Source: Microbispora hainanensis
GTDB taxonomy: Bacteria > Actinomycetota > Actinomycetes > Streptosporangiales > Streptosporangiaceae
DNA: 64,000 nt
Assembly (NCBI RefSeq): GCF_006874475.1
Contig: NZ_VIRM01000017.1
Location: 1-64,000 of the forward strand
Direction: 5' to 3'
Below, in pieces: positions 1-64,000 of the stretch. Every line of letters starts with the position of its first letter. The first letter of the stretch is position 1. A program made the position numbers and the translations under genes. The notes under the pieces are model-generated. The model was given only the letters and a program-made list of their open reading frames with translations. It made no database searches and was not told where the DNA came from.

Positions 1-1
1 C

Positions 2-307
2 GGCGGAGTGTCCCTGTGTCATGAGACCGGTGCCATCTGCCAGGCTTACACGCTCGACAAGAAGGTCACTGCCTCGGTGTGCGTTTATCGGGATTCCGGC
101 CGTGACCGCGTCCTCGTCCTTCCCCCGTGCGGCATCTGCCAGGAGCGCTTGGCCTTGTGGGGGCCCGACGTGCAAGTCGGTGTGCCCGACGACTCCAGCG
201 TGAAGGGATGGGGTGTTCGCACTCTTCGTGAGGTGAACCCGTTCTATTGGGGATCGCAGTTCACCGAAGATGGTGCCTGGCCTGCTCCTGACGTCCACTT
301 TTCCTGA
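2..307 (+). CDS. Cytidine/blasticidin-type deaminase, 5'-truncated
   Basis: C-terminal 101 residues of a zinc-dependent cytidine deaminase family protein, which hydrolyses the amino group of cytidine-like nucleosides for pyrimidine salvage. The reading frame is open to the left edge, so roughly 30-40 N-terminal residues lie outside the window. Seen directly: a C-H-E triplet (zinc-binding Cys followed by the catalytic Glu of the C-x-E motif) and, about 30 residues later, PCGIC, the P-C-x-x-C motif that gives the other two zinc cysteines. The tail (NPFYWGSQF) is longer than in minimal housekeeping Cdd enzymes, so a specialised deaminase (blasticidin S deaminase-like) is possible. The zinc-site assignment is firm; the substrate is not known. 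Confidence 0.8.
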   Translation, partial: GGVSLCHETGAICQAYTLDKKVTASVCVYRDSGRDRVLVLPPCGICQERLALWGPDVQVGVPDDSSVKGWGVRTLREVNPFYWGSQFTEDGAWPAPDVHFS

Positions 308-523
308 CCTACATGACGAGCGAGCAGGCAACAGCCGGGATGATCAAGTGGACAAGGTGAATGTCGGCGCCTCGATCCGCGTCCAGATCCCCCCACTGAC
401 TTCAGTGCATCGCGTGCCTGCGCCCGTGCCCGACGAGTCGTGACCCACATCACACGCAGTCCCTGTCAGTGATCGCGCGCCTGTCCGGTTCAGGGGGTGG
501 CAACCACCAGACAGGAGCGCATC

Positions 524-1701
524 ATGAAGCACCGCATCGTCGTCCTGGGAGCCGGGTACGCCGGAGCCACACCGCCGGTCGCCTCGCCAAGCGGCTGCAC
601 CGCGACGACGTCGAGATCACCCTCGTCAACGGCGACCCGGAGTTCGTCGAGCGGATCCGGATGCACCAGCTCGCGAGCGGACAGGAGCTGCGGCCTCGCC
701 CACTGCGCGACCTCTTCGCGGGCACCGGCGTACAGGTCCGGATCGCGCAGGTCACCGCCGTCGATGTGGAGCGCAAGACCGTCGATCTCGGCGGTGAGAC
801 CCTCTCCTACGACACCCTCGTGTACGCCCTGGGCAGCGTCATCGCCGATCAGGGCGTCCCCGGTGCCGAGGAGCACGCCTACAACGCGGCCGGCAAGCAG
901 GCCGCTCTCCGGCTGCGGGCGCGCCTGAGCGAGGTGAAGCCCGGTGGGGCCGTGCTGATCGTGGGCGGTGGCCTGACCGGCATCGAGACGGCCACCGAGA
1001 TCGCCGAAGCCCGCCCGGACCTTGAGGTCGCGATCGCCGCCCGCGGTCGCGTCGGCGGCTGGCTCAGTGACAAGGCCCAGCGTCATTTGCGCGGCGCCTT
1101 CGACCAGCTCGGCATCACGGTCCACGACGATGTCGATATCACGCGCGTGGAGGCGGACGGCGTGGTCACCGGTGCAGGCAGGATCGAGGCCCAGGTGACC
1201 GTGTGGACCGGGGGCTTCACCGTGCATCCGATCGCGGCCGCCACCACCCTCGAGGTGTCCGACACGGGCCGGATCGTCGTCGACGCCGGCATGCGATCGG
1301 TCTCGCACCCCGATGTGTACGCCGTCGGCGACGCCGCGTTCGCCGAAGGAGCGGGTGGCAAGCCGCTGCGGATGTCCTGCGCTTCGGCGAACCCGATGGC
1401 GTGGCTGGCCGCCGCCGTCATCGCCGCGCGTTTGACCGGTCGCAAGGTTCCCGAGACCACGATCGGCTACGTCTTGCAGTGCATCAGCATCGGACGCTGC
1501 GACGGCATCGTCCAGCGTGTGACCCCCGACGACCAGGTCATGCCCACCGCGTTCACGGGCCGGACCGCCGCCCGCATCAAGGAGATGATCTGCGCGAGCG
1601 CGGCCTGGGGCATCTCCCACCCGACCATGATGCGGCCGAGCCGCCGCCGCCGCCTCGCGGTCACCGGTGCGGCGGAGACCCGGACCCTCATCCGGTCGTG
1701 A
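524..1701 (+). pseudogene. NDH-2-like FAD/NAD(P) oxidoreductase, frameshifted near codon 15
   Basis: Two-dinucleotide-binding flavoprotein of the NADH dehydrogenase type 2 family, which would oxidise NAD(P)H with FAD at the membrane. ATG at 524 follows AGGAG at 513-517. The first residues (MKHRIVVLGAGYAGA) are the FAD-binding Rossmann strand, then the frame breaks at about 567-577. The rest of the protein continues in the neighbouring frame from GRLAKRLHRDDVEITLVN onward, as if one base were missing. That frame then carries the second Rossmann motif (LIVGGGLTGIE), the FAD-binding VYAVGDAA segment and a typical C-terminus (HPTMMRPSRRRR). About 390 residues in all, the usual family length. No slippery heptamer is visible, so programmed shifting is unlikely; an assembly error or recent inactivation are the choices. 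Confidence 0.8.
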
Positions 1702-1931
1702 CGAAAAGCCCGAGCCGGCAAAGGGATTCGCGCTTGGCTTGACATAGAAACTGCTCGAATACGGAAACTCGTTGTCGGATTCGGCTACTTCGAGGCGGCC
1801 CGTACGTCCGTGCGATTGTGCCGCGCCCGGGTTTCCGGAGAACCGGAATCGAAGTCATGGAGTCGTGACGGGGCCGCTCGTCGTTCCGCTGTGTCCGGCT
1901 GTACGGCAGTGCCATACTAAGATCGCATCCC

Positions 1932-3710
1932 GTGCCTTCGAATGGCTTTTGGCGAATTATCAGGATTGGCGTAGTCGGCCTGGTTCTTGCGGCGGCGGTC
2001 ACGGGGTTGGTGCTGGGCGACGCCTGGCTCTGGGCTGCCGTCGAATGGACGCCGCCGGCCTATGCGGAGTTCTTCATACGCGGCGGGTTCGACACCCCGA
2101 TGGTTGTGGCGTTGCTCGTGGCCGCCCTGGTGAAGGCCGCGCTGCTGTGGCTGATCCTGCGTGCCCCCGCGCCGGGACCGCTGGACCGCCACGCGAAGGC
2201 ACTGCGCCGGCTGCTGTATCTGGCGGTGGCGTACACCCTCGTGCTGTGGTATCCGATCGCGCTGCTTCCCGGCGCGGTCGACGCGGCGTTCCAGCTCGCG
2301 TTGTGGACCGCGATCGATGTCCTCTACCTGCTCGTCATCCGCTGGCGGTCCCGCGTGCTACGCGCGGTGGCCGGAGTGTTGTTCGCGGTCGAGCTGGCCG
2401 GGATGGCCGACGAACTGCTCGACGAACTCGACCTCCCACAGCTCGGATCGAGCACCATCGTCGAACTGAGCTTGATAGTGGGCGCAGCGGCCGCGATCGC
2501 CATCACGGTCGTCGGGCAGTGGCGCGACGGCCGGTGGAGCCGTGGCACGCAGGCCGCCGGGTGGCTGTCGGTGGGTGTCTACGCGCTGGCGATTCCGCTC
2601 AACGTTCTCCTGGGGAGGATCTCCGACGGTGGCCTGGTGGCGGTGGTCGTCATGGACGCGGCGGCGCTGATCAGCAGCGTGTGGATCGCGGCGACCGCCC
2701 GTGAACTTCCCACCGCGGGCCCCCAGGCGGACCTTCCGCCCGCGCGGCGGCGCGTGATCCGTGTCGCGGTGACGGCCGTGACCGTACTACCGGTCATCGC
2801 AGCGATCCACCCGGAGGTCACCCCGCACCTCACCTACACCGGCTGGTCGATGGACTGTTATGACCGGCCCGCATTCGGTGACCTGAAACCCGCGGAACGC
2901 GACGCCGCGTTCCTGTGCCGGGCGCGGAGCAGGGAGGGCGGAGTGCCGCCCGTGTTCCCGGACAGCCTGTCGGACCAGGAGATCCTCGCGTACGGGCGGA
3001 TGCTGTGCCAGGCGAAGGACCGCGACGAGGAGCACGCGATTCTCACCCGGGCCGGGAGCGCGCGGCCCGCCTGGGGCGCGGACCCGTGGGACCTCGTCTA
3101 CGTCTGCCCCGAGATCGTCGGCGCGACCCACCCGGAGCTGTTGCGGTCGACCACGGAGATGCAGGAGGCGGACGCCGCCTACATCGCCGAGCAGAACGCG
3201 AGGTGCCGCGACCCGTGGCCCCGGACGAAGGGTGTCGTCCAGGCCACGGCCAACTACTTCTTGTTCGTCGACGGCGATCCCGGCTATCTGGTCTACGACC
3301 CTGAGGACGAAGCAACCGAGGAGACGGCGGAGCAGGCGATGGACAGGGTCTTCGACGACGACGCCCTCATCGGGGTGGCCGGCAGCGCGGTGCTCATCGG
3401 CCATGTCGCGGATGTGGCCGATGTCTGCCTTACGGTGAAGGCCTTCCGCACTCCGCCGCCGCGGCGGACGGCCGGATGGGATCAGGTCAACGAGGTGCCG
3501 ATCGTCAGCCGCAGCGGCAGGCTCACCGTGCCGGACATAAGCGAGGGCGGAGAGGTGGGCGCGGGTGCCCCGATGCCGAACCTGGCGATCGCGGGGAAGG
3601 GGCGCTACCGGCTCCGTGTCTACGTGCGGGTCCACGATTCAGGCGAGGAAGAGCACCTGGTCGTCGCCTTCCCGGGCACGTCGAGGAAGAGGCTCACGCT
3701 GAAGCCGTGA
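1932..3710 (+). CDS. Unknown membrane protein with large C-terminal domain
   Basis: 592 residues, not recognised. The first ~265 residues contain about seven hydrophobic stretches (for example VGLVLAAAVTGLVLG, MVVALLVAALVKAALLWLIL, SVGVYALAIPLNVLL) separated by short charged loops. One more hydrophobic segment (VAVTAVTVLPVIAAI, ~277-291) precedes a ~300-residue soluble part with several Cys (MDCYDRP, FLCRARS, LCQAKDRD, YVCPEIV, ARCRDPW), compatible with an exported disulfide-bonded domain. GTG 1932 has no Shine-Dalgarno, but TAAGAT at 1918-1923 would place a transcription start at or just before it, so a leaderless start is possible. It stands alone and ends before a strong hairpin. Function unknown; a sensor or envelope protein is only a guess. 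Confidence 0.7.
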   Translation: MPSNGFWRIIRIGVVGLVLAAAVTGLVLGDAWLWAAVEWTPPAYAEFFIRGGFDTPMVVALLVAALVKAALLWLILRAPAPGPLDRHAKALRRLLYLAVAYTLVLWYPIALLPGAVDAAFQLALWTAIDVLYLLVIRWRSRVLRAVAGVLFAVELAGMADELLDELDLPQLGSSTIVELSLIVGAAAAIAITVVGQWRDGRWSRGTQAAGWLSVGVYALAIPLNVLLGRISDGGLVAVVVMDAAALISSVWIAATARELPTAGPQADLPPARRRVIRVAVTAVTVLPVIAAIHPEVTPHLTYTGWSMDCYDRPAFGDLKPAERDAAFLCRARSREGGVPPVFPDSLSDQEILAYGRMLCQAKDRDEEHAILTRAGSARPAWGADPWDLVYVCPEIVGATHPELLRSTTEMQEADAAYIAEQNARCRDPWPRTKGVVQATANYFLFVDGDPGYLVYDPEDEATEETAEQAMDRVFDDDALIGVAGSAVLIGHVADVADVCLTVKAFRTPPPRRTAGWDQVNEVPIVSRSGRLTVPDISEGGEVGAGAPMPNLAIAGKGRYRLRVYVRVHDSGEEEHLVVAFPGTSRKRLTLKP

Positions 3711-3734
3711 GCGGCCGGCGCATGACGCCGTTTC

Positions 3735-3786
3735 CCGTACGGCAGGCCGAGCATGCGCTCGAATGCGCCGACGGCCTGCCGTACGG
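3735..3786. terminator. Large hairpin between convergent genes
   Basis: Perfect 15-bp inverted repeat: CCGTACGGCAGGCCG at 3735-3749 pairs with CGGCCTGCCGTACGG at 3772-3786, separated by a 22-nt loop that holds a further small GCAT/ATGC pairing. It sits between the converging 1932-3710 and 3853-4755 genes, so a bidirectional terminator is the simplest reading. There is no U-tract, which is common in high-GC actinomycetes. Confidence 0.6.
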
Positions 3787-3852
3787 TCTCCTGGATAAGG
3801 ACCTGCACTGTCTCGTGGGCCGGGTGCCGGAGCCGACGTCAGGGGCACTTCC

Positions 3853-5089
<1,237 letters not shown>

Positions 5090-6907
5090 ATGACGCCCGT
5101 TCGCCCGGCCGTTCGCCGTGGTCCTCGTTATGCGGCCGCACCCGCGAGCGCGATCGGAGCGCGGAATTCTTCTCTGCCGTGGCAGATTCTGTTCCTGATC
5201 GTGGCGGGAACGTTCGCCGTGCACGCCAACGGCCTCGGCAACGGGTTCGTCTATTTCGACGATCCCGAGGGCGTGGTGGACAACGTCTCCATCCGGGAGT
5301 TCAGTGCGGCCAACATCGGCTATTGGTTCACCACGCCGCTGCAGTTCATGTACACGCCGCTGGTGTACGTGTCGTACGCGATCGACTACATGTTCGGCCA
5401 GGGCGCCATCGGCATGTACCACTTCACGAACCTGATAGTGCACCTGGCCAACGTGGTGCTGGTGTTCCTGCTGTTCCGGCGGCTCACCGAGCGCGCTTTC
5501 CCGGCCTGTTTCGTCGCGGTGGCGTTCGCGATCCATCCCGTGAACGTCGACACGGTCGCCTGGATCTCCGCCCGCAGCAACCTGCTGGCGACGCTCTTCT
5601 CGCTGGCCGCGATTTCGCTCTACCTGCGTTATCTCGAGTCATGGCGATGGCGGCCGCTGGCCTGGTCGGTGGTCCTGTTCGGGCTGGCCGCGCTTTCCAA
5701 GTCGACCGCCGCCGCGCTTCCCGTGGTGTTGTTCCTCGTGGATTTCTGGCAGGGCCGCAGGCCGAGCCGGCGCCTGTTCCTGGAGAAGATCCCGTTCTTC
5801 GCCATCGCCGCGATCACGGTTCTCGCCGGGCTGAACGTGCGGCAGGACGTGGTCCCCCAGGGCGGATACACCGTGGCCGACCGGATCCTCCTGACCTGCT
5901 CGGCGGTGGTCGACCACCTGGTGCAGGCGGTCTATCCGTTCCATCTGTCGTTCGCCTACGAATACCCCCGCACGCCCTTCCCCTGGTATTTCTACGTTTT
6001 CCCGCTCGTGCTCGCGGCCGGGATCGCCGCCGCGTGGCTGGTGAGGCCGGCGCGCAGAATCTTCGTCTTCGGACTCGGATTCTTCGTGGTCACCATCGCG
6101 CCGACCCAGGCCGTGCTTCTCATCGACGGCTACCACGCGAACCGATACGTGTATCTGCCCTATCTCGGCCTCTTCCTCGTCTTCGGATATCTCGCGGACG
6201 CGGCGCTCCGGGGCCGCCATCGCGGGCTGCGGGCCGGTGCGATCGGGGTGACGGCGGTGTTCGCGATCCTCTTCGCCACGCTGACCGTCATCCGGAACAC
6301 GGCCTGGGAGAACACGGAAACCATCATGAGCGACGCCATCGCCAAGGAGCCGGGCATCGCGTTGGCGTACAGCAGCCGGGGCATCGCCAGATTTCGCGGC
6401 GGAGACTACACGGGCGCCACATCGGATCTGGAACGCACGGTGAAACTCGACCCGGACTTCGTCCTGGCGCACCACTATCTCGGCCTGATCAAGTATTACG
6501 ACGGCGACTACACCGGGGCGCTCAGGGAGCTCGACTATGAGGTGTCGCGGCTTCCGACCTTCGCGGTCGCGTACAGCGAGCGCGGTAAGACCAAAATCGC
6601 GCTGCGGGACTACTCGGGCGCGTACGCCGACCTTTCCACGGCCATCGCCTATGACCCGCAGCAGGCGGAGGCCTTCTACTCCCGGGGAGTGGCCGGGATC
6701 GGGCTGGACAACCCGCGCGATGCGATATCCGATCTGAACGCGGCGATCGGACTCATGCCCGAATATGCCGACGCCTATTATCAGCGCGGAGTGGCTGAGT
6801 CGCGGCTCGGCGACAGCGGCGCGGCCTGCGCCGACTGGAACACGGCGTCCTCCCTCGGCAACCCCGACGCGACCACGTCCCTCGCCGACAACCACTGCGC
6901 CGGTTGA
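5090..6907 (+). CDS. TMTC-like membrane glycosyltransferase with TPR tail
   Basis: 605 residues. The N-terminal ~420 residues are a multi-span membrane domain resembling the GT-C fold of TMTC/O-mannosyltransferase proteins: a first-loop acidic motif (FVYFDDPEGVVDN), the segment AIHPVNVDTVAWISARSNLL, which is the typical TMTC/DUF1736 signature, and about ten hydrophobic helices. The last ~190 residues hold about five tetratricopeptide repeats (AYSSRGIARFRGGDYTGA, AVAYSERGKTKIALRDYSGA, ADAYYQRGVAESRLGDSGA). Such proteins use lipid-linked sugars to modify exported proteins, with TPRs binding the acceptor. ATG 5090 is 6 nt after GGAGG; an in-frame GTG lies directly before it. Single gene; the donor sugar and targets are inferred only. 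Confidence 0.8.
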   Translation: MTPVRPAVRRGPRYAAAPASAIGARNSSLPWQILFLIVAGTFAVHANGLGNGFVYFDDPEGVVDNVSIREFSAANIGYWFTTPLQFMYTPLVYVSYAIDYMFGQGAIGMYHFTNLIVHLANVVLVFLLFRRLTERAFPACFVAVAFAIHPVNVDTVAWISARSNLLATLFSLAAISLYLRYLESWRWRPLAWSVVLFGLAALSKSTAAALPVVLFLVDFWQGRRPSRRLFLEKIPFFAIAAITVLAGLNVRQDVVPQGGYTVADRILLTCSAVVDHLVQAVYPFHLSFAYEYPRTPFPWYFYVFPLVLAAGIAAAWLVRPARRIFVFGLGFFVVTIAPTQAVLLIDGYHANRYVYLPYLGLFLVFGYLADAALRGRHRGLRAGAIGVTAVFAILFATLTVIRNTAWENTETIMSDAIAKEPGIALAYSSRGIARFRGGDYTGATSDLERTVKLDPDFVLAHHYLGLIKYYDGDYTGALRELDYEVSRLPTFAVAYSERGKTKIALRDYSGAYADLSTAIAYDPQQAEAFYSRGVAGIGLDNPRDAISDLNAAIGLMPEYADAYYQRGVAESRLGDSGAACADWNTASSLGNPDATTSLADNHCAG

Positions 6908-6930
6908 CCGTACGGCTGCCGGCGGGCTCC

Positions 6931-6975
6931 GCTTGACCTTGACTTCGCTCGGCCTTGACTTCGCTTGACCTTGAC
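6931..6975 (+). repeat. Direct repeats before the HEAT/MerR promoter
   Basis: GCTTGACCTTGAC occurs at 6931-6943 and again at 6963-6975. CCTTGACTTCGCT occurs at 6937-6949 and 6953-6965. They form a short interleaved array of TTGAC-containing units just upstream of, and running into, the MerR operator. They may be extra half-sites or relics of local duplication. Confidence 0.7.
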
Positions 6976-6998
6976 ACAGTGACAAGCTCTTCACTGTG
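6965..6998 (+). promoter_or_regulatory. MerR-type promoter/operator for the HEAT-MerR operon
   Basis: TTGACC at 6965-6970 is a good -35. After a 19-bp spacer comes TTCACT at 6990-6995, a weak -10. Inside the spacer is the dyad CTTG-A-CAC-A-GTG-A-CAAG (6970-6986), centred near the middle: exactly the long-spacer, centred-palindrome layout of MerR-family promoters. A second, overlapping perfect inverted repeat CACAGTGA/TCACTGTG occupies 6975-6982 and 6991-6998. The likely ligand of the site is the MerR protein encoded at 7692. Confidence 0.75.
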
Positions 6999-7016
6999 GC
7001 CGAGGAGGTGGTTGCG

Positions 7017-7685
7017 ATGACCACGCAGGAAGGCGACACGACCACATTGCGCGTTCTGCACGCGCTGGAGGACGGCGACTCGTCGGTGCGGCTGAAGGCG
7101 GTGCTGGCGGTCGGCACGGCCCCGGACCCGCGGTTCGTCGGCAAGCTCGTCGAACGCTGCGCGATCGAGCCCGATTTCTACGTGCGCGACATGCTCACAT
7201 GGGCGCTCACCCGCCATCCGTCATCGGTGACGGTTCCCAGGCTCGTGGAGGAACTCCGCTCGGAGCGTGCGCAGGCGCGCAGCCAGGCGTTGCACACGCT
7301 GTCGAAGATCGGGGACCGGCGGGCATGGCCGGCGATCACGCGGGCGCTGCTGACCGACGCCGACGACGAGGTGGCGCGGAGCGCCTGGCGGGCGGCGGTC
7401 GTGCTCGTGCCCGATGATGAAGAATCCGAACTGGCCGGAGTGCTGGCGACACAGCTCGGACGCGGCGAGCGGGAGACGCAGCTGAGCCTGAGCCGGGCCA
7501 TGGCCGGGCTCGGTGAGGTGATCAAGCCGATCCTGCGCGAGGCGATGACGAGCCGCGACGAGCGCGTACGCCGGCACGCGTTGGCCACGGAACGGCTGCT
7601 GCGCGATCCGGATGCGGGATTCGAGTTCGCGATGGAGGAGGCGAAGCGCGTCGCGGTCCTCGGCACGGCCGGCCAGGAGGGGTGA
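7017..7685 (+). CDS. HEAT-repeat protein
   Basis: 222 residues made of HEAT-type alpha-helical repeats (LEDGDSSVRLKAVLAVG, LRSERAQARSQALHTLSKIG, LTDADDEVARSAWRAAV, MTSRDERVRRHALATERLL). These form a curved scaffold for protein binding rather than a catalytic site. ATG 7017 is 8 nt after GAGGAGG (7002-7008); the upstream GTG in frame at 6996 lies inside the operator and is not used. The gene is first in an operon with a MerR regulator that itself ends in HEAT repeats, 6 bp downstream. The two may interact, with this protein modulating the regulator; that is inference. Confidence 0.8.
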   Translation: MTTQEGDTTTLRVLHALEDGDSSVRLKAVLAVGTAPDPRFVGKLVERCAIEPDFYVRDMLTWALTRHPSSVTVPRLVEELRSERAQARSQALHTLSKIGDRRAWPAITRALLTDADDEVARSAWRAAVVLVPDDEESELAGVLATQLGRGERETQLSLSRAMAGLGEVIKPILREAMTSRDERVRRHALATERLLRDPDAGFEFAMEEAKRVAVLGTAGQEG

Positions 7686-7691
7686 CATGGG

Positions 7692-8696
7692 GTGTTGATC
7701 GGCGAGGTGGCACGACGGTCGGGGGTCAGCGCCCGAATGCTCCGGCATTACGAGTCGCTCGGCCTGGTGCGGCCGACCGGTCGCAACGAGGCCGGCTATC
7801 GGGAGTATTCCAGCGAGGACATCGCGCGGATCTTCCACATCGAGAGCCTGCGGTCGTTGGGGCTGTCGCTGCGTGAGGTCGGGCGCGCGCTGGACGATGC
7901 CCGTTTCACGCCCTCGGAACTCGTCGAGGACCTCATCCGCCGTACGCGCGAACGCATCGCGGCCGAGACGGAGCTGCTCACGCGGCTGCGCCGGATCGGC
8001 GCCGCCGAGCCCGCCGGTTGGGAGGACGTTCTCCGGATCGTGGCACTCCTCCAGGCCCTGGGGTCGGAGAGCGCAGGCAAGCGCCAGCAGGCGGCCCTGG
8101 CCACGGCCGAAGAGGTCGCGGCGCCCGTGGAGGCGCTGGCCGAGGCGGCGTTGAGCGAGACGGACCCGAACGTCGCCGGAGCCCTTCGCTGGGCTCTGGC
8201 GCGATCGGGCGACGACGCGGTGGCGCCGCTCGCGGAGGGCCTCGGCTCACCGGTGGCCGAAGTGCGGAAGCGTGCCGTCCAGTCCATCGCCGAGATCACG
8301 GGCGATGCGGCGACCGCGCTGCTGCAGGACGCGCTCACGAACCCCGACGCCGACGTCCGCAGGCGTGCGGCTCTGGCGCTCGGGGCACGTGGGGTGGCCG
8401 GCGCGGTCCCGACGCTCATCGACATGATCGTCGAGGGGGTGAACGACGTGGACGCGGCCGATGCGCTGAGCGCGCTGGCGGCCGATCCCGTGCTGGCGGA
8501 TCGGATCGCCACCGGGCTCGTCGGCCGCCTCGCCCAGGGCGGCATCGAGTCGTCCGGACGCCGGCGGCTGACGCAGGCGCTCGCCGACATCCCGGGGGAC
8601 ATCACCTCACGCGCCCTGGCCGATCTGTCGAACGACGACGACCGGGCCGTCGCGCTCACCGCGACCTACCTGCTCACGCTGCGCGGCGCGCAATGA
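7692..8696 (+). CDS. MerR-family regulator with HEAT-repeat sensor domain
   Basis: 334 residues. Residues 1-70 are a MerR winged helix (IGEVARRSGVSARMLRHYES, then the R-E-Y signature), followed by the dimerising coiled coil to ~115. Instead of a small ligand pocket, the remainder is HEAT repeats (DPNVAGALRWALARSG, SPVAEVRKRAVQSIAEITG, NPDADVRRRAALALGARG). GTG 7692 is chosen because GGAGG at 7676-7680 precedes it; the nearby ATG at 7687 meets a stop at once. It almost certainly binds the dyad at 6970-6986 and controls its own operon. No Cys cluster for metal is visible, so a protein or peptide signal is more likely than a metal. Confidence 0.85.
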   Translation: MLIGEVARRSGVSARMLRHYESLGLVRPTGRNEAGYREYSSEDIARIFHIESLRSLGLSLREVGRALDDARFTPSELVEDLIRRTRERIAAETELLTRLRRIGAAEPAGWEDVLRIVALLQALGSESAGKRQQAALATAEEVAAPVEALAEAALSETDPNVAGALRWALARSGDDAVAPLAEGLGSPVAEVRKRAVQSIAEITGDAATALLQDALTNPDADVRRRAALALGARGVAGAVPTLIDMIVEGVNDVDAADALSALAADPVLADRIATGLVGRLAQGGIESSGRRRLTQALADIPGDITSRALADLSNDDDRAVALTATYLLTLRGAQ

Positions 8697-8723
8697 CGGA
8701 TCTCGTCTGAAGCCGGCCCGGCA

Positions 8724-9726
8724 TCACCGCCGGGGTTCGCGCCCGCGAACATCGAGGGAGCCCTGGCCGAGGATCAGGGACTTCCGGCTGACCGCCTCCC
8801 CGTCTGTCCACAGTCGGTGTGGGCCATCGAAGGCATCGGATCGGAGCCGGAACCGGCTCACGTCGCCCACGTCGAAAACGTGCAGCCGCCACCGCCGGCT
8901 CGGGGAGTCTCCGGCCGGTGGGTGGGCGAGCAGCACGACGGCGGAGGAGTCCCACGGCGTCTTGTAACGGGCGTGCGCGGCTGTGTACTCGGCGAGCCGG
9001 AGCTCGGCCTCCGGCGGTAGGCCGAGATCCTGTGTCCCGGGGTCCGGGAGCGCCGCCCCTTGTGCGGTGATTCCTTCGATCCATCCTCTGGTGATGTCCG
9101 GGAGTGGTTCCGAGCCGGCGATCCCACGGAGTTCGTCGATGAACCAGGGGGCCAGAGCGGGCCCGCCGTTCGTGATCCACGTCTCGACCAGGTTGCGGAA
9201 GGCGCTTTCGCGGCGGCTGCCTCGAAGGGCGCCCGCGGCCAGGATGTCCGTGCCGGCGCCGGTGAGCGCGCGGGCGAGCAGCCGGACGGGGATCCGACCG
9301 GCGTTGCGGGGGTAGTGGGTCGTGCGGATCTGCAGCATGGCCATGTGCACGAGCCTGGCGGCGACCAGCACCGCGCCCTCTGGCTGTGGCCGGTGTCGCT
9401 CACGCGCACGGCGGGTTCGTTGCCTACGAGGCGGGGTCCGCTGGTCGGTGCCCCGCCGCCGCGGCCTGTTCGACCATCCGGCTCCGCCGCTCCGGTCCGA
9501 AATCGGCCATCCATATGAGGGCCGCGCGGGCACGCCGTTCCCGCCCGATGGACGTGCGGGCGGTCGCGGCGTGGAACAGAGGGAAGGTGTTGTTGTCCCA
9601 GACGTCCGCGACCTCGTTGATGGTTCGCCGGTCGTACGTCCGTGCGTCTGACGCCTCCGCGATCTGTACGAGTGACCTGTCCAGCAACGAGCCCAGGGCG
9701 GGCAGCGCTGTCCCTCTTCTGATCAT
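8724..9726 (-). CDS. Unknown protein, probably one gene split by a frameshift
   Basis: Two successive minus-strand open frames read as one product. The N-terminal ~100 residues (MIRRGTALPALGSLLD to QAAAAGHRPADPAS) run from ATG 9726 to a TAG at 9424-9426. The C-terminal ~215 residues (VLVAARLVHMAMLQIRTT to RGREPRR) continue in the adjacent frame to 8724. ATG 9726 overlaps the stop of the MFS gene upstream (ATGA), so it is translationally coupled to it. No known domain was recognised; the C-terminal part has a motif-like FIDELRGIAGSEPLPD. Either the gene is frameshifted near 9424-9450, or these are two separate small genes, the second starting at GTG 9371. Confidence 0.45.
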
Positions 9727-11102
9727 TCGCACGGGATATCACGATCGGCCCGCTCTGTGTGCAGGACCGTGTGCAGGACCGGGGGCAGGACCGGTTCCGC
9801 ACGACGGCGCGGGGCGGGGAAGTCGCGCAGCGGACGGAACGGGCTGAGCAGCAGGATCGCGACCGACAGGAGCTGGACGACGGCCATCACGATCATGGTC
9901 TCGCGTACGCCGATCGCCTCGCCGAGCAGGCCGCCGAGCAGCCCGCCGAGAGGGATCGCGCCGTAGTTCAGGGCCGAGGTGCTCGCGGTGATCCGCCCGA
10001 ACATGTCTGCCGGGCAGTAGTGCTGGCGGAAGGTGCCCACCAGGATGTTCGAGGCCACCACGCCCAGGCCGGTGCCGAAGCCCGCGGCGGCGAAGAGCGC
10101 CAGTCCCGCGCCGCCGGTGCCGACCGGCCCGAGCAGAGCCATCGGTGCGGCGAGCGCCTCGCACAGCAGGAACCCCCGTGCGGGTCCGAACCGCGTGGCC
10201 ACCCGGCCGGACAGCGCGGCGCCGAACAGGCCGCCCGAGCTCGCCACCGCCAGCACGACGCCCACCTGTCCCGCCCCCGCCCCGAGATCCCGGGTGAGAA
10301 ACACGACCTGGATCGACGCGTAGCCCATCAGGGCGATGTTGGACATCGCGCTGAAGGCGGTGAGCGTACGCAGGTAGGGGTCGCGCACGACGAACCGCAG
10401 CCCGTCGCCGATCTCCGTGCGCAGCCGCCGTTGCGCGCCGGTCTCCCGGCGGGCCTCGCGCGTGCGCACCGAACGCAGGCACAGCACGGCGATCGCGAAG
10501 CTGACCGCGTCGGCCAGCACGCCGCTGACGGCGCCGAACCACTGCGCGAGCAGCCCCGCCAGCCCGGGACCGGCGATCTGCGCGGCCGACTCGCTGCCCT
10601 GGAGTTTGGCGTTGGCCTCCAGCAGCCGCTCACGCTCGACCAGGACGGGCAGGTAGGCCCGGTAGGCGAGAGTGAAGAACACCCTCGCCGCGCCGGCCGT
10701 CGTCGCCGCCACGAGCAGGTGCGTCGTCGTCAGCGCGCCGAGCCAGGCCACGATCGGCACGCTCGCGAACACCACCATGGAGACGGTGTTGCACACCAGC
10801 ATCACCGGCCGTTTCGGCATCCGGTCGACCCACGCGCCCGCGGGCAGCCCGACCAGCAGCCACGGCAGCCAGGCGGCCGCGGTCAGCAGTCCGACCGCCA
10901 GGGGGCTCGCGTGCAGGGTCACCACGGCGACCAGCGGGAGCGCCACGCCGCCGACGGAACCGCCGAGCGTGCTCGTCGTCTCGCCGATCCAGAGCAGCCG
11001 GAAGTCGCGCGTGCCCAGCAGGCCGCCGCGTGCGGCCGGCGTGGTCACGGCCGGCGTCGCGGCCACGGGCGGTGTCGCGGTCACGGGCGGCGTCGTGGTC
11101 AC
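9723..11102 (-). CDS. MFS transporter
   Basis: 459-residue major facilitator superfamily exporter of the type usually tied to drug efflux. The first ~27 residues are a Thr/Pro/Val low-complexity tail (VTTTPPVTATPPVAATPAVT), then FRLLWIGETTSTLGG starts helix 1. About 10-12 membrane segments follow, with an Arg-rich central loop (TREARRETGAQRRLRTE) and the G-D-G-L-R-F-V segment common in this subfamily. GTG 11102 shares four bases with the stop of the ArsR gene (GTGA), and its own stop overlaps the next ATG (ATGA), so the three genes form a coupled operon. The substrate is unknown; ArsR control suggests induction by a toxic ligand. Confidence 0.85.
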   Translation of the reverse strand: MTTTPPVTATPPVAATPAVTTPAARGGLLGTRDFRLLWIGETTSTLGGSVGGVALPLVAVVTLHASPLAVGLLTAAAWLPWLLVGLPAGAWVDRMPKRPVMLVCNTVSMVVFASVPIVAWLGALTTTHLLVAATTAGAARVFFTLAYRAYLPVLVERERLLEANAKLQGSESAAQIAGPGLAGLLAQWFGAVSGVLADAVSFAIAVLCLRSVRTREARRETGAQRRLRTEIGDGLRFVVRDPYLRTLTAFSAMSNIALMGYASIQVVFLTRDLGAGAGQVGVVLAVASSGGLFGAALSGRVATRFGPARGFLLCEALAAPMALLGPVGTGGAGLALFAAAGFGTGLGVVASNILVGTFRQHYCPADMFGRITASTSALNYGAIPLGGLLGGLLGEAIGVRETMIVMAVVQLLSVAILLLSPFRPLRDFPAPRRRAEPVLPPVLHTVLHTERADRDIPCE

Positions 11103-11662
11103 GGCCGGCCCGGTACGGCGCGGGCGGTGAGGAAGACCAGCTCGCGTTCCTCCCCGTCGTCGGGGACCTCCCGGTCGGCCAGCGAGGCGAACAGGGCGAG
11201 GATCTTCTCCTCCAGTTCGGCGAGCTCGGCCACCGACAGCCTCGCCCAGTGGTCGGTGGTGAACGCCGCTCGCCGCCACGCCTCCGGGTAGCCGTCGCGC
11301 TCGGCGAACCACTGCCGGGCGAGCGCGGTCTGCCGCTCGAGGACGAGCGATTCGGCCGCCGCCGCCACCGGATCGTCGGGGAAGTCCGACGCCGACCAGC
11401 TGAGGACGTCCGGCGACCTGCGCCACCAGCGTTCCCGCCGGTCACGCGCGAGCTCGGGCACCTCCTCGACGAGTTCGCTCGCGGCGAGAACCTTCAGGTG
11501 GTGGCTGATGTTGCCGACGGCCTGCCCGGTCCTGTCGGCCAGCACCGACGCCGTCGAGGGCCCGTCCACCCGCAGGATGTCGAGCAGCCGCCGGCGCAGC
11601 GGGTGGGACATCGCGGCCAGCACCTTCGAGTCGCGTACTTCACGCGTGGGGCGATCACTCAC
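11099..11662 (-). CDS. ArsR-family transcriptional regulator
   Basis: 187 residues. The N-terminal winged helix (SHPLRRRLLDILRVDGPSTA, VGNISHHLKVLAASELV) is typical of the ArsR/HTH_20 group. A helical C-terminal part with Trp-rich segments (RRERWWRRSPDVLSWSASDF) follows, like other long ArsR regulators that bind organic ligands rather than metals; no metal-binding Cys pair is visible. GTG 11662 lies 6 nt after a TAGGGT -10, so the mRNA is probably leaderless. It is first in the operon with the MFS exporter and should repress it. Confidence 0.85.
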   Translation of the reverse strand: MSDRPTREVRDSKVLAAMSHPLRRRLLDILRVDGPSTASVLADRTGQAVGNISHHLKVLAASELVEEVPELARDRRERWWRRSPDVLSWSASDFPDDPVAAAAESLVLERQTALARQWFAERDGYPEAWRRAAFTTDHWARLSVAELAELEEKILALFASLADREVPDDGEERELVFLTARAVPGRP

Positions 11663-11668
11663 CCGCTC

Positions 11669-11697
11669 ACCCTAGGCGTACAAGTGGCATTGTGCAA
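11669..11697 (-). promoter_or_regulatory. Promoter of the leaderless ArsR-MFS operon
   Basis: Read on the minus strand: TTGCAC (-35, 11697-11692), a 17-bp spacer, TAGGGT (-10, 11674-11669), then 6 nt to the GTG start. The spacer contains ACAA-N6-TTGT (as read on plus within 11680-11694), a short dyad that could be the ArsR operator. This is the cleanest sigma-A-like promoter in the window. Confidence 0.7.
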
Positions 11698-11818
11698 CAG
11701 CTCTTGTGTATCTGCAGACGTGTCGTCTTTTGCCAAGGCAAGGCACTACGGGAACCATGAGAAAACCACTCTTTGCGTAAGTTAAGTAGCCGAGATTTCG
11801 ACGCATCGAGGGTGCCTT

Positions 11819-12256
11819 ATGGCTACTTTCTGGGACCTCAAGCACTGGTTGACCGACGCGATCAACATGCACGACATCCGGGGAATACTCGCCTGCTACA
11901 GCCCCAGCGCGGTGTATGTCACCCCGTCAGGCGTGGCGGAGGGCCACGACCAGATCGCCTGGATGTACGAGCAGTTCTTCAGGGCCTTTCCGGACTTCCG
12001 CGCGACGGCCTGGTTCGAGCTCGGCGACTGTGAGAACCCCGCCGTCACGGAATGGACCTATACCGGCACCCATGAGGGTGCTTTCCTGTTGCCGGACGGG
12101 CGCGAGATAAGGGGAACGGGCCGTCACATCACCATCCGCGCCACCTGTTCGACCTTCGTCCACGACGACAAGATCGTCACGCACCGGGAATACTTCGACC
12201 AGCTGGAGCTCTACAGCCAGCTCGGCTTCGGGCTGACGAAGATCGAGCACGGGTGA
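11819..12256 (+). CDS. SnoaL-like / ester cyclase family protein
   Basis: 145 residues with the NTF2-like cone fold of SnoaL polyketide cyclases and related small hydrolases or isomerases: W-L-T-D-A-I-N-M-H-D near the start, FRAFPDFRATAWF in the middle, and TFVHDDKIVTHREYFDQLEL near the end. The family ranges from aldol cyclases in aromatic polyketide tailoring to stress proteins of unknown role. No polyketide genes are nearby, so a biosynthetic role is not supported here. ATG 11819 follows GAGGG. Upstream, TTGCCAAGGCAA (11730-11741) is a perfect 12-bp palindrome in the region divergent to the ArsR operon and could be an operator. Confidence 0.75.
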   Translation: MATFWDLKHWLTDAINMHDIRGILACYSPSAVYVTPSGVAEGHDQIAWMYEQFFRAFPDFRATAWFELGDCENPAVTEWTYTGTHEGAFLLPDGREIRGTGRHITIRATCSTFVHDDKIVTHREYFDQLELYSQLGFGLTKIEHG

Positions 12257-12300
12257 CCGGGGCCGGGAGGCGTCGCGCCCCCGGCCCGGATCGTCGTCCA

Positions 12301-12390
12301 CGGTCAGACGGTCGCAGTCAGACGGTCGCAGTCAGGCGGTCCGCAGTCAGACGGTCCGCAGTCAGACGGTCGCAGGTCCGACGGTCGCGC
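12301..12390. repeat. Tandem ~14-15 bp repeats between convergent genes
   Basis: About five imperfect copies of GTCAGACGGTCGCA (some with an extra C, GTCAGACGGTCCGCA) fill the space between the convergent SnoaL-like and pntB genes. No spacers or conserved flanks of a CRISPR are present. It may act in termination or be a neutral minisatellite. Confidence 0.75.
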
Positions 12391-12391
12391 G

Positions 12392-13798
12392 TCAGAGCGC
12401 GGAGACGATCTCCTCGACCCGCTGCCGGGCGTCGCCGAAGAGCATCCTGCTGTTGTCGCGAAAGAACAGAGGGTTCTGCACACCGGCATACCCCGTGGCC
12501 ATCGACCGTTTGAAGACGATCACGTTCTCCGCCTCCCACACGCGCAGGACGGGCATCCCGGCGATGGGGCTGTCCGGGTCCTCGACGGCCCCGGGATTGA
12601 CCGTGTCGTTGGCGCCGATGACGAGGACGACCGTCGTGGTGGCGAAATCGTCGTTGATCTCGTCCATTTCGAGAACGATGTCGTACGGCACCTTGGCCTC
12701 GGCGAGCAGGACGTTCATGTGACCGGGCAGGCGGCCGGCGACCGGGTGGATGCCGAAGCGCACCTCGACGCCGCGCTCCCGCAGCCTGCGGGTGAGCTCG
12801 GCGACCGGATACTGCGCCTGCGCGACCGCCATGCCATACCCGGGGGTGATGACGACCGACTTGGCCTCCTTGAGCAGGTCGGCGGTCTCGACGGCGGTGA
12901 TCTCCCGGTGCTCGCCGTAGTCGCGGTCGCCGGAGGGGCCCGCCTCGATGCCGAAGCCCCCGGCGATCACGGAGATGAACGACCGGTTCATCGCCTGGCA
13001 CATCACGTACGACAGGTAGGCACCGGACGAGCCGACGAGGGCGCCGGTGACGATCAGCAGGTTGTTGTCGAGCAGGAACCCGGACGCCGCGGCCGCCCAC
13101 CCCGAGTAGCTGTTGAGCATCGAGACGACGACGGGCATGTCCCCGCCGCCGATGGAGGCGACCAGGTGCCAGCCGAGCAGCAGCGCCACGACGGTCAGCG
13201 CGACGAGCAGCCCGAGGTTCGGGGAGGCCACGAAGAGCACGGTCAGCACCGCGAACGCCGCGAGCGCGCCCAGGTTCAGGGAGTTCTTGCCCGGCAGCAT
13301 CATCGGGCGGGAGTCGATCCGGGCCGACAGCTTGAGGAACGCGACGATCGACCCGGTGAAGGTGAGCGCTCCGATGAACACGCCGATGGACACCTCGGCG
13401 TGATGGACGCCCAGCAGCGAGCCGGGCAGCTCGGCCAGCGCCCCGCCCCCGTTTTCCACCTCAAGGAAGCCGTTCCACCCGACGAGCACGGCGGCGAGAC
13501 CGACGAAGCTGTGCAGGATGGCGATCAGTTCCGGCATCGCGGTCATCTCGACGATCCGGGCCCGCCAGAGCCCGACGGCGGCACCGATCGCCATCGCGAC
13601 CAGCAGCAGGACCACCGTGAGGGTCGCGGCGCCGTCCGCGGCGAGGACGACCGTCGCGGCGAGCGCGATGACCATGCCGGAGATGCCCAGCACGACGCCG
13701 GAGCGCGCGGTCTCGTGCTTGGACAGCCCGGCGAGGCTGAGGATGAACAGCAGGGCGGCGACGATGTAGGCGGCCTGCGCGGCCGTGGAGAGGGTCAC
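12392..13798 (-). CDS. pntB: NAD(P) transhydrogenase subunit beta
   Basis: 468 residues, normal length for PntB. The N-terminal half is a membrane domain with about eight to nine helices ([33 protein letters not shown]). The C-terminal ~190 residues form the NADP-binding domain dIII ([70 protein letters not shown]). With PntA it couples proton entry to hydride transfer from NADH to NADP+, supplying NADPH. GTG 13798 starts 2 nt after the pntA stop, preceded by AGGAG inside the end of pntA, so translation is coupled. The operon order A-B is conserved. Confidence 0.95.
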
Positions 13799-13800
13799 GG

Positions 13801-15381
13801 TCAGCTCCTCGTGAACATGCCGAGCATGCGCCGGGTCACGGCGAAGCCGCCGACGATGTTGATGCTCGCCAGCAGGATGGCGACGAACGACAGGACGGCG
13901 ACGACCCCGTCGCCCTGGCCGATCTGGAGCAGCGCGCCCACCACGATGATCCCGGAGATGGCGTTGGTGATCGACATCAGCGGTGTGTGCAGCGCGTGGT
14001 GGACGTTGCCGATCACGTAGTAGCCGATCACGATCGACAGCACGAAGACGGTGAGGTGCTCGATCAGCGCGTTCGGCGAGAAGGCGGTCAGCAGGAACAG
14101 CACGACGGCGACGGCGGCGGTGACCAGATGGCGTCGCCGTCCGGGCGGTGACGGCGGTCGCCCGGCGGGGGCCGCGGCCGTTTCCCGCACCGGAGCGGAG
14201 GCGGCGGACGAGGGGGCGGTTGCAGGGGTTGTGGGTGCGGCGCTCACCGGCACGGGCGGCGGCGGCCAGGTCTTCTCGCCGTCGCGGACGACGGTCATCG
14301 CGCGCTGCACGACGTCGTCGAAGTCCAGCACGAGCCGGCCGTCCGCGCCGGGGGTGAGCAGCTTCATCAGGTTGACGAGGTTGGTGCCGTAGAGCTGCGA
14401 GGCCTGCGCCGGCAGCCGCCCCGCGAGGTCGGTGTAGCCGATGATGGTCACGCCGTTGCCGGTGACGACCGCCTCCCCGGGCCGGGTGCCCTCGACGTTC
14501 CCGCCCTGCGCGGCGGCCATGTCGACGACGACGCTGCCCGGGCGCATGCGCGCCACGTGCTCGGCCGTGAGCAGCCGGGGGGCGGGACGTCCGGGGATCA
14601 GGGCGGTGGTGACGACGATGTCCACGTCGGCGGCCTGCTCGGCGTACATCTCGGCGGCGCGGCGGTCGTAGTCGCGCGAGGTCTCCCGGGCGTACCCGTC
14701 CGTGCTCGCCGCCTGCGCGACCCCGACGTCGAGGAACTCCGCGCCCAGCGACCGCACCTGCTCGGCCACCTCGGGACGGGGGTCGGTCGCCCGCACGACC
14801 GCGCCCAGGCTGGTCGCCGTGGCGATGGCCGCCAGGCCCGCCACGCCCGCGCCCGCCACCAGGACCTTGGCCGGGGGGACCTTCCCCGCCGCGGTCACCT
14901 GGCCGGTGAAGAGGCGCCCGAACGCGTGCGCCGCCTCGATGACGGCGCGATAACCGGCGATGTTCGCCATCGAGCTCAGCACGTCGAGTGACTGCGCGCG
15001 GGAGACACGCGGCACGGCGTCCATCGCGAGCACGGTGATCGGCCGTCGCGCGAGCGCGTCCACCAGGCCGGGGTCGGCGGCCGGGCCGATCAGGGAGACG
15101 AGCGTGGTTCCGTCGTGCAGGGCCGTGATCTCGTCCGCCGACGGCGCGTTCACCTTGAGCACGATGTCGGCGTCCCACGTCTCCTCGCGGCCGGCGATCC
15201 GCGCCCCGGCCCCGGCGTACGCGTCGTCGGTGAAGCCCGACCGTCTGCCGGCGCCCGATTCGACGATCACCTCGTAGCCGAGCGAGACCAGATGGGGGAC
15301 GGTGGCCGGGGTGGCCGCCACCCGGGTCTCGCCCGGCGCCGATTCGGCGACCACGCCCAGGCGTTGTGCTGAGTGACTCAT
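13801..15381 (-). CDS. pntA: NAD(P) transhydrogenase subunit alpha (fused PntAA-PntAB)
   Basis: 526 residues. Residues 1-~380 are the NAD-binding domain dI, related to alanine dehydrogenase ([54 protein letters not shown]). A Pro/Ala-rich linker of about 45 residues ([18 protein letters not shown]) leads to four membrane helices ([38 protein letters not shown]). In some actinobacteria these parts are two proteins; here they are one. ATG 15381 follows AAAGGA by about 7 nt. It forms the proton-translocating transhydrogenase with PntB. Confidence 0.95.
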
Positions 15382-15780
15382 CACGATCCTTTCTGTCGTG
15401 CGGGTCGTCGGGTTGGCCGACCCTGCGGTCGCCGCCGTCCTCCGCTCACTCGTGGGTCGCGGTGATATGGAACGGCGGCATGCCATGCGTCGCCGTACGG
15501 GCGGCGGTGAAAGGGATGAATGCAATTTGATGCGAATATCGGGGAAATTGTCCCGACTTTCCGTGGCGCGGATCAAGGTGTATCTGCCGGTGGCCGTCCA
15601 CACGGTATGACGGCGATCCCTCGCGCGCAGGTGTTCGTCATCACCGCGCCGCACCAGGTGCTGTCCGGTGCCGCCGGCGAACCCCCGCGCGCCGCCGCCA
15701 CGCCCGCCGGCCGGGGGCGACGCCGGGTCCGTCCCGCTTTCACATGTGTCCTGACCTCGTTAAACCCCTAGGCTGTCTCC
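15382..15780. other. Divergent intergenic region pntA / histidine kinase
   Basis: 399 bp between divergent transcription units. An AT-rich patch at about 15515-15570 is the most promoter-like part for pntA, but no -35/-10 pair could be fixed with confidence. Immediately before the kinase ATG, GTTAAACCCCTAGGCTGTC (15758-15776) contains TAGGCT, a plausible -10. No ORF is supported. Confidence 0.4.
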
Positions 15781-17031
15781 ATGACCTCAGTGAAGGAGGG
15801 AGGCCCGCACGAGCTGTTCGCGGGATCGTCCCGCCGGTGGGTGCGGCTGCTGCCTGGGGTTGTGGCGATCGTGTTGTGCGTCTGCCTGCTTCCGGCGACA
15901 AGCATCCTCCTCACCAAGTACTACGGCCTGATCGCCGTCGCCGGGACCGGGCTGGCCATCGCACAGGTCGCACCGCTGCTGCTGGCCGTCGTACGACCCC
16001 TGCAGGCCTGGTATGTGATTTTCCCGGCCGACGTGGCCGGGGCGCTCGCCCTGCTCACCGTCGACTTCCCGGAACGGCTGCTGTGGCCGTTCCCGTCCGT
16101 GGTGATCGTCGGGTACGTCGGACTCTGTCTCGCCCTGGGCCTGAGCGAGCGGCGCCGGACGCTGCTGCTGGTGTGGCTGGCCACGGCGGCCGCGAACGTG
16201 ACGCTGATGGTCTTCGCGCCGCACGGCGCCGATGCCGGGGACCTGTCGTTCACCGCCCTCGGCGGCCTCGCCCTGCTGGTCGCCGTCGCGCTGCGGGAAC
16301 GGGCCGAGGTGCAGCGCAGGCTGGTCGAGCAGGAGACGATCAGCGAGGCCGAGCGCGCCCGGCGGACGCTGCTGGAGGAGCGGGCCCGGATCGCCCGCGA
16401 ACTGCACGACGTGGTGGCGCACCACATGTCCGTCATCACGGTGCAGGCGGACAGCGCGGAATACCGCCTCGACCGGCTGCCGCCGGAGGTGCGGGAGGAG
16501 TTCGCGAACATCGCCTCGACCGCGCGCAACTCGCTCGGCGAGATGCGGCGCCTCCTCGGCGTCCTGCGCAACGAGGAGACGCACGACGAACTCGCGCCCC
16601 AGCCGGGCCTGGCGCAGATCGACCAGCTGGTGGACGCGACGTCGCGGGCGCACGTGCCGGTGGAGTTCACCCCCTGCGACGTGAAGGTCCCCGAGTCGGT
16701 GGGCCTGTCCGCGTACCGGATCGTCCAGGAAGCCCTCGCGAACGTCGTGCGGCACGCACCCGGAGCCCGCACGCAGGTGTGCCTGTCGGTGTCGGAGCCG
16801 TCCGAAGGCGAGGGCGGTGCGGGCGGCGGGCGGCTGACCGTCCTGATCGTCAACGGACCGTCGCCTGAGCCGCGGGCCGTGCCGCTGGAGTCGAGCGGCA
16901 CCGGACAGGGACTCGTCGGCATGCGCGAGCGGGTGCGGCTCGTCGGCGGCACCCTCGAGGCCGGACCGCTGCCGGACGGCGGCTTCCGAGTGGCCGCCCG
17001 GCTCCCCTTGAACGAAGAGGACTTCACGTGA
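15781..17031 (+). CDS. NarL-type sensor histidine kinase
   Basis: 416 residues. The N-terminal ~170 residues contain six predicted membrane helices with short loops, and no large sensor domain. The HisKA_3 dimerisation box is ARIARELHDVVAHHMSVITV, with the phospho-accepting His. The HATPase domain includes AYRIVQEALANVVRHAPGA (N box) and SSGTGQGLVGMRERVRLVGG (G box). It autophosphorylates and passes phosphate to the response regulator encoded directly downstream, with which it overlaps by 4 bp (GTGA). Kinases with this membrane layout often sense membrane or cell-envelope stress. The stimulus is unknown, and no target ABC transporter adjoins this pair. Confidence 0.9.
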   Translation: MTSVKEGGPHELFAGSSRRWVRLLPGVVAIVLCVCLLPATSILLTKYYGLIAVAGTGLAIAQVAPLLLAVVRPLQAWYVIFPADVAGALALLTVDFPERLLWPFPSVVIVGYVGLCLALGLSERRRTLLLVWLATAAANVTLMVFAPHGADAGDLSFTALGGLALLVAVALRERAEVQRRLVEQETISEAERARRTLLEERARIARELHDVVAHHMSVITVQADSAEYRLDRLPPEVREEFANIASTARNSLGEMRRLLGVLRNEETHDELAPQPGLAQIDQLVDATSRAHVPVEFTPCDVKVPESVGLSAYRIVQEALANVVRHAPGARTQVCLSVSEPSEGEGGAGGGRLTVLIVNGPSPEPRAVPLESSGTGQGLVGMRERVRLVGGTLEAGPLPDGGFRVAARLPLNEEDFT

Positions 17032-17702
17032 CGATACGAGTCGTCGTCGTCGACGACCAGGCCATGGTGCGAGCCGGCTTCGCGGCCCTGCTGGCCGCCC
17101 AGAGCGACATCGACGTGGTGGGCGACGCGTCCGACGGCGCACAGGGCGTCGAAGTGAGCCGGCACACCCGTCCGGACGTCGTGCTGATGGACGTACGGAT
17201 GCCCGTCATGGACGGCCTGGAGGCCACCCGCCGGCTCCTCTCGCCCCCGCCGGGGGTGACTCACCGGCCGCGTGTGCTGATGCTGACCACGTTCGACGTC
17301 GACGACTACGTGTACGAGGCGCTGCGGGCAGGCGCGAGCGGCTTCCTGCTGAAGGACGCGCCGCCGGGCGACCTCGTCGCGGCGGTCCGCGTCGTCGCCA
17401 GAGGCGACGCGCTGCTCGCGCCGTCCGTGACGCGCCGTCTCATCGCGGACTTCGTCAAGCAGCGCCCCGTGGGCCGGGGCAAGCCCGCGCAGCGGCTGAA
17501 GGAGCTGACCGAACGCGAGACCGAGGTGCTGACCTTGGTGGCTCGCGGCTATTCGAACCAGGAGATCGCCCAGGCTCTGGTGCTGGCCGAGCAGACGGTC
17601 AAGACGCACGTGAGCCGCGTGCTGACCAAGCTCGACCTGCGCGACCGCGCCCAGGCGGTGGTCTTCGCCTACGAGTCGGGACTGGTGGCTCCCGGCGAGT
17701 AG
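17028..17702 (+). CDS. NarL/LuxR-family response regulator
   Basis: 224 residues. The receiver domain shows the acidic pair (VVVVDDQAMVRAG), the phospho-acceptor Asp in PDVVLMDVRMPVMDG, the conserved Thr in MLTTFD and Lys in FLLKDAPPG. The C-terminal LuxR helix-turn-helix is LTERETEVLTLVARGYSNQE followed by TVKTHVSRVLTKLDL. It is the partner of the kinase just upstream. The alpha/beta hydrolase operon begins about 210 bp downstream after a hairpin and could be a target, but no binding site is evident. Confidence 0.92.
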   Translation: MTIRVVVVDDQAMVRAGFAALLAAQSDIDVVGDASDGAQGVEVSRHTRPDVVLMDVRMPVMDGLEATRRLLSPPPGVTHRPRVLMLTTFDVDDYVYEALRAGASGFLLKDAPPGDLVAAVRVVARGDALLAPSVTRRLIADFVKQRPVGRGKPAQRLKELTERETEVLTLVARGYSNQEIAQALVLAEQTVKTHVSRVLTKLDLRDRAQAVVFAYESGLVAPGE

Positions 17703-17795
17703 TCACACCCGATACACCCCCTACCGCGGTATCACCTTCGGCTTGGCTCTCAGGTGTGACGCCGGACATGTGGCCGTCGGCCCACACTCTTTCTC

Positions 17796-17828
17796 AACCC
17801 GTTGAACCCACCCCCGGGTGAACGGGTT
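17796..17828. terminator. Inverted repeat after the two-component pair
   Basis: AACCCGTT (17796-17803) and AACGGGTT (17821-17828) are perfect 8-bp arms, with an inner CACCC/GGGTG pairing in the loop. Position after the response regulator suggests a terminator. It is also about 90 bp before the next start codon, so an operator for the following operon is possible. Confidence 0.5.
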
Positions 17829-17915
17829 CTCCCATGGCTCGACGCCAGACATCTGTCGCAAATCGGACCTATGTTCCGACGTGCGCCACCGACGCCACCC
17901 ATCAGGAGGTCCGCA

Positions 17916-18722
17916 GTGACGATGCCCGATGACACGACCGCACCCGCCGGCCCGGCCACATCGATCGTACGGGCGGGTGACCTCGAGGTCGGGATCATCG
18001 ACAGCGGGTCCGGCGTGCCGCTCGTGCTCGTGCACGGTGGAGAGAGCGACCGCACCCAGTTCACGGCACTGCGTGCCCATCTCGGCCCGGGGATCCGGGT
18101 CATCTCGTACGACCAGCGTGACTCGGGCGTCACCGTCAACCCGCCGGTTCTCTACACGATGTCCGACCTCGCCGACGACCTCGTCCACCTGCTGGACGCG
18201 CTCGACCTGCCCTCCGCGCACCTGCTGGGCACGTCCTTCGGCGGCGCCGTGGCCCAGCACGTCGCGCTGCGGCATCCCGGACGGGTCGCCTCCCTCATCC
18301 TGGTCGCCACCTCACCGAGCTACTTCTTCGAAGGCGCGGCGATCGACGAGTTGCTGTCCATGACCCACGAGGAGCGGCAGCGCTCGGCGGTCGACTTCTT
18401 CTTCACGCCGGAGGGCCGGGCCGCGCAGGGTGGCCGGGTCGGTGTGCTCACCAAGCGCAGCCCCGACAAGAACGCCCGCCGTGAGCACGTCATCCGGCAG
18501 CACGAGGTCCGGGACCGGCTGGCGGAGATCTCGGTGCCCACCCTCATCGTGCACGGCACGGAGGACCGGCTGGCGCCGTACGCCGGTGCGGTCCTCATGG
18601 AGCAGCAGATTCCGAACGCCGAATTGAAGGCCATCGAGGGTGGACGTCACGCGATCGCGCAGGAGTTCGCCGACACGGTCGCGCTGTGGGTGCGCGAGTT
18701 CCTGGGGGTGGAGGCGAGATGA
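17916..18722 (+). CDS. Alpha/beta hydrolase
   Basis: 268 residues, classic alpha/beta-hydrolase fold. Oxyanion region VLVHGGES, nucleophile elbow LGTSFGGAVAQHVALRHPGR (Ser in G-T-S-F-G), acid in LIVHGTEDRLAPY and catalytic His in EGGRHAIAQEF. Start set at GTG 17916, 7 nt after GGAGG (17904-17908); ATG 17922 is an alternative. It lies 49 bp before the DUF3500 gene and probably shares its transcript. Substrate unknown; esters, lactones or epoxides are all handled by this family. Confidence 0.85.
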   Translation: MTMPDDTTAPAGPATSIVRAGDLEVGIIDSGSGVPLVLVHGGESDRTQFTALRAHLGPGIRVISYDQRDSGVTVNPPVLYTMSDLADDLVHLLDALDLPSAHLLGTSFGGAVAQHVALRHPGRVASLILVATSPSYFFEGAAIDELLSMTHEERQRSAVDFFFTPEGRAAQGGRVGVLTKRSPDKNARREHVIRQHEVRDRLAEISVPTLIVHGTEDRLAPYAGAVLMEQQIPNAELKAIEGGRHAIAQEFADTVALWVREFLGVEAR

Positions 18723-18771
18723 GCACCGCCGGCGCACCCCCGCACGTTCGGAAGCAGGAGGGGATTCAGGC

Positions 18772-19896
18772 ATGACAGACGCAGCGCGCGAGGTCGCGGA
18801 CCTGATGGCCAAGGCGGCCCGGGAGTGGCTCGACTCCCTGGACGCGGAGCAGCGCCGGCCGGCGGTCGGACCGGCACCGGGCGCGGGGGAGGCGGCCGAG
18901 GCCGAACGCACCAGCTGGTACTACACGCCCACCGACCACGGCGGCCTGACGTTCTCCCGGCAGCGTCCCGCCCAGCACCGGATGGTGATGCGGCTGGTCG
19001 CGAGCGGACTGTCCGAAGCCGGGTACAACACGGTCGCCACCGTCATCGGCCTGGAGAACGTGCTCGACCGCGTCGAGGACTTCTCGGTGTACTGGGGCAG
19101 GGAGCGGTCCCGCGACCCGAACATGTACTACCTGCGGGTCTTCGGGGAGCCCGGCGGGACGGAGCCGTGGGGCTGGCGGTTCGGCGGCCACCACGTCTCG
19201 CTCAACTTCCTCGTGGCCGACGGGCGGGTCGCCGCCACCACGCCCCTGTTCATGGGCGCGGACCCGGCCGCGTCACCCCTGCTCGGCGGCGCGGCCCTGC
19301 GCCCGCTGGGCGCGCCCGAGGACCTGGCCCGCGAACTGGTCCGCTCTCTGCGGCCCGAGGCGGCCGAGCGCGCCATCCTGCTGCCGCGGCCGCCTTACGA
19401 CGTCGTGGCGGGCAACAGCCCCCGGGTCGACGACCGGGTGATCAGGCGCCGTGAGCTGTGGCAGCCCGACCAGAACGTGCCGGACCGTCCCGACCAGCCG
19501 CACACCCTCCTGGACGACGCGGAGCGGCGAGCGGTGTCCCTCACTCCGCCGCTCAAGGGCGTACCCGCCGCCGAGCTCGACGCCGGCCAACGGGAGGTGC
19601 TCCGTGCCCTGCTCGGCACCTACCTCGCCCGGGTGCCTGAAGGGATCTCCCCGCTGTCGCGCTACGACGACCCGGCGCAGCTGGACGCCGTGCACTTCGC
19701 CTGGGCCGGCTCGACGGAGCCGGGCGAGCCGCACTACTACCGCCTGCACGGCCCGCGGCTGCTCGTCGAGTGGACCAAGGTCCACCGCGGCGCCAACCAC
19801 GCCCACGCCGTGTGGCGGGATCCGGAGACCGACTTCGGGGGCGACGTCCTGGCCGCCCACCACGCCGCCCACCACGCCGCCCACCACGCGTCCTGA
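18772..19896 (+). CDS. DUF3500 domain protein
   Basis: 374 residues matching the DUF3500 family pattern: RTSWYYTPTDHGGLTFSRQ near residue 50, WGWRFGGHHVSLNFLVADGR around 140, and YYRLHGPRLLVEWTKVHRGANHAHAVWRDPETDFGG near the end, shown here only in part. The many conserved His (GGHHVSLN, HAHAVWRDP) suggest a metal site, but the family has no assigned reaction. The C-terminus ends in a His/Ala run (AAHHAAHHAAHHAS), which could bind metal. ATG 18772 follows AGGAGGGG. It precedes the gamma-glutamyltransferase by 171 bp and probably works on the same compound. Confidence 0.8.
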   Translation: MTDAAREVADLMAKAAREWLDSLDAEQRRPAVGPAPGAGEAAEAERTSWYYTPTDHGGLTFSRQRPAQHRMVMRLVASGLSEAGYNTVATVIGLENVLDRVEDFSVYWGRERSRDPNMYYLRVFGEPGGTEPWGWRFGGHHVSLNFLVADGRVAATTPLFMGADPAASPLLGGAALRPLGAPEDLARELVRSLRPEAAERAILLPRPPYDVVAGNSPRVDDRVIRRRELWQPDQNVPDRPDQPHTLLDDAERRAVSLTPPLKGVPAAELDAGQREVLRALLGTYLARVPEGISPLSRYDDPAQLDAVHFAWAGSTEPGEPHYYRLHGPRLLVEWTKVHRGANHAHAVWRDPETDFGGDVLAAHHAAHHAAHHAS

Positions 19897-20067
19897 TCCC
19901 GCGGCGTCCCGAGCTGCGGAGCCGCGGCGCCACGACCGGCACATGGGCCCCCGGCCCTCACGTGACCACCCCACGCCACCCCATGACCCGAGCCCCCGCA
20001 CGTACACGCCACGGGGCCGGGCCGGCGCGTCCCCGATCCACCACGTGCCCCGAACGGAAGGTGACCC

Positions 20068-21876
20068 ATGGCCGGTCAACACGGCGCGCAGACCGATCCC
20101 CCTCTTCAGACTCGCCCCACGCTGCGCGGATCCTTCGGCATGTCCGCCTCGACCCACTGGCTGGCGTCTGCGACGGCCCAGTCCGTACTGGAACGGGGCG
20201 GCAACGCCTTCGACGCGGCCACCGCGGGCGCCTTCGTGCTCCACGTGGCCGAACCCCACCTGAACGGACCCGGCGGCGACCTCGTCGCCGTGCTGGCCAC
20301 TGCGGAGGACCCCACCCCGCGCGTGCTGGCCGGACAGGGCCACGCCCCGCGCGCCGCCACGATCGAGCACTTCCGCGCCGAAGGGCTCGACCACGTCCCG
20401 GGCGCGGGCGCCCTGGCCGCCGCCGTTCCCGGCGCCGTCGACTCCTGGCTGTGGCTGCTCGCCGAGCACGGCACCTGGGAGCTCGCCGACATCCTGGCCT
20501 ACGCGATCGAGTACGCCGAGCGCGGCGTGCCCGTCGTGCCCCAGCTGGCCCGCGTCCTGGCCACGGTCGAGGACCTCTTCCGCACCCACTGGCCGACGTC
20601 GTACGCGCTGTGGATGCCCGAGGGCCGTGTCCCGCGGCCGTACGACACCCTCGTCAACCCCGTCTACGCCCGCACCCTGCGCCGGCTGGTCGCCGAGGGC
20701 ACCGGCACGACGCGGAGGGCGCGGATCGAGGCCGCGCGACGCGCCTGGCGGACCGGGTTCGTGGCCACCGCCGTGGAGGAGGCCGCCGCCGTGCCGCACC
20801 GGCACTCGTCGGGCACCGACCACGCCGGAGTGATCACCGCCGCCGACTTCACCGGCTTCGAGCCCCGTCTCGAACCCGCCGTCACCGCGCGGTTCCGGGG
20901 GATCACGGTGGCGAAGGCGGGCCTGTGGTCCCAGGGCCCCGTGCTGCTGCAGGCCCTCACCCTGCTCGACCACTTCGACGACACGCGAATCGATCCGTCG
21001 ACCGCCGAGGGCGTCCACACCATCACCGAAGCCCTGAAGCTGGCCATGGCCGACCGCGAGGCGTACTACGGGGACCTGGAACCGGCGGACGCCGAGGAGG
21101 TGGTGCGCCGGCTGCTGTCCCCGCAGTACAGCGAGGAGCGCGCCGCACTGGTCGGCCCGGACGCCTCCACCGAGTTCAGGCCCGGCGACATCGGCATCAG
21201 GCCGTACACACCACCGCTGGAGACGCGCCGGAACGTCGTGCAGGCCGATGGCGTGGGCGAACCCACCGTGCAGCAGACCGGGCAGACCCGGGGCGACACC
21301 TGTCACATCGACGTCGTCGACCGCTGGGGCAACATCATCTCCGCCACGCCGTCCGGCGGCTGGCTCCAGTCCTCCCCGGCCGTGCCCGAGCTCGGTTTCG
21401 CGCTGGGCACGCGGCTGCAGATGACCTGGCTCGACCCGGCCGCGCCCTCCCGCCTGGAACCGGGCCGGCGCCCGCGGACGACGCTGACGCCCACCCTGCT
21501 GCTGCGCGACGGCGCTCCCGTGGCCGCGCTGGGCACCCCCGGCGGCGACCAGCAGGACCAGTGGCAGTTGCTGTATCTGGTGCGCACCCTCGCTCTGGGC
21601 TTCGACCCGCAGCAGGCGATCGACGCACCCGCGTTCCACACCACCGCGGTGCCGAGCTCGTTCTGGCCGCGGACCTGGACACCGGGCGGGCTGGTGATCG
21701 AGGAACGAGCGGACCGGGCGGTCATCGACGAGCTGCGCCGGCGGGGCCACGACGTGACCGTCTCCGGGCCGTGGAGCCAGGGCCGGCTGTCGGTCGTCAC
21801 CCGCGACCCGGACAGCGGCGTCCTGGGGGCGGCGGCGAACCCGCGCGGCGCCCAGGGATACGCGGTGGGGCGATGA
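20068..21876 (+). CDS. Gamma-glutamyltransferase family protein
   Basis: 602-residue Ntn-hydrolase proenzyme. Large-subunit features: VLERGGNAFDAATAGAFVL, NGPGGDLVAV, and the AVPGAVDSWLWLLAEHGTW segment. Autocleavage should occur before Thr ~411 in GDTCHIDVVDRWGN, where this Thr becomes the nucleophile of the small subunit. TPGGDQQDQWQ near 490 matches the conserved Gly-Gly oxyanion motif. No signal peptide is visible, unlike most secreted GGTs, so it probably acts in the cytoplasm. Enzymes of this family cleave or transfer gamma-glutamyl groups; some are acylases. It overlaps the next gene by 4 bp. Confidence 0.9.
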   Translation: MAGQHGAQTDPPLQTRPTLRGSFGMSASTHWLASATAQSVLERGGNAFDAATAGAFVLHVAEPHLNGPGGDLVAVLATAEDPTPRVLAGQGHAPRAATIEHFRAEGLDHVPGAGALAAAVPGAVDSWLWLLAEHGTWELADILAYAIEYAERGVPVVPQLARVLATVEDLFRTHWPTSYALWMPEGRVPRPYDTLVNPVYARTLRRLVAEGTGTTRRARIEAARRAWRTGFVATAVEEAAAVPHRHSSGTDHAGVITAADFTGFEPRLEPAVTARFRGITVAKAGLWSQGPVLLQALTLLDHFDDTRIDPSTAEGVHTITEALKLAMADREAYYGDLEPADAEEVVRRLLSPQYSEERAALVGPDASTEFRPGDIGIRPYTPPLETRRNVVQADGVGEPTVQQTGQTRGDTCHIDVVDRWGNIISATPSGGWLQSSPAVPELGFALGTRLQMTWLDPAAPSRLEPGRRPRTTLTPTLLLRDGAPVAALGTPGGDQQDQWQLLYLVRTLALGFDPQQAIDAPAFHTTAVPSSFWPRTWTPGGLVIEERADRAVIDELRRRGHDVTVSGPWSQGRLSVVTRDPDSGVLGAAANPRGAQGYAVGR

Positions 21877-22724
21877 CGGGCCGTGCGGCCTGCGCCGGGA
21901 CGGTGCTGCGGCGGGTGTCCCTTCCCGGCCTGATGCTCGCGCTCACCTTCGCGACGGGCGTCGTCGACGCCGTCGGATATCTGCGCCTCGACAAGGTGTT
22001 CGCGGGCAACATGACCGGCAACGTGGTCATCCTCGGGATGGCCGCCACGGGCGTGACGGACCTGCCGGTGCTCGGCCCCGCCGTGGCCCTCGTGTGCTTT
22101 CTCGCCGGCGCGGCGCTGGCCGGGCGGGTGCTGCGCACCGCCGCCCCGGGCTGGAGCGTCCGGTGTACGGGGCTGCTGACCGGCGTCGCGCTGCTCCTGG
22201 TGGCGGCGGCCCTCGTCCTGGTCGCCGTCGGGGCGGATGCCGCGCCCGGCCTGCGCCCGGCGACGGCGGCGGCGCTCGCCCTGGCCATGGGGATGCAGGC
22301 GGCGACGGCCCGCCATCTGGCGGTGAAGGACGTCACCACCGTGGTGGTCACCTCCACCCTCACCGGGCTCGCGGCGGACTCCCGGCTGGGCGCGGCCCGC
22401 GCCCAGGGTGCACTGCGGCGGGCCGCCGCCGTCATGTGGATCATCCTCGGCGCGGCCGCCGGCGCGGCGCTGTGCCAGGTGAACGAGGGCCTCGCGGTCG
22501 CGGTGGCGGCGCTCGTCGTCCTCGCTGTGAGCGGCCTCGGCGATCTCACCACCCGATCCGATTCCCACCCGGCGCCGGCCACGACCGGACCGGCCGCCTC
22601 CCCGGCGGCCGGTGACGCCCTCACACGGCCGGTCGTGCGCGAAGACAACGGCGTCCCGCGCACGACCGGCATTCAACTCGCCCGGCAGCAAGAAACCCGG
22701 CAGCAAGAAAAAGGACGCCCATGA
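21873..22724 (+). CDS. DUF1275 (YoaK-type) membrane protein
   Basis: 283 residues. Pattern of the YoaK/DUF1275 family: LALTFATGVVDAVGYLRLDK, then VFAGNMTGNVVILGMA, about six helices, and MGMQAATARHLAVKDVTTVV with the TSTLTGLAADS motif. The family is thought to be small-molecule transporters or permease-like proteins, with no proven substrate. A hydrophilic tail of about 60 residues ends LARQQETRQQEKGRP. ATG 21873 overlaps the GGT stop (ATGA), and its stop overlaps the MFS start the same way, so the four genes are translationally chained. Confidence 0.85.
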   Translation: MTGRAACAGTVLRRVSLPGLMLALTFATGVVDAVGYLRLDKVFAGNMTGNVVILGMAATGVTDLPVLGPAVALVCFLAGAALAGRVLRTAAPGWSVRCTGLLTGVALLLVAAALVLVAVGADAAPGLRPATAAALALAMGMQAATARHLAVKDVTTVVVTSTLTGLAADSRLGAARAQGALRRAAAVMWIILGAAAGAALCQVNEGLAVAVAALVVLAVSGLGDLTTRSDSHPAPATTGPAASPAAGDALTRPVVREDNGVPRTTGIQLARQQETRQQEKGRP

Positions 22725-24121
22725 CCACACCCCCCTCCGCCTCGCCGGTCCGCATGAGCAGGGCCGCCGTGGTGGCCCTCGGACTGCTGGCCATCTCCGT
22801 CGGCTCACTGGAGTCGGTCGTGTCGCCGACACTGCCGCTCCTGCAACGCGAGCTGGGCATGAGCCCGGCCCAAGGGGCGCTGCTCAACATCATGCTCCTC
22901 ATCACGGGCGCGCTCATCACTCCGATCGCCGGCACGCTGGGCGACCGCTACGGCGGCAAGCGGGTGCTGATCCGGCTCATGGCCGTGGTCTCGGTGGGAG
23001 GCCTGACCTCCGCGCTCGCGCCCAGCCTGCCGGTGCTGCTGGTCGGTCAGATCCTGCAGGGGGCGATGCTGGGATCGTTGCCCCTGGCGTTCATCGTGGT
23101 CCGCAAACACCTGCCGACGGGCGAGGCCAAGGCCGCCATCGGGCTGGTCAGCGGGATGTTCGTGGGCGGCTCGATGGTAGGGCTGCTGGCCGCCGGCCCC
23201 GTGGCGGAGTCGCTCTCCCGGCACTGGATGTTCGCGTTGCCGACCTTCGCGATCATCGGATTCACCCTGCTGGTCAGCAAGCTGATGCCCGCCGACGCGT
23301 CAAGCGGCTCGGACGGCTCGGGCATCGACTGGCCCGGCCTGCTGCTGCTGAGCGGCACTCTCTCCACCCTCATGCTCGTGCTGGCGCTGGCGCCCGAGGC
23401 GGGCTCGGCGCCGGTCGTCTTCGGCGCGCTCGTCGTCGTGCCGGCCGCCTTCGCGGCCGGGTGGATCGCCGTGGAACGCCGGGCCGTCGCGCCCATGATC
23501 GACTTGCGGATGCTGGCACGCCCCGTGGTCTGGAAGTCGTGCGTGGTGACGTTCGTGATCTGCCTCGGCACCGCGAACGGGGCCTACCTCGTGCCGCAGC
23601 TGCTCGACGTGTCCGGCGAGGGTTACGGCTTCGGGGCGTCTCCCACCACCATCGGCCTCGTCCTCCTGCCCGGCGCGCTGGCCGCGACGCTGGCCGGGCC
23701 GATCGGCGGGATCGGGGAGCGGCGCCTCGGCCCGCGCACGATGACCGTCATCTCGACCGTCATGATGGCGTTCGCCCTGCTCGGCCTGAGCGCCGTGCAC
23801 GGCGAGATCTGGCACATCGTGGTCGGCAAGGCACTGATCGCGCTCGCCATTGGCCTGTGTGTCACGGCCATGATGACCAGCGTCGCCTCCTCTGTCGACG
23901 AAGGCGACACCGGCATCGCCACCAGCGTGCTCCTGGTGACCCGCGCCCTGGGCTCGGCCGTCGGCGCCATGCTCGGCGGCGCGCTCCTCACCGCCCATAC
24001 CGTCGCCGGCTCCGGCGTACCGGCCGAGTCCGGCTTCGTCACCGGCTTCCTCACCGCAGGCATAACCGCGGCGCTGTGCCTGCTCGTCGTCCGTACCATG
24101 CACGAAGGAGTCAAGGCATGA
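22721..24121 (+). CDS. DHA2-type MFS exporter
   Basis: 466 residues with 14 predicted membrane helices, the EmrB/QacA (DHA2) arrangement. Motif A-like loop GDRYGGKRVLIRL follows helix 2, and LVGQILQGAMLGSLPLAFIV covers helix 4. A short central loop (SSGSDGSGIDWPG) separates the halves. Such pumps export hydrophobic cations, drugs or self-made metabolites by proton antiport. In this chain it most likely moves the substrate or product of the surrounding enzymes. Start and stop both overlap neighbours (ATGA). Confidence 0.88.
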   Translation: MTTPPSASPVRMSRAAVVALGLLAISVGSLESVVSPTLPLLQRELGMSPAQGALLNIMLLITGALITPIAGTLGDRYGGKRVLIRLMAVVSVGGLTSALAPSLPVLLVGQILQGAMLGSLPLAFIVVRKHLPTGEAKAAIGLVSGMFVGGSMVGLLAAGPVAESLSRHWMFALPTFAIIGFTLLVSKLMPADASSGSDGSGIDWPGLLLLSGTLSTLMLVLALAPEAGSAPVVFGALVVVPAAFAAGWIAVERRAVAPMIDLRMLARPVVWKSCVVTFVICLGTANGAYLVPQLLDVSGEGYGFGASPTTIGLVLLPGALAATLAGPIGGIGERRLGPRTMTVISTVMMAFALLGLSAVHGEIWHIVVGKALIALAIGLCVTAMMTSVASSVDEGDTGIATSVLLVTRALGSAVGAMLGGALLTAHTVAGSGVPAESGFVTGFLTAGITAALCLLVVRTMHEGVKA

Positions 24122-25344
24122 TCCTCACCGACCAGCCGAACCACGGCCGCGTCACGCCCGCGCGCACCGTCCTGATCTCCGGAGCCAGCATCGCGGGTCC
24201 CACCCTCGCTTACTGGCTCAACCGCTACGGCTACGAGGTCACCGTCGTCGAGAGGGCGCCCGCGCCGCGCAGCGGCGGCTACCCCATCGACATCCGCGGC
24301 ACCGCCTTGGGCGTCGTCGAGCGGATGGGCCTGATGCCCCGGCTGCGGGAGGCGCACATCGAGATGGAGCGGATGACCTTCTACGAGGGAGAAGGCGACG
24401 TGGTGGCGACCCTGCGCCCGCAGAGCGTCACCGGCGGTGTCGCGGGGCGGGACCTGGAGGTGCGGCGCGGCGACCTGACCGACGCGCTGTACGCGTCGGT
24501 CCGTGACGACGTGGAGTTCCGGTTCAACGACTCCATCGTCAGCCTCGACCAGTCCGGCCACGGGGTCGACGTCACCTTCCAGGGGGGCGGCAGCCGCACC
24601 TTCGACCTGGTGATCGCCGCGGACGGCATGCACTCGCACACCCGGGAGCTGGTGTTCGGCCCGGAGGAGCCGTTCCACCGCTACCTCGGCTACTCCTTCG
24701 GCATACTCTCCATGCCCAACCTCCTCGGTCTCAAGAACGAGGTCGCGATGTGGAACGACCCGGGCAGGGCCGCGGCCTTCTACGCGACCGGCGACGAGGT
24801 GAACGCCCTCCTGACCTTCGCCCAGCCCGAAACGCCGTTCCACGCCTTCGGCGACCTGCAGACCCAGCGCGATCTGATCGGTGAGGTCTTCGCCGGCGTC
24901 GGCTGGGTGGTGCCGGACATGCTGGCCGCGCTGCGGGACACGGACGACCTGTTCTTCGACGCGGTCGCCCAGATCCGCATGCCCCGCTGGTCCAGTGGCC
25001 GTGTCGCGCTGGTCGGCGACTCCGCGTTCGCGCCGTCGTTCCTCACCGGGCAGGGCACCAGCCTTGCCCTCGTCGGCGCCTACATGCTCGCGGCCTCCCT
25101 CGCGCATGGAGACCACGTGGAGGGCTTCGCCGCCTACGAGCGCGACACCCGTGGCTTCGTCACCGCCAACCAGGACCTGGTCGGCGCGGGGCGCGTCACC
25201 CTCATGCCGACCACCGCCGAGGACCTGAGGCGGCGCGACGAAAGGCTGCGCAATCTCAGCGCGATGCCGCCCGCGGAGGGAAATCCGGTTCATTCCGCGC
25301 TCGTGCTGCCCGAACCCCCGGTCGTGGAACGGCCGTCGCGGTAG
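24118..25344 (+). CDS. FAD-dependent monooxygenase
   Basis: 408 residues, group A flavoprotein hydroxylase fold (PHBH/UbiH type). FAD-binding GxGxxG variant is LISGASIAGPTLAYWLNRYG with the acidic strand end VTVVERAPAPRSGGYPIDIR. The mid-protein DG motif is LVIAADGMHSHTRELVF, and the second FAD motif is RVALVGDSAFAPSFLTGQGT. These enzymes hydroxylate aromatic or polycyclic substrates with NAD(P)H and O2, including rifamycin and tetracycline inactivation enzymes. ATG 24118 overlaps the MFS stop. Together with the exporter this could form a resistance or tailoring module; the substrate is unknown. Confidence 0.88.
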   Translation: MILTDQPNHGRVTPARTVLISGASIAGPTLAYWLNRYGYEVTVVERAPAPRSGGYPIDIRGTALGVVERMGLMPRLREAHIEMERMTFYEGEGDVVATLRPQSVTGGVAGRDLEVRRGDLTDALYASVRDDVEFRFNDSIVSLDQSGHGVDVTFQGGGSRTFDLVIAADGMHSHTRELVFGPEEPFHRYLGYSFGILSMPNLLGLKNEVAMWNDPGRAAAFYATGDEVNALLTFAQPETPFHAFGDLQTQRDLIGEVFAGVGWVVPDMLAALRDTDDLFFDAVAQIRMPRWSSGRVALVGDSAFAPSFLTGQGTSLALVGAYMLAASLAHGDHVEGFAAYERDTRGFVTANQDLVGAGRVTLMPTTAEDLRRRDERLRNLSAMPPAEGNPVHSALVLPEPPVVERPSR

Positions 25345-25686
25345 GCGCCGCCCCTGCCCCTCGGGCGGGCTGTCTCCCAATCCGGTGGGCGCTCGGCTCT
25401 CCGCGCGCTGCAACTTTCATCCGGGGCGCCGGTCTCTCCGGCTCGTCACGGGTGAAACCCGAGGTCGTCGCGGCTCGCGCGGACGGCGCCGGAGCCCGCC
25501 CTGGCGCGGCGCCGGGCGTGGTTGACATCATTGCCGATCATGGGCGCGGCCGCCGCTCGCCGCGTACGGCCCAGAGGGAGTGACAGCGGTCCGGGAGCGG
25601 ACCCGCTTCGGGGCGGTGCGACACCGTGTTCCGAAGCGGTGCGACACCGCGCGGCGAGGACCGGCGGGCGCGAGAGGAGACGGCAC
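25345..25686. other. Intergenic region with a short direct repeat
   Basis: 342 bp. It holds two exact copies of GCGGTGCGACACCG (25613-25626 and 25636-25649), each containing a GGTG-CGA-CACC mini-dyad. TTGACA at 25520-25525 is a good -35, but no matching -10 is clear. GAGGAGA shortly before 25687 is the ribosome binding site of the next gene. No ORF is supported. Confidence 0.45.
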
Positions 25687-26910
25687 GTGACGGCTTTCGT
25701 CGAGGAAGCTGAGCACGACCCCGAACGCGGGGAACGACCCGGGCCGGACGCGGAGGCCGCCGGGCACAAGGGTCTCCCCGATGGCGAGACCGCCGCCGAA
25801 CCGCTGCGGCGCAGCGCCACCGTCCGGGACGCTCTGCTGCTGTGGGTGGGCACCAGGGCGGGCATGCTCCTCGTGGCGGTCTACGGAGCCCTTATCGTCT
25901 CCGGTCAGAACCACGCCCCCCTGCTGGAGCGGTGGAAACACTGGGACGTCGGCCTGTTCCGGAAGATCGCGGAGTTCGGATACGACGGCGATCCGAAGCT
26001 GGAGCCCGACCCCGGGCTGCCGGCCATCTTTCCCGGCATGCCGCTGGCGATGCGCCTGGTGCATCTGGTGGTCGGCGACTGGATCCTGGCCGGCCTGATC
26101 ATCTCGTTCGTGGCCGGCGCGGTGGCCGTGGTGGCGCTGGCCCGGCTCGCCGACGTCGAAGGGCCCGCCGGTGCGGGCCGCTGGGCCGTCGTGGCGCTGC
26201 TGCTGAGCCCGCCCGCCGTCTTCCTGTTCGCCGGTTACTCCGAGGCGCTGTTCCTCGCCTTCGCGCTGCCCGCCTGGCTGGCGGCCCGCCGCCGTGCCTG
26301 GCCGCTGGCCTGTGCCCTGGCCGCCGGGGCGTCCTGCGTACGGATCACCGGCCTGTTCCTGGCCGTCGCGCTGATCGTCGAGTTCGTGGTGAGCCGCGTC
26401 CGGAGGGACGGCTGGGCGGGCTGGCGGCGGGGAGCCTGGCTGGCGCTGCCGTTCGCGCCGCTCTTCGCGTACGCCGCCTATCAGTACTCCCGTACGGGTG
26501 ACTGGCTGGCCTGGAACAACGCGCAGCAGACCGGATGGGGACGGACACTGGTCTGGCCCTGGGAGGCGTTCCGCACGACCTGGGACTCGACCGGCGGTGA
26601 CGAAGGGTTCGGGCCGATGTTCCGGCTCGAGATCGCGGCGGCGATCGTCGGGGTGCTGCTGCTCGTCTGGCTGCTCGTCACCCGCCGCTGGGCCGAGTTC
26701 GTCTACGTCGGGCTGCAACTGGGCGCGCTGGTCACCTCCACGTTCTACATGTCGATCCCCAGGTCGGCGCTGCTGTGGTGGCCGCTGTGGGTGCTCGTCG
26801 GCAGGGCGGGCGCCCGGCACCATTCGGTCATCATCGTCTACGCCACGGTGATCGGGCCGCTCATGGTGCCGATGCTGATGTCCTTCCTCAACAGCTCCTG
26901 GACCGGCTGA
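25687..26910 (+). CDS. PIG-V-like mannosyltransferase family membrane protein
   Basis: 407 residues. After a ~45-residue acidic cytoplasmic N-terminus come about nine to ten membrane helices. A GT-C type first loop (HWDVGLFRKIAEFGYDGDPK) carries the W-D motif, followed by IFPGMPLAMRLVHLVVGDW and LLLSPPAVFLFAGYSEALFL, which are the hallmark PIG-V/mannosyltransferase segments (F-P-x-x-P, F-x-x-Y-S-E). Such enzymes transfer mannose from polyprenyl-phosphate-mannose to envelope lipids or glycans on the outer side of the membrane. GTG 25687 follows GAGGAGA. Stand-alone gene; acceptor not known. Confidence 0.85.
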   Translation: MTAFVEEAEHDPERGERPGPDAEAAGHKGLPDGETAAEPLRRSATVRDALLLWVGTRAGMLLVAVYGALIVSGQNHAPLLERWKHWDVGLFRKIAEFGYDGDPKLEPDPGLPAIFPGMPLAMRLVHLVVGDWILAGLIISFVAGAVAVVALARLADVEGPAGAGRWAVVALLLSPPAVFLFAGYSEALFLAFALPAWLAARRRAWPLACALAAGASCVRITGLFLAVALIVEFVVSRVRRDGWAGWRRGAWLALPFAPLFAYAAYQYSRTGDWLAWNNAQQTGWGRTLVWPWEAFRTTWDSTGGDEGFGPMFRLEIAAAIVGVLLLVWLLVTRRWAEFVYVGLQLGALVTSTFYMSIPRSALLWWPLWVLVGRAGARHHSVIIVYATVIGPLMVPMLMSFLNSSWTG

Positions 26911-26983
26911 ACCGCCCGGCTCCCGGTCCGGTGCCCAAAATAACCGGATGCGGGCGCTTAGCCGGGATCGACAGGATGGCGAG

Positions 26984-27712
26984 GTGGATCGACAACTGCT
27001 CAGTGCCATCGCCCATCGTGACCACCCCATCGCCGGTCCCGTCTCGGCCGCGAGCCTCGACCTGCTGCTGCGCCGCGCCGCGCTGCCGGAGGGAGCCCGC
27101 ATCATCGACCTGGGATGCGGAGCGGCCGAGTGGTCGCTCCGGGCGCTCGAACTCGTCCCGGCCGCTCACGCCGACGGCGTGGACACCTCGCCGCACGCGG
27201 TGGCGTCCGCGAACGAGGCGGCCGCCAGGCGGGGACTGGCCGACCGGCTGACGCTGCACACGATGCCCGCCGACGCCTTCACGGCCGACCGGCCGTACGA
27301 CCTGGCGCTGTGCGTGGGCTCGACCCACGCCTTCGGCGGGCTGACGGAGACGATGGAGGCGCTCGCCCGGTTCGTACGGCCCGGCGGCCTCGCACTCGTG
27401 GGGGAGGGCTACTGGGAACGCCCTCCCGCTCCCGAGGTCGCCGAGGCGATCGGCGAATATCCGGACCTCGCGGGCACGGTGGAGGCCGCCGAGTCCAAAG
27501 GGTGGCTGACCGTCTATGCCCACGTGAGCGACCTGGCGGAATGGGACGAGTACGAGTGGTCGTGGACCGGCACGCTGGCGCGCTGGGCCGCGGACAACCC
27601 GGGCCCCGATGGTGAGCAGGCCCTCGCCGTGATGCGGGAGCATCGCGACATGTGGCTCCGCGGCTACCGGGGCAACTTCGGTTTCGTCACCCTGCTCCTG
27701 CGGCGCGTCTGA
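26984..27712 (+). CDS. SAM-dependent methyltransferase
   Basis: 242 residues, class I methyltransferase fold. SAM-binding motif I is RIIDLGCGAAEWSLRALELV, the acidic motif II end is ADGVDTSPHAV, and the post-motif region LALCVGSTHAFGGLTETMEA plus FVRPGGLALVGEGYWERPP is typical of small-molecule O/N-methyltransferases. GTG 26984 gives an N-terminus (VDRQLLSAIAHRDHPIAGPV) that fits the family; an in-frame ATG at 26948 adds twelve residues but lacks a Shine-Dalgarno. Substrate unknown; no biosynthetic cluster surrounds it. Confidence 0.85.
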   Translation: MDRQLLSAIAHRDHPIAGPVSAASLDLLLRRAALPEGARIIDLGCGAAEWSLRALELVPAAHADGVDTSPHAVASANEAAARRGLADRLTLHTMPADAFTADRPYDLALCVGSTHAFGGLTETMEALARFVRPGGLALVGEGYWERPPAPEVAEAIGEYPDLAGTVEAAESKGWLTVYAHVSDLAEWDEYEWSWTGTLARWAADNPGPDGEQALAVMREHRDMWLRGYRGNFGFVTLLLRRV

Positions 27713-27937
27713 CGCGTCGGCGGCGCGGCAGCCGTACGAGGCGGAACGCCGCGAGGGCGCCGGCTCCGGAGTGGGCCGTGACGAGGGCGGTCTGGAAGAC
27801 CCGCCGGGGCGCTCGGCGTCTCCGATCGCGCCGCGGCGGTGGCGCACGCCAGGGACGCCGGACTCGGCGTAGGACCCGGTCCGCGCCTCGGGTCTCCCTG
27901 ATCGAGCGCCGGCCGCGGCCGTGCGTACAGTGAAGGG

Positions 27938-28564
27938 GTGTTGATCCACCCCTGGGACGCCGGCACGGACGAGGAGGCGCTGGCCTTCGTCCGCGCGAAC
28001 GAGTTCGGCCACCTCATCGCGTCCGGACGTGACCGCGACGTGCCGGTGGTCGTGCCGACGCAGTTCCTCCTCACCGACGCGTCCACGATCCTGCTGCACC
28101 TCGCCCGGCCGAACCCCGTCTGGCCGGCGATCGAGGAGAACCCCGCCGTGGTCATGGCCGTGGCCGGCGACTGGGCGTACGTCGAGGGGGCGTGGAAGGC
28201 GCTGCCCGACGCCGGTGAGGACCCTCGGCTCGGGGTCCCCACGACCTACTACGCGGCCGTCCAGCTGGTCTGTCACGCGGAGATCGTCGACGACCCGGAC
28301 GGCAAGCTCGGCATCCTGCGTGCCCAGCTCGCCCACCTGGACCACGATCTCGCCGACCCCGCCGAGCATCACCGGCGCCTGCCGGGCATCCGCGGGCTCC
28401 GGCTGGCCGTCCAGAAGGTCAACGGCAAGTTCAAGTTCGGCGGGAACGTGGACGAGGCCCACCGCCGGTACGTCGCGGAACGCCTCGCGGAGCGAAGCGG
28501 CCCCGGCGACCGCGCCGCCCGCGACCACCTCCTGCGCCGGCTCGGCCGCGAGCACCGCTCCTGA
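27938..28564 (+). CDS. PaiB-like FMN-binding protein
   Basis: 208 residues of the PaiB / FMN-binding split-barrel family: IHPWDAGTDEEALAFVRANE, PVVVPTQFLLTDA, LHLARPNPVW, TYYAAVQLVCHAEIVDD, and VQKVNGKFKFGGNVDEAHR. In Bacillus PaiB was described as a negative regulator of sporulation and protease genes, but the fold is that of a flavin-binding protein and the biochemical role here is open. GTG 27938 stands 6 nt after TACAGT (27926-27931), so the transcript is probably leaderless. The 225 bp upstream hold no ORF. Confidence 0.85.
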   Translation: MLIHPWDAGTDEEALAFVRANEFGHLIASGRDRDVPVVVPTQFLLTDASTILLHLARPNPVWPAIEENPAVVMAVAGDWAYVEGAWKALPDAGEDPRLGVPTTYYAAVQLVCHAEIVDDPDGKLGILRAQLAHLDHDLADPAEHHRRLPGIRGLRLAVQKVNGKFKFGGNVDEAHRRYVAERLAERSGPGDRAARDHLLRRLGREHRS

Positions 28565-28616
28565 GCCGCCGTGGCGGCGCACAGACCACCCCCCCTGAGG
28601 GATCTTCGGCGACGGA

Positions 28617-28856
28617 TCAGGCGTCTCCGATGAGCGCGAAGGCGAACGCGAGACGCCGATCCAGCCATTCCTTGCGGATCCTGACGTGGGCGCCGCCCTC
28701 CGACGTCATCACGATCTCCTCGCCGGACCGCCATTCGAGCGAGCGGGGTCCCCGGCCGCGGTCGGACAGCTCGGGGCCGGAGAGCATGCTGTCGAGGGCC
28801 TCGTGCAGCAACCGTTCGGCCGCCCGGCCGGCGACGTCCTTGAGGCCGCCGCTCAC
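28617..28856 (-). CDS. Small unknown protein, coupled to the 28853 gene
   Basis: 79 residues (MSGGLKDVAGRAAERLLHE to FALIGDA), hidden inside a longer shadow frame. GTG 28856 overlaps the stop of the upstream gene (GTGA), which is the main reason to accept it. It has an amphipathic N-terminal helix and a beta-like MTSEGGAHVRIRKEWLDRR stretch. Not recognised. It probably works with the protein encoded just before it. Confidence 0.6.
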   Translation of the reverse strand: MSGGLKDVAGRAAERLLHEALDSMLSGPELSDRGRGPRSLEWRSGEEIVMTSEGGAHVRIRKEWLDRRLAFAFALIGDA

Positions 28857-29305
28857 CCCATTCGTTGCGCCCCCGTGATCTCCGGATGGCCCGGCTGCTC
28901 GATCCGCCAGGTGTGCCGGAACGGACGCTTCGGCGGGATCCGCTTCACGGCGCCGATGACCTGGCCCTGACCGTCGTGCACGACGTGGTGGCGCTCTCCG
29001 TCCACCTCCTGCGCAGGCGCGATGTAGCAGAGCAGGCGCTGCTGTGCGGCGTCCTCGAAGAGGGTCAGATCCGGAGCGGCGGGCAGTCCTGTGAGCTGCC
29101 TCGAGGCGACGTACGCGCATGGGGCGAAGACCCTGTCGGACTTCCCTCCGCGGGGCACCCGTATCGCACGGGCCCCCCGAGTGGCCGTTCTGCGCTTGGG
29201 CGTCTCCGGGCGTTCCACCGTGCTCACGACGAACTCCCAGACGTCCGTCCAGGCGACGGGTTCCACCGGCGGCTCGGCCGCTTTCCCGGCGACTCTGCGG
29301 AACAT
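28853..29305 (-). CDS. Unknown protein, possibly LURP-one/scramblase-like
   Basis: 150 residues. The C-terminal half reads LLCYIAPAQEVDGERHHVVH then DGQGQVIGAVKRIPPKRPFR and HTWRIEQPGHPEI. Alternating strands with G-x-V-I-G-x-V-K-R resemble the LURP-one/phospholipid-scramblase beta fold, but this is a pattern impression only. The N-terminus has a conserved-looking WTDVWEFVVSTVERPETPKR, which may be a tag-like segment. ATG 29305 is 8 nt after GGAGG, and it overlaps the following small gene by four bases. Divergent from the AlkZ-like gene at 29437. Confidence 0.6.
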   Translation of the reverse strand: MFRRVAGKAAEPPVEPVAWTDVWEFVVSTVERPETPKRRTATRGARAIRVPRGGKSDRVFAPCAYVASRQLTGLPAAPDLTLFEDAAQQRLLCYIAPAQEVDGERHHVVHDGQGQVIGAVKRIPPKRPFRHTWRIEQPGHPEITGAQRMG

Positions 29306-29436
29306 CACGACTGCCTCCCGATCCCTCCGTCCCTTCAGGGAGCGACAACTCTAGCCCCGAGATCGCGGCGGCGGAGAACCCGCGTGACCGTGCCCGGCGT
29401 GCGCGATGTGTCGTACCCGAGGTGTAGAAGTGTGGC

Positions 29437-30531
29437 GTGGTTGCCGAGACGACCTGGGCGCAGGTGTTCGCCTGGAGGCTGAGACGGCAGTTCGTCGAGC
29501 CCGCGTGCGGCGGTGACGCGGTGGCGATCGTCCGGCGGCTGTGCGGGGTGCAGGCACAGGTCGCCTCGTCGGCGGCGCTCGCCGTGGCCGTACGGCACGC
29601 GAGCCCGCGTCCGGGAGAGATCGAGGACGCCCTGTGGCGGGACCGCACGCTGGTCAAGACCTGGACGATGCGCGGCACGCTCCATCTCCTCCCGGCCGAC
29701 GAGTTCCCCGCCTATCGCGCCGCCCTCGGGGCGCTCCGGTTCTGGGAGAGAGCCTCCTGGCAGCGCGGTCACGGGGTGGCCGCGCGGGAGATCGCGGCCC
29801 TCATGGACGCCGTTCCGCAGGCGTTGTCCGGCCGGGCGCTGACCCGTGAGGAACTGGTCGAGGCGGTCATCGAGGTGACCGGGGACGCCCATCTGCGCGA
29901 GGCTCTCACGTCCGGCTGGGGCGCGCTGCTCAAGCCGCTCAGCTTCCTGGGCGAGCTGTGCTACGGCCCGCCGCGCGACCGCAGGGTCACCTTCACCAGC
30001 CCGGCCGACTGGCTACCGGGCGGCCGGGGAGAGGCGCTCTCGCCGGAGGAAGGGGGAGCGCGGGTGCTCCGCGCCTTTCTCGGCGCCCACGGCCCGGCCA
30101 CCCCCCGGATGTTCGACGCGTGGCTGTTCCGCGGCCTCACGCCGAAGGCCGTGCTGCGCGGCTGGTTCGGGGAGCTGGAGGGTGAGCTCGCGCAGGTCGA
30201 GGTGGAGGGCATGCCCGCCGTGCTGCCGGCGGAGCTGCTCGACGACCTGCTGGCCTGCCCGCCGTCCGAGGACGTGCATCTGCTGCCCGGCTTCGACCAG
30301 TTCATCCTCGGGGCGCCGCGTGATCTGGAGCCGCTCCTGCCGGCGTCCGTACGGCCCAAGGTGAGCCGGGCGGCGGGGTGGATCTCGCCTGTGGTGATCC
30401 ACCGGGGCCGGGTGGCGGGGGTGTGGGAGGCCAAGGAGGGGCGGCCGGTCGTCGAGCTCTTCGAACCGGTGCCGGAGCACCTCCTGGCCGCGGAGACCGA
30501 CCGCGTCGCCGCGCTCCTCGACGGGCTGTAG
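29437..30531 (+). CDS. HTH_42 winged-helix protein, AlkZ-like DNA glycosylase candidate
   Basis: 364 residues of the HTH_42 family (tandem winged helices): VRRLCGVQAQVASSAALAVA, TLVKTWTMRGTLHLLPADEF, MFDAWLFRGLTPKAVLRGWF, and VHLLPGFDQFILGAPRDLEP. The Q-A-Q triplet at residues 39-41 fits the catalytic Q-x-Q motif of AlkZ, the glycosylase that unhooks azinomycin crosslinks from DNA in its Streptomyces producer; E. coli YcaQ is a relative. So a DNA repair glycosylase is the favoured role over plain regulation. GTG 29437 lies 6 nt after TAGAAG, suggesting a leaderless message. Its last codons are part of a 74-bp tandem repeat. Confidence 0.8.
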   Translation: MVAETTWAQVFAWRLRRQFVEPACGGDAVAIVRRLCGVQAQVASSAALAVAVRHASPRPGEIEDALWRDRTLVKTWTMRGTLHLLPADEFPAYRAALGALRFWERASWQRGHGVAAREIAALMDAVPQALSGRALTREELVEAVIEVTGDAHLREALTSGWGALLKPLSFLGELCYGPPRDRRVTFTSPADWLPGGRGEALSPEEGGARVLRAFLGAHGPATPRMFDAWLFRGLTPKAVLRGWFGELEGELAQVEVEGMPAVLPAELLDDLLACPPSEDVHLLPGFDQFILGAPRDLEPLLPASVRPKVSRAAGWISPVVIHRGRVAGVWEAKEGRPVVELFEPVPEHLLAAETDRVAALLDGL

Positions 30532-30690
30532 CTCGCGGCCGAGGCCGGTCAGGCGTCCAGGGCGCGGAGACCGTCCGCGTCGCCGCGCTCCTCGACGGGT
30601 TATAGCTCGCGGCCGAGGCCGGTCAGGCGTCCAGGGCGCGGAGACCGTCCGCGTCGCCAGGCTCCTCGACGGGCTGCAGCCCACGGCCGG
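30491..30690. repeat. 74-bp tandem repeat covering the 3' end of the AlkZ-like gene
   Basis: Units begin with CGGAGACC at 30491, 30565 and 30639, a constant 74-bp step. Two full copies and a decaying third are present. Each carries the gene's terminal codons (VAALLDGL and stop) plus about 40 bp of 3' spacer, so the end of the gene has been copied downstream. Identity between the first two units is high, with a handful of mismatches. Convergent ABC-transporter genes begin to end at 30713. Confidence 0.9.
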
Positions 30691-30712
30691 GCCGCAGCCG
30701 GGGCGCGGCCGG

Positions 30713-31477
30713 TCAGGTCACCTCCTTGCGGAGCACGCGGACCACCCCGGCGGCCATGGGCAGGACGATCCAGAAGACGGCCGACGTGGCGAGCCGGGCT
30801 CCCTCGCCCCAGGTCATGCCGCCGCTCGCGAGAGGGGCGGCGGTGGTGTTGAGGTCGAGCCACTCGGCGAGGGCGGCGCCGGCCGAGCCGAGTCTGCCGA
30901 CGACGGCCCACAGGACCGGCGTCGACAGGCTGATCACGATCGCGGCGGGCGCGTTGAGGAGCAGCGTGCCCAGGGCGAGGCCCTGCGCGGCCATGAGCAC
31001 GTTCACGCCGGTCCAGCCGAGCAGCCAGAGCGGCTGTATGTCCCAATCGGCGGGGCCGCCGCCGGCCTGGGCCACGACGGCCGTGACCGGCACCGCGACC
31101 AGCATGGCGAGCAGAGAGAGCGCCACCGCCGCGACCAGGGGCGGCACGCTCTTGGCGGCGAGGACGCGATGGCGGCGCGGTTCGAGCGCGAAGGTGGTCA
31201 GCGCCGTGCGATGCGCCCACTCGCCGGTCATGGTGAGGATGGCGAGCACCGGGAGCAGGGTGCCGAGGGCGATCCCGGCGGTGGCCGCCAGGGTCTGCGG
31301 CTTCGGCCCGGCGACCGTGCCGCGCGCGGCGACCGACGCGACCACCAGCCCGACCATGACCACAGTGATGATCTTTCCGCTGCGGGTGTCGGCGAGCTTG
31401 CGGGCTTCGACCGCGAGCAGCCTGCGGAACGGGATCGGACGGTCGGCGTTCATCGTGTCGTCCATCGTGTCGTTCAT
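30713..31477 (-). CDS. ABC-2 type transporter permease
   Basis: 254 residues with six predicted membrane helices (IITVVMVGLVVASVAARG, LGTLLPVLAILTMTGEWAHR, VAAVALSLLAMLVAVPVTAV, LLGWTGVNVLMAAQGLALGT and two more). The W-A-H-R-T-A-L-T-T-F segment after helix 2 is common in drug-export ABC-2 permeases of actinobacteria. ATG 31477 follows AAAGGAC; two further in-frame ATGs at 31465 and 31453 come from a short MNDT/MDDT repeat. It is the partner of the ATPase at 31585, 107 bp upstream, and probably exports a toxic compound. Confidence 0.88.
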   Translation of the reverse strand: MNDTMDDTMNADRPIPFRRLLAVEARKLADTRSGKIITVVMVGLVVASVAARGTVAGPKPQTLAATAGIALGTLLPVLAILTMTGEWAHRTALTTFALEPRRHRVLAAKSVPPLVAAVALSLLAMLVAVPVTAVVAQAGGGPADWDIQPLWLLGWTGVNVLMAAQGLALGTLLLNAPAAIVISLSTPVLWAVVGRLGSAGAALAEWLDLNTTAAPLASGGMTWGEGARLATSAVFWIVLPMAAGVVRVLRKEVT

Positions 31478-31584
31478 CGTGTCGTCCTTTGTGACGGGGC
31501 CCGGCGCGGTCCCCGTGATCTCCGCGGGGTGGTAGCCGGTGCGGGCACCTCGGCTCGCGTCGTTGGGGTGGTGGCCGACGCGAA

Positions 31585-32376
31585 TCATGCGGCGCCCCGG
31601 CCCGCGTCGGTGCCCGGGTGCGTGCCCGCGCCCGGGAACATGCCGCCGCCGGGGTACGTGCCGGTGCCCGGGCCCCGGTCGGTGTGCGCGGTCAGTTCGA
31701 GGAAGGTCTGTTCGAGACCGCGTCCCCGGCTCAGCTCCTCGACCGTGCCCTGGGCGAGCACGCGTCCACGGCCGATCATCACGATGTTGTCCGCCACCTG
31801 CTCCACCTCGTGCAACAGGTGGGAGCTGAGCAGCACGGCGCACCCGGAGTCCGCGAGGTGGCGCAGCAGCCCGCGCATCCAATGGATGCCCTGAGGGTCG
31901 AGGCCGTTGGCGGGTTCGTCCAGGACGAGCACCTCGGGGTCGCCGAGCAGTGCGTGCGCGATACCGAGCCGCTGCCGCATCCCGAGCGAGTAGCCGCCGA
32001 TCGTCCGCCGGCTCTCCCGTTCGGTCAGGCCCACCAGGTCGAGCACCTCGCCGGCCCGCGTCCGCGGCAGTCCGAGGGTCATCGCGCCGAGTGTCAGGAC
32101 CTCCCTGCCGGTGTGGCCCGGATGCCGGGCCCCCGCGTCGAGCAGGGTGCCGACCCGCAGGCCCGGGCAGCCCATCTCGGCGTACGGCAGGCCGAGCACG
32201 GTCGCCGAACCAGAGGTGGGGCGGGCGAGTCCCACCAGGATGCGCAGGGCGGTCGACTTCCCGGCGCCGTTGGGCCCGAGGAAGCCGGTGACGCTCCCGG
32301 CCCCGACGGTGAAGGACACGTCGTCGAGCGCTCGCACCTTCCCGTACATCTTGCTGACGTTTCTGAACTCGATCAC
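31585..32376 (-). CDS. ABC transporter ATP-binding protein
   Basis: 263 residues. Walker A GPNGAGKST, signature GGYSLGMRQRLGIAHALLGD (S-L-G-M-R variant), Walker B VLVLDEPANGLDP and switch His in LLSSHLLHEVEQVA. The C-terminus has a Gly/Pro-rich tail after residue 230 (GTGTYPGGGMFPGAGTHPG), unlike the compact end of most homologues. GTG 32376 starts the operon, which is divergent from a NarL-type two-component system 163 bp away; that pair is the likely regulator, as in many antibiotic-responsive modules. Confidence 0.92.
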   Translation of the reverse strand: MIEFRNVSKMYGKVRALDDVSFTVGAGSVTGFLGPNGAGKSTALRILVGLARPTSGSATVLGLPYAEMGCPGLRVGTLLDAGARHPGHTGREVLTLGAMTLGLPRTRAGEVLDLVGLTERESRRTIGGYSLGMRQRLGIAHALLGDPEVLVLDEPANGLDPQGIHWMRGLLRHLADSGCAVLLSSHLLHEVEQVADNIVMIGRGRVLAQGTVEELSRGRGLEQTFLELTAHTDRGPGTGTYPGGGMFPGAGTHPGTDAGRGAA

Positions 32377-32539
32377 GCCGTCCAGTCCACCGCGAGGACG
32401 GACGCCGCCGCATCGGACCGGGGTCCGGCGCGCCTCGACGCGGGGCCAGGCATGTCGCCCCGGAGCGATACCCGGGGTTGTCCACAGGTCGACCCAGGTC
32501 GCTAAAAGCTGTCCGATGCGGTCCCTAAGCTGTGGGGCT

Positions 32540-33718
32540 GTGCACGGCCGACCGGACTACCAGCCACCCTTGGACAGGTGGGGTGTCGCGCTGCGTTACC
32601 TGTGCGCCGTGGTGCCGATGCTCTTCAACGGCATCGTGCTGTCATGGCTCGTCTTCCAGGAGGGCGACCGTCTCCCGCAGGTGCTGATCGACGCCATGCT
32701 CGGCCTGGCCGGGCTGGTCCTGATGGGATGGCGGCGCCGGTGGCCGTGGCAGATCTCCCTGGCGACCGCCCTGCTGACCACGTTCTCGTCCACGGCGACC
32801 GGCCCCGCTCTCGTCGCGTACGTGTCCCTGGTGACCCATCGCCGGTGGAGCCGGACGGTTCCGGTCGCGGCCGCGTACCTGGTGTTCCTGGCGGTCGGCG
32901 GGGCTCTCGGCGGCATCGACCAGGCCACGGTCGTCTCGTTCGTGACGGGGCTGACGATTCTCGGCGGGCTGACCGTGTTCGGCCTCTACCTGCGCGGACG
33001 CCGCGATCTGGAGCTGTCCCTGCGCGAGCGGGCGCGGGCCGCCGAGCGTGAGCAGCGGCAGCGTATCGACCAGGCGCGGCTGGCGGAACGCGTCAAGATC
33101 GCCCAGGAGATGCACGACGTGCTCGCGCACCGGATCTCCCTGCTGGCGATGCTGGCCGGCGGCCTGGCCTACCGCACCGACCTCGGCCCGGAGCAGACGC
33201 GCGAGGCCGCGCTGGCCATCCAGGAGAACGCGCACCAGTCGCTCAACGAGCTGCGTACGGTGCTGCGCACGCTCCGCGACGACGGCGCCGTGGAGGCGCC
33301 GCAGCCCGACCTGACCCATCTGGAGGCGTTGTTCGGCGAGGTGCGCGCCGCCGGTCAGCGCGTCGAGGTGGACGACAGCATCGACGGCCGGGAGTCGCTG
33401 CCCGCGCACACCGGCCGGCACGCCTACCGGATCGTGCAGGAGGCGCTGACCAACGCGCGCAAGCACGCGCCGGGCGCCAGGGTCACCGCCGAGCTCGGCG
33501 GGCGGCCGGGGGAGGAGCTGCGGATCCGGGTGACGAACCCCCTGCGCCCCGGCACGGACCCCGGCCCCGGCGGCAGGCTGGGCCTGGTGGGCCTGGCGGA
33601 GCGCACGAGGATGGCCGGCGGCACCCTTAGCCATACGATCCAGGACGGGCGGTTCATTCTCGATGTCCGATTGCCATGGGAGGCTGCGGATCGTGACCCG
33701 GCTGGTGATAGTGGATGA
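32540..33718 (+). CDS. NarL-type sensor histidine kinase
   Basis: 392 residues. About five membrane helices in the first ~150 residues, a coiled segment rich in Arg/Glu (RERARAAEREQRQRIDQARL), then the HisKA_3 box AERVKIAQEMHDVLAHRISL with the phospho-His, and HATPase motifs AYRIVQEALTNARKHAPGA and GGRLGLVGLAERTRMAGG. GTG 32540 is favoured because TAAGCT at 32526-32531 would start the RNA at or just before it; ATG 32516 upstream is in frame but lacks support. It overlaps its regulator by 26 bp and is divergent from the ABC exporter it probably controls. Confidence 0.88.
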   Translation: MHGRPDYQPPLDRWGVALRYLCAVVPMLFNGIVLSWLVFQEGDRLPQVLIDAMLGLAGLVLMGWRRRWPWQISLATALLTTFSSTATGPALVAYVSLVTHRRWSRTVPVAAAYLVFLAVGGALGGIDQATVVSFVTGLTILGGLTVFGLYLRGRRDLELSLRERARAAEREQRQRIDQARLAERVKIAQEMHDVLAHRISLLAMLAGGLAYRTDLGPEQTREAALAIQENAHQSLNELRTVLRTLRDDGAVEAPQPDLTHLEALFGEVRAAGQRVEVDDSIDGRESLPAHTGRHAYRIVQEALTNARKHAPGARVTAELGGRPGEELRIRVTNPLRPGTDPGPGGRLGLVGLAERTRMAGGTLSHTIQDGRFILDVRLPWEAADRDPAGDSG

Positions 33719-34340
33719 CGACGCGATGGTGCGGACCGGGCTGCGCCTGATCCTCGGCGGCGAACCCGACTTCGACATCGTCGGGGAGGCCGAAGACGGG
33801 CTGCGCGCGATGGACGTGATCCGCGACCTGCGTCCCGACGTGGTGCTGCTGGACATCCGGATGCCCAACCAGGACGGGCTGACGACCACCGAGCTGCTGC
33901 GGGCCCGCCCCGGCCCGCCGCGGATCCTCGTGCTCACGACGTTCGACGCCGACGACATGGTGCTGCGGGCCCTGCGGCTCGGCGCAGACGGCTTCCTGCT
34001 GAAGGACACCCCACCGCCCCGGATGATCGAGGTGGTCCGTGCCGTGGCGAAGGGCGATCCGGTGCTGTCGCCGAGCGTCGCCCGGCGGGTGATCGCCGCG
34101 GCGACCGGCGGATCCGGGCCGTCCCTCCCGCAGGCGAGGGAGGAGCTGAGCCGGCTCACCGAGCGGGAGCTCGAGGTCGCGGTCGAGGTGGCCCACGGCA
34201 GGTCGAACGCCGAGATCGCCGAACGCCTCTACATGAGCGTCGCCACCGTGAAGGCGAACGTCACCCGGATCTTCGCCAAGCTCGGCACCGACAACCGCGT
34301 CCAGGTGGCGATGAAGGTGCGCGACGCCGGTCTCCTGTGA
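33693..34340 (+). CDS. NarL/LuxR-family response regulator
   Basis: 215 residues. Receiver: LVIVDDDAMVRTGL, phospho-Asp in PDVVLLDIRMPNQDG, Thr in LVLTTFDADD, Lys in FLLKDTPPP. Output: LTERELEVAVEVAHGRSNAE and TVKANVTRIFAKLGT; the usual KTHVSR of LuxR proteins is KANVTR here. GTG 33693 follows GGGAGG (33678-33683). Partner of the kinase at 32540; its natural target is the divergent ABC promoter between 32377 and 32539. Confidence 0.9.
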   Translation: MTRLVIVDDDAMVRTGLRLILGGEPDFDIVGEAEDGLRAMDVIRDLRPDVVLLDIRMPNQDGLTTTELLRARPGPPRILVLTTFDADDMVLRALRLGADGFLLKDTPPPRMIEVVRAVAKGDPVLSPSVARRVIAAATGGSGPSLPQAREELSRLTERELEVAVEVAHGRSNAEIAERLYMSVATVKANVTRIFAKLGTDNRVQVAMKVRDAGLL

Positions 34341-34350
34341 CCGCCCCTCT

Positions 34351-34370
34351 CGCCGGGGTCCACCCCGGCG
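34351..34370. terminator. Bidirectional terminator hairpin
   Basis: CGCCGGGG (34351-34358), loop TCCA, CCCCGGCG (34363-34370): a perfect 8-bp GC stem in the 31-bp gap between the convergent response regulator and aldo/keto reductase genes. The flanking GACCGCC/GGCGGTC can extend the pairing. Confidence 0.75.
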
Positions 34371-34371
34371 G

Positions 34372-35355
34372 TCAGTCGAGCCAGGCGGGGGGAGAAGGCA
34401 GGTGCCGGTCGAGCTCGTCCCACAGGCCGGGCGGGATCGGGGTGGTGGCGAGGCGCAGCGTCTCCTCCATCCGCTCGGGTTCCGAGAGGCCGACGATGGT
34501 GGACGCCACCCTGGGGTCGCGCAGCGAGAACTGCAGCGCGGCGGCGGCGAGCGGCACGCCGTGCTCGTCGCACGCCCGTTGCATGGCGCGGACCGACTCC
34601 CGGACGGCCTCGCCGGTCTCCCGATAGCAGTAGCGGGGCTGGGCGTCGGGCCCCTTGACCAGCATCCCGCCGCCGTACGGCGCGCCGTTGACGAAGGCGA
34701 CGCCGCGTTCGCAGGCCTCGTCGAGCAGCGGATCGGCCTCGCGGTTCACCAGGGTCCAGCGGTTGTGGCTGATCACGGCGTCGAACGCGCCGGTCGCGAC
34801 GAAGTCGCGCATCAGGCCGATCGGGCCGCCCGCGATGCCGATGTGATCGGCGACGCCGGCGTCGCGCAGCGCGACCAGCGCCTCGACCGCCCCGCCGGGG
34901 CCCATGGCCTCCTCGAACGTGATGTGGTATTCGGGGTCGTGCAGGTAGAGCAGCGGCACGTTGCCGACGCCGAGCCGCTCCAGGCTCTCCTCGGCCGAAC
35001 GGCGCACGCGCTCCCCGGAGAAGTCACCGGTGTCGGGATCCGCGTCGACCTTGGTGGCCAGGACGAACCCGGCGGGGACGCCGCCGCGGTCGCGGACCAC
35101 GGCGCCGATGCGCCGCTCCGCGCTGCCGTTGCCGTAGTTGTTCGAGGTGTCGAGGAAGTTGAACGGCCCGTCGAACACGGCTTCCACCGTGGCCCGCGCA
35201 CGCTGCTCGCCGACCTCGTATCCGTACAGTCCCGGCATGTTCGCCAGAGGGCTGGTGCCGACGCAGATCGGCGTCACCGCCAGGCCGGTGCGCCCGAACG
35301 GCCGGCGCACCGCCGGGTCGGGGACCGTCGGGTCGCCGAGCGAGTCGAGGGGCAT
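34372..35355 (-). CDS. Aldo/keto reductase
   Basis: 327 residues, NADPH-dependent TIM-barrel reductase of the L-fucose/D-threo-aldose dehydrogenase-like group: VRRPFGRTGLAVTPICVGTS, FDGPFNFLDTSNNYGNGSAE (catalytic Asp and Tyr), LATKVDADP (catalytic Lys), LLYLHDPEYHITFEEAM (His). It would oxidise or reduce sugars or aldehydes. ATG 35355 has a perfect in-frame duplicate 81 bp upstream at 35436, inside the end of the epimerase gene. The operon with the NAD-dependent epimerase suggests sugar metabolism. Confidence 0.88.
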   Translation of the reverse strand: MPLDSLGDPTVPDPAVRRPFGRTGLAVTPICVGTSPLANMPGLYGYEVGEQRARATVEAVFDGPFNFLDTSNNYGNGSAERRIGAVVRDRGGVPAGFVLATKVDADPDTGDFSGERVRRSAEESLERLGVGNVPLLYLHDPEYHITFEEAMGPGGAVEALVALRDAGVADHIGIAGGPIGLMRDFVATGAFDAVISHNRWTLVNREADPLLDEACERGVAFVNGAPYGGGMLVKGPDAQPRYCYRETGEAVRESVRAMQRACDEHGVPLAAAALQFSLRDPRVASTIVGLSEPERMEETLRLATTPIPPGLWDELDRHLPSPPAWLD

Positions 35356-35501
35356 CAGAGGGTGTCCTTCCGTCACGAGCCGTCGCCCTGACCGGGGGCC
35401 AGCCGGGCCACGGCCGCCGAGCGAGTCGAGGGGCATCAGAGGGTGTCCTTCCGTCACGAGCCGTCGCCCTGACCGGGGGCCAGCCGGGCCACGGCCGCCG
35501 A
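35340..35501. repeat. Perfect 81-bp tandem duplication at the gene junction
   Basis: The 81 bases from 35340 (GCGAGTCGAGGGGCATCAGA...) are repeated without a mismatch from 35421 to 35501. The unit contains the last nine or so codons and stop of the epimerase, the spacer, and the first codons of the aldo/keto reductase (MPLDSLG). Because 81 is a multiple of three, the reductase frame stays open through both copies, giving two equal start sites. Confidence 0.95.
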
Positions 35502-36491
35502 GGCGAGCCGGTGTCCTTCCGCCAGACGGGCCAGCACCGCGTCGGTCGCGGCGTCGGGCCGGGTCTCCTCCAGGTGGGCGGACCGCCAGGCGTGCAGCCG
35601 CCGTGCCCCCTCCGGCCAGGTGACGACCGGCCGGAACGACGGGACGAACCGCCTGATCTTCGTGGTGTCGAACACGGCGGTGTGCTGGAGGTCGCCGACG
35701 ATCAGGTCGGACCAGAACCAGTCGGGCGCGATCCGCGGCAGGAACTCGGCGGGCAGGTGGAGGAGCCGGGCCGGCGTCGCGGCCGTCCGCCCGATGACCT
35801 CGTAGATCTCGTTCCAGGTCAGCGCCTCGTCGGAGGTGATGTGGAAGTCCTCGCCGATCGCCTGCCAGGCGCCGATCAGACCGACGAGGCCGACGGCGAA
35901 GTCGTCGGCGTGCGTGAGGGTCCACAGGTTGGTGCCATCGCCGGGCACCACGATCGCGTCGCCGCGGGCGACCCGGTCCCATGCCGTCCAGTCGCCGGGC
36001 AGCGGCGGGTGCGCGTCGTCGTAGGTGTGCGAGGGGCGGACGATCGTCACGGGGAAGTCGCGCTCGTCGTAGGCGCGGCGCAGGACGTCCTCGGCCGCGA
36101 TCTTGTCCCGGGCGTACGCGAGGTAGGGGTTGCGCCGGGTGGTCGACTCCGTGATCGGCGCCCGCCGCACCGGCTTGTGGTAGATGGACGCGCTGCTGAT
36201 GTAGACGTACTGGGCGGTGTGGCCGTCCAGCAGGTCCACCATCGCCGCGGCGTCCCCGGCGGTGAAGCCGAGGAAGTCGACGACGCAGTCGTACGCGCTT
36301 GCTGCCAGGACGCGGCGCAGCGCGTCGTGGTCCCGCACGTCGGCGGTAAGCGACGTGACGCCCTCGGGCAGGGGACGGCGCCGGGAGGTCCGGCCCCGGT
36401 TGAGCACGTGGACGTCAAGGCCCCGGCGCACCGACTCGGCCACACAGGCCGAGCTGATCGTTCCGGTGCCACCGATGTAGAGGACCTTCAC
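35454..36491 (-). CDS. NAD-dependent epimerase/dehydratase (extended SDR)
   Basis: 345 residues. NAD-binding MKVLYIGGTGTISSACVAES (G-x-x-G-x-x-S variant), VHVLNRGRTS, VVDFLGFTAGDAAAMVDLL, Ser in YVYISSASIYHKP and the Y-x-x-x-K catalytic pair in PYLAYARDKIAAEDVLRRAY. This matches atypical extended SDRs related to mRNA-binding CSP41-like proteins and sugar epimerases. The substrate is uncertain. It is first in an operon with the aldo/keto reductase; an AT-rich stretch at 36548-36605 upstream probably holds the promoter. Confidence 0.88.
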   Translation of the reverse strand: MKVLYIGGTGTISSACVAESVRRGLDVHVLNRGRTSRRRPLPEGVTSLTADVRDHDALRRVLAASAYDCVVDFLGFTAGDAAAMVDLLDGHTAQYVYISSASIYHKPVRRAPITESTTRRNPYLAYARDKIAAEDVLRRAYDERDFPVTIVRPSHTYDDAHPPLPGDWTAWDRVARGDAIVVPGDGTNLWTLTHADDFAVGLVGLIGAWQAIGEDFHITSDEALTWNEIYEVIGRTAATPARLLHLPAEFLPRIAPDWFWSDLIVGDLQHTAVFDTTKIRRFVPSFRPVVTWPEGARRLHAWRSAHLEETRPDAATDAVLARLAEGHRLASAAVARLAPGQGDGS

Positions 36492-36725
36492 GCGGACTCC
36501 GAGTCGTGTGGCGGTGACGGGCCGCGCCGCAACCGGCGGATGTCGGACGACCCAAAACTTTCGGGAAATTTGTGAAAATTGTCGATTTCCGGGAGCAACT
36601 TAGAGTGCGACGTCATCCACCGTCAAGAGCGTCCGTCACCCGGACACCCGGGGCCGGTCCACCTGCCTTTGATGTCCGTATGGAGCCGTCTCGCCACCAT
36701 TGTGGAGGACAGCGCGTTCCGCGGT

Positions 36726-37542
36726 TCAACCGGGCAGGAGCTCGCGGACGCGCGCGGCGTACGCACGGGGGTGGGTGGTGTTGCCGTTGTGCCCGCCGGG
36801 GAACTCCCGTGCCTCGACTCCAAGGAGTGCGGCGAGCTCCCGCGCGCACCGGTAGTCGAAGACGTGCCGGGGCGTGGTGCGGCCGAACGCCGGGACGACG
36901 CGGACCGGCGTGTCCCTCAGCGCGGCGATGTCCAGTGTGTCGCGGACGATCGCGGTGAAGTCGTTGCGGATGAAGAAGTCGAAGCCGGCCCGCCGCCGGT
37001 CGTCCAGTGGAAACGGGGTCAGCCCGGGCTCGGTGTCCTGGGCGGCGGGGTCGATGCCCAGCACCTCGGCGATCTTGACGACCGCGTCGGCGAGCCCGCG
37101 CTCACGGTAGAGGTCCTGCAGCTCCTTCAGCTCGCGTACGTGACGTACGCGTTCGGCGGCGGTGGGGAGGAGCGAGGGGACCACCGGCTCGTGCGCGATC
37201 AGGGTGGCGAGCCGTCCGGGGTGCTCGACGGCCAGGCGCAGCCCGATGGCCGCGCCGAAGCTGCATCCGAGCATGTGCACCGGCTGGTCGGTCATGGCGG
37301 AGAGCAGGCGGTGGACGTCGTCCACGTGGTCGGCCATGGTCGCGGCCGGGGTCGTCGAGGCTGCTGCGCGACAGGCCGCGCCGGTCGTAGGTGATGACGG
37401 TGTGGTCTCCGGCGAGGTGGCGGACCAGGTCGGCGGTGCGGTCCGCGTCGCCCTCCCCGCTCTGCGAGATGAGGAGCGTGGGCCCGGCGCCGTGCACCTC
37501 GTAGTGGATGGCGGCGCCGTTCGTGCGGAGCATGCCGTTCAT
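36726..37542 (-). pseudogene. Alpha/beta hydrolase, frameshifted
   Basis: The N-terminal ~65 residues (MNGMLRTNGAAIHYEVHGAG, LLISQSGEGDADRTADLVRH, VITYDRRGLSRSSLDDP) start at ATG 37542 and lose frame at about 37336-37355. The remaining ~200 residues continue in the neighbouring frame (MADHVDDVHRLLSAMTDQPV, nucleophile HMLGCSFGAAIGLRLAVEHP, VVPAFGRTTPRHVFDYRCA, FPGGHNGNTTHP with the catalytic His). Both halves are well preserved, so the break is recent or an assembly error. It is divergent from the MarR gene at 37622, whose operator lies between them. Confidence 0.8.
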
Positions 37543-37581
37543 GGGGTCGTCCTCTCGGATCGGGTGATCCGGACGATAATC

Positions 37582-37615
37582 CATCAAATCTAATGCATCA
37601 AGTTTGATGTATTGT
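37582..37615 (+). promoter_or_regulatory. MarR operator and leaderless promoter
   Basis: CATCAA-GT-TTGATG at 37596-37609 is a perfect 6-bp-arm palindrome. A further half-site CATCAAAT precedes it at about 37582-37589. TATTGT at 37610-37615 is a good -10 that ends 6 nt before the GTG of the MarR gene. The palindrome sits directly against the -10, so binding would block transcription of marR and of the divergent hydrolase. Confidence 0.7.
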
Positions 37616-37621
37616 GGAGCG

Positions 37622-38083
37622 GTGAACGGAGTCGACCTCTTCCTGCTCGGCAGGACCCTGATGAAGATCGGCGAAGAGGCCATGCCGGTCGGGGACATCA
37701 CCCCGTCGAAAGCGACGCAGGCCGCCAGCGTCCGGACCGTGCTGGTGGTCGTCGCCGACCTGCGCGCCCACCCGGAGACCTCCGTCGGGGAGATCGCGGC
37801 CCGTACGGGTCTGCCGCAGAGCGCGGTGTCGGGAGCCGTCACCCGGCTGAAGGAGGCCGGGGTGGTCGTGACGGCCCCCGATCCGGCCGACCGCCGACGG
37901 GTCCTGATCAGGCAGGCGCCGAGGCAGCCGGCACGCGTGGAGGCGGTGCGGGCGGCCGGGATCGAGGGGCCCCTCGCCGCGGCGCTGGGCACTGACGACC
38001 CGGCGCAGGTCGCCGAGGTCGTCGCGGCGCTCGAATTCCTCGCCGGCCGCCTCGCGCCGGGAACGGCCGCCCGCCGTCCCTGA
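37622..38083 (+). CDS. MarR-family regulator
   Basis: 153 residues with a winged helix: HPETSVGEIAARTGLPQSAV and SGAVTRLKEAGVVVTAPDPA, then DRRRVLIRQAPRQ for the wing (the D-x-R signature). C-terminal helices (PAQVAEVVAALEFLAGRLAP) form the dimer interface. GTG 37622 is 6 nt after the -10, hence probably leaderless; GGAG just before it is too close to act as a normal Shine-Dalgarno. It likely represses itself and the divergent alpha/beta hydrolase. Confidence 0.85.
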   Translation: MNGVDLFLLGRTLMKIGEEAMPVGDITPSKATQAASVRTVLVVVADLRAHPETSVGEIAARTGLPQSAVSGAVTRLKEAGVVVTAPDPADRRRVLIRQAPRQPARVEAVRAAGIEGPLAAALGTDDPAQVAEVVAALEFLAGRLAPGTAARRP

Positions 38084-38198
38084 CCCCGGGGACTGGGCCG
38101 CTTCCACAACGCCCGCCGTCCCTGACACTGACGGACCGATTCCGGGCCGGTCATCCGCCGTCTCTGACACCGACCGGGCCGCTTTCGGAAGCGCTGCT

Positions 38199-39497
38199 TC
38201 AGAGGGACACGGACACCTCGGCGTCTCCGGGCTCGTCCAGCGTGAACGTGACAGAACGGCCGCCGGCCGTGATCTCGTACTCACCGAGGAAGCCGTCGAA
38301 CCGGACGCGGCCGTCCGCGTCGGTGACCATCGTCGTCGGCGGCAGCCACCACTCGCCCTTGATGAGCGAGCGCAGGGCGTCGTACGACGGCTTGGGGGTG
38401 CCGTCGGCGCGGACGAAGCCGCCCGGCGCGCCGAGCCAGCCGCCGTCCGACAGGCCCCAGTAAGTCATGGCCTCCACGGCCGGGTGGGACAGCAGGGTCT
38501 TGTAGTGGCGTACGACCTCGTCGGCCTGGCGGGCCTCGCCCTCGGGCGTGGTCGGCCACTCGGGGATCTGGTAGTCGTTCAGGTCGACGATCTCCTCCGG
38601 CATGATGTGGCCGGAGACGATCGTCGTCTCGGTGAAGTGGATGGGCAGGCCATACCGCGCGAAGCGGTCGATCGTGGCGAGCGTCTTCTCCTCGCCCCAA
38701 TAGCCCTGGTGCATGTGGCTCTGCAGACCGAGTACGTCGATCTTGATGCCCGCCTCCAGCACGCCCTCGATCAGGCACTCGTACGCGGCGGACATGTCGA
38801 AGTCGTTGAGCAGCAGCGTGGCGTGGGGGTTGGCCTCGCGGGCCGCGTCGAAGACCATCCGGACCATCGGGATCCGGCCGATCTCGCGGCAGATCCGGGT
38901 GATGCCGTTGTCGTACTTGTCGAAGATCGGCATGATGACGACCTCGTTGATGACGTCCCACATGTCGATGACGCCCGCGAAGTCGGTCATGTCGCGCCGG
39001 ATCCGGTCCACCTGGGCCTTGGCGATCTCGGCGTTCGACAGGTCCATCAGCCAGCCGGCGGTCTCGGTGTGCCAGGCGAGCGGGTGCCCCTTGACCACGA
39101 CACCCCGGTCGGCGAACCACCGCGCCGTGGTGAGGAGCCGCTCGGTGTTCGGCCGTCCCCGGACCGGCTCGAACTGCCCCCAGTAGAAGGGCAGCGTGGC
39201 GAAGTTGAACAGGTCGAACCACAGGTCGGCGACCTGCTGGGACCCGGACGCCGGGGCCTCGCCGAGCGACCGCTGCCCGCCGCTGTCCGTCGTGGTCTCG
39301 CCGTTGGCCAGGGGGATGAAGTCGAATCCGATGCAGCCGAACAGGAACTTGTGTCGGCGCTGCGCGACGACCACCTCCTGACCGGCGAGGGGCGCGCCGT
39401 TCGCGGTCACGGTGAGCGTGGCGCCGGCGGTGCGGTGCTTCCTGATCAGCGGGTCGGGGGCGACGGCCCCGGAGACGGAAGCGGGGTGGGACGACAT
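38199..39497 (-). CDS. GH10 endo-beta-xylanase-like enzyme, no signal peptide
   Basis: 432 residues. N-terminal Ig-like strands (ATLTVTANGAPLAGQEVVVA) and the G-C-I-G-F-D start of the barrel, then the GH10 catalytic core: HPLAWHTETAGWL (substrate His), acid/base Glu185 in IDMWDVINEVVIMP, QSHMHQGYWG, and nucleophile Glu290 in LPIHFTETTIVSG. A C-terminal ~70-residue domain (VTDADGRVRFDGFLGEYEIT) looks like a carbohydrate-associated beta module. There is no signal peptide, unlike secreted xylanases, so it should act on imported xylo-oligosaccharides. A LacI-type half-palindrome lies about 90 bp upstream. Confidence 0.9.
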   Translation of the reverse strand: MSSHPASVSGAVAPDPLIRKHRTAGATLTVTANGAPLAGQEVVVAQRRHKFLFGCIGFDFIPLANGETTTDSGGQRSLGEAPASGSQQVADLWFDLFNFATLPFYWGQFEPVRGRPNTERLLTTARWFADRGVVVKGHPLAWHTETAGWLMDLSNAEIAKAQVDRIRRDMTDFAGVIDMWDVINEVVIMPIFDKYDNGITRICREIGRIPMVRMVFDAAREANPHATLLLNDFDMSAAYECLIEGVLEAGIKIDVLGLQSHMHQGYWGEEKTLATIDRFARYGLPIHFTETTIVSGHIMPEEIVDLNDYQIPEWPTTPEGEARQADEVVRHYKTLLSHPAVEAMTYWGLSDGGWLGAPGGFVRADGTPKPSYDALRSLIKGEWWLPPTTMVTDADGRVRFDGFLGEYEITAGGRSVTFTLDEPGDAEVSVSL

Positions 39498-39583
39498 CGA
39501 GCGGCCTCCAGCGGTCTCAAGGCGGAGAAGTCCCCTCCGGGAGCCTCTTCGCCCCGGCCGGAGAGGTCTGTGATCCCGAGCAC

Positions 39584-39595
39584 GTTAGCGCTCTT
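39584..39595. promoter_or_regulatory. Possible LacI-family operator before the GH10 gene
   Basis: GTTAGCGCTCTT contains the core TTAGCGCT of the TTAGCGCTAA palindrome used by many actinobacterial LacI-type sugar regulators. Its right arm is degenerate. It lies upstream of the GH10 start at 39497, a sensible place for glycoside-responsive control. Confidence 0.4.
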
Positions 39596-39654
39596 GGCGC
39601 CCGAAAGTGCACAGACCTCTTCATCTGGTGCGATCAACGGCCGGAGTAGCGCGT

Positions 39655-40287
39655 TCAGTGGACGAAGTGGGTGAAGCGGGCGGCGGGTTCGCCGCGCAGC
39701 CGGCCCTCGGGCAGCCGGCGGCCGCACAGGACCAGCACCAGGTCCTGCGCCGCGCCGGACAACGGGGTGCCCGTTCCGAGCGACCAGTCGACGTCGTCGG
39801 CGCGCAGTTCGACGCCGTCCAGGTCGACGCCGAAATATCTGCGGCTCCGGGGGGACAGCGCGTTGTCGAGCAGGACGCGCAGTCGGTCGCCGGGCACCCG
39901 CCGGTCGATCCCGAGCGCCACGGTGACGTCCATGCCGTGGATGACGTCGTGCGACAGCGCGCCCGCGTAGCCGCCGCCCGGAGGCCGCCAGGGGTGCTCG
40001 GCGTTGTCCCGCAGGCACGCGGTCAGCTCTCGCGGGCCGAGCGCCGCCGCGTCCCGGCGGGCGAGGCGGTCGGCCAGCCGGTCGAAGTTCCCGCGGGCCC
40101 TGACGAGACCGGCCACCACGCTCAGCCCGGAGTGCCGGTAGGGCATCGTCATGTGAGCCACTACCTCACGCACCCGCCACCCCGCGCACAGCGAGGGCGC
40201 GTCCCATGACCGCGGCGGCAGCTCGCTCAGCAGGTCGGCCAGTTCGCGGCGTTCGGCCGCGATTTGGTGCCGGATGTCGGTGTCCAT
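39655..40287 (-). CDS. Maleylpyruvate isomerase-type (mycothiol-dependent DinB) protein
   Basis: 210 residues. RRELADLLSELPPRSWDAPS then LCAGWRVREVVAHMTMP is the standard start of the MDMPI/DinB-like four-helix bundle, with a metal-binding His in VVAHM. A second His lies in ALSHDVIHGMDVTVALG, and the typical C-terminal domain follows (LVLCGRRLPEGRLRGEPAAR). Members use mycothiol, the actinobacterial thiol, for isomerisation or transfer. ATG 40287 follows GAAGGG. It is divergent from a TetR gene 145 bp away, which probably regulates it. Confidence 0.85.
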   Translation of the reverse strand: MDTDIRHQIAAERRELADLLSELPPRSWDAPSLCAGWRVREVVAHMTMPYRHSGLSVVAGLVRARGNFDRLADRLARRDAAALGPRELTACLRDNAEHPWRPPGGGYAGALSHDVIHGMDVTVALGIDRRVPGDRLRVLLDNALSPRSRRYFGVDLDGVELRADDVDWSLGTGTPLSGAAQDLVLVLCGRRLPEGRLRGEPAARFTHFVH

Positions 40288-40382
40288 TCGTTCGTCGCCC
40301 TTCCGGTCGTGTCCGTCCGTACGCCCTCCCGACGAACGGGCGCGCGCCGGATGGACACCTGCCTGCCGTACGCGCATTGGTT

Positions 40383-40426
40383 GCGTGGCACGCATCTTGT
40401 GCGCGGCGCGCAATTTCCCCTAGGGT
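40383..40426 (+). promoter_or_regulatory. TetR promoter with two dyads, leaderless start
   Basis: TTGTGC (40397-40402), 18-bp spacer, TAGGGT (40421-40426), then 6 nt to the GTG at 40433. GCGTG-G-CACGC (40383-40393) is a perfect dyad; TTGTGCGC-G-GCGCGCAA (40397-40413) is a 7-of-8 dyad covering the -35. These are the best candidates for TetR autoregulation and for control of the divergent DinB gene. Confidence 0.65.
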
Positions 40427-40432
40427 CGCCGC

Positions 40433-41116
40433 GTGAACGACGACGGCATGGACCTCCGGGCCCGCAACAAGCAGGCCACCCGGGAGGCGATCGGCCGGGC
40501 CGCGCTGCGCCTGGCCATCGAGCGGGGTCCCCACGGGCTCGCCCTCGTGCGGGTCCACGACATCGCCACGGCGGCGGGTGTGTCGCCCCGCACCTACAAC
40601 AACTACTTCTCCAGCAGGGAGGAGGCGATCTGCGCCTTCCAGGCCGACCAGTCCAGGCGCGCCGGGCAGGCGCTGCGCGCGCGGCCCGCCGGCGAGCCGC
40701 TGGACCAGGCGGTCACCGCGGCCGTGGTCGGGCTCTACACCGACCCCGAGCCCGACAAGGCGGGCCTTCGGATGATCATGATGACGCCCGAACTGGAAGG
40801 CGAGGCGCTCAAGGCGTTCAGCATGGCGGAGGGGCCGCTCGCCGAGGCGATCGCGGCGCGCACCGGCACCGACCTCGCACGCGACGTGTACCCCGCCGTC
40901 ATGGCCGCCGCGATCACCGGCGCCGTACGCGTGGCGGGACGGCACTGGCTCGAACCGGGGAACACCGAGCCCTTCGCCGCCGTCCTGCGACGCACCCTGT
41001 CCTGCGTCTTCTCGGCCAAGCCGCCCCAGCCGCCCCAGCCGCCCGCGCCGCCCGGGACTCCGCCCGGAAGGCCGCCCGGGAACTCCGAACGTCCGGAAGG
41101 GAACAACGCGACATGA
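40433..41116 (+). CDS. TetR-family regulator
   Basis: 227 residues. The helix-turn-helix is VRVHDIATAAGVSPRTYNNY with the FSSREEAICAFQAD continuation, a common actinobacterial TetR start (MDLRARNKQATREAIGRAAL). The ligand-binding half spans 75-200. An unusual Pro/Gly-rich tail (PPQPPQPPAPPGTPPGRPP) ends the protein and overlaps the next gene. GTG 40433 is probably leaderless. Its stop overlaps the ATG of the TIM-barrel gene (ATGA), so both proteins are made together. Confidence 0.88.
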   Translation: MNDDGMDLRARNKQATREAIGRAALRLAIERGPHGLALVRVHDIATAAGVSPRTYNNYFSSREEAICAFQADQSRRAGQALRARPAGEPLDQAVTAAVVGLYTDPEPDKAGLRMIMMTPELEGEALKAFSMAEGPLAEAIAARTGTDLARDVYPAVMAAAITGAVRVAGRHWLEPGNTEPFAAVLRRTLSCVFSAKPPQPPQPPAPPGTPPGRPPGNSERPEGNNAT

Positions 41117-42156
41117 ACGGCAAGGGCATCAACTTCGACACCGGCTTCGCGGACGCGGCCGCCCGCGCCGCCGGGCGCAGCACCCGGGAGCCGTTCGACC
41201 TCGACGTGGTCGAACGGGAGATGCGCGTCATCCGTGAGGACCTGCACTGCACCGCCGTACGGATCACGGGCGGCGACCCTGGACGGCTCAAGGCGGCGGC
41301 CACCCGCGCCGCCGAGGCCGGCCTGGACGTCTGGCTGTGCCCGTTCACCTGCGACATCACCACTGCCGAACTGCTCGCCGTGATCGCCGACTGTGCCGAG
41401 CACGCCGAGAGGCTGCGCCGCGATGGTGCGGAGGTCGTGCTGGCCACCGGCTCGGAGGTGAGCCTGTTCACCGACGGGTTCCTGCCCGGCGCCACGTTCG
41501 CGGACCGGATGCCCCTGCTGGCCCGGCCGGAGACCCTGCGCGAGGCGCTCCCCCTGCTGCCCGGCCGCGTCAACGCCTTCCTCCGTGAGGCGGTCGGGGT
41601 GGCCCGCGAGCGGTTCGGCGGCCCGATCGGCTACTGCTCGATCCCGCTCGAACAGGTGGACTGGACCCCCTTCGACATCATCGCCACCGACGCCGGCTAT
41701 CGGTCGGCCGCCACCGCGGCCCACTATCGGGACAACATCCGTGCCTTCGTCGCCCAGGGAAAGGCACAGGGCAAGCCCGTGGCGATCACCGAGTTCGGGT
41801 GCGTCACCCACCGCGGCGCGGCCGACCTGGGCGAGCGCGGCGACTCGATCGTCGAGTGGGGCGCGGACGGCGCGGCGGCCGGGCTGACCGGCGACCACGT
41901 CCGCGACGAGCACGAGCAGGCGGCCTACCTCCGCGAGGTGCTGGGAATCCTCGACGACGAGGGAGTGGACGCCGCCTTCTGGTACACCTTCGCCCGATAT
42001 GACCTGCCCCACCGGGACGATCCCCGTACGGACTACGACATGGCCAGTTGCGGCGTGGTGAAGGTGCTGGAGGACCGTCCGGGCACGGCCTACCCCGGCC
42101 TGCCCTGGGAACCGAAGGCCGCGTTCGCGGCCCTGGCGGACTGCTACCGAGCCTGA
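41113..42156 (+). CDS. TIM-barrel glycosidase-like protein (often labelled abortive infection protein)
   Basis: 347 residues. Begins GKGINFDTGF, continues FDLDVVEREMRVIREDLHCT and ITGGDPGRLKAAATRAAEAG, and ends in FWYTFARYDLPHRDDPRTDY. Strands with acidic ends (LATGSEVSLF, VDWTPFDIIATDAGYR, PVAITEFGCVTHRGAADLG) suggest a (beta/alpha)8 barrel; the E in ITEFGC is placed like a glycoside hydrolase nucleophile and the E in TGSEVSLF like an acid/base. Streptomyces homologues carry the label abortive phage infection protein, without clear proof. Translationally coupled to the TetR gene. Real activity unknown. Confidence 0.75.
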   Translation: MNGKGINFDTGFADAAARAAGRSTREPFDLDVVEREMRVIREDLHCTAVRITGGDPGRLKAAATRAAEAGLDVWLCPFTCDITTAELLAVIADCAEHAERLRRDGAEVVLATGSEVSLFTDGFLPGATFADRMPLLARPETLREALPLLPGRVNAFLREAVGVARERFGGPIGYCSIPLEQVDWTPFDIIATDAGYRSAATAAHYRDNIRAFVAQGKAQGKPVAITEFGCVTHRGAADLGERGDSIVEWGADGAAAGLTGDHVRDEHEQAAYLREVLGILDDEGVDAAFWYTFARYDLPHRDDPRTDYDMASCGVVKVLEDRPGTAYPGLPWEPKAAFAALADCYRA

Positions 42157-42230
42157 CACCGTGCCTGACACCCGTGCCTGACACCCGTGCCAGACACACG
42201 GGCCGTCCAGCCGATGTCAGCGTGTCAGGG

Positions 42231-43469
42231 TCAGCCGAGGGCGGCGAGGCGGCGGGCGAGGTAGCGGCGCTCGGCGTCGGTGGTGGCCAGGCCGGCCGCC
42301 TCCCGGTAGGCGTCGGCGGCCTCGGCCGTACGGCCCAGGCGGCGCAGCAGGTCGGCGCGGGCGGCGGGCAGCAGGTGATAGCCGGCCAGGGCGCCCGTCT
42401 CCCGCAGGGCGTCGACCAGCGCCAGGCCCGCGGCGGGGCCGTACGCCATGCCGACCGCCACCGCGCGGTTCAGCTCCACGACGGGCGAGGGGACCAGCCG
42501 GGCGAGCCGTTCGTAAAGGACGGCGATCTGCGCCCAGTCGGTGTCCTCCGGGCGCGCCGCCGTCGCGTGGCAGGCGGCGATGGCGGCCTGCACCTGGTAG
42601 GGGCCGGGCCGCCCCCGCCGCAGCGTGCCGTCGAGCAGGGCCACGCCCTCGGCGATCTGGCCGTCGTCCCACCGGCCGCGGTCCTGGTCCTCCAGCACCA
42701 CCAGGTCGCCGGCCTCGTCGAGGCGGGCGGCGCGGCGCGCGTGGTGCAGCAGCATCAGCGCGAGCAGGCCCGCCGCCTCCGGCTCGTCCGGCATCAGACG
42801 CACCAGCACCCGGGCCAGGCGGATCGCCTCGTCCGCGAGGTCGTGCCGTACGAGATCGGCGCCGGCCGTCGCCGAGTAGCCCTCGTTGAACAGCAGATAC
42901 ACCACGGCGAGCACTGCCGGGAGGCGCTCGGGCAGCAGGTGGGCGGGCGGCACCCGATAGGGGATGCCCGCGTACCTGATCTTCTGCTTGGCCCGGGCCA
43001 GCCGCTTGGCCATCGCCTGCTCTCCGACCAGGAACGCCCGGGCGATCTCGGCCGTGCCGAGCCCGGCGAGGGTACGCAGCGTCAGCGCCACCCTGGCCTC
43101 CAGCGCGAGCGCCGGATGGCAGCAGGTGAAGATCAGCCGCAACCGGTCGTCCGGCACGTCCGGGTCGTCGCCGCCGACGGCGTCGTCACCTGTCCTGAGC
43201 ACGCCCGCCACCTCCCGTAGCTTGGCGGCGCCGGTGGCCTCGCGGCGCAGCAGGTCCACGGCCCGGTTGCGCGCGGCGGTGGTCAGCCACGCCCCGGGCC
43301 TGCGCGGCACGCCGTCCCGCCGCCAGGTGCGCAGGGCCAGGGCGAAGGCGTCCTGCGCGCACTCCTCGGCCAGATCCCAGTCGCCGGTCCAGCGGATGAG
43401 GGTGGCCACGACCTGCCCCCACTCCTCCCGGAAGGCCCGGTCGACGGCGGCCTCGACCGGCGGCGTCAC
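42231..43469 (-). CDS. ECF sigma factor with C-terminal extension (ECF42-like, DUF6596)
   Basis: 412 residues. Sigma-2 region REEWGQVVATLIRWTGDWDL AEEC (split), with TWRRDGVPRRPGAWLTTAAR and RAVDLLRREA; sigma-4 near ALTLRTLAGLGTAEIARAFL and EQAMAKRLARAKQKIR. A long C-terminal helical domain with LIFTCCHPAL, LLFNEGYSAT and EDTDWAQIAVLYERL is the DUF6596/TPR-like extension of this class, which takes the place of an anti-sigma factor. GTG 43469 overlaps the YCII gene stop by four bases; that pairing is conserved in the class. Confidence 0.9.
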   Translation of the reverse strand: MTPPVEAAVDRAFREEWGQVVATLIRWTGDWDLAEECAQDAFALALRTWRRDGVPRRPGAWLTTAARNRAVDLLRREATGAAKLREVAGVLRTGDDAVGGDDPDVPDDRLRLIFTCCHPALALEARVALTLRTLAGLGTAEIARAFLVGEQAMAKRLARAKQKIRYAGIPYRVPPAHLLPERLPAVLAVVYLLFNEGYSATAGADLVRHDLADEAIRLARVLVRLMPDEPEAAGLLALMLLHHARRAARLDEAGDLVVLEDQDRGRWDDGQIAEGVALLDGTLRRGRPGPYQVQAAIAACHATAARPEDTDWAQIAVLYERLARLVPSPVVELNRAVAVGMAYGPAAGLALVDALRETGALAGYHLLPAARADLLRRLGRTAEAADAYREAAGLATTDAERRYLARRLAALG

Positions 43470-43789
43470 AGGTCGACGAGCGGCCGGATCTCGATCGTGC
43501 CGTACGCCGCGGCGGGATGGGCGGCGGCGATCTCGATGGCCTCGTCCAGGTCGGCGCACTCGATCAGGCAGAACCCGCCGAGCTGCTCCTTGGTCTCGGC
43601 GAACGGCCCGTCCGACAGCAGCACCTCGCCCTCGCGCACCCGCAGCGTGGTGGCGTCGCTCGGCGGGCGCAGCCCGGCGCCGCCCCGGAGCACGCCGCGC
43701 TCGGCCATCTTCTCCGACCACCCGCCGCACCCGTCGTCGGCGTGCTCCGCCGCCGACTCGTCGCCGCAGATCAGCAGCACATACTTCAT
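43466..43789 (-). CDS. YCII-domain protein, partner of the ECF sigma factor
   Basis: 107 residues, the DGPF/YCII fold: MKYVLLICGDESAAEHAD, VREGEVLLSDGPFAETKEQL (D-G-P-F signature), GGFCLIECADLDEAIEIAAA and GTIEIRPLVDL. DGPF proteins sit beside ECF42 sigma genes and are the probable signalling partners or targets of the sigma factor. ATG 43789 follows GGAGG. Overlaps the sigma gene by GTGA. Confidence 0.9.
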   Translation of the reverse strand: MKYVLLICGDESAAEHADDGCGGWSEKMAERGVLRGGAGLRPPSDATTLRVREGEVLLSDGPFAETKEQLGGFCLIECADLDEAIEIAAAHPAAAYGTIEIRPLVDL

Positions 43790-44002
43790 GCGTCCTCCTC
43801 GGGCCGGTATCCCATCATGTCCGGTACGACGAACCGACGAACGGCGACGGCCGGAATGGACACCCCGAGGGCGGACGTCCGGCGGCTCCTCGCCGGGCTT
43901 CCTTTTCGACCTGCTCGCCTCGTGACGGAGTACGTACGGGAACCGGGCGGCCGGGACGGGTCGTTGGCAGCGGTGAACGACCCGCGACCAAGGGAGTGAT
44001 CG

Positions 44003-44773
44003 GTGTTCCGCAAGCTGATGGCCGCGCTCGGGGCCGGCGTGGAGGTCGACACGGTGCTGCGCGACCCGCACGTGCGTCCGGGAGAGACCCTGCATGGCGA
44101 GGTCCGCTTCAGGGGCGGGTCGTCCGACCACAAGGTGGACGGGATCACCGTCGACTTCACGGCCGTCGTGGAGGTCGAGCGCGGTGACCAGGAACACCAC
44201 GCGACCTACAGCTTCCTGCGGGCACCGGTGTCCGGGCCGTTCGACCTGCGGGCGGGGGAGGCCCGCGCGCTGCCGTTCGCGATCCCGGTGCCGTGGGAGA
44301 CGCCGGTCAGCGCGGTCGGCGGACGCCCGCTGCCCGGCATGCGGCTCGGCGTGGCCACCGAGCTGGCGCTCGCGGGCGCGCTCGACAAGGGCGACCTCGA
44401 CCCGCTGTACGTCGACCCGCTGCCCGCCCAGGACCATCTGCTGGGGACGCTCGTCCGCATGGGGTTCCACTTCAAGCGGGCCGACCTGGAGCGCGGCACC
44501 CTCCGGGGCTCGACCATGCCGTTCTACCAGGAGATCGAGTATCACGCCGGTCCGGAGTGGCGCCGCCACTTCAGCGAGCTGGAGCTGACCTTCATCGCCG
44601 GACCGCACGCGATGGACGTGATCCTGGAGGCCGACAAGAGGGGTGGCTTCCTCACCTCCAGCCACGACGTCTACAACCGCTTCCGTGTCGGGTATGGCGA
44701 CCATCCCGGCAAGGTGGAGCAGGCGCTGCGCGACGGCCTCGCCGCGATGGCCCGGCACCGCGGCTGGTTCTGA
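44003..44773 (+). CDS. Spo0M-like sporulation control protein
   Basis: 256 residues, arrestin-like fold: MFRKLMAALGAGVEVDTVL, VRPGETLHGEVRFRGGSSDH, ATYSFLRAPVSGPFDLRAGE, ALPFAIPVPWETPVSAVGGR, and the middle LVRMGFHFKRADLERGTLRG. The C-terminal third (MPFYQEIEYHAGPEWRRHFS) completes the family pattern. In Bacillus, Spo0M controls an early sporulation step; in actinomycetes the role is less clear. GTG 44003 follows AGGGAG. Divergent from the YCII-sigma pair 213 bp upstream. Confidence 0.88.
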   Translation: MFRKLMAALGAGVEVDTVLRDPHVRPGETLHGEVRFRGGSSDHKVDGITVDFTAVVEVERGDQEHHATYSFLRAPVSGPFDLRAGEARALPFAIPVPWETPVSAVGGRPLPGMRLGVATELALAGALDKGDLDPLYVDPLPAQDHLLGTLVRMGFHFKRADLERGTLRGSTMPFYQEIEYHAGPEWRRHFSELELTFIAGPHAMDVILEADKRGGFLTSSHDVYNRFRVGYGDHPGKVEQALRDGLAAMARHRGWF

Positions 44774-44822
44774 CCTCCGTACGGAAAGGCGCCCACCGAA
44801 CGCCCGGCCTCTCGTGCCCGGG

Positions 44823-45950
44823 TCAGCCGGCGGGGTGCCGGACGAGGCCGGCCGGGGCATGGTCGTGCCGGTGGCCGTCGAGAACGGCGTGGTGGTCCAC
44901 GCCGTCATCGGGCAGCGGATCGGCGTGCACGATGGCGGCCGTCAGCCGGGGGATGGCGTGGATCAGGTTGTGCTCGGCCTCGGCCGCGACCCGGTGGGCC
45001 TCCACCACCGTGGCGGCCGGGTCGACGACGACCTCGCACTCGGCCCTGAGCCGGTGGCCGATCCAGCGCAGCCGCACCTCGCCCAGGCCGAGCACGCCGG
45101 GCGTGCCCCGCAGGGTCGCCTCGGCGAGGTCCACGAGAGCGGGGTCGACGGCGTCCATCAGCCGCCGGTACACCTCCCGTGCCGCCTGCCGCAGCACCAT
45201 CAGGATCGCGACCGTGATGAGCAGGCCGACGGCGGGGTCGGCCCAGGTCCAGCCGAGGGCCGCCCCTCCGGCTCCGGCGAGCACGGCCAGTGAGGTGAAG
45301 CCGTCGGTGCGGGCGTGCAGCCCGTCGGCGACGAGGGCGGCCGAGCCGATCTCACGCCCGACCCGGATCCGGTGGCGGGCGACCAGCTCGTTCCCGGCGA
45401 AGCCCACGAGCGCCGCCGCCGCGACGGCCCCCAGGTGGGAGACCTCCCGCGGCTCCAGGAGCCGTCCGATCGCGGCGTACGCGGCGGCGATCGAGGAGGC
45501 GGTGATCGTCACGACGATGACCACGCCGGCCAGGTCCTCGGCCCGCCCGTAGCCGTAGGTGTAGCGGCGGGTGGGCGGACGGCGGCCGAGCAGGAACGCG
45601 ATCCCGAGCGGCACGGCGGTCAGGGCGTCGGCCGCGTTGTGCAGGGTGTCGCCCAGCAGCGCCACCGACCCCGACAAGGCCACCACGGCCGCCTGCACCA
45701 GCGTGGTCGCGCCGAGACCGGCCAGCGACACCCACAGCGCCCGCATCCCCCGGGCGGACGACTCCATCACCGAATCGATCTTGTCGGCGTGCTCGTGCGC
45801 GTGCGGGCGCAGCAGGTGCGCCACCCGCGCACGAAGCGCCGCCACACCGCGTCCATGCTCATGGCCATGTGCATGCCCGTGGCCATGCCCGTGGCCGTGT
45901 CCATGCCCGTGGCCGTGTCCATGCCCGGGGGTGACCTGTCGCCGGCTCAT
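44823..45950 (-). CDS. CDF-family metal cation efflux protein with Gly-His N-terminus
   Basis: 375 residues. The N-terminus after MSRRQVTP is an almost pure GH repeat (about ten His in 20 residues, then GHAHGHEHG), and a second HAHEHADK motif follows. These are metal-binding tails of zinc CDF transporters. Six membrane helices follow, with the metal site in helices 2 and 5 (GDTLHNAADAL and ADGLHARTDGFTSL; H-x-x-x-D pattern). The C-terminal cytoplasmic domain spans ~270-375 and ends VDHHAVLDGHRHDHAP, another His cluster. ATG 45950 lacks a strong ribosome binding site; ATG 45986 would add 12 residues. Confidence 0.9.
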   Translation of the reverse strand: MSRRQVTPGHGHGHGHGHGHGHGHGHAHGHEHGRGVAALRARVAHLLRPHAHEHADKIDSVMESSARGMRALWVSLAGLGATTLVQAAVVALSGSVALLGDTLHNAADALTAVPLGIAFLLGRRPPTRRYTYGYGRAEDLAGVVIVVTITASSIAAAYAAIGRLLEPREVSHLGAVAAAALVGFAGNELVARHRIRVGREIGSAALVADGLHARTDGFTSLAVLAGAGGAALGWTWADPAVGLLITVAILMVLRQAAREVYRRLMDAVDPALVDLAEATLRGTPGVLGLGEVRLRWIGHRLRAECEVVVDPAATVVEAHRVAAEAEHNLIHAIPRLTAAIVHADPLPDDGVDHHAVLDGHRHDHAPAGLVRHPAG

Positions 45951-46417
45951 GGCACCCACGATGCCGCGAAAAATCCGTCGCAGCATCTCGACAAGAGCAG
46001 GGGCGGCGCAGGTGCGAACGCCCCGCACCTGCCGAGCCTCCGGAACTCCTTCTCGGCGCAACGCGTCAAGCCGCCGGGCCGACGATGCCGGCTCCCGGCG
46101 CGCCGGTGTGCGCCGGCACCTCGCGCAGCAGCAGCGTTCCCGGCGAGGTTCCCGGCGAGGTTCCCGGCGAGGTTCCTGGTGACGTTCCCGGTGACGTTCC
46201 TGGCGACGTTCCCGGCGACGCGGCGTCCTGCGACCGGCGCTTCTTCGACGGCGACGACATCGCCCCAGCATGGGGGCGATGTCTTGGACGTTTCTCGTGC
46301 GTCTCTAGGATCCCTTCGGCACGTCGCCGAACCCCCGGCCCGGCAGGCGCAAGAGAACACCAAGACGCGGCTGCGACAACTGTCACCGTCACAGCGAACG
46401 ACAACCGAAGGACGGAC
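45951..46417. other. Long divergent intergenic region with minisatellite
   Basis: 467 bp. An open plus-strand frame runs through it in phase with the oxidoreductase at 46418, but it codes only low-complexity VPGEVPGE/VPGDVPGD. Together with the good ATG and ribosome binding site at 46418, this argues against coding. The region holds the promoters of the divergent CDF and oxidoreductase genes and a 12-bp tandem repeat. Confidence 0.5.
46136..46219 (+). repeat. 12-bp tandem repeat, seven copies
   Basis: Seven head-to-tail copies of GTTCCCGGCGAG and close variants: three with GCGAG, then four with GTGAC/GCGAC endings. Every unit is exactly 12 bp. It sits about 200 bp upstream of the oxidoreductase ATG. 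Confidence 0.9.
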
Positions 46418-47794
46418 ATGCACAGCACCATCGAAGACGCGCTGCGGGGACAGGTCGCCGGCCGGGTCCTGGTCGCGGGACAGGACGGGTTCGAGGAGGA
46501 GGCCGCCGGGTTCAACCTCGCCGTGCGCCACCGGCCCGCCGTGATCGTCGCGGCGCGGGACGCCGGCGACGTGGCAGCGGCCGTACGGCTCGCCGTCGCG
46601 CACGGGCTGCCCGTCGCCGTACAGGCGACCGGCCACGGCGCCGTGCAGGCGGCCGACGGCGCGGTCCTGATCAGCACCCGCGCGATGCGCGAGGTCGTGG
46701 TGGACCCCTCCGCCCGCACCGCCACGATCGCGGCCGGCTGCACGTGGGGCGAGGTCATCGCCGCCGCCGCGCCGTACGGCCTGGCCCCGGTGTGCGGCTC
46801 GGCGACCGGCGTCGGCGTGGTCGGCTTCACGCTCGGCGGCGGCATCGGGCCGATCGCCCGGACCTTCGGGTTCGCGGCCGACCACGTGCGGGAGCTCACC
46901 GTCGTCATCGGGGACGGCGCGGCGCGCACCGCCGACGCGGTCCGCGAGCCCGACCTGTTCTGGGCGCTGCGCGGCGGCAAGGCCGGGTTCGGCGTCGTCA
47001 CCTCGATCACCGTGGACCTGCTGCCGCTCACCGGCCTGTACGGCGGCGGCCTGTTCTACGCTGCCGAGGACGCCGGGCGGGCCCTGCACGCCTACCGCGG
47101 CTGGGCCGGCACGCTGCCGGAGACCACCACGACGTCGGTCGCGCTGCTGCGCCTGCCCCCGCTGCCCGAGCTGCCGCCGCAGCTCAGCGGCAAATTCGTG
47201 GTCCATCTGCGGGTCGCCCACGTGGGGGAGGGGCAGGAGGCCGAGGCGCTGCTGGCCCCCATGCGGGCCGTGGCCGAGCCGGTGCTCGACGCCGTCGGGC
47301 CGCTGCCGTACGCGGCGATCGACTCCATCCACCAGGACCCGACGCAGCCCATGCCGGTCGCGGAGCGGGGCGCGCTGCTGCGCGAGCTGACGGCCGAGAC
47401 CGTGGAGGCGCTGCTCGCGGCGGCCGGCCCGGCCGCGCAGGTTCCGCTCGCCGTGGTCGAGCTGCGTCAGCTCGGCGGCGCGCTCGCCCGTCAGCCCAAG
47501 GAGCCCAACGCCGTGGGCGGGCGAGACGCCGCCTTCACCCTGCTGGCCATCGGTGCGCCGGTGCCCGAGCTGATGGACACGGCCGTCCCGGCGGCCGTAC
47601 GGGGCGTGATCGAGGCCCTCGCGCCCTGGTCGACCGGCGGCGCACAGATCAACTTCCAGGGCGGTGCCCTGGCTCCCGAGCAGATCTCCCGGGCCTGGCC
47701 GGAGGAGACGCTGCGGCGGCTGGCGAAGCTGCGGGAGGTCTACGACCCGGCGAACCTGTTCCGCTTCGGCCACGTCGTCCCCCGCGAGGGCTGA
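46418..47794 (+). CDS. FAD-linked oxidoreductase (berberine bridge type)
   Basis: 458 residues, PCMH-type FAD domain with C-terminal BBE segment. RHRPAVIVAARDAGDVAAAV, VAVQATGHGAVQAADGAVLI (His of the covalent flavin site in G-H-G), GLAPVCGSATGVGVVGFTLG GGIG (split here), FGFAADHVRELTVVIGDG, FWALRGGKAGFGVVTSITV, and the closing LREVYDPANLFRFGH motif. These enzymes oxidise alcohols, sugars or phenolic rings with O2. ATG 46418 follows GAAGGAC. Stand-alone gene before a DUF429 gene; substrate unknown. Confidence 0.88.
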   Translation: MHSTIEDALRGQVAGRVLVAGQDGFEEEAAGFNLAVRHRPAVIVAARDAGDVAAAVRLAVAHGLPVAVQATGHGAVQAADGAVLISTRAMREVVVDPSARTATIAAGCTWGEVIAAAAPYGLAPVCGSATGVGVVGFTLGGGIGPIARTFGFAADHVRELTVVIGDGAARTADAVREPDLFWALRGGKAGFGVVTSITVDLLPLTGLYGGGLFYAAEDAGRALHAYRGWAGTLPETTTTSVALLRLPPLPELPPQLSGKFVVHLRVAHVGEGQEAEALLAPMRAVAEPVLDAVGPLPYAAIDSIHQDPTQPMPVAERGALLRELTAETVEALLAAAGPAAQVPLAVVELRQLGGALARQPKEPNAVGGRDAAFTLLAIGAPVPELMDTAVPAAVRGVIEALAPWSTGGAQINFQGGALAPEQISRAWPEETLRRLAKLREVYDPANLFRFGHVVPREG

Positions 47795-47804
47795 ACATGG
47801 TCCT

Positions 47805-48572
47805 GTGAAGGATGCTCGTGTGCTCGGCGTCGACGCGTGCAGGGCGGGCTGGATCGGGGTGGTCCCGTCCGCCGCGAGCGGGGGCGGGAGCGGGGGCGGG
47901 GGTGCGGCGCGTGCCTACTTCGCGCCGCGCATCGCGGACCTGGTCGCCCGGGCCGACGCGGACGGCGAGGTCGCCGTCGTGGCGGTCGACATGCCGATCG
48001 GCCTGCCCGACGGTCTTTCCGATGTCCACGCCGGCGGTCCTGGGGGCCCTGGTGGTCCTGGAGGCCGCCGCCGGGCCGACGTGCTGGCGCGCGCGGAGCT
48101 CGGCCCCCGGTGGCGGTCGGTGTTCATGACCCCGGCCCGTGCCGCGATCGAGGCGGACGACTACGCCACGGCCGTGGCCGTCAACCGCCGGCTGACCGGC
48201 GAGGGCGTCTCCCGCCAGGCGTACGGGCTCAAGGAGAAGCTTCTGGAGGTCGAGCGCTGGGTGCGGGAGGCGGGCAGGCGCGTCGTGGAGATCCACCCTG
48301 AGCTGAGCTTCGCCCGGCTCGCCGGGGCGCCCCTGCCACACCCGAAGACGACGTGGGCGGGCGCCGAGCGGCGGCGCGAACTGCTGGCGGCGGCGGGCGT
48401 CGTGCTCGCGGGCGACCTCGGCCCGGCCGGGGCGGCGGCCGGGGTGGACGACGTGCTCGACGCCGGCGCCGCCGCCTGGACCGCCCTTCGGGTGGCGTCC
48501 GGGGAGGCGCGGCCCCTGCCCGATCCTCCCGAGGTCTTCTCCGACGGCATCCCCTGCGCCATCTGGGCCTGA
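47805..48572 (+). CDS. DUF429 protein
   Basis: 255 residues of the DUF429 family (RNase H-like fold): VLGVDACRAGWIGVV with the first acidic residue, VVAVDMPIGLPDGLS with the second, VFMTPARAAIEADDYATAVA, and EIHPELSFARLAG (Glu), then DVLDAGAAAWTALRVASGEA near the end. A predicted nucleic-acid enzyme, not characterised. It carries a Gly-rich loop after residue 20 and another in the first half (GGPGGPGGPGG), which are local expansions. GTG 47805 is 10 bp after the oxidoreductase stop, so they are probably cotranscribed. Confidence 0.88.
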   Translation: MKDARVLGVDACRAGWIGVVPSAASGGGSGGGGAARAYFAPRIADLVARADADGEVAVVAVDMPIGLPDGLSDVHAGGPGGPGGPGGRRRADVLARAELGPRWRSVFMTPARAAIEADDYATAVAVNRRLTGEGVSRQAYGLKEKLLEVERWVREAGRRVVEIHPELSFARLAGAPLPHPKTTWAGAERRRELLAAAGVVLAGDLGPAGAAAGVDDVLDAGAAAWTALRVASGEARPLPDPPEVFSDGIPCAIWA

Positions 48573-48624
48573 GCACGCCCGTCCGGAGAAGACCTCGGGG
48601 AGGGCCAGGGGAGGTCAGGGAGGG

Positions 48625-49380
48625 TCAGGGGAAGAGCCGGGAGAGCCAGGACCGCCAGGCGGCCTCGACCTGCTCCTGGTCGGCGTCCTCGGCGAAGACG
48701 TGGTGTCCGAGGACCACGACGTTCCCCCGCTCCGGACCGGAGTGGATGAACCGGTAGAGCCCGTCGGCGGTCCGCACGCCGAGGAAGCCCGGGAAGCCGG
48801 TGTAGTCCACCACTCCGTCCTCCGGAGGCAGCCCGTCCACCGCGAGCCGTACGGGGTCGCCCAGGCGGACCGTGGCCGGCAGCCCCAGCGCGTCCTTGAT
48901 CGCCGCCCAGGCCGGCTCGCTCTCGGCCGCCTGGGGGCGCGCGGCGGACACGACCGTGACCGGGCGCCCGCGGAAGTAGGTGAGGTATTGGACCAGCTTG
49001 TGCAGGTACATGTCCCAGCCGATGCCCATGGCCTCGAACTCGGTCTCCCAGTCGTCGCCGAGGAAGCCGTGCTGCACCAGGCGCAGGACCGTGCTGCCGT
49101 GGTCGCGTCCCTCGATGAGGTACTCCATCGCCATGAACGTGCCGTCGGGGTTCTCGTCGCTGCGGAACGCGAACCGCTTGCCGGGCTCGTACGAGGTCAC
49201 CGTGGTGCCCTCGCTGTTGCCGAACATGGTGAACCGGCCGCGGCCGCCCTCGACGGGCTCGATCTCGGTGCGTCCCATGAACCAGGAGTCCACCCCCGGG
49301 CCGGTGGCGATCGCCTCCCAGACCTGGTCGGGGGTCGCGTCCAGCTCGATTTCCTTGCGCAGCTCGAACTCGTGCGGCAC
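48625..49380 (-). CDS. SRPBCC (AHSA1-like) protein
   Basis: 251 residues. Residues 1-~150 form the START/SRPBCC fold: FELRKEIELDATPDQVWEAI, GPGVDSWFMGRTEIEPVEGG, MEYLIEGRDHGSTVLRLVQH. The C-terminal ~100 residues are a second, similar-sized domain (LGLPATVRLGDPVRLAVDGL, VVDYTGFPGFLGVRTADGLY), typical of the long actinobacterial form. GTG 49380 overlaps the ArsR TAG by one base. The pair ArsR plus SRPBCC is common; the SRPBCC protein may bind a hydrophobic ligand. Function not established. Confidence 0.88.
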   Translation of the reverse strand: MPHEFELRKEIELDATPDQVWEAIATGPGVDSWFMGRTEIEPVEGGRGRFTMFGNSEGTTVTSYEPGKRFAFRSDENPDGTFMAMEYLIEGRDHGSTVLRLVQHGFLGDDWETEFEAMGIGWDMYLHKLVQYLTYFRGRPVTVVSAARPQAAESEPAWAAIKDALGLPATVRLGDPVRLAVDGLPPEDGVVDYTGFPGFLGVRTADGLYRFIHSGPERGNVVVLGHHVFAEDADQEQVEAAWRSWLSRLFP

Positions 49381-49982
49381 TAGCGCTCCTCGGTGTCGGC
49401 CGTCCGGGGGACGGCGGGATGGACGGCGACGACCAGACGGTGCTCGCGCCCGCCTTCGGCCGAGTCGTCGTGATACTTGCTCACGAGCGCGGCCACGGCG
49501 GCCGACAGCTCCTCGGCGAACGCGGCGCGGTCGGCGGCCGAGGCGAAGCGCACCCGGCCGTCGATGGCGAACGTCGCGAGCTTCTTGCGTGCCTGGGACG
49601 CCCCCACGATCAGCGTGCCCACGTCGCGTACGAGCTGGGCGGCGAGCGCCAGCAGCCACCGCGCCGACAGCCGGTCGGGTGAGCGCGACGGATCGGGCGC
49701 GACCGACGCCAGCGCGGCGGGGGAGATCACGAACGACGCCGCCGTCGCCCGCATGACCCGTTCGTTGACGTTGCCCTTGCGGCGCTCCTCGACCAGCTCC
49801 ACGAGGCCGTGCCGCTCCAGGGTCTTGAGGTGGTAGTTCACCTTCTGCCTCGGCAGCCCCACCTTGGCCGCCAGCATCGTCGCCGAGCTGGGTTCCGTAA
49901 GCTCGGCGAGCAACCGCGCCCGCATCGGATCCAGCGACGCCTCCGCCGCCGCCGGGTCCTCGATCACCGCCACGTCTTTCAT
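49380..49982 (-). CDS. ArsR-family regulator
   Basis: 200 residues. Winged helix SLDPMRARLLAELTEPSSAT and VGLPRQKVNYHLKTLERHGL (recognition helix with Q-K-V-N-Y-H). The C-terminal helical half (LSARWLLALAAQLVRDVGTL, FASAADRAAFAEELSAAVAA) is the form found next to SRPBCC genes. ATG 49982. The candidate operator GACAA-N6-TTGTC lies directly upstream, overlapping the end of the peroxiredoxin gene, so it is probably autoregulated. Confidence 0.88.
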   Translation of the reverse strand: MKDVAVIEDPAAAEASLDPMRARLLAELTEPSSATMLAAKVGLPRQKVNYHLKTLERHGLVELVEERRKGNVNERVMRATAASFVISPAALASVAPDPSRSPDRLSARWLLALAAQLVRDVGTLIVGASQARKKLATFAIDGRVRFASAADRAAFAEELSAAVAALVSKYHDDSAEGGREHRLVVAVHPAVPRTADTEER

Positions 49983-49999
49983 GCCTCAAGCATGTAGCC

Positions 50000-50020
50000 G
50001 ACAATATTAGTTGTCAATAC
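50000..50020 (-). promoter_or_regulatory. ArsR operator and -35 for the ArsR-SRPBCC operon
   Basis: GACAA (50000-50004) and TTGTC (50011-50015) form a dyad with a 6-bp spacer, typical of ArsR sites. On the minus strand TTGACA (50017-50012) is a consensus -35 that overlaps one arm, so ArsR binding would block the promoter. The dyad overlaps the last codon of the peroxiredoxin gene. Confidence 0.6.
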
Positions 50021-50702
50021 AAGAAAAGGCGTCGGCTGTGTCTTCCGTGCCTGTCCGGCGCAGATCGGCGAGGGCGCGCAGGACATCCTCGGGCTCCGCC
50101 CGCCTGGTGTAGTCGGCGTCGGCGAACGCCCAGCGAATCGTGCCCTGGCGATCGATGACGTACGTGGCGGGGATCGGCAGGGTGCGAGGGTGCCCGCCGT
50201 TCACGCGTTGGAGGTCGAATCCGAGGGTGTCGTAGACGGCGGCGAGCTCATGGCTCAGATCGAAGGCGAGGCCGTACTGCTTGGCGGTGTCGGAGCCGAC
50301 GTCGCTGAGCACCTCGAAGTCGAGTTCGTGTTTCTCCTTCAAAGAGAGGGACTCGTCGGGAATCTGAGGGGACACGGCCACCAACCGTGCCCCGAGGGCG
50401 ATGATCTCATCGTGGTGCCGTTGCATCGCCCGCAAGGCGATGTTGCAGTACGGGCACCAGGTCCCACGGTAGAAGACGAGCACGACGGGCCCGTGCGCCA
50501 GCAGATCGTCGAGGGCTACCGTGCGCCCGGTCGCGGAGGGGAGGCGGAAGCGGGGAGCCCGGGCGCCCACTCCCAGTGCACGGACGGCCTGCCCGGACTC
50601 CGCGAGCTCGTCGCCGGCCCGTTTCATGATCTCCCGCACGCGGGCGGGAATCTGCTTCTGCCTGGCTTCGAAGAAGGCGCGTAGTTCGGCGTTGAGGGTC
50701 AT
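50007..50702 (-). CDS. Peroxiredoxin (AhpC/TSA family, thioredoxin-like)
   Basis: 231 residues. FYRGTWCPYCNIALRAMQRH holds the peroxidatic Cys in T-W-C with a nearby resolving Cys (C-P-Y-C); RLVAVSPQIPDESLSLKEKH, FEVLSDVGSDTAKQYGLAFD and ATYVIDRQGTIRWAFADADY are the other family blocks. The N-terminal ~45 residues are helical (ELRAFFEARQKQIPARVREI). It reduces peroxides in the cytosol using thioredoxin- or mycothiol-linked reductants. ATG 50702 follows GGAGGAG. Divergent from a TetR gene that shares its operator motif. Confidence 0.9.
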   Translation of the reverse strand: MTLNAELRAFFEARQKQIPARVREIMKRAGDELAESGQAVRALGVGARAPRFRLPSATGRTVALDDLLAHGPVVLVFYRGTWCPYCNIALRAMQRHHDEIIALGARLVAVSPQIPDESLSLKEKHELDFEVLSDVGSDTAKQYGLAFDLSHELAAVYDTLGFDLQRVNGGHPRTLPIPATYVIDRQGTIRWAFADADYTRRAEPEDVLRALADLRRTGTEDTADAFSCIDN

Positions 50703-50729
50703 TTGGGGACTCCTCCTCTGATGACGAAG

Positions 50730-50753
50730 ATCTTGGAACGTTCATTCCAAGAT
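50730..50753. promoter_or_regulatory. TetR operator 1 (peroxiredoxin side)
   Basis: ATCTTGGAA (50730-50738) and TTCCAAGAT (50745-50753) are perfect 9-bp arms around CGTTCA. On the minus strand TATCTT at 50754-50749 looks like the -10 of the peroxiredoxin gene, so a bound repressor would cover it. Confidence 0.8.
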
Positions 50754-50924
50754 AAGGGCATGCGTGGTCCGGCGCCAGCGGCTGTGCCGCATTCGGCCGG
50801 ATGGTCGTAAAGGGATGGTGGCCCGTCGGGGTGAGTGCCTGGATGAAGGTTGGCCACTTACCGGGTGATCGTGGACGAATCCGGACCGTGTCGTGGTCTC
50901 TCTCCCACTGCCGGCGCAGGCTAT

Positions 50925-50944
50925 CCTGGAACGCGTATTTCAAG
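50925..50944. promoter_or_regulatory. TetR operator 2 (regulator side)
   Basis: CCTGGAACGCGTATTTCAAG matches the core of operator 1 (CTTGGAACGTTCATTCCAAG) at 15 of 20 positions, including GGAACG and the ATT.CAAG arm. It begins within a TATCCT -10 (50922-50927) of the regulator gene. Two related sites at the two ends of one divergent region strongly suggest a shared repressor. Confidence 0.7.
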
Positions 50945-50952
50945 TTGGCGGG

Positions 50953-51561
50953 GTGAGTGGCGTGCCGGACATCAAACACTTCGATCCGGACAGCGCCCTC
51001 GACGCGGCCCTGCGGCTGTTCTGGCGTCAGGGCGTGTCCTCTACCGGCATACAGGACGTCGTCAGTGCGACGGGCGTCAACCGGTCCAGCCTGTATGCCA
51101 CCTTCGGCAACAAGCAGGACCTCTATCTCGCCGCACTCCGCCGCTACCTGAAGGAGCGGTCGCAGCCGCTGTTCGACCGCCTGGCCGAAGATGGCCGGGG
51201 ACTGCCCGCGATCGCCGCGTTCTTCGCTGAATTGATCGACGCGCGTTGTTCGGGAGAGTACGCCCGATGGGGCTGCATGGTCTCCAACGCGCACGCCGGC
51301 CCCGAGAACGGCGACCCCGAGGTCAGGGCTATCCTCGACCAGCATCACCAGCGGCTGCGCGATGCCATGTACGCGGCACTTGTCAGGGCCGGCGGGCATG
51401 GGCAACTGGCTCGCGGCGTCGATCCCGGCGCCGCCGCCGACCTGCTGGCGCTGCTCGCCTACGGTGTGAACCTGCGCTCGCGCGCCGGAGCCGACGCCCG
51501 TGTGCTGCATGGGACGGTGACTGCCGCTCTCGACTCGATCGGCAGCCATACGGCGGTCTGA
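50953..51561 (+). CDS. TetR-family regulator, likely peroxiredoxin repressor
   Basis: 202 residues. Start of the HTH: ALDAALRLFWRQGVSSTGIQ and VSATGVNRSSLYATFGNKQD, the pattern of AcrR-like repressors with the GNKQDLYLAALRRY helix. Two Cys lie close together in DARCSGEYARWGCMVSNAHA, in the position used for thiol sensing in some TetR proteins. Given the divergent peroxiredoxin and the two matched operators, a redox- or electrophile-responsive repressor is likely. GTG 50953 is used; GTG 50962 is an alternative. Confidence 0.85.
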   Translation: MSGVPDIKHFDPDSALDAALRLFWRQGVSSTGIQDVVSATGVNRSSLYATFGNKQDLYLAALRRYLKERSQPLFDRLAEDGRGLPAIAAFFAELIDARCSGEYARWGCMVSNAHAGPENGDPEVRAILDQHHQRLRDAMYAALVRAGGHGQLARGVDPGAAADLLALLAYGVNLRSRAGADARVLHGTVTAALDSIGSHTAV

Positions 51562-51572
51562 GCCGAAGGGGG

Positions 51573-51626
51573 CCGGGCGCACGCAGCAATCCGGGCGCAC
51601 CCAGTAATCCGGGCGCACCCAGTGAC
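51573..51626 (+). repeat. 18-bp tandem repeat, three copies
   Basis: CCGGGCGCACGCAGCAAT, CCGGGCGCACCCAGTAAT and CCGGGCGCACCCAGTGAC run head to tail just after the TetR stop. Confidence 0.9.
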
Positions 51627-51905
51627 CCTGAAGCGGCCCGTCCGGGCGGCCCTGTCCGCCTCCGGGTCCGCGCTGTCCGAAGGGGCCAGGCGCTGCCGCG
51701 CTTTCCGGCCCCGCATCCCCGGCGGGATGCGTGCACACTCCTGGCCGCCGCACTGGTCGGCGAGCCCCGCCGACGCCGCTCAGCACTGTTTCGCCGCCCT
51801 CCATGAGCCTCACCTGCCGCAGCGGATCGCCCCCGGCCGCTAAACCGGCTGACCTGATGTGGCGACGTCTTGAGTGCCAAATCGGCCTTATCCACTCATT
51901 ACGCC

Positions 51906-51949
51906 TATAACGTTGTGCGACGGATCTGTCACGCGATGTAATCACATCG
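51906..51949 (+). promoter_or_regulatory. Likely promoter and dyad of the Gln-rich gene
   Basis: TATAAC at 51906-51911 is a strong -10 for such GC-rich DNA. Downstream, in what would be the 5' leader, CGATGT-AATC-ACATCG (51934-51949) is a perfect dyad, suited to a repressor or an RNA hairpin. No good -35 was found, so an alternative sigma factor is possible. Confidence 0.5.
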
Positions 51950-51986
51950 GCGATGGGTCGGACCTACTGGCTCCGAAGGAGTGAAT

Positions 51987-52604
51987 ATGACGTTCACAGC
52001 TATGAATCCCACGACCATGGCGACCACGCTGGGGTACGGCGCTCAGCAGCAGATCTCGCCCCTGCAGCAGCTCGGTCAGCAGATCCCGGGCATGCAGCAC
52101 CAGCTGTCGCCGCTCGCGATGATCCAGCAGCAGGAGGAGCAGATCCTCCCGCAGGAGCACCTCGTGAGCCCGGTGACCTTCTGGACCAAGGTCGCGCGGT
52201 GCAGCGTGCGTTACGGCGCTCCCGCGGCCCGCCAGATGCTGGAGGGCGTGCTCTACCAGCACCAGGTCCGCGAGCAGATCCAGCAGCAGGTTCAGCAGCA
52301 GGTGCTCCCGCCGCAGGTTCTGCAGGCCCTCCAGGCCATCCAGGCCCAGGCCCAGCAGATCCCGCAGATTTACGGCCAGCCGTACGCCACCCAGGCGTAC
52401 GCGCAGCACCCCGGCCAGCAGGCCCTCCAGCTCGGCATGCCTCAGCACCTTCAGGCGGCTTACGGCCAGCAGGTCCCGCTGACCATGCAGCCGCTGTCGC
52501 AGGTCTACGGCCAGGTCTACGGCCAGGGCTACGGCCAGGGCTACGGCCAGCTGCACCAGCAGGCCGCTCAGCAGGTCCCGGTGCCGGCCGGTGCCGCACT
52601 CTGA
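51987..52604 (+). CDS. Gln-rich, prion-like protein with YGQ repeats
   Basis: 205 residues, about a quarter of them Gln, and almost no charge outside the centre. Layout: Gln/Pro/Leu-rich N-terminus (LGYGAQQQISPLQQLGQQIP), a short ordinary segment around 60-95 (PVTFWTKVARCSVRYGAPAA, RQMLEGVLYQHQV), poly-Gln helices (REQIQQQVQQQVLPPQVLQA), then a tail rich in Y-G-Q triplets (VYGQVYGQGYGQGYGQ). The composition is that of prion-like or FUS-type condensing domains. No signal peptide or membrane helix. ATG 51987 is 5 nt after AAGGAG; an earlier GTG overlaps that site. Not recognised; structural or condensate role is inference from composition and from its operon with a subtilase. Confidence 0.85.
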   Translation: MTFTAMNPTTMATTLGYGAQQQISPLQQLGQQIPGMQHQLSPLAMIQQQEEQILPQEHLVSPVTFWTKVARCSVRYGAPAARQMLEGVLYQHQVREQIQQQVQQQVLPPQVLQALQAIQAQAQQIPQIYGQPYATQAYAQHPGQQALQLGMPQHLQAAYGQQVPLTMQPLSQVYGQVYGQGYGQGYGQLHQQAAQQVPVPAGAAL

Positions 52605-52617
52605 TCGGAGGAACACC

Positions 52618-52911
52618 GTGGAGTCGATGGGTCCCGGGATGGGTCCGGTGACGCCCCCGGCCGTGGGAGTCGCGACGGGGCATCCGGCGCCGGTCGCGCC
52701 GCTTCAGGTGCACTGCGCCGTGACGCTCCAGCGGCTGTACGGCTGGCTGCAGGCGTCACTCCCGCAGGCGCCCCAGGTCGCGGGGATCATCCCGCTGCTG
52801 GTACAGGCGGTACAGCTGTACCGGGCCGGGCGGTACGACGCGTGCCTGGCGCAGATCCAGTTCGCGCTCGGCGCCGTCGCCCCTGGACGGCTCACGGTTC
52901 CACTGCTGTGA
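52618..52911 (+). CDS. Small helical protein in the Gln-rich/subtilase cassette
   Basis: 97 residues. After a Gly/Pro/Val N-terminus (MGPGMGPVTPPAVGVATGHP) comes a helical part: LQVHCAVTLQRLYGWLQASL, IIPLLVQAVQLYRAGRYDAC, LAQIQFALGAV. The second helix pair (A-x-x-L-Y-R-A-G-R-Y-D-A) resembles one TPR unit. GTG 52618 follows CGGAGG by 7 nt and lies 13 bp after the Gln-rich gene stop, so they share a transcript. Not recognised. An adaptor between the Gln-rich protein and the protease would fit, but is unproven. Confidence 0.75.
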   Translation: MESMGPGMGPVTPPAVGVATGHPAPVAPLQVHCAVTLQRLYGWLQASLPQAPQVAGIIPLLVQAVQLYRAGRYDACLAQIQFALGAVAPGRLTVPLL

Positions 52912-52926
52912 CGTGATCACCTCGGT

Positions 52927-52957
52927 GGCCCGGACCGGTCGGCGGCCGGTCCGGGCC
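52927..52957 (+). terminator. Strong hairpin between the small gene and the subtilase
   Basis: GGCCCGGACCGG (52927-52938) pairs perfectly with CCGGTCCGGGCC (52946-52957) around a 7-nt loop. It lies 16 bp after the small gene stop and 110 bp before the subtilase start. A partial terminator here would make the first two proteins more abundant than the protease. Confidence 0.7.
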
Positions 52958-53067
52958 CCCGCCGTCCCGAGACCGGCGAAATGTGATGACAGAGCCTGAA
53001 CTGCCGGCCGTGCCCCACGGGGCGCGGCCGGCCACACCAGCCTGAGCTGGGGAGAGTCGAGACGTTT

Positions 53068-55245
53068 GTGACCAGTAACGACAAGCCCAAGGACGGAAGC
53101 GAGGAGCCGCGCCCGGCGTCCCCGCGAGGGCGGCAGGCGTCCCGCCAGGCGCCGCAGCCGGTGGAGCCCCGGCCACGGCGCTACATGGTGGCCGCGCTGC
53201 CCCAGCCGCATCCCGCGGCGCCGGGAGCAGCCGTGCCGGCTCTCGATGGCGACACGGTGCGCAGGCTGCTGGAGGACGACCCCGAGGTGCGCGTGCTGCG
53301 CCGCCTGCGGGGAACGGCGGGGAACCCGGGGGCTCAGGCTCCCGGGTTCCCCGCTGTGGTCGTGGCGGAGATGACCGCCGAGCACGTCGAGGCGCTGCGG
53401 CGGCAGTATCCGCAGCTCTACTTCGAACGCGACCGGCTGCTCACCTACAGCGACGTGCCCCAGCCGCCGCGCAGGCGGCGGTCCGCCCCGGCGGTGGTGC
53501 CGCCGGGCGTGGAGAGCACGTTCACCTTCCTGGTCAGGGACGCGGACGGCACGCCGCTGCCCGGCGCGAGCATCCTGGTGACCGGGCACGGCTGGCCCGC
53601 CCAGACGTCCACGGGGGCCGACGGCCGCGCGGTGGTCACGATGGTCGGGGAGACCCCGGAGTCGATCAACGGGGTGACGGTCCGGCCGCGCTCCGGCTAC
53701 TGGAGCGTCCACATCGACCGTCCCGCCCTGTCCACGACCCGGGACAACCTGATCGAGCCGGTGCGCCTGTCGGAGACCTTCGCCGGGTTCCCCGGCAGGC
53801 AGGTCTTCGGCTGGGGGCAGCAGGCGATGAACCTCGACCGCCTGCCGCCCACGCTGCGCGGCGCGGGGGTCAGGATCGCCATCATCGACTCCGGGGCCGA
53901 CGTACGGCACCCCGACCTGCGCGACCGCGTCCACGCCGGCGTCGACCTCGTCGGCGGCGAGCCGGACGGCTGGTCCGTCGACGCCGCCTATCACGGCTCC
54001 CACTGCGCGGCCGTCGTCTCGGGGGCCGACGACGGCCGGGGTGTCGTCGGCTTCGCCGTCGAGGCCGAGGTGCACGTCTGCAAGATCTTCCCGGGCGGGC
54101 GGTTCAGCGACCTGATCGAGGCGCTCGACTACTGCGCCGAGCAGCGGATCGACGTCGTCAACCTGAGCCTGGCGAGCAGGCACCACTCGCCGCTCGTCGC
54201 CGCGAAGATCGAGCAGGCGCGCGAGGCGGGGGTGGCGTGCGTGGTGGCCGCCGGCAACGACGGAGGGCCGGTCGGCTTCCCCGGCATCCTGCCGGGTGTA
54301 CTGACGGTCGCGGCAGTCGGCAAGGCCGACGCGTTCCCGCCCGGCACCGCCCACGAGGCCGAGGTCCGCGGGCCGGTCACGGGCGACGGCTTCTTCTCGC
54401 CGCGCTTCACCTGCCACGGTCCCGAGATCGACGTGTGCGCCCCGGGCGTGGCCGTCCTGTCGGCCGTGCCGCCGGACGGGTACGCCGCACTGGACGGCAC
54501 CTCCATGGCCGCGCCGCACGTCGCCGGCCTCGCGGCCCTGGTGCTCGCTCACCACGGCGACTTCCGGGGTTCCTTCAGCGGACGGGACGCACGGCGGGTC
54601 GATCACCTCTTCCACATCATCAAGTCGAGTTGCGTACCGCTGAACCTCGGCGACCTCCACCGCACCGGGGCGGGGATGCCGAACGCGCTGCGCGCCCTCG
54701 CGCCGGCCCTCGCGCAGATCACGCCGGAGCCGGTGGAGGCCGACACGTTGCTCGGTCAGCTCACCGCCGAGATGACCGGCGCCGGACTGCTCGTGCCGGC
54801 GGCCGGAGGGCCGGACGGCGAGCCCGGCCACACGGGGCAGGACGGCCAGGCGGGCCCGGGGGTGCAGCCCGGCATGGCCCCGCAGGCGGCGTACGGCGCG
54901 GGCGGCTCGCCCAACGGGCCGGTGCCCGGCGGTCTCGTCACCGGCGGCCGGCGCGGGCGCACCACGACGACCGGCGGCACCTCGCCGACCGGCCGGGGCG
55001 GCACGGGAAGCCGGGGCAAGCGAGGTGAGACGGCCGCCGACCGGCCGTACGCCACCGGGCCCGGCAGAGGCCGGACGCCCGGCGGCGCGGCGGGCGACGT
55101 CCCGGTGCCTCCCCGTACGGCGAACGGAACGCCTGCGGGCGGGACCGGCCCGGCCGGAGGCGATGAGGCCGCCATGGCCTGGCTCAGGGAGGAGATGCGG
55201 GCTGCGGGGCTCCTCGGCGAGGACCCGGCCGACCCCGCGGAATGA
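53068..55245 (+). CDS. S8 subtilisin-like protease without signal peptide
   Basis: 725 residues. 1-40 disordered; 40-130 a likely inhibitor-I9-type prodomain (YMVAALPQPHPAAPG to ERDRLLTYSDV); 150-222 an Ig-like/carboxypeptidase-regulatory fold (TFTFLVRDADGTPLPGASIL); 265-500 the subtilase core with Asp274 (AIIDSGADVRHPDL), His309 (AYHGSHCAAVVSG), Asn397 (VVAAGNDGG) and Ser479 (DGTSMAAPHVAGLAALV), so active. A ~170-residue Gly/Pro/Thr-rich tail ends in a short helix (AMAWLREEMRAAGLLGED). No signal peptide or anchor, so it should act in the cytoplasm. GTG 53068 follows GGGGAGAG. Third gene of the cassette with the Gln-rich protein. Confidence 0.92.
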   Translation: MTSNDKPKDGSEEPRPASPRGRQASRQAPQPVEPRPRRYMVAALPQPHPAAPGAAVPALDGDTVRRLLEDDPEVRVLRRLRGTAGNPGAQAPGFPAVVVAEMTAEHVEALRRQYPQLYFERDRLLTYSDVPQPPRRRRSAPAVVPPGVESTFTFLVRDADGTPLPGASILVTGHGWPAQTSTGADGRAVVTMVGETPESINGVTVRPRSGYWSVHIDRPALSTTRDNLIEPVRLSETFAGFPGRQVFGWGQQAMNLDRLPPTLRGAGVRIAIIDSGADVRHPDLRDRVHAGVDLVGGEPDGWSVDAAYHGSHCAAVVSGADDGRGVVGFAVEAEVHVCKIFPGGRFSDLIEALDYCAEQRIDVVNLSLASRHHSPLVAAKIEQAREAGVACVVAAGNDGGPVGFPGILPGVLTVAAVGKADAFPPGTAHEAEVRGPVTGDGFFSPRFTCHGPEIDVCAPGVAVLSAVPPDGYAALDGTSMAAPHVAGLAALVLAHHGDFRGSFSGRDARRVDHLFHIIKSSCVPLNLGDLHRTGAGMPNALRALAPALAQITPEPVEADTLLGQLTAEMTGAGLLVPAAGGPDGEPGHTGQDGQAGPGVQPGMAPQAAYGAGGSPNGPVPGGLVTGGRRGRTTTTGGTSPTGRGGTGSRGKRGETAADRPYATGPGRGRTPGGAAGDVPVPPRTANGTPAGGTGPAGGDEAAMAWLREEMRAAGLLGEDPADPAE

Positions 55246-55491
55246 CAAGCCGAGAATTCAGACGCCGTGCGGCGTGACGCCGCGGGATGAGACGCCGCGG
55301 GATGAGACGCCGGGCGATGGGACGTGCGCGATGTGACGCCGCGGAATGAGACGGCGTGGGCTGAGGGCATGGAGCGCGGACTCCCGGGGGCTCCGGCGGA
55401 GCCCCCGGGGTGCCGGCTCTCCGCTACAGGTCCGGTCTCCGGCGGCGGCCTCCGGCAGGCACAGGCCGCGGCCGCAGAGCGGGCCACGGTC
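55246..55491. repeat. Short repeats between the subtilase and DUF1876 genes
   Basis: The left 120 bp contain several copies of GACGCCGCGGGATGA and variants (for example GACGCCGTGCGGCGTGA, GACGCCGCGGAATGA), about 15-16 bp apart. It is the gap between convergent genes. No ORF is supported. Confidence 0.6.
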
Positions 55492-55761
55492 TCAGTACGC
55501 CTCGTAGGCGGGACCGGCGAGCTGGGCCACGTCCTCCGCGCCGTCGCCGATGAGTTTCGCCCCCAGGTCGGCGAGGGCCCGTCCGGCCGCCAGCTCGTCA
55601 CCGATCTCGGGCACGGGCCGGTCGGCCGGGTTGCGGCGAGCTCGGCCGACGCTCTCGTGGCGTCGTCCCGCGGGCGTGTAGAGCACGGCGGTCGCGGTGG
55701 TGACGTCGTCGTTGTCGTCCTCGTTCACGAAGATTTCGACGGTCCAGCGTTTCGATTCCAT
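55492..55761 (-). CDS. DUF1876 dormancy-type protein (Rv1738-like)
   Basis: 89 residues of the DUF1876 family: MESKRWTVEIFVNEDDNDDV, TTATAVLYTPAGRRHESVGR, ARRNPADRPVPEIGDELAAG, ALADLGAKLIGDGAEDVAQL. Mycobacterium tuberculosis Rv1738, a DosR-regulon protein with a fold like ribosome hibernation factors, belongs here. So a role in dormancy or translation arrest under hypoxia is plausible. ATG 55761 is 8-9 nt after GGAGG. Divergent from the universal stress gene; a DevR-like box lies between them. Confidence 0.85.
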   Translation of the reverse strand: MESKRWTVEIFVNEDDNDDVTTATAVLYTPAGRRHESVGRARRNPADRPVPEIGDELAAGRALADLGAKLIGDGAEDVAQLAGPAYEAY

Positions 55762-55826
55762 GTCGGACCACCTCCAGGACTCCAGCATCCCTCCCGGCCG
55801 CGTGACCCCGGCAGCGGCCCCGGGCT

Positions 55827-55842
55827 GAGGACCTACGACCCT
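55827..55842. promoter_or_regulatory. Candidate DosR/DevR box
   Basis: GAGGACCTACGACCCT resembles the GGGACCTTCGGCCCT-type site bound by DosR/DevR in actinobacteria (A-G-G-A-C-C ... C-C-C-T). It sits in the 158-bp divergent region between the DUF1876 and universal stress genes, which suits coregulation. The match is by eye only. Confidence 0.4.
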
Positions 55843-55919
55843 GGAGGGGGGCGGCCGCCGGTGGTCACATGGAGGAGGGCTCCAGACGGAACGGCCAGTG
55901 AGGAAGGAAGGAGCGTCCC

Positions 55920-56798
55920 ATGTCCGGCCCGATCATCGTCGGCACCGACGGTTCGCCCGCCGCGACGGCCGCCGTGCGGTGGGCCGCGGACGACGCCGCC
56001 CGCCGCGGCTGCCCGCTGCGCTTCGTCTCCGTCGTGGACCACTGGGCCTACGGCATCCCGAAGTTTCCCACCTCGGGTGGCGACCCGCTCACCGCGCACG
56101 CCGAGCGGGCGCTTGCCGCCGCCGACGCCGTGGCCCGCGAGCGGCAGCCGGACGTCAAGGTCAGTACGGAGATCATCGAGGGCATCCCCTCCCGCGTCCT
56201 GCGGGACAAGGCCAAGGAGGCCGTCGAGATCGTGCTCGGCAGCAGGGGACTGGGCGGCTTCGCCGGCATCGTCCTCGGATCGGTCAGCACCAACGTCGCC
56301 GGGCACGCCCCCTGCCCGGTCGTCGTCGTACGGCCGGGGTGGAGCGGCGAGCGGGGGGAGATCGCGGTGGGCGTGGACGACTCGCCCGAATGCGAGCCCG
56401 CCCTGGCGTACGCCTTCGAGCAGGCCAGGGCACACGGCACCACGCTGCGGGCCGTGCACGCCTGGCACCTGCCCGCCCATCCACTCGCGCCCGAGATCAC
56501 CTATGACGTGGAGGAGGTGCGCGAGGCCCATCAGCGTGTCACGCGGGAGAAGCTGGCGGACCCGCGCAAGCGGTATCCCGACGTGCCGGTGCGCGAGGAG
56601 CTCGCCTACGGACATCCCGTCGACGCGCTCGTCCAGGCGTCACGCACGGCGGGTCTGCTCGTGGTCGGCTCCCACGGCAGGGGCGCGGTGGGCTCGGCGA
56701 TGCTCGGCTCGGTCAGCCGGGGGGTGCTGCACCACGCCGAGTGCCCGGTCGCCGTCGTACGGTCCCCGTCGGCGCCTTCAGCCCCCCTCGTCCCCTGA
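55920..56798 (+). CDS. Universal stress protein, two Usp domains
   Basis: 292 residues, tandem Usp folds. Domain 1: PIIVGTDGSPAATAAVRWAA, ATP-binding VLGSRGLGGFAGIVLGSVST (G-x-x-G-x9-G-S/T). Domain 2: IAVGVDDSPECEPALAYAFE, LVVGSHGRGAVGSAMLGSVS RGV (split), ECPVAVVR. Both nucleotide sites look intact. Two-domain Usps of this kind (for example Rv2623 in mycobacteria) are induced by DosR under hypoxia and bind ATP. ATG 55920 follows GGAAGGAGCG. Divergent from the DUF1876 gene. Confidence 0.92.
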   Translation: MSGPIIVGTDGSPAATAAVRWAADDAARRGCPLRFVSVVDHWAYGIPKFPTSGGDPLTAHAERALAAADAVARERQPDVKVSTEIIEGIPSRVLRDKAKEAVEIVLGSRGLGGFAGIVLGSVSTNVAGHAPCPVVVVRPGWSGERGEIAVGVDDSPECEPALAYAFEQARAHGTTLRAVHAWHLPAHPLAPEITYDVEEVREAHQRVTREKLADPRKRYPDVPVREELAYGHPVDALVQASRTAGLLVVGSHGRGAVGSAMLGSVSRGVLHHAECPVAVVRSPSAPSAPLVP

Positions 56799-56935
56799 GC
56801 CCCCCTCGTCCCCTGAGCCGGACAAGCCTTGAGCCGGAGCCTGCTGCCGGCATTGAGACCGGAGCGAGCCCTTGAGACCGGAGCGAGCCCTGAGCCGGAG
56901 CGAGCCCTGAGCCGGAGTGAGCGCTGAGCCGCCGG
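56780..56935. repeat. Two short tandem repeat arrays after the usp gene
   Basis: An 18-bp unit (AGCCCCCCTCGTCCCCTG) occurs twice at the very end of the gene and just after it. It is followed by about five degenerate 17-18-bp units of GAGCCGGAGCGAGCCCT (GAGACCGGAGCGAGCCCTT in some). The array leads up to the hairpin at 56959. Confidence 0.8.
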
Positions 56936-56958
56936 GCGAACTTCGCGCCGAACGAGCG

Positions 56959-56989
56959 CGGGCCCGTCCGCGCGGCGCGGACGGGCCCG
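56959..56989. terminator. Bidirectional terminator hairpin
   Basis: CGGGCCCGTCCGCG (56959-56972), loop CGG, CGCGGACGGGCCCG (56976-56989): a perfect 14-bp stem between the convergent usp and hsp20 genes. Confidence 0.85.
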
Positions 56990-57000
56990 GTGTGAGCCGC

Positions 57001-57444
57001 TCAGCTCTTCTTCTTCCCCTGCTCGGCCCCCGGCATTTCGATGGGGATGCGCTTGCGCTCCTCCTTCTCATCGGCGAGTCGCACGCTCACCTCGAGGATC
57101 CCCTTGTCGTAGGTGGCCTTCACGTCGTTCTCGTCCGCGTTCGGCGGCAGCATGACCGACCGGGTGAAGGCTCCGTACCGGAACTCGGTGCGGTGCCCCT
57201 GCCGCTCCTCGTGGCGCCGCTCCGCGTGGATGGTCAGCATGCCGTTCGACACGCTGATCTCCACGTCCCTTTCCGGGTCGATCCCGGGTAGTTCGGCGCG
57301 CAGCACGTATCGGCCGTCCTCTACGTAGTCCTCAAGCCGCATCTGCTGTCCGGTCATCGGCCGGAGCGCGGCCAGCGGTGCCTCCAGCAGGTCGAACAGG
57401 TCGGGAACAAGGCCCCTGGACTCACGTCTCATCGGAAGGCTCAT
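57001..57444 (-). CDS. Hsp20/alpha-crystallin small heat-shock protein
   Basis: 147 residues. Alpha-crystallin domain from ~38 to ~130: RLEDYVEDGRYVLRAELPGI, DPERDVEISVSNGMLTIHAE, RRHEERQGHRTEFRYGAFTR, SVMLPPNADENDVKATYDKG, ILEVSVRL. C-terminal ERKRIPIEMPGAEQGKKKS carries the I-P-I motif used for oligomer contacts. ATP-independent holdase chaperone. ATG 57444 is 8 nt after GGAGG; GTG 57453 overlaps that site. It is a relative of HspX, another DosR-regulon product, and stands next to the Usp and DUF1876 genes. Divergent from the cupin gene. Confidence 0.92.
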   Translation of the reverse strand: MSLPMRRESRGLVPDLFDLLEAPLAALRPMTGQQMRLEDYVEDGRYVLRAELPGIDPERDVEISVSNGMLTIHAERRHEERQGHRTEFRYGAFTRSVMLPPNADENDVKATYDKGILEVSVRLADEKEERKRIPIEMPGAEQGKKKS

Positions 57445-57618
57445 GCCTGTCACCTCCGTCCGGAAAACTCATCATTGAAGACGTACCCGGAAGGAATCGG
57501 GACAAATCGCCACGACTGGGCAGCTCCTGATGCAGGATGATGATCGAATCGTGGGGACCGGCGATGGGTGAGGGCGGTGGCGGCATGACGCGACCGGCCC
57601 CGGTGAAAGGAGTGCGCG

Positions 57619-58017
57619 ATGAGGTTCGTACGCGAAGGCGACATCAAGGCCATCCGGCCGGGACCGGAAAGGTTCACCGGCGGCGTGTGGGAGGCGCCGA
57701 CGCTGGAGGAGGTGGAGCCGGATGGCCTGCGCGCCCAGCGTTTCTCCTACGACCCACAGGCACGTTCGGGCTGGCACACCCACGACGGGGAGCAGGCGCT
57801 GTACGTGCTGTCGGGGCGCGGAGTGGTGACGCGCTGGGGCGAGACCACGGGCACGCGCATCGGGCCGGGCGACTGGGTCCACGTGCAGCCGGGCGAGAAG
57901 CACTGGCACGGCGCCGTCGACGACGACACGCTGGTGCACATCGCCGTCACGGCGAGCGGCGCGACGCACTGGCACGGGCCGGTGACCGACGAGGAGTATC
58001 GCGCCGGCCTCGGCTGA
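57619..58017 (+). CDS. Cupin domain protein
   Basis: 132 residues, single cupin barrel. Metal motif 1 is SGWHTHDGEQALYVLSGRG (H-x-H plus Glu), motif 2 is PGEKHWHGAVDDDTLVHIAV (His). FTGGVWEAPTLEEVEPDGLR opens it, and ATHWHGPVTDEEY closes it. Related proteins are annotated as carboxymuconolactone decarboxylase-like or quercetin-type dioxygenases, but many are of unknown role. ATG 57619 follows AAAGGAG. It is divergent from hsp20, which may indicate stress control. Confidence 0.88.
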   Translation: MRFVREGDIKAIRPGPERFTGGVWEAPTLEEVEPDGLRAQRFSYDPQARSGWHTHDGEQALYVLSGRGVVTRWGETTGTRIGPGDWVHVQPGEKHWHGAVDDDTLVHIAVTASGATHWHGPVTDEEYRAGLG

Positions 58018-58041
58018 GCGGCGCTCCGCTGAGCCGGTCAC

Positions 58042-58086
58042 GATCCAGGCCGTGAGGATCCAGGCCGTGAGGATCCAGGCCGTGAC
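58042..58086. repeat. 15-bp tandem repeat, three copies
   Basis: GATCCAGGCCGTGAG at 58042, 58057 and 58072 (the last with C in place of the final G). It fills the gap between the convergent cupin and kinase genes. Confidence 0.92.
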
Positions 58087-58089
58087 GAT

Positions 58090-58632
58090 TCAGCCGGTGA
58101 CGATGACGAGACCGGCCCGGGAGCGTACCTCGTGGCGGGCGTAGTAGCGCTCCTCCTGCTCGGCCCAGCGCCGCCAGTGGGGCGCGTACAGCTCGCCGTC
58201 GCGGGCGAGCGCCCGCGCCCTGCGGACCTCCTCGCGGGCCTCCAGCCACACCAGCCCGCTGAGGTACGGCTCCGCCTCGCGGGGCCCGCAGCCCACGCCC
58301 TCGATCACGACGGTGTCCGCCTCGGGGAGCTCGTGCCATTCGGCGTACCGGCCCCGCGTCCAGTCGTAGCGCCGCCAGCGCGCCCGGCACCCGCGGCCCA
58401 GAGGGCGCAGCACCCATTCCAGCAGGGCGTCCACCCCGGCCTGCAGGCCGTCCCAGCCGTCGTACAGGTCGTCCATGCGGACGACCGGCGCGTCGAGCGC
58501 CGCGGCCACGGCGGCGGCGAGCGTCGACTTGCCCGCACCCGAGCGTCCCTCGACGGCCAGGACGCGGGTGCCGGCCGCGCGGGCGGGCCGCGTGCGCAGC
58601 CAGCGCGCGACGGCGGCGGGATCGGGGGTCAC
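58090..58632 (-). CDS. P-loop kinase, uridine kinase-like
   Basis: 180 residues. Walker A VLAVEGRSGAGKSTLAAAV, then APVVRMDDLYDGWDGLQAGV (D-D-x-Y as in uridine kinases), RRYDWTRGRYAEWHELPEAD and TVVIEGVGCGPREAEPYLSG, with an Arg-rich lid (EAREEVRRARALARDG). The fold is that of the uridine/phosphoribulokinase group; the real substrate is unknown. GTG 58632 chosen from the family start (TPDPAAVARWL). Stand-alone. Confidence 0.82.
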   Translation of the reverse strand: MTPDPAAVARWLRTRPARAAGTRVLAVEGRSGAGKSTLAAAVAAALDAPVVRMDDLYDGWDGLQAGVDALLEWVLRPLGRGCRARWRRYDWTRGRYAEWHELPEADTVVIEGVGCGPREAEPYLSGLVWLEAREEVRRARALARDGELYAPHWRRWAEQEERYYARHEVRSRAGLVIVTG

Positions 58633-58772
58633 GCGCGCCGAGCCTAACGGAGCATCTGCGCGCCGAGTCCGGTCGCCTCCGGCGGGGACCGGTCGCCCCC
58701 GGCATGGCACCCGCCGGAAGCACACCCGGGCCCTGGGCGGGCGGCCGGAGAGAACAGCCGGGAGCGCGCGAA

Positions 58773-58808
58773 GCGGCCCGGAGGGGCCGGTTTGTCCCTC
58801 CGGGCCGC
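58773..58808 (-). terminator. Terminator hairpin of the 58834 gene
   Basis: GCGGCCCGGAGGG (58773-58785) pairs perfectly with CCCTCCGGGCCGC (58796-58808) over a 10-nt loop. Located 26 bp downstream of the stop of the minus-strand gene. Confidence 0.8.
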
Positions 58809-58833
58809 TCGTGGAAGCCCTTGCCCGGCCCCG

Positions 58834-59124
58834 CTACACGCCGGCGCGGGTGGGGCGGCGGATGTCGCTGCTCTGCTCCTGCCACTCGGGGGTCTCCCGC
58901 CCCTTCTCCTCGGTCATCTCCTCAATCCGCAGGGCGATTCCGATCGCGAAGAAGGTCGGCGCCCACTCGCCGACGAACAGCGCCCAGCGGTCGGCGCGCT
59001 CGATGCCGGCCGCCTCGTACTTGTTGGAGATGATCCAGGAGGCGATCGACATGCCGATCGACCCCATAGCGGCGCCGTACATCATGCTGGAGCGCAGTCC
59101 CATTTTGTGGAGTGTGCTGATCAT
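58834..59124 (-). CDS. Small unknown membrane protein
   Basis: 96 residues. Two hydrophobic segments: MMYGAAMGSIGMSIASWIIS and WALFVGEWAPTFFAIGIALR. The rest is charged (EEMTEEKGRETPEWQEQSSD), so the C-terminus is probably cytoplasmic. ATG 59124 follows AAGGGGG. Similar small proteins are frequent in actinomycetes, without a known role. Divergent from the glucokinase gene at 59278. Confidence 0.75.
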   Translation of the reverse strand: MISTLHKMGLRSSMMYGAAMGSIGMSIASWIISNKYEAAGIERADRWALFVGEWAPTFFAIGIALRIEEMTEEKGRETPEWQEQSSDIRRPTRAGV

Positions 59125-59277
59125 GCGTGTCCCCCTTGAGGTGTTTTGCCCCGATTCGGGGCGTACCCGGCCTGACCTCCCGTAACCCGGCCGGTCCCAC
59201 GACGCCGTGCGATACTCGCGACCGCGCATGAGGCGGGGGCGGCCGGGTAGCCGTCCGGCCGGACCGGGAGGGGAGTC

Positions 59278-59934
<657 letters not shown>

Positions 59935-59962
59935 ACATCCGCTGGGCACGCCTGAACCGCCG

Positions 59963-60003
59963 CCGCATCCCCGCATCCCCGCATCCCCGCATCCCCCGCA
60001 TCC
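59963..60003. repeat. Short GCATCCCC tandem repeat
   Basis: About five units of CCGCATCCC/GCATCCCC run head to tail just downstream of the glucokinase stop, preceded by a doubled ACATCCGCTG(C/G)GCACGCCTGA (around 59924-59953). It is consistent with slippage next to the shortened gene end. Confidence 0.8.
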
Positions 60004-60107
60004 CCGGCAGGCCCCGAGCACTCGCCGGCCATCCGCGAGTATCCCCCGGGCGTTCCCCGCGCGTTCCCTGGGAGATAGAAGTCCCTTATTCCTACCTGGA
60101 CAGCGGG

Positions 60108-60113
60108 TAATAT
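60108..60113 (+). promoter_or_regulatory. Likely -10 of the leader peptide
   Basis: TAATAT, about 18 nt before the leader ATG. No convincing -35 is present, so an activator or alternative sigma factor may be needed. Confidence 0.45.
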
Positions 60114-60131
60114 CGCTGTCATGATGACCTC

Positions 60132-60203
60132 ATGAACTCCTCGGGGAGGTTGACCCAGCGCCGGCACATCGACCTGCTGCGCGTCTGCGCCGCCGCCTGT
60201 TGA
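60132..60203 (+). CDS. Cys-rich leader peptide (attenuator type)
   Basis: 23 residues: MNSSGRLTQRRHIDLLRV followed by C-A-A-A-C and stop. The pattern T-x-R-R-H-I-D-L-L-R followed by Cys at the end is the actinobacterial putative leader peptide family, found upstream of sulfur- and thiol-linked genes. There ribosome stalling on Cys codons is thought to regulate the next gene. Here it precedes the winged-helix gene by 48 bp. Start ATG 60132 lies about 12 nt after the predicted RNA start. Confidence 0.7.
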   Translation: MNSSGRLTQRRHIDLLRVCAAAC

Positions 60204-60251
60204 CGACCGCGGTCACCACCGTCCGGTACGCCACGAGGCAAGGAGAGGGGC

Positions 60252-60755
60252 ATGTCCCACCAGAACGTGATCGACTTTGTGGAGCGCAGGCGCGAGCAGG
60301 GCCACGAGCCCCCCGATCTCGGGCAGGGGTCCGTGCTCGGCGTGCTGCCGGTGCCGGAGACCGGCGCCGCGCTGATGATCGTGGGCTACCTGGTGCCCGC
60401 CGGGGGCGCGGCGGAGGCGCCGGAGCAGCCGGCCGCCGCCCTGCAGAGGCGGGCGGCCGCGGGCGAGGAGGACCTGGTCCTGGACCGCGCCGCGCGGGTG
60501 GCCCGGGCCGGCGGCGAGGAGATCGAGCTGACCTTCCGGGAGTTCGAGCTGCTCGACTATCTCAGCTCGGCCCCCGGCCGGGTCTACAACCGCCGTCAGC
60601 TCATGGCCGCCGTCTGGGACCGCTACGACGACGAGGGCGGCCGTACGGTCGACGTGCACGTCCTGCGGCTGCGCCGCAAACTGGGCCGCCACGCGGGCCG
60701 TATCGTCACCGTCCGCAACGTCGGGTACAAGTACCAGCCCGCGCGCCGCCGCTGA
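60252..60755 (+). CDS. Winged-helix OmpR-type DNA-binding protein without receiver
   Basis: 167 residues. The C-terminal ~85 residues are an OmpR/PhoB-type winged helix: IELTFREFELLDYLSSAPGR, VYNRRQLMAAVWDRYDDEGG, TVDVHVLRLRRKLGRHAGRI, VTVRNVGYKYQP. The N-terminal ~75 residues (SVLGVLPVPETGAALMIVGY, LVPAGGAAEAPEQPAAAL) show no receiver Asp, so it is not a classical response regulator. ATG 60252 follows AAGGAGAGG. The Cys leader upstream suggests expression tied to cysteine or thiol supply. Confidence 0.85.
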   Translation: MSHQNVIDFVERRREQGHEPPDLGQGSVLGVLPVPETGAALMIVGYLVPAGGAAEAPEQPAAALQRRAAAGEEDLVLDRAARVARAGGEEIELTFREFELLDYLSSAPGRVYNRRQLMAAVWDRYDDEGGRTVDVHVLRLRRKLGRHAGRIVTVRNVGYKYQPARRR

Positions 60756-60827
60756 CACCACCCCGGAAGGGCCGCCGGAAAACCGCTGGCAGATCGGCGG
60801 GGGGCGTTGCCTATCCTTGAGCATGGA

Positions 60828-64000
<3,173 letters not shown>

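Follow-up and report, generated by a model that had tools for sequence, protein, structure and literature searches.

Subtilase systems related to the locus

Among the subtilases (MEROPS S8; subtilisin), the intracellular serine proteases of Bacillus are made without a signal peptide and the mycosins of type VII secretion carry one. Subtilase-type or other proteases also occur with dedicated partners: the IetAS anti-phage system pairs an IetS-type subtilase with the IetA ATPase, ternary conflict systems have vWA, MoxR or FtsH partners, and bacterial gasdermin systems place a gasdermin-fold effector beside a protease. Q-rich domains with [Y/F]GQ repeats in a sticker-and-spacer arrangement are known from FUS-type and yeast prion-like proteins; in bacteria, to our knowledge, hardly any low-complexity Q-rich scaffold is known that is dedicated to one fixed enzyme partner. 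Clostridioides difficile CspC is reported as a soluble, non-catalytic subtilase-fold protein implicated as a regulatory and signalling node of germination (PMC6636752), and Plasmodium SUB1-ProM as a stand-alone subtilase propeptide-like inhibitor (PMC6993865).

The window, a stretch of 64,000 nucleotides from Microbispora hainanensis (Streptosporangiaceae), carries three consecutive genes on the forward strand (51987-55245), encoding P1, P2 and P3 (Table 1). P3 shares with subtilases the S8 fold, the D/H/N/S motifs and a putative pro-domain (I9-like), and, like the intracellular serine proteases, it shows no signal peptide; it differs from them in a transthyretin (TTR)-like domain, a long disordered tail with a helix motif, its regular neighbours P1 and P2, and its many catalytically dead relatives. 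It is distinguished from the mycosins (TIGR03921, 107 bits against a cut-off of 278.75; no hydrophobic N-terminus) and from the Csp germination (pseudo)proteases, with 15 bits for the CspC profile (cut-off 675) and 25.3 bits for that of CspBA (cut-off 1250). The domain make-up of the Csp proteins also differs, and we know of no Gln-rich partner for them. The likeness of CspC to the degenerate P3s described below lies in a soluble subtilase fold without catalysis. SUB1-ProM resembles some cassettes in having a stand-alone pro-domain-like gene adjoining subtilase genes, whereas the I9-like proteins of the cassettes are bacterial, about 70-95 aa long and only putative inhibitors, and neither they nor P3 match Pfam I9.

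The likeness to IetAS consists of a subtilase-type effector and of one distant plasmid relative that adjoins an IetS gene; P3 itself matches IetS weakly (20 bits, 4e-5), and no ATPase was found among the eight window neighbours scanned. The same eight genes include no vWA, MoxR or FtsH gene, which sets the locus apart from the vWA-MoxR/FtsH systems (PMC7159879), and Pfam detected no known defence gene among them. One I9-like relative scores 19.9 bits against fvmX7, below the cut-off of 24. The P1s scanned do not match the gasdermin profile and are of low-complexity composition.

Table 1. Features of the P1-P2-P3 locus, in window positions
Feature	Position	Strand	Description
Region upstream of P1	51906..51986	+	Conserved; holds GTCACGCGATGTAATCACA and ribosome-binding site; 10-locus alignment
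GTCACGCGATGTAATCACA	51928-51946	+	Contains inverted-repeat-like GATGT-N4-ACATC
P1	51987..52604	+	Gln-rich low-complexity protein, 205 aa
P1 hydrophobic module	52134..52262	+	Residues 50-92, QEEQILPQEHLVSPVTFWTKVAR...LEGVLYQ; conserved
P1 YGQ cluster	52506..52550	+	Four units, residues 174-188; enriched over shuffles
P2	52618..52911	+	97 aa, GTG start; small protein of three helices
P2-P3 hairpin	52924..52959	+	Strong; 14-bp perfect stem, no T tract
P3	53068..55245	+	Signal-less subtilase, 725 aa, GTG start
P3 I9-like (pro-domain-like) domain	53176..53430	+	Residues 37-121; AF2, hhalign
P3 transthyretin/carboxypeptidase-regulatory-like beta domain	53512..53754	+	Residues 149-229
P3 S8 catalytic domain	53860..54561	+	Residues 265-498; D274, H309, N397, S479
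P3 helix motif, first copy, LLGQLTAEMTGAGL	54748..54789	+	Residues 561-574
P3 C-terminal helix motif AMAWLREEMRAAGLL	55171..55215	+	Residues 702-716

Distribution and forms of the cassette

An earlier note on this DNA had described a Gln-rich protein with repeated YGQ units, a small helical protein and a signal-less subtilase with an intact triad, preceded by a strong hairpin; these descriptions are borne out by the data given below. It had further proposed that the three genes form a cassette, an idea to be dropped if their homologues rarely neighboured each other or if the Gln-rich frame were not conserved as protein. Homologues do neighbour each other: P2 occurs in 23 of 150 genomes of the family (the window's own included), with P3 adjoining every time. 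In a draw of 394 genomes of the class (two draws gave the same handles and are treated as one), the P3 profile was found in 14 and the P2 profile in 13, all within those 14. The cassette is thus a genuine, non-chance unit, but three genes are one form among several: two-gene (P1-P3), three-gene (P1-P2-P3) and four-gene (P1-P2-I9-P3) cassettes exist. In Streptomyces, every one of the 22 two-gene cassettes has P1 next to P3 and in the same orientation, and the single Streptomyces genome with P2 (1 of 290) is the one that carries four-gene cassettes. Co-occurrence and gene order persist across genera and families despite differing flanks. Overall, 40 of 297 family genomes and 21 of 295 Streptomyces are positive, and plasmids carry copies too. 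Stress-gene neighbours (Hsp20, Usp, Rv2632c-like) are confined to one clade.

For closer comparison, 61 P3 sequences were reduced to 58 by removing identical ones. They comprise the window P3, those of 11 of the 12 loci of a first set (in L013 the sequence stops short of P3), those of two plasmid records and those of further genome regions. From the 40 positive family genomes, the P3 region was taken from 23 plus the window, 16 being left out, among which 13 are Microbispora. G133 (L164, a partial match) yielded no usable P3; 20 of the 21 positive Streptomyces genomes were sampled, leaving out G682 and a 32-residue extra match in G657. As this set is not random, proportions of the 58 are counts among the proteins examined and not rates.

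The Gln-rich protein P1

P1 contains 52 Gln in 205 residues and six YGQ units (residues 129, 159, 174, 178, 182 and 186), whereas shuffling its residues gives an expectation of 0.22 [YF]GQ. A P1-like protein accompanies 55 of the 58 P3s; the set lacks P1 for L073 (truncated by a contig start), L167 (contig end) and L139_3584. In L073 a P1 remnant is visible. Pooled over the 55 P1s, [YF]GQ is observed 206 times against 19.9 expected, and the Gln fraction has a median of 0.29 (range 0.08-0.40, the lowest being the 8% of L076). P1 is Q-rich, of low complexity and furnished with aromatic stickers, as prion-like and phase-separating proteins are, and to judge from sequence this sticker-and-spacer composition recurs across the family. 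The likeness to eukaryotic FUS-type and prion-like domains is one of composition, and no common ancestry is claimed.

The hydrophobic module of P1 changes more slowly than the remaining protein in Microbispora (dN 0.032 versus 0.073). It is present in two copies in L016; in L075, L078 and L079 other modules are repeated three to five times, and hydrophobic modules with Gly-zippers recur among P1 relatives. These modules are so varied that a common origin of all P1s stays unproven. The P1 frame is conserved as protein, with purifying selection in 7 Microbispora (dN/dS 0.37) and 18 Streptomyces (0.42), all such values being Nei-Gojobori averages over non-independent pairs. No constraint is demonstrable for P1 of four cassettes whose P3 reads DHDA or DHDT (0.81, two P1 types being aligned to each other there), nor for P2 in Microbispora (0.78).

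The subtilase-fold protein P3

P3 matches Pfam Peptidase_S8 (2e-35, 122.9 bits, cut-off 21.8) and possesses both the Asp-His-Ser triad (D274, H309, S479) and the oxyanion Asn (N397). Judged by simple hydropathy it has no signal peptide, since none of the 58 P3s has a 12-residue window within the first 45 residues that reaches KD 1.6, the gene-caller starts of several relatives falling inside the I9-like domain. This domain displays a beta-alpha-beta-beta-alpha-beta topology in AF2 and is matched as a homologue by the I9-like proteins that stand alone in relatives (hhalign E 1.8e-12); no significant PDB profile match was found. AF2 leaves the S8 domain effectively unmodelled (pLDDT <50). The long, disordered tail ends in a conserved helix motif, residues 698-712 being helical in AF2 at low confidence.

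P2, the tail motif and the non-coding elements

AF2 predicts three helices for P2 (27-47, 52-69 and 73-87), with a pLDDT of 83-91 over residues 31-80; TPR/MIT-like profile matches are weak. A loose form of the P3 C-terminal motif, LxxEMxxAGL, is present in all 36 cassettes that have P2 and in none of the 22 P2-less ones. Because the 22 P2-less forms group together in the P3 tree (modest support, 91/76), this association, like that of the I9-like protein with intact P3 reported below, amounts to few evolutionary events.

The intergenic hairpin (fold -44.3 kcal/mol, z -3.06) is identical in 7 of 7 Microbispora except for one base in L009, which turns a G-U into a G-C pair; a terminator scan did not find it terminator-like. 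That it sets a high ratio of scaffold to protease, as the earlier note suggested, is conjectural. Upstream of P1, GTCACGCGATGTAATCACA stands out when 10 loci of Microbispora, Sphaerimonospora and Planotetraspora are aligned. Allowing up to 3 mismatches, its pattern matches the window just once, and exactly, where 0.83 matches are expected; it is a putative operator.

Loss of the catalytic residues

The Asp, His and Ser are intact in 34 of the 58 P3s, including that of the window, and a triad residue is lost in the other 24, namely all 22 two-gene Streptomyces forms and two Streptosporangiaceae. In 18 of these 22, D, H, N and S are all replaced. Position 397 is Asp in 25 P3s, the 24 degenerate ones plus L163, whose sole difference is N397D, and in none of the other 33; it is Ser in 4. 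For the tree and the association counts, N397S (4 proteins) was scored as intact and N397D as degenerate. Provided that it was never regained, catalysis has by these residues been lost at least two times, most completely in Streptomyces. A stand-alone I9-like ORF occurs in 15 cassettes, all with a P3 reading DHNS.

The 18 fully degenerate P3s are under purifying selection (dN/dS 0.257) and keep P1; cutting therefore cannot be the shared function. The pairing of P1 and P3, more than proteolysis, seems to be the conserved part.

Possible function

The explanation we favour, tentatively and at rather less than even confidence, is that the cassette encodes a cytoplasmic assembly in which P1 is a scaffold holding the subtilase-fold P3, proteolysis being optional and inhibited. 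P1 would contribute one to five hydrophobic helix modules as stickers, linked by Q/G-rich spacers in which [Y/F]GQ units occur, and P3, with its own I9-like pro-domain and TTR-like domain, would be its constant partner. In the fuller form, P2 may dock onto the helix that ends the disordered tail of P3, and the stand-alone I9-like protein of some lineages may restrain the protease. The association of P1 and P3 would be the ancestral, shared job; cutting would be an optional output, retained in most Streptosporangiaceae forms examined, that of the window included, and reduced in the Streptomyces pseudo-P3s to a fixed non-catalytic pocket. The window P3 could then be a held-back zymogen, concentrated and released by P1 clustering under stress or attack. 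The sequences themselves show how the genes are ordered, that they occur together and are under selection, where catalytic residues are lost and which motif varies with P2; binding, clustering, inhibition, trigger and output are inferred. More broadly, it is possible, if doubtful, that the cassettes represent a kind of intracellular assembly not named before in bacteria, a Gln-rich repeat scaffold with a dedicated subtilase-fold client that became a pseudo-enzyme at least two times while the scaffold was retained, its cleft serving a prokaryotic condensate as a peptide-binding or sensing module, with cutting lineage-specific.

The earlier note's idea that a polymer activates a protease would have a signal condense or polymerise P1, upon which P3 zymogens remove their pro-domains in trans and cut cellular targets in stress or conflict. 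The intact triads, the I9-like domain of P3, the confinement of the stand-alone I9-like protein to cassettes with intact P3 and the low-complexity, [YF]GQ-bearing P1 all agree with it, as does a distant S8 relative on a Cupriavidus plasmid, which matches the PADLOC 'subtilase' model and has a defence subtilase of IetS type (E 4e-112) as its neighbour. However, 24 of 58 partners are not normal subtilases although P1 persists, with purifying selection in the 18 measured, so such a switch cannot be the family-wide mechanism; the eight neighbours free of known defence genes also speak against it, and we consider it unlikely.

P1 might instead be the substrate, from which P3 frees amphipathic or Gly-zipper modules as membrane-active, gasdermin- or bacteriocin-like peptides under the control of P2 and I9. 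Its relatives do carry repeated hydrophobic modules and Gly-zippers, and the modules differ by lineage while P3 and P2 are constant. Single P1s also match Pfam Gly-zipper, microcin V and delta-lysin, but all below the curated cut-offs and no better than the same proteins match unrelated families. The module helices are moderately amphipathic at most, and the pseudo-P3s, which cannot cut, have P1 beside them in all 22 two-gene cassettes, which makes this reading improbable.

A developmental role, with P1 as a structural protein of the spore or envelope and P3 either maturing it as a protease or, in its inactive form, serving as assembly factor or receptor, is likewise improbable. The members found come from actinobacteria (most searches being confined to that class), many of these bacteria are spore formers, and a Q/Y/G-rich composition fits a coat protein. 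An inactive subtilase-fold protein, CspC, is moreover implicated in germination signalling (PMC6636752). Against this stand the far sub-threshold Csp scores, the hydropathy of the 58 P3s, in which no export signal is seen, and a patchy distribution that extends to plasmids and is unlike that of a core developmental gene. Finally, that P1 and P2 are chance neighbours of an ordinary intracellular degradative subtilase, as a lone P3, annotated as a plain S8 family peptidase, would suggest, is contradicted by the co-occurrence counts and by an order kept amid differing flanks, and is hardly credible.

The Q-rich candidate scaffold is conserved, shows purifying selection in the best-measured cases and occurs in a genetically tractable host, Streptomyces. 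The repeated, fixed loss of catalysis offers a clear test of whether a bacterial assembly can use a protease fold purely for binding. From the four-gene form come, as further candidates, a pro-domain inhibitor that stands alone in bacteria and a motif for docking. The degenerate P3s L140, L077 and L075 still exceed the Pfam S8 cut-off, and Streptomyces genes called peptidases by the S8 profile may not be proteases.

Organization and distribution of the cassette

The cassette comprises a Gln-rich low-complexity protein (P1, 205 residues), a small protein (P2, 97 residues) and a subtilase (P3, 725 residues). P1 contains 52 Gln and six YGQ units. P2 is predicted to form three helices, and its closest relatives, at 81-96% identity, are found in Microbispora. 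P3 has a charged N-terminus without a hydrophobic stretch; its domain order derives from AF2, Pfam and structure matches, and since the AF2 model of the S8 part is poor, catalytic statements are drawn from the alignment.

Cassette genes of the window, domains of P3 and helix modules of P1 in relatives
Feature	Position	Strand	Remark
P1	51987-52604	+	first of three consecutive genes
P2	52618-52911	+	second of three
P3	53068-55245	+	third of three
P3, I9/pro-domain-like domain	residues 37-121
P3, transthyretin (TTR)/carboxypeptidase-regulatory-like domain	residues 149-229
P3, S8 domain	residues 265-498
P3, low-complexity tail	C-terminal of S8 domain		predicted helix at its end
P1 module, EHxVSPxxFW types			single or double copy
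P1 module, PADVVNTIVDL...GILDLF repeats			three and a partial fourth in locus L078
P1 module, LLPLLEKLFSLFQQQ-type repeats			five in locus L079
P1 module, LLHQLVSNAIQQAL repeats			three in locus L075
P1 module, Gly-zippers
P1 module, coiled-coil-like types			Streptomyces

P2 occurs in 23 of 150 family genomes, the window's own counted, and in 10 of 68 genera. It is immediately followed by P3 in every one of the 23 (for 20 in one analysis and for the other three from coordinates). In a class draw of 394 genomes, a profile of the P3 N-terminal region matches 14 and the P2 profile 13, all within the 14. The P3 of the remaining genome (G329, genus g87) groups with those of the Streptomyces plasmid records L054 and L097 (tree support 100/100), which is part of the reason for taking g87 as Streptomyces. 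This genus harbors P3 in 21/295 genomes and P2 in 1/290, the latter being G567, where, unlike in its relatives, two P2-I9-P3 cassettes stand in tandem (locus L139, 2712-10639). Both have intact triads, and P1 is clear for one of them.

Cassette flanks vary among lineages, and the conserved element is therefore the unit itself. Genes for Rv2632c-like, universal stress and Hsp20 proteins recur only near cassettes of the Microbispora, Sphaerimonospora and Planotetraspora clade; in the window they lie downstream (55492-57444) and resemble dormancy-type stress gene clusters. The region upstream of P1 around GTCACGCGATGTAATCACA (51928-51946) is conserved across three genera and may contain an operator; GTCACGCGATGTAATCACA itself includes GATGT-N4-ACATC, which resembles an inverted repeat.

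Loss of catalytic residues in P3

Alignment of 58 distinct P3s at the positions of D274, H309, N397 and S479 yields DHNS in 29, DHSS in four and other combinations in 25: G-S/T/N-D-G in 18 Streptomyces P3s, D-H-D-A/T in four more, and DRDS (L075), DGDG (L077) and DHDS (L163) in the window's family. A triad residue is lost in 24 of the 58, L163 keeping its triad and differing solely at 397. Asp occupies 397 in all 25 P3s that are neither DHNS nor DHSS and in none of the other 33. The intact/degenerate label changes at least twice on the P3 tree, which would correspond to two losses if activity was never regained.

The 18 fully degenerate P3s have a mean dN/dS of 0.257 (0.42 for P1s of the same cassettes) and invariant pocket positions 274, 397 and 479. 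For the four DHDA/DHDT cassettes the values are 0.25 for P3 and 0.81 for P1, the latter mixing two P1 types. All 22 two-gene (P1-P3) Streptomyces cassettes have P1 immediately 5' of P3 in the same orientation, and three of three degenerate P3s tested still exceed the Pfam S8 cut-off. With this constraint, a fixed pocket and an adjoining P1, the degenerate P3s look like maintained pseudo-enzymes rather than decaying genes, which speaks strongly against a family-wide proteolytic function. There is precedent for a soluble pseudoprotease of subtilase fold that acts in regulation, namely CspC of C. difficile (PMC6636752).

Selection tests on P1 and P2

Among seven Microbispora (21 pairs each), dN/dS is 0.37 for P1, 0.28 for P3 and 0.78 for P2, the last value reflecting an unusually low mean dS (0.078 versus 0.25 for P3 and 0.17 for P1), so that it does not demonstrate purifying selection on P2. 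The scarcity of silent changes in P2, whose core is nevertheless alignable between genera, could stem from strong selection on codons or from a constraint at the RNA level. P1 is a real protein under constraint, its hydrophobic core (residues 50-92) having fewer changes than the remainder.

A P1-like protein accompanies 55 of the 58 P3s, with a median Gln fraction of 0.29 (0.08 to 0.40). Of the 580 distinct proteins with 100 or more residues in the fetched loci, a background of cassette flanks rather than whole proteomes, 56 have at least 12% Gln; by inspection all 56 are P1 except one, a P2. The [YF]GQ motif occurs 206 times over the 55 P1s against 19.9 expected from shuffles (6 against 0.22 in the window), with at least three copies in 38. 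Helix modules differ across relatives; the layout is of the sticker-and-spacer kind, with exchangeable stickers. In Streptomyces locus L138 (5096-7461), two P1 types lie upstream of one Ser-to-Ala pseudo-subtilase.

Associations of P2, the P3 tail and I9-like proteins

Profile searches in the 3 kb preceding each of the 58 P3s found P2 together with the P3 tail motif in 36 cassettes, neither in 22, and no mixed case. All 22 P2-less cassettes are degenerate, and 33/36 P2-bearing ones are DHNS or DHSS. Fifteen cassettes have an I9-like ORF between P2 and P3, all with DHNS; profile comparison shows the ORFs to be homologues of the N-terminal domain of P3 itself (E 1.8e-12). The simplest, if only suggestive, reading is that P2 would dock onto the P3 tail helix and the small I9-like protein would hold back proteolysis, a restraint similar to that of SUB1-ProM on a Plasmodium subtilase (PMC6993865). 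Both associations are suggestive only: they reflect few independent events, as the P2-less group clusters in the tree and intact proteases without the I9-like ORF occur in the window's own clade.

Possible functions

We tentatively favor a cytoplasmic scaffold-client assembly in which proteolysis is optional. Its parts are of known kinds (subtilase fold, pro-domain inhibitor, pseudoprotease); their combination with a Gln-rich repeat scaffold had no match in the families or papers searched, and it is somewhat doubtful that the cassette is categorically new. The polymer-activated protease switch of the earlier note is unlikely: it may well describe active versions, the window included, but is not applicable to the family as a whole. 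Still less probable is that P1 is a precursor peptide, as its module repeats and Gly-zippers could suggest, a reading that fails for forms with a pseudo-P3. A developmental role, in line with host biology and the Csp precedent, ranks slightly lower again. The hints of a conflict role are weak: the distribution is patchy, copies occur on plasmids, some cassettes stand in tandem, and a distant relative on a plasmid adjoins an IetS gene.

That pair of genes lies on a Cupriavidus plasmid (L056, 1615-5044): next to an IetS-type defence subtilase is a further S8 protein, similar to P3 from its TTR-like region on. PADLOC subtilase models match both proteins. Judged by eye, an 83-residue ORF (5294-5545) on a Paracoccus plasmid (L055) resembles one more stand-alone pro-domain-like protein; it directly follows a distant S8 relative.
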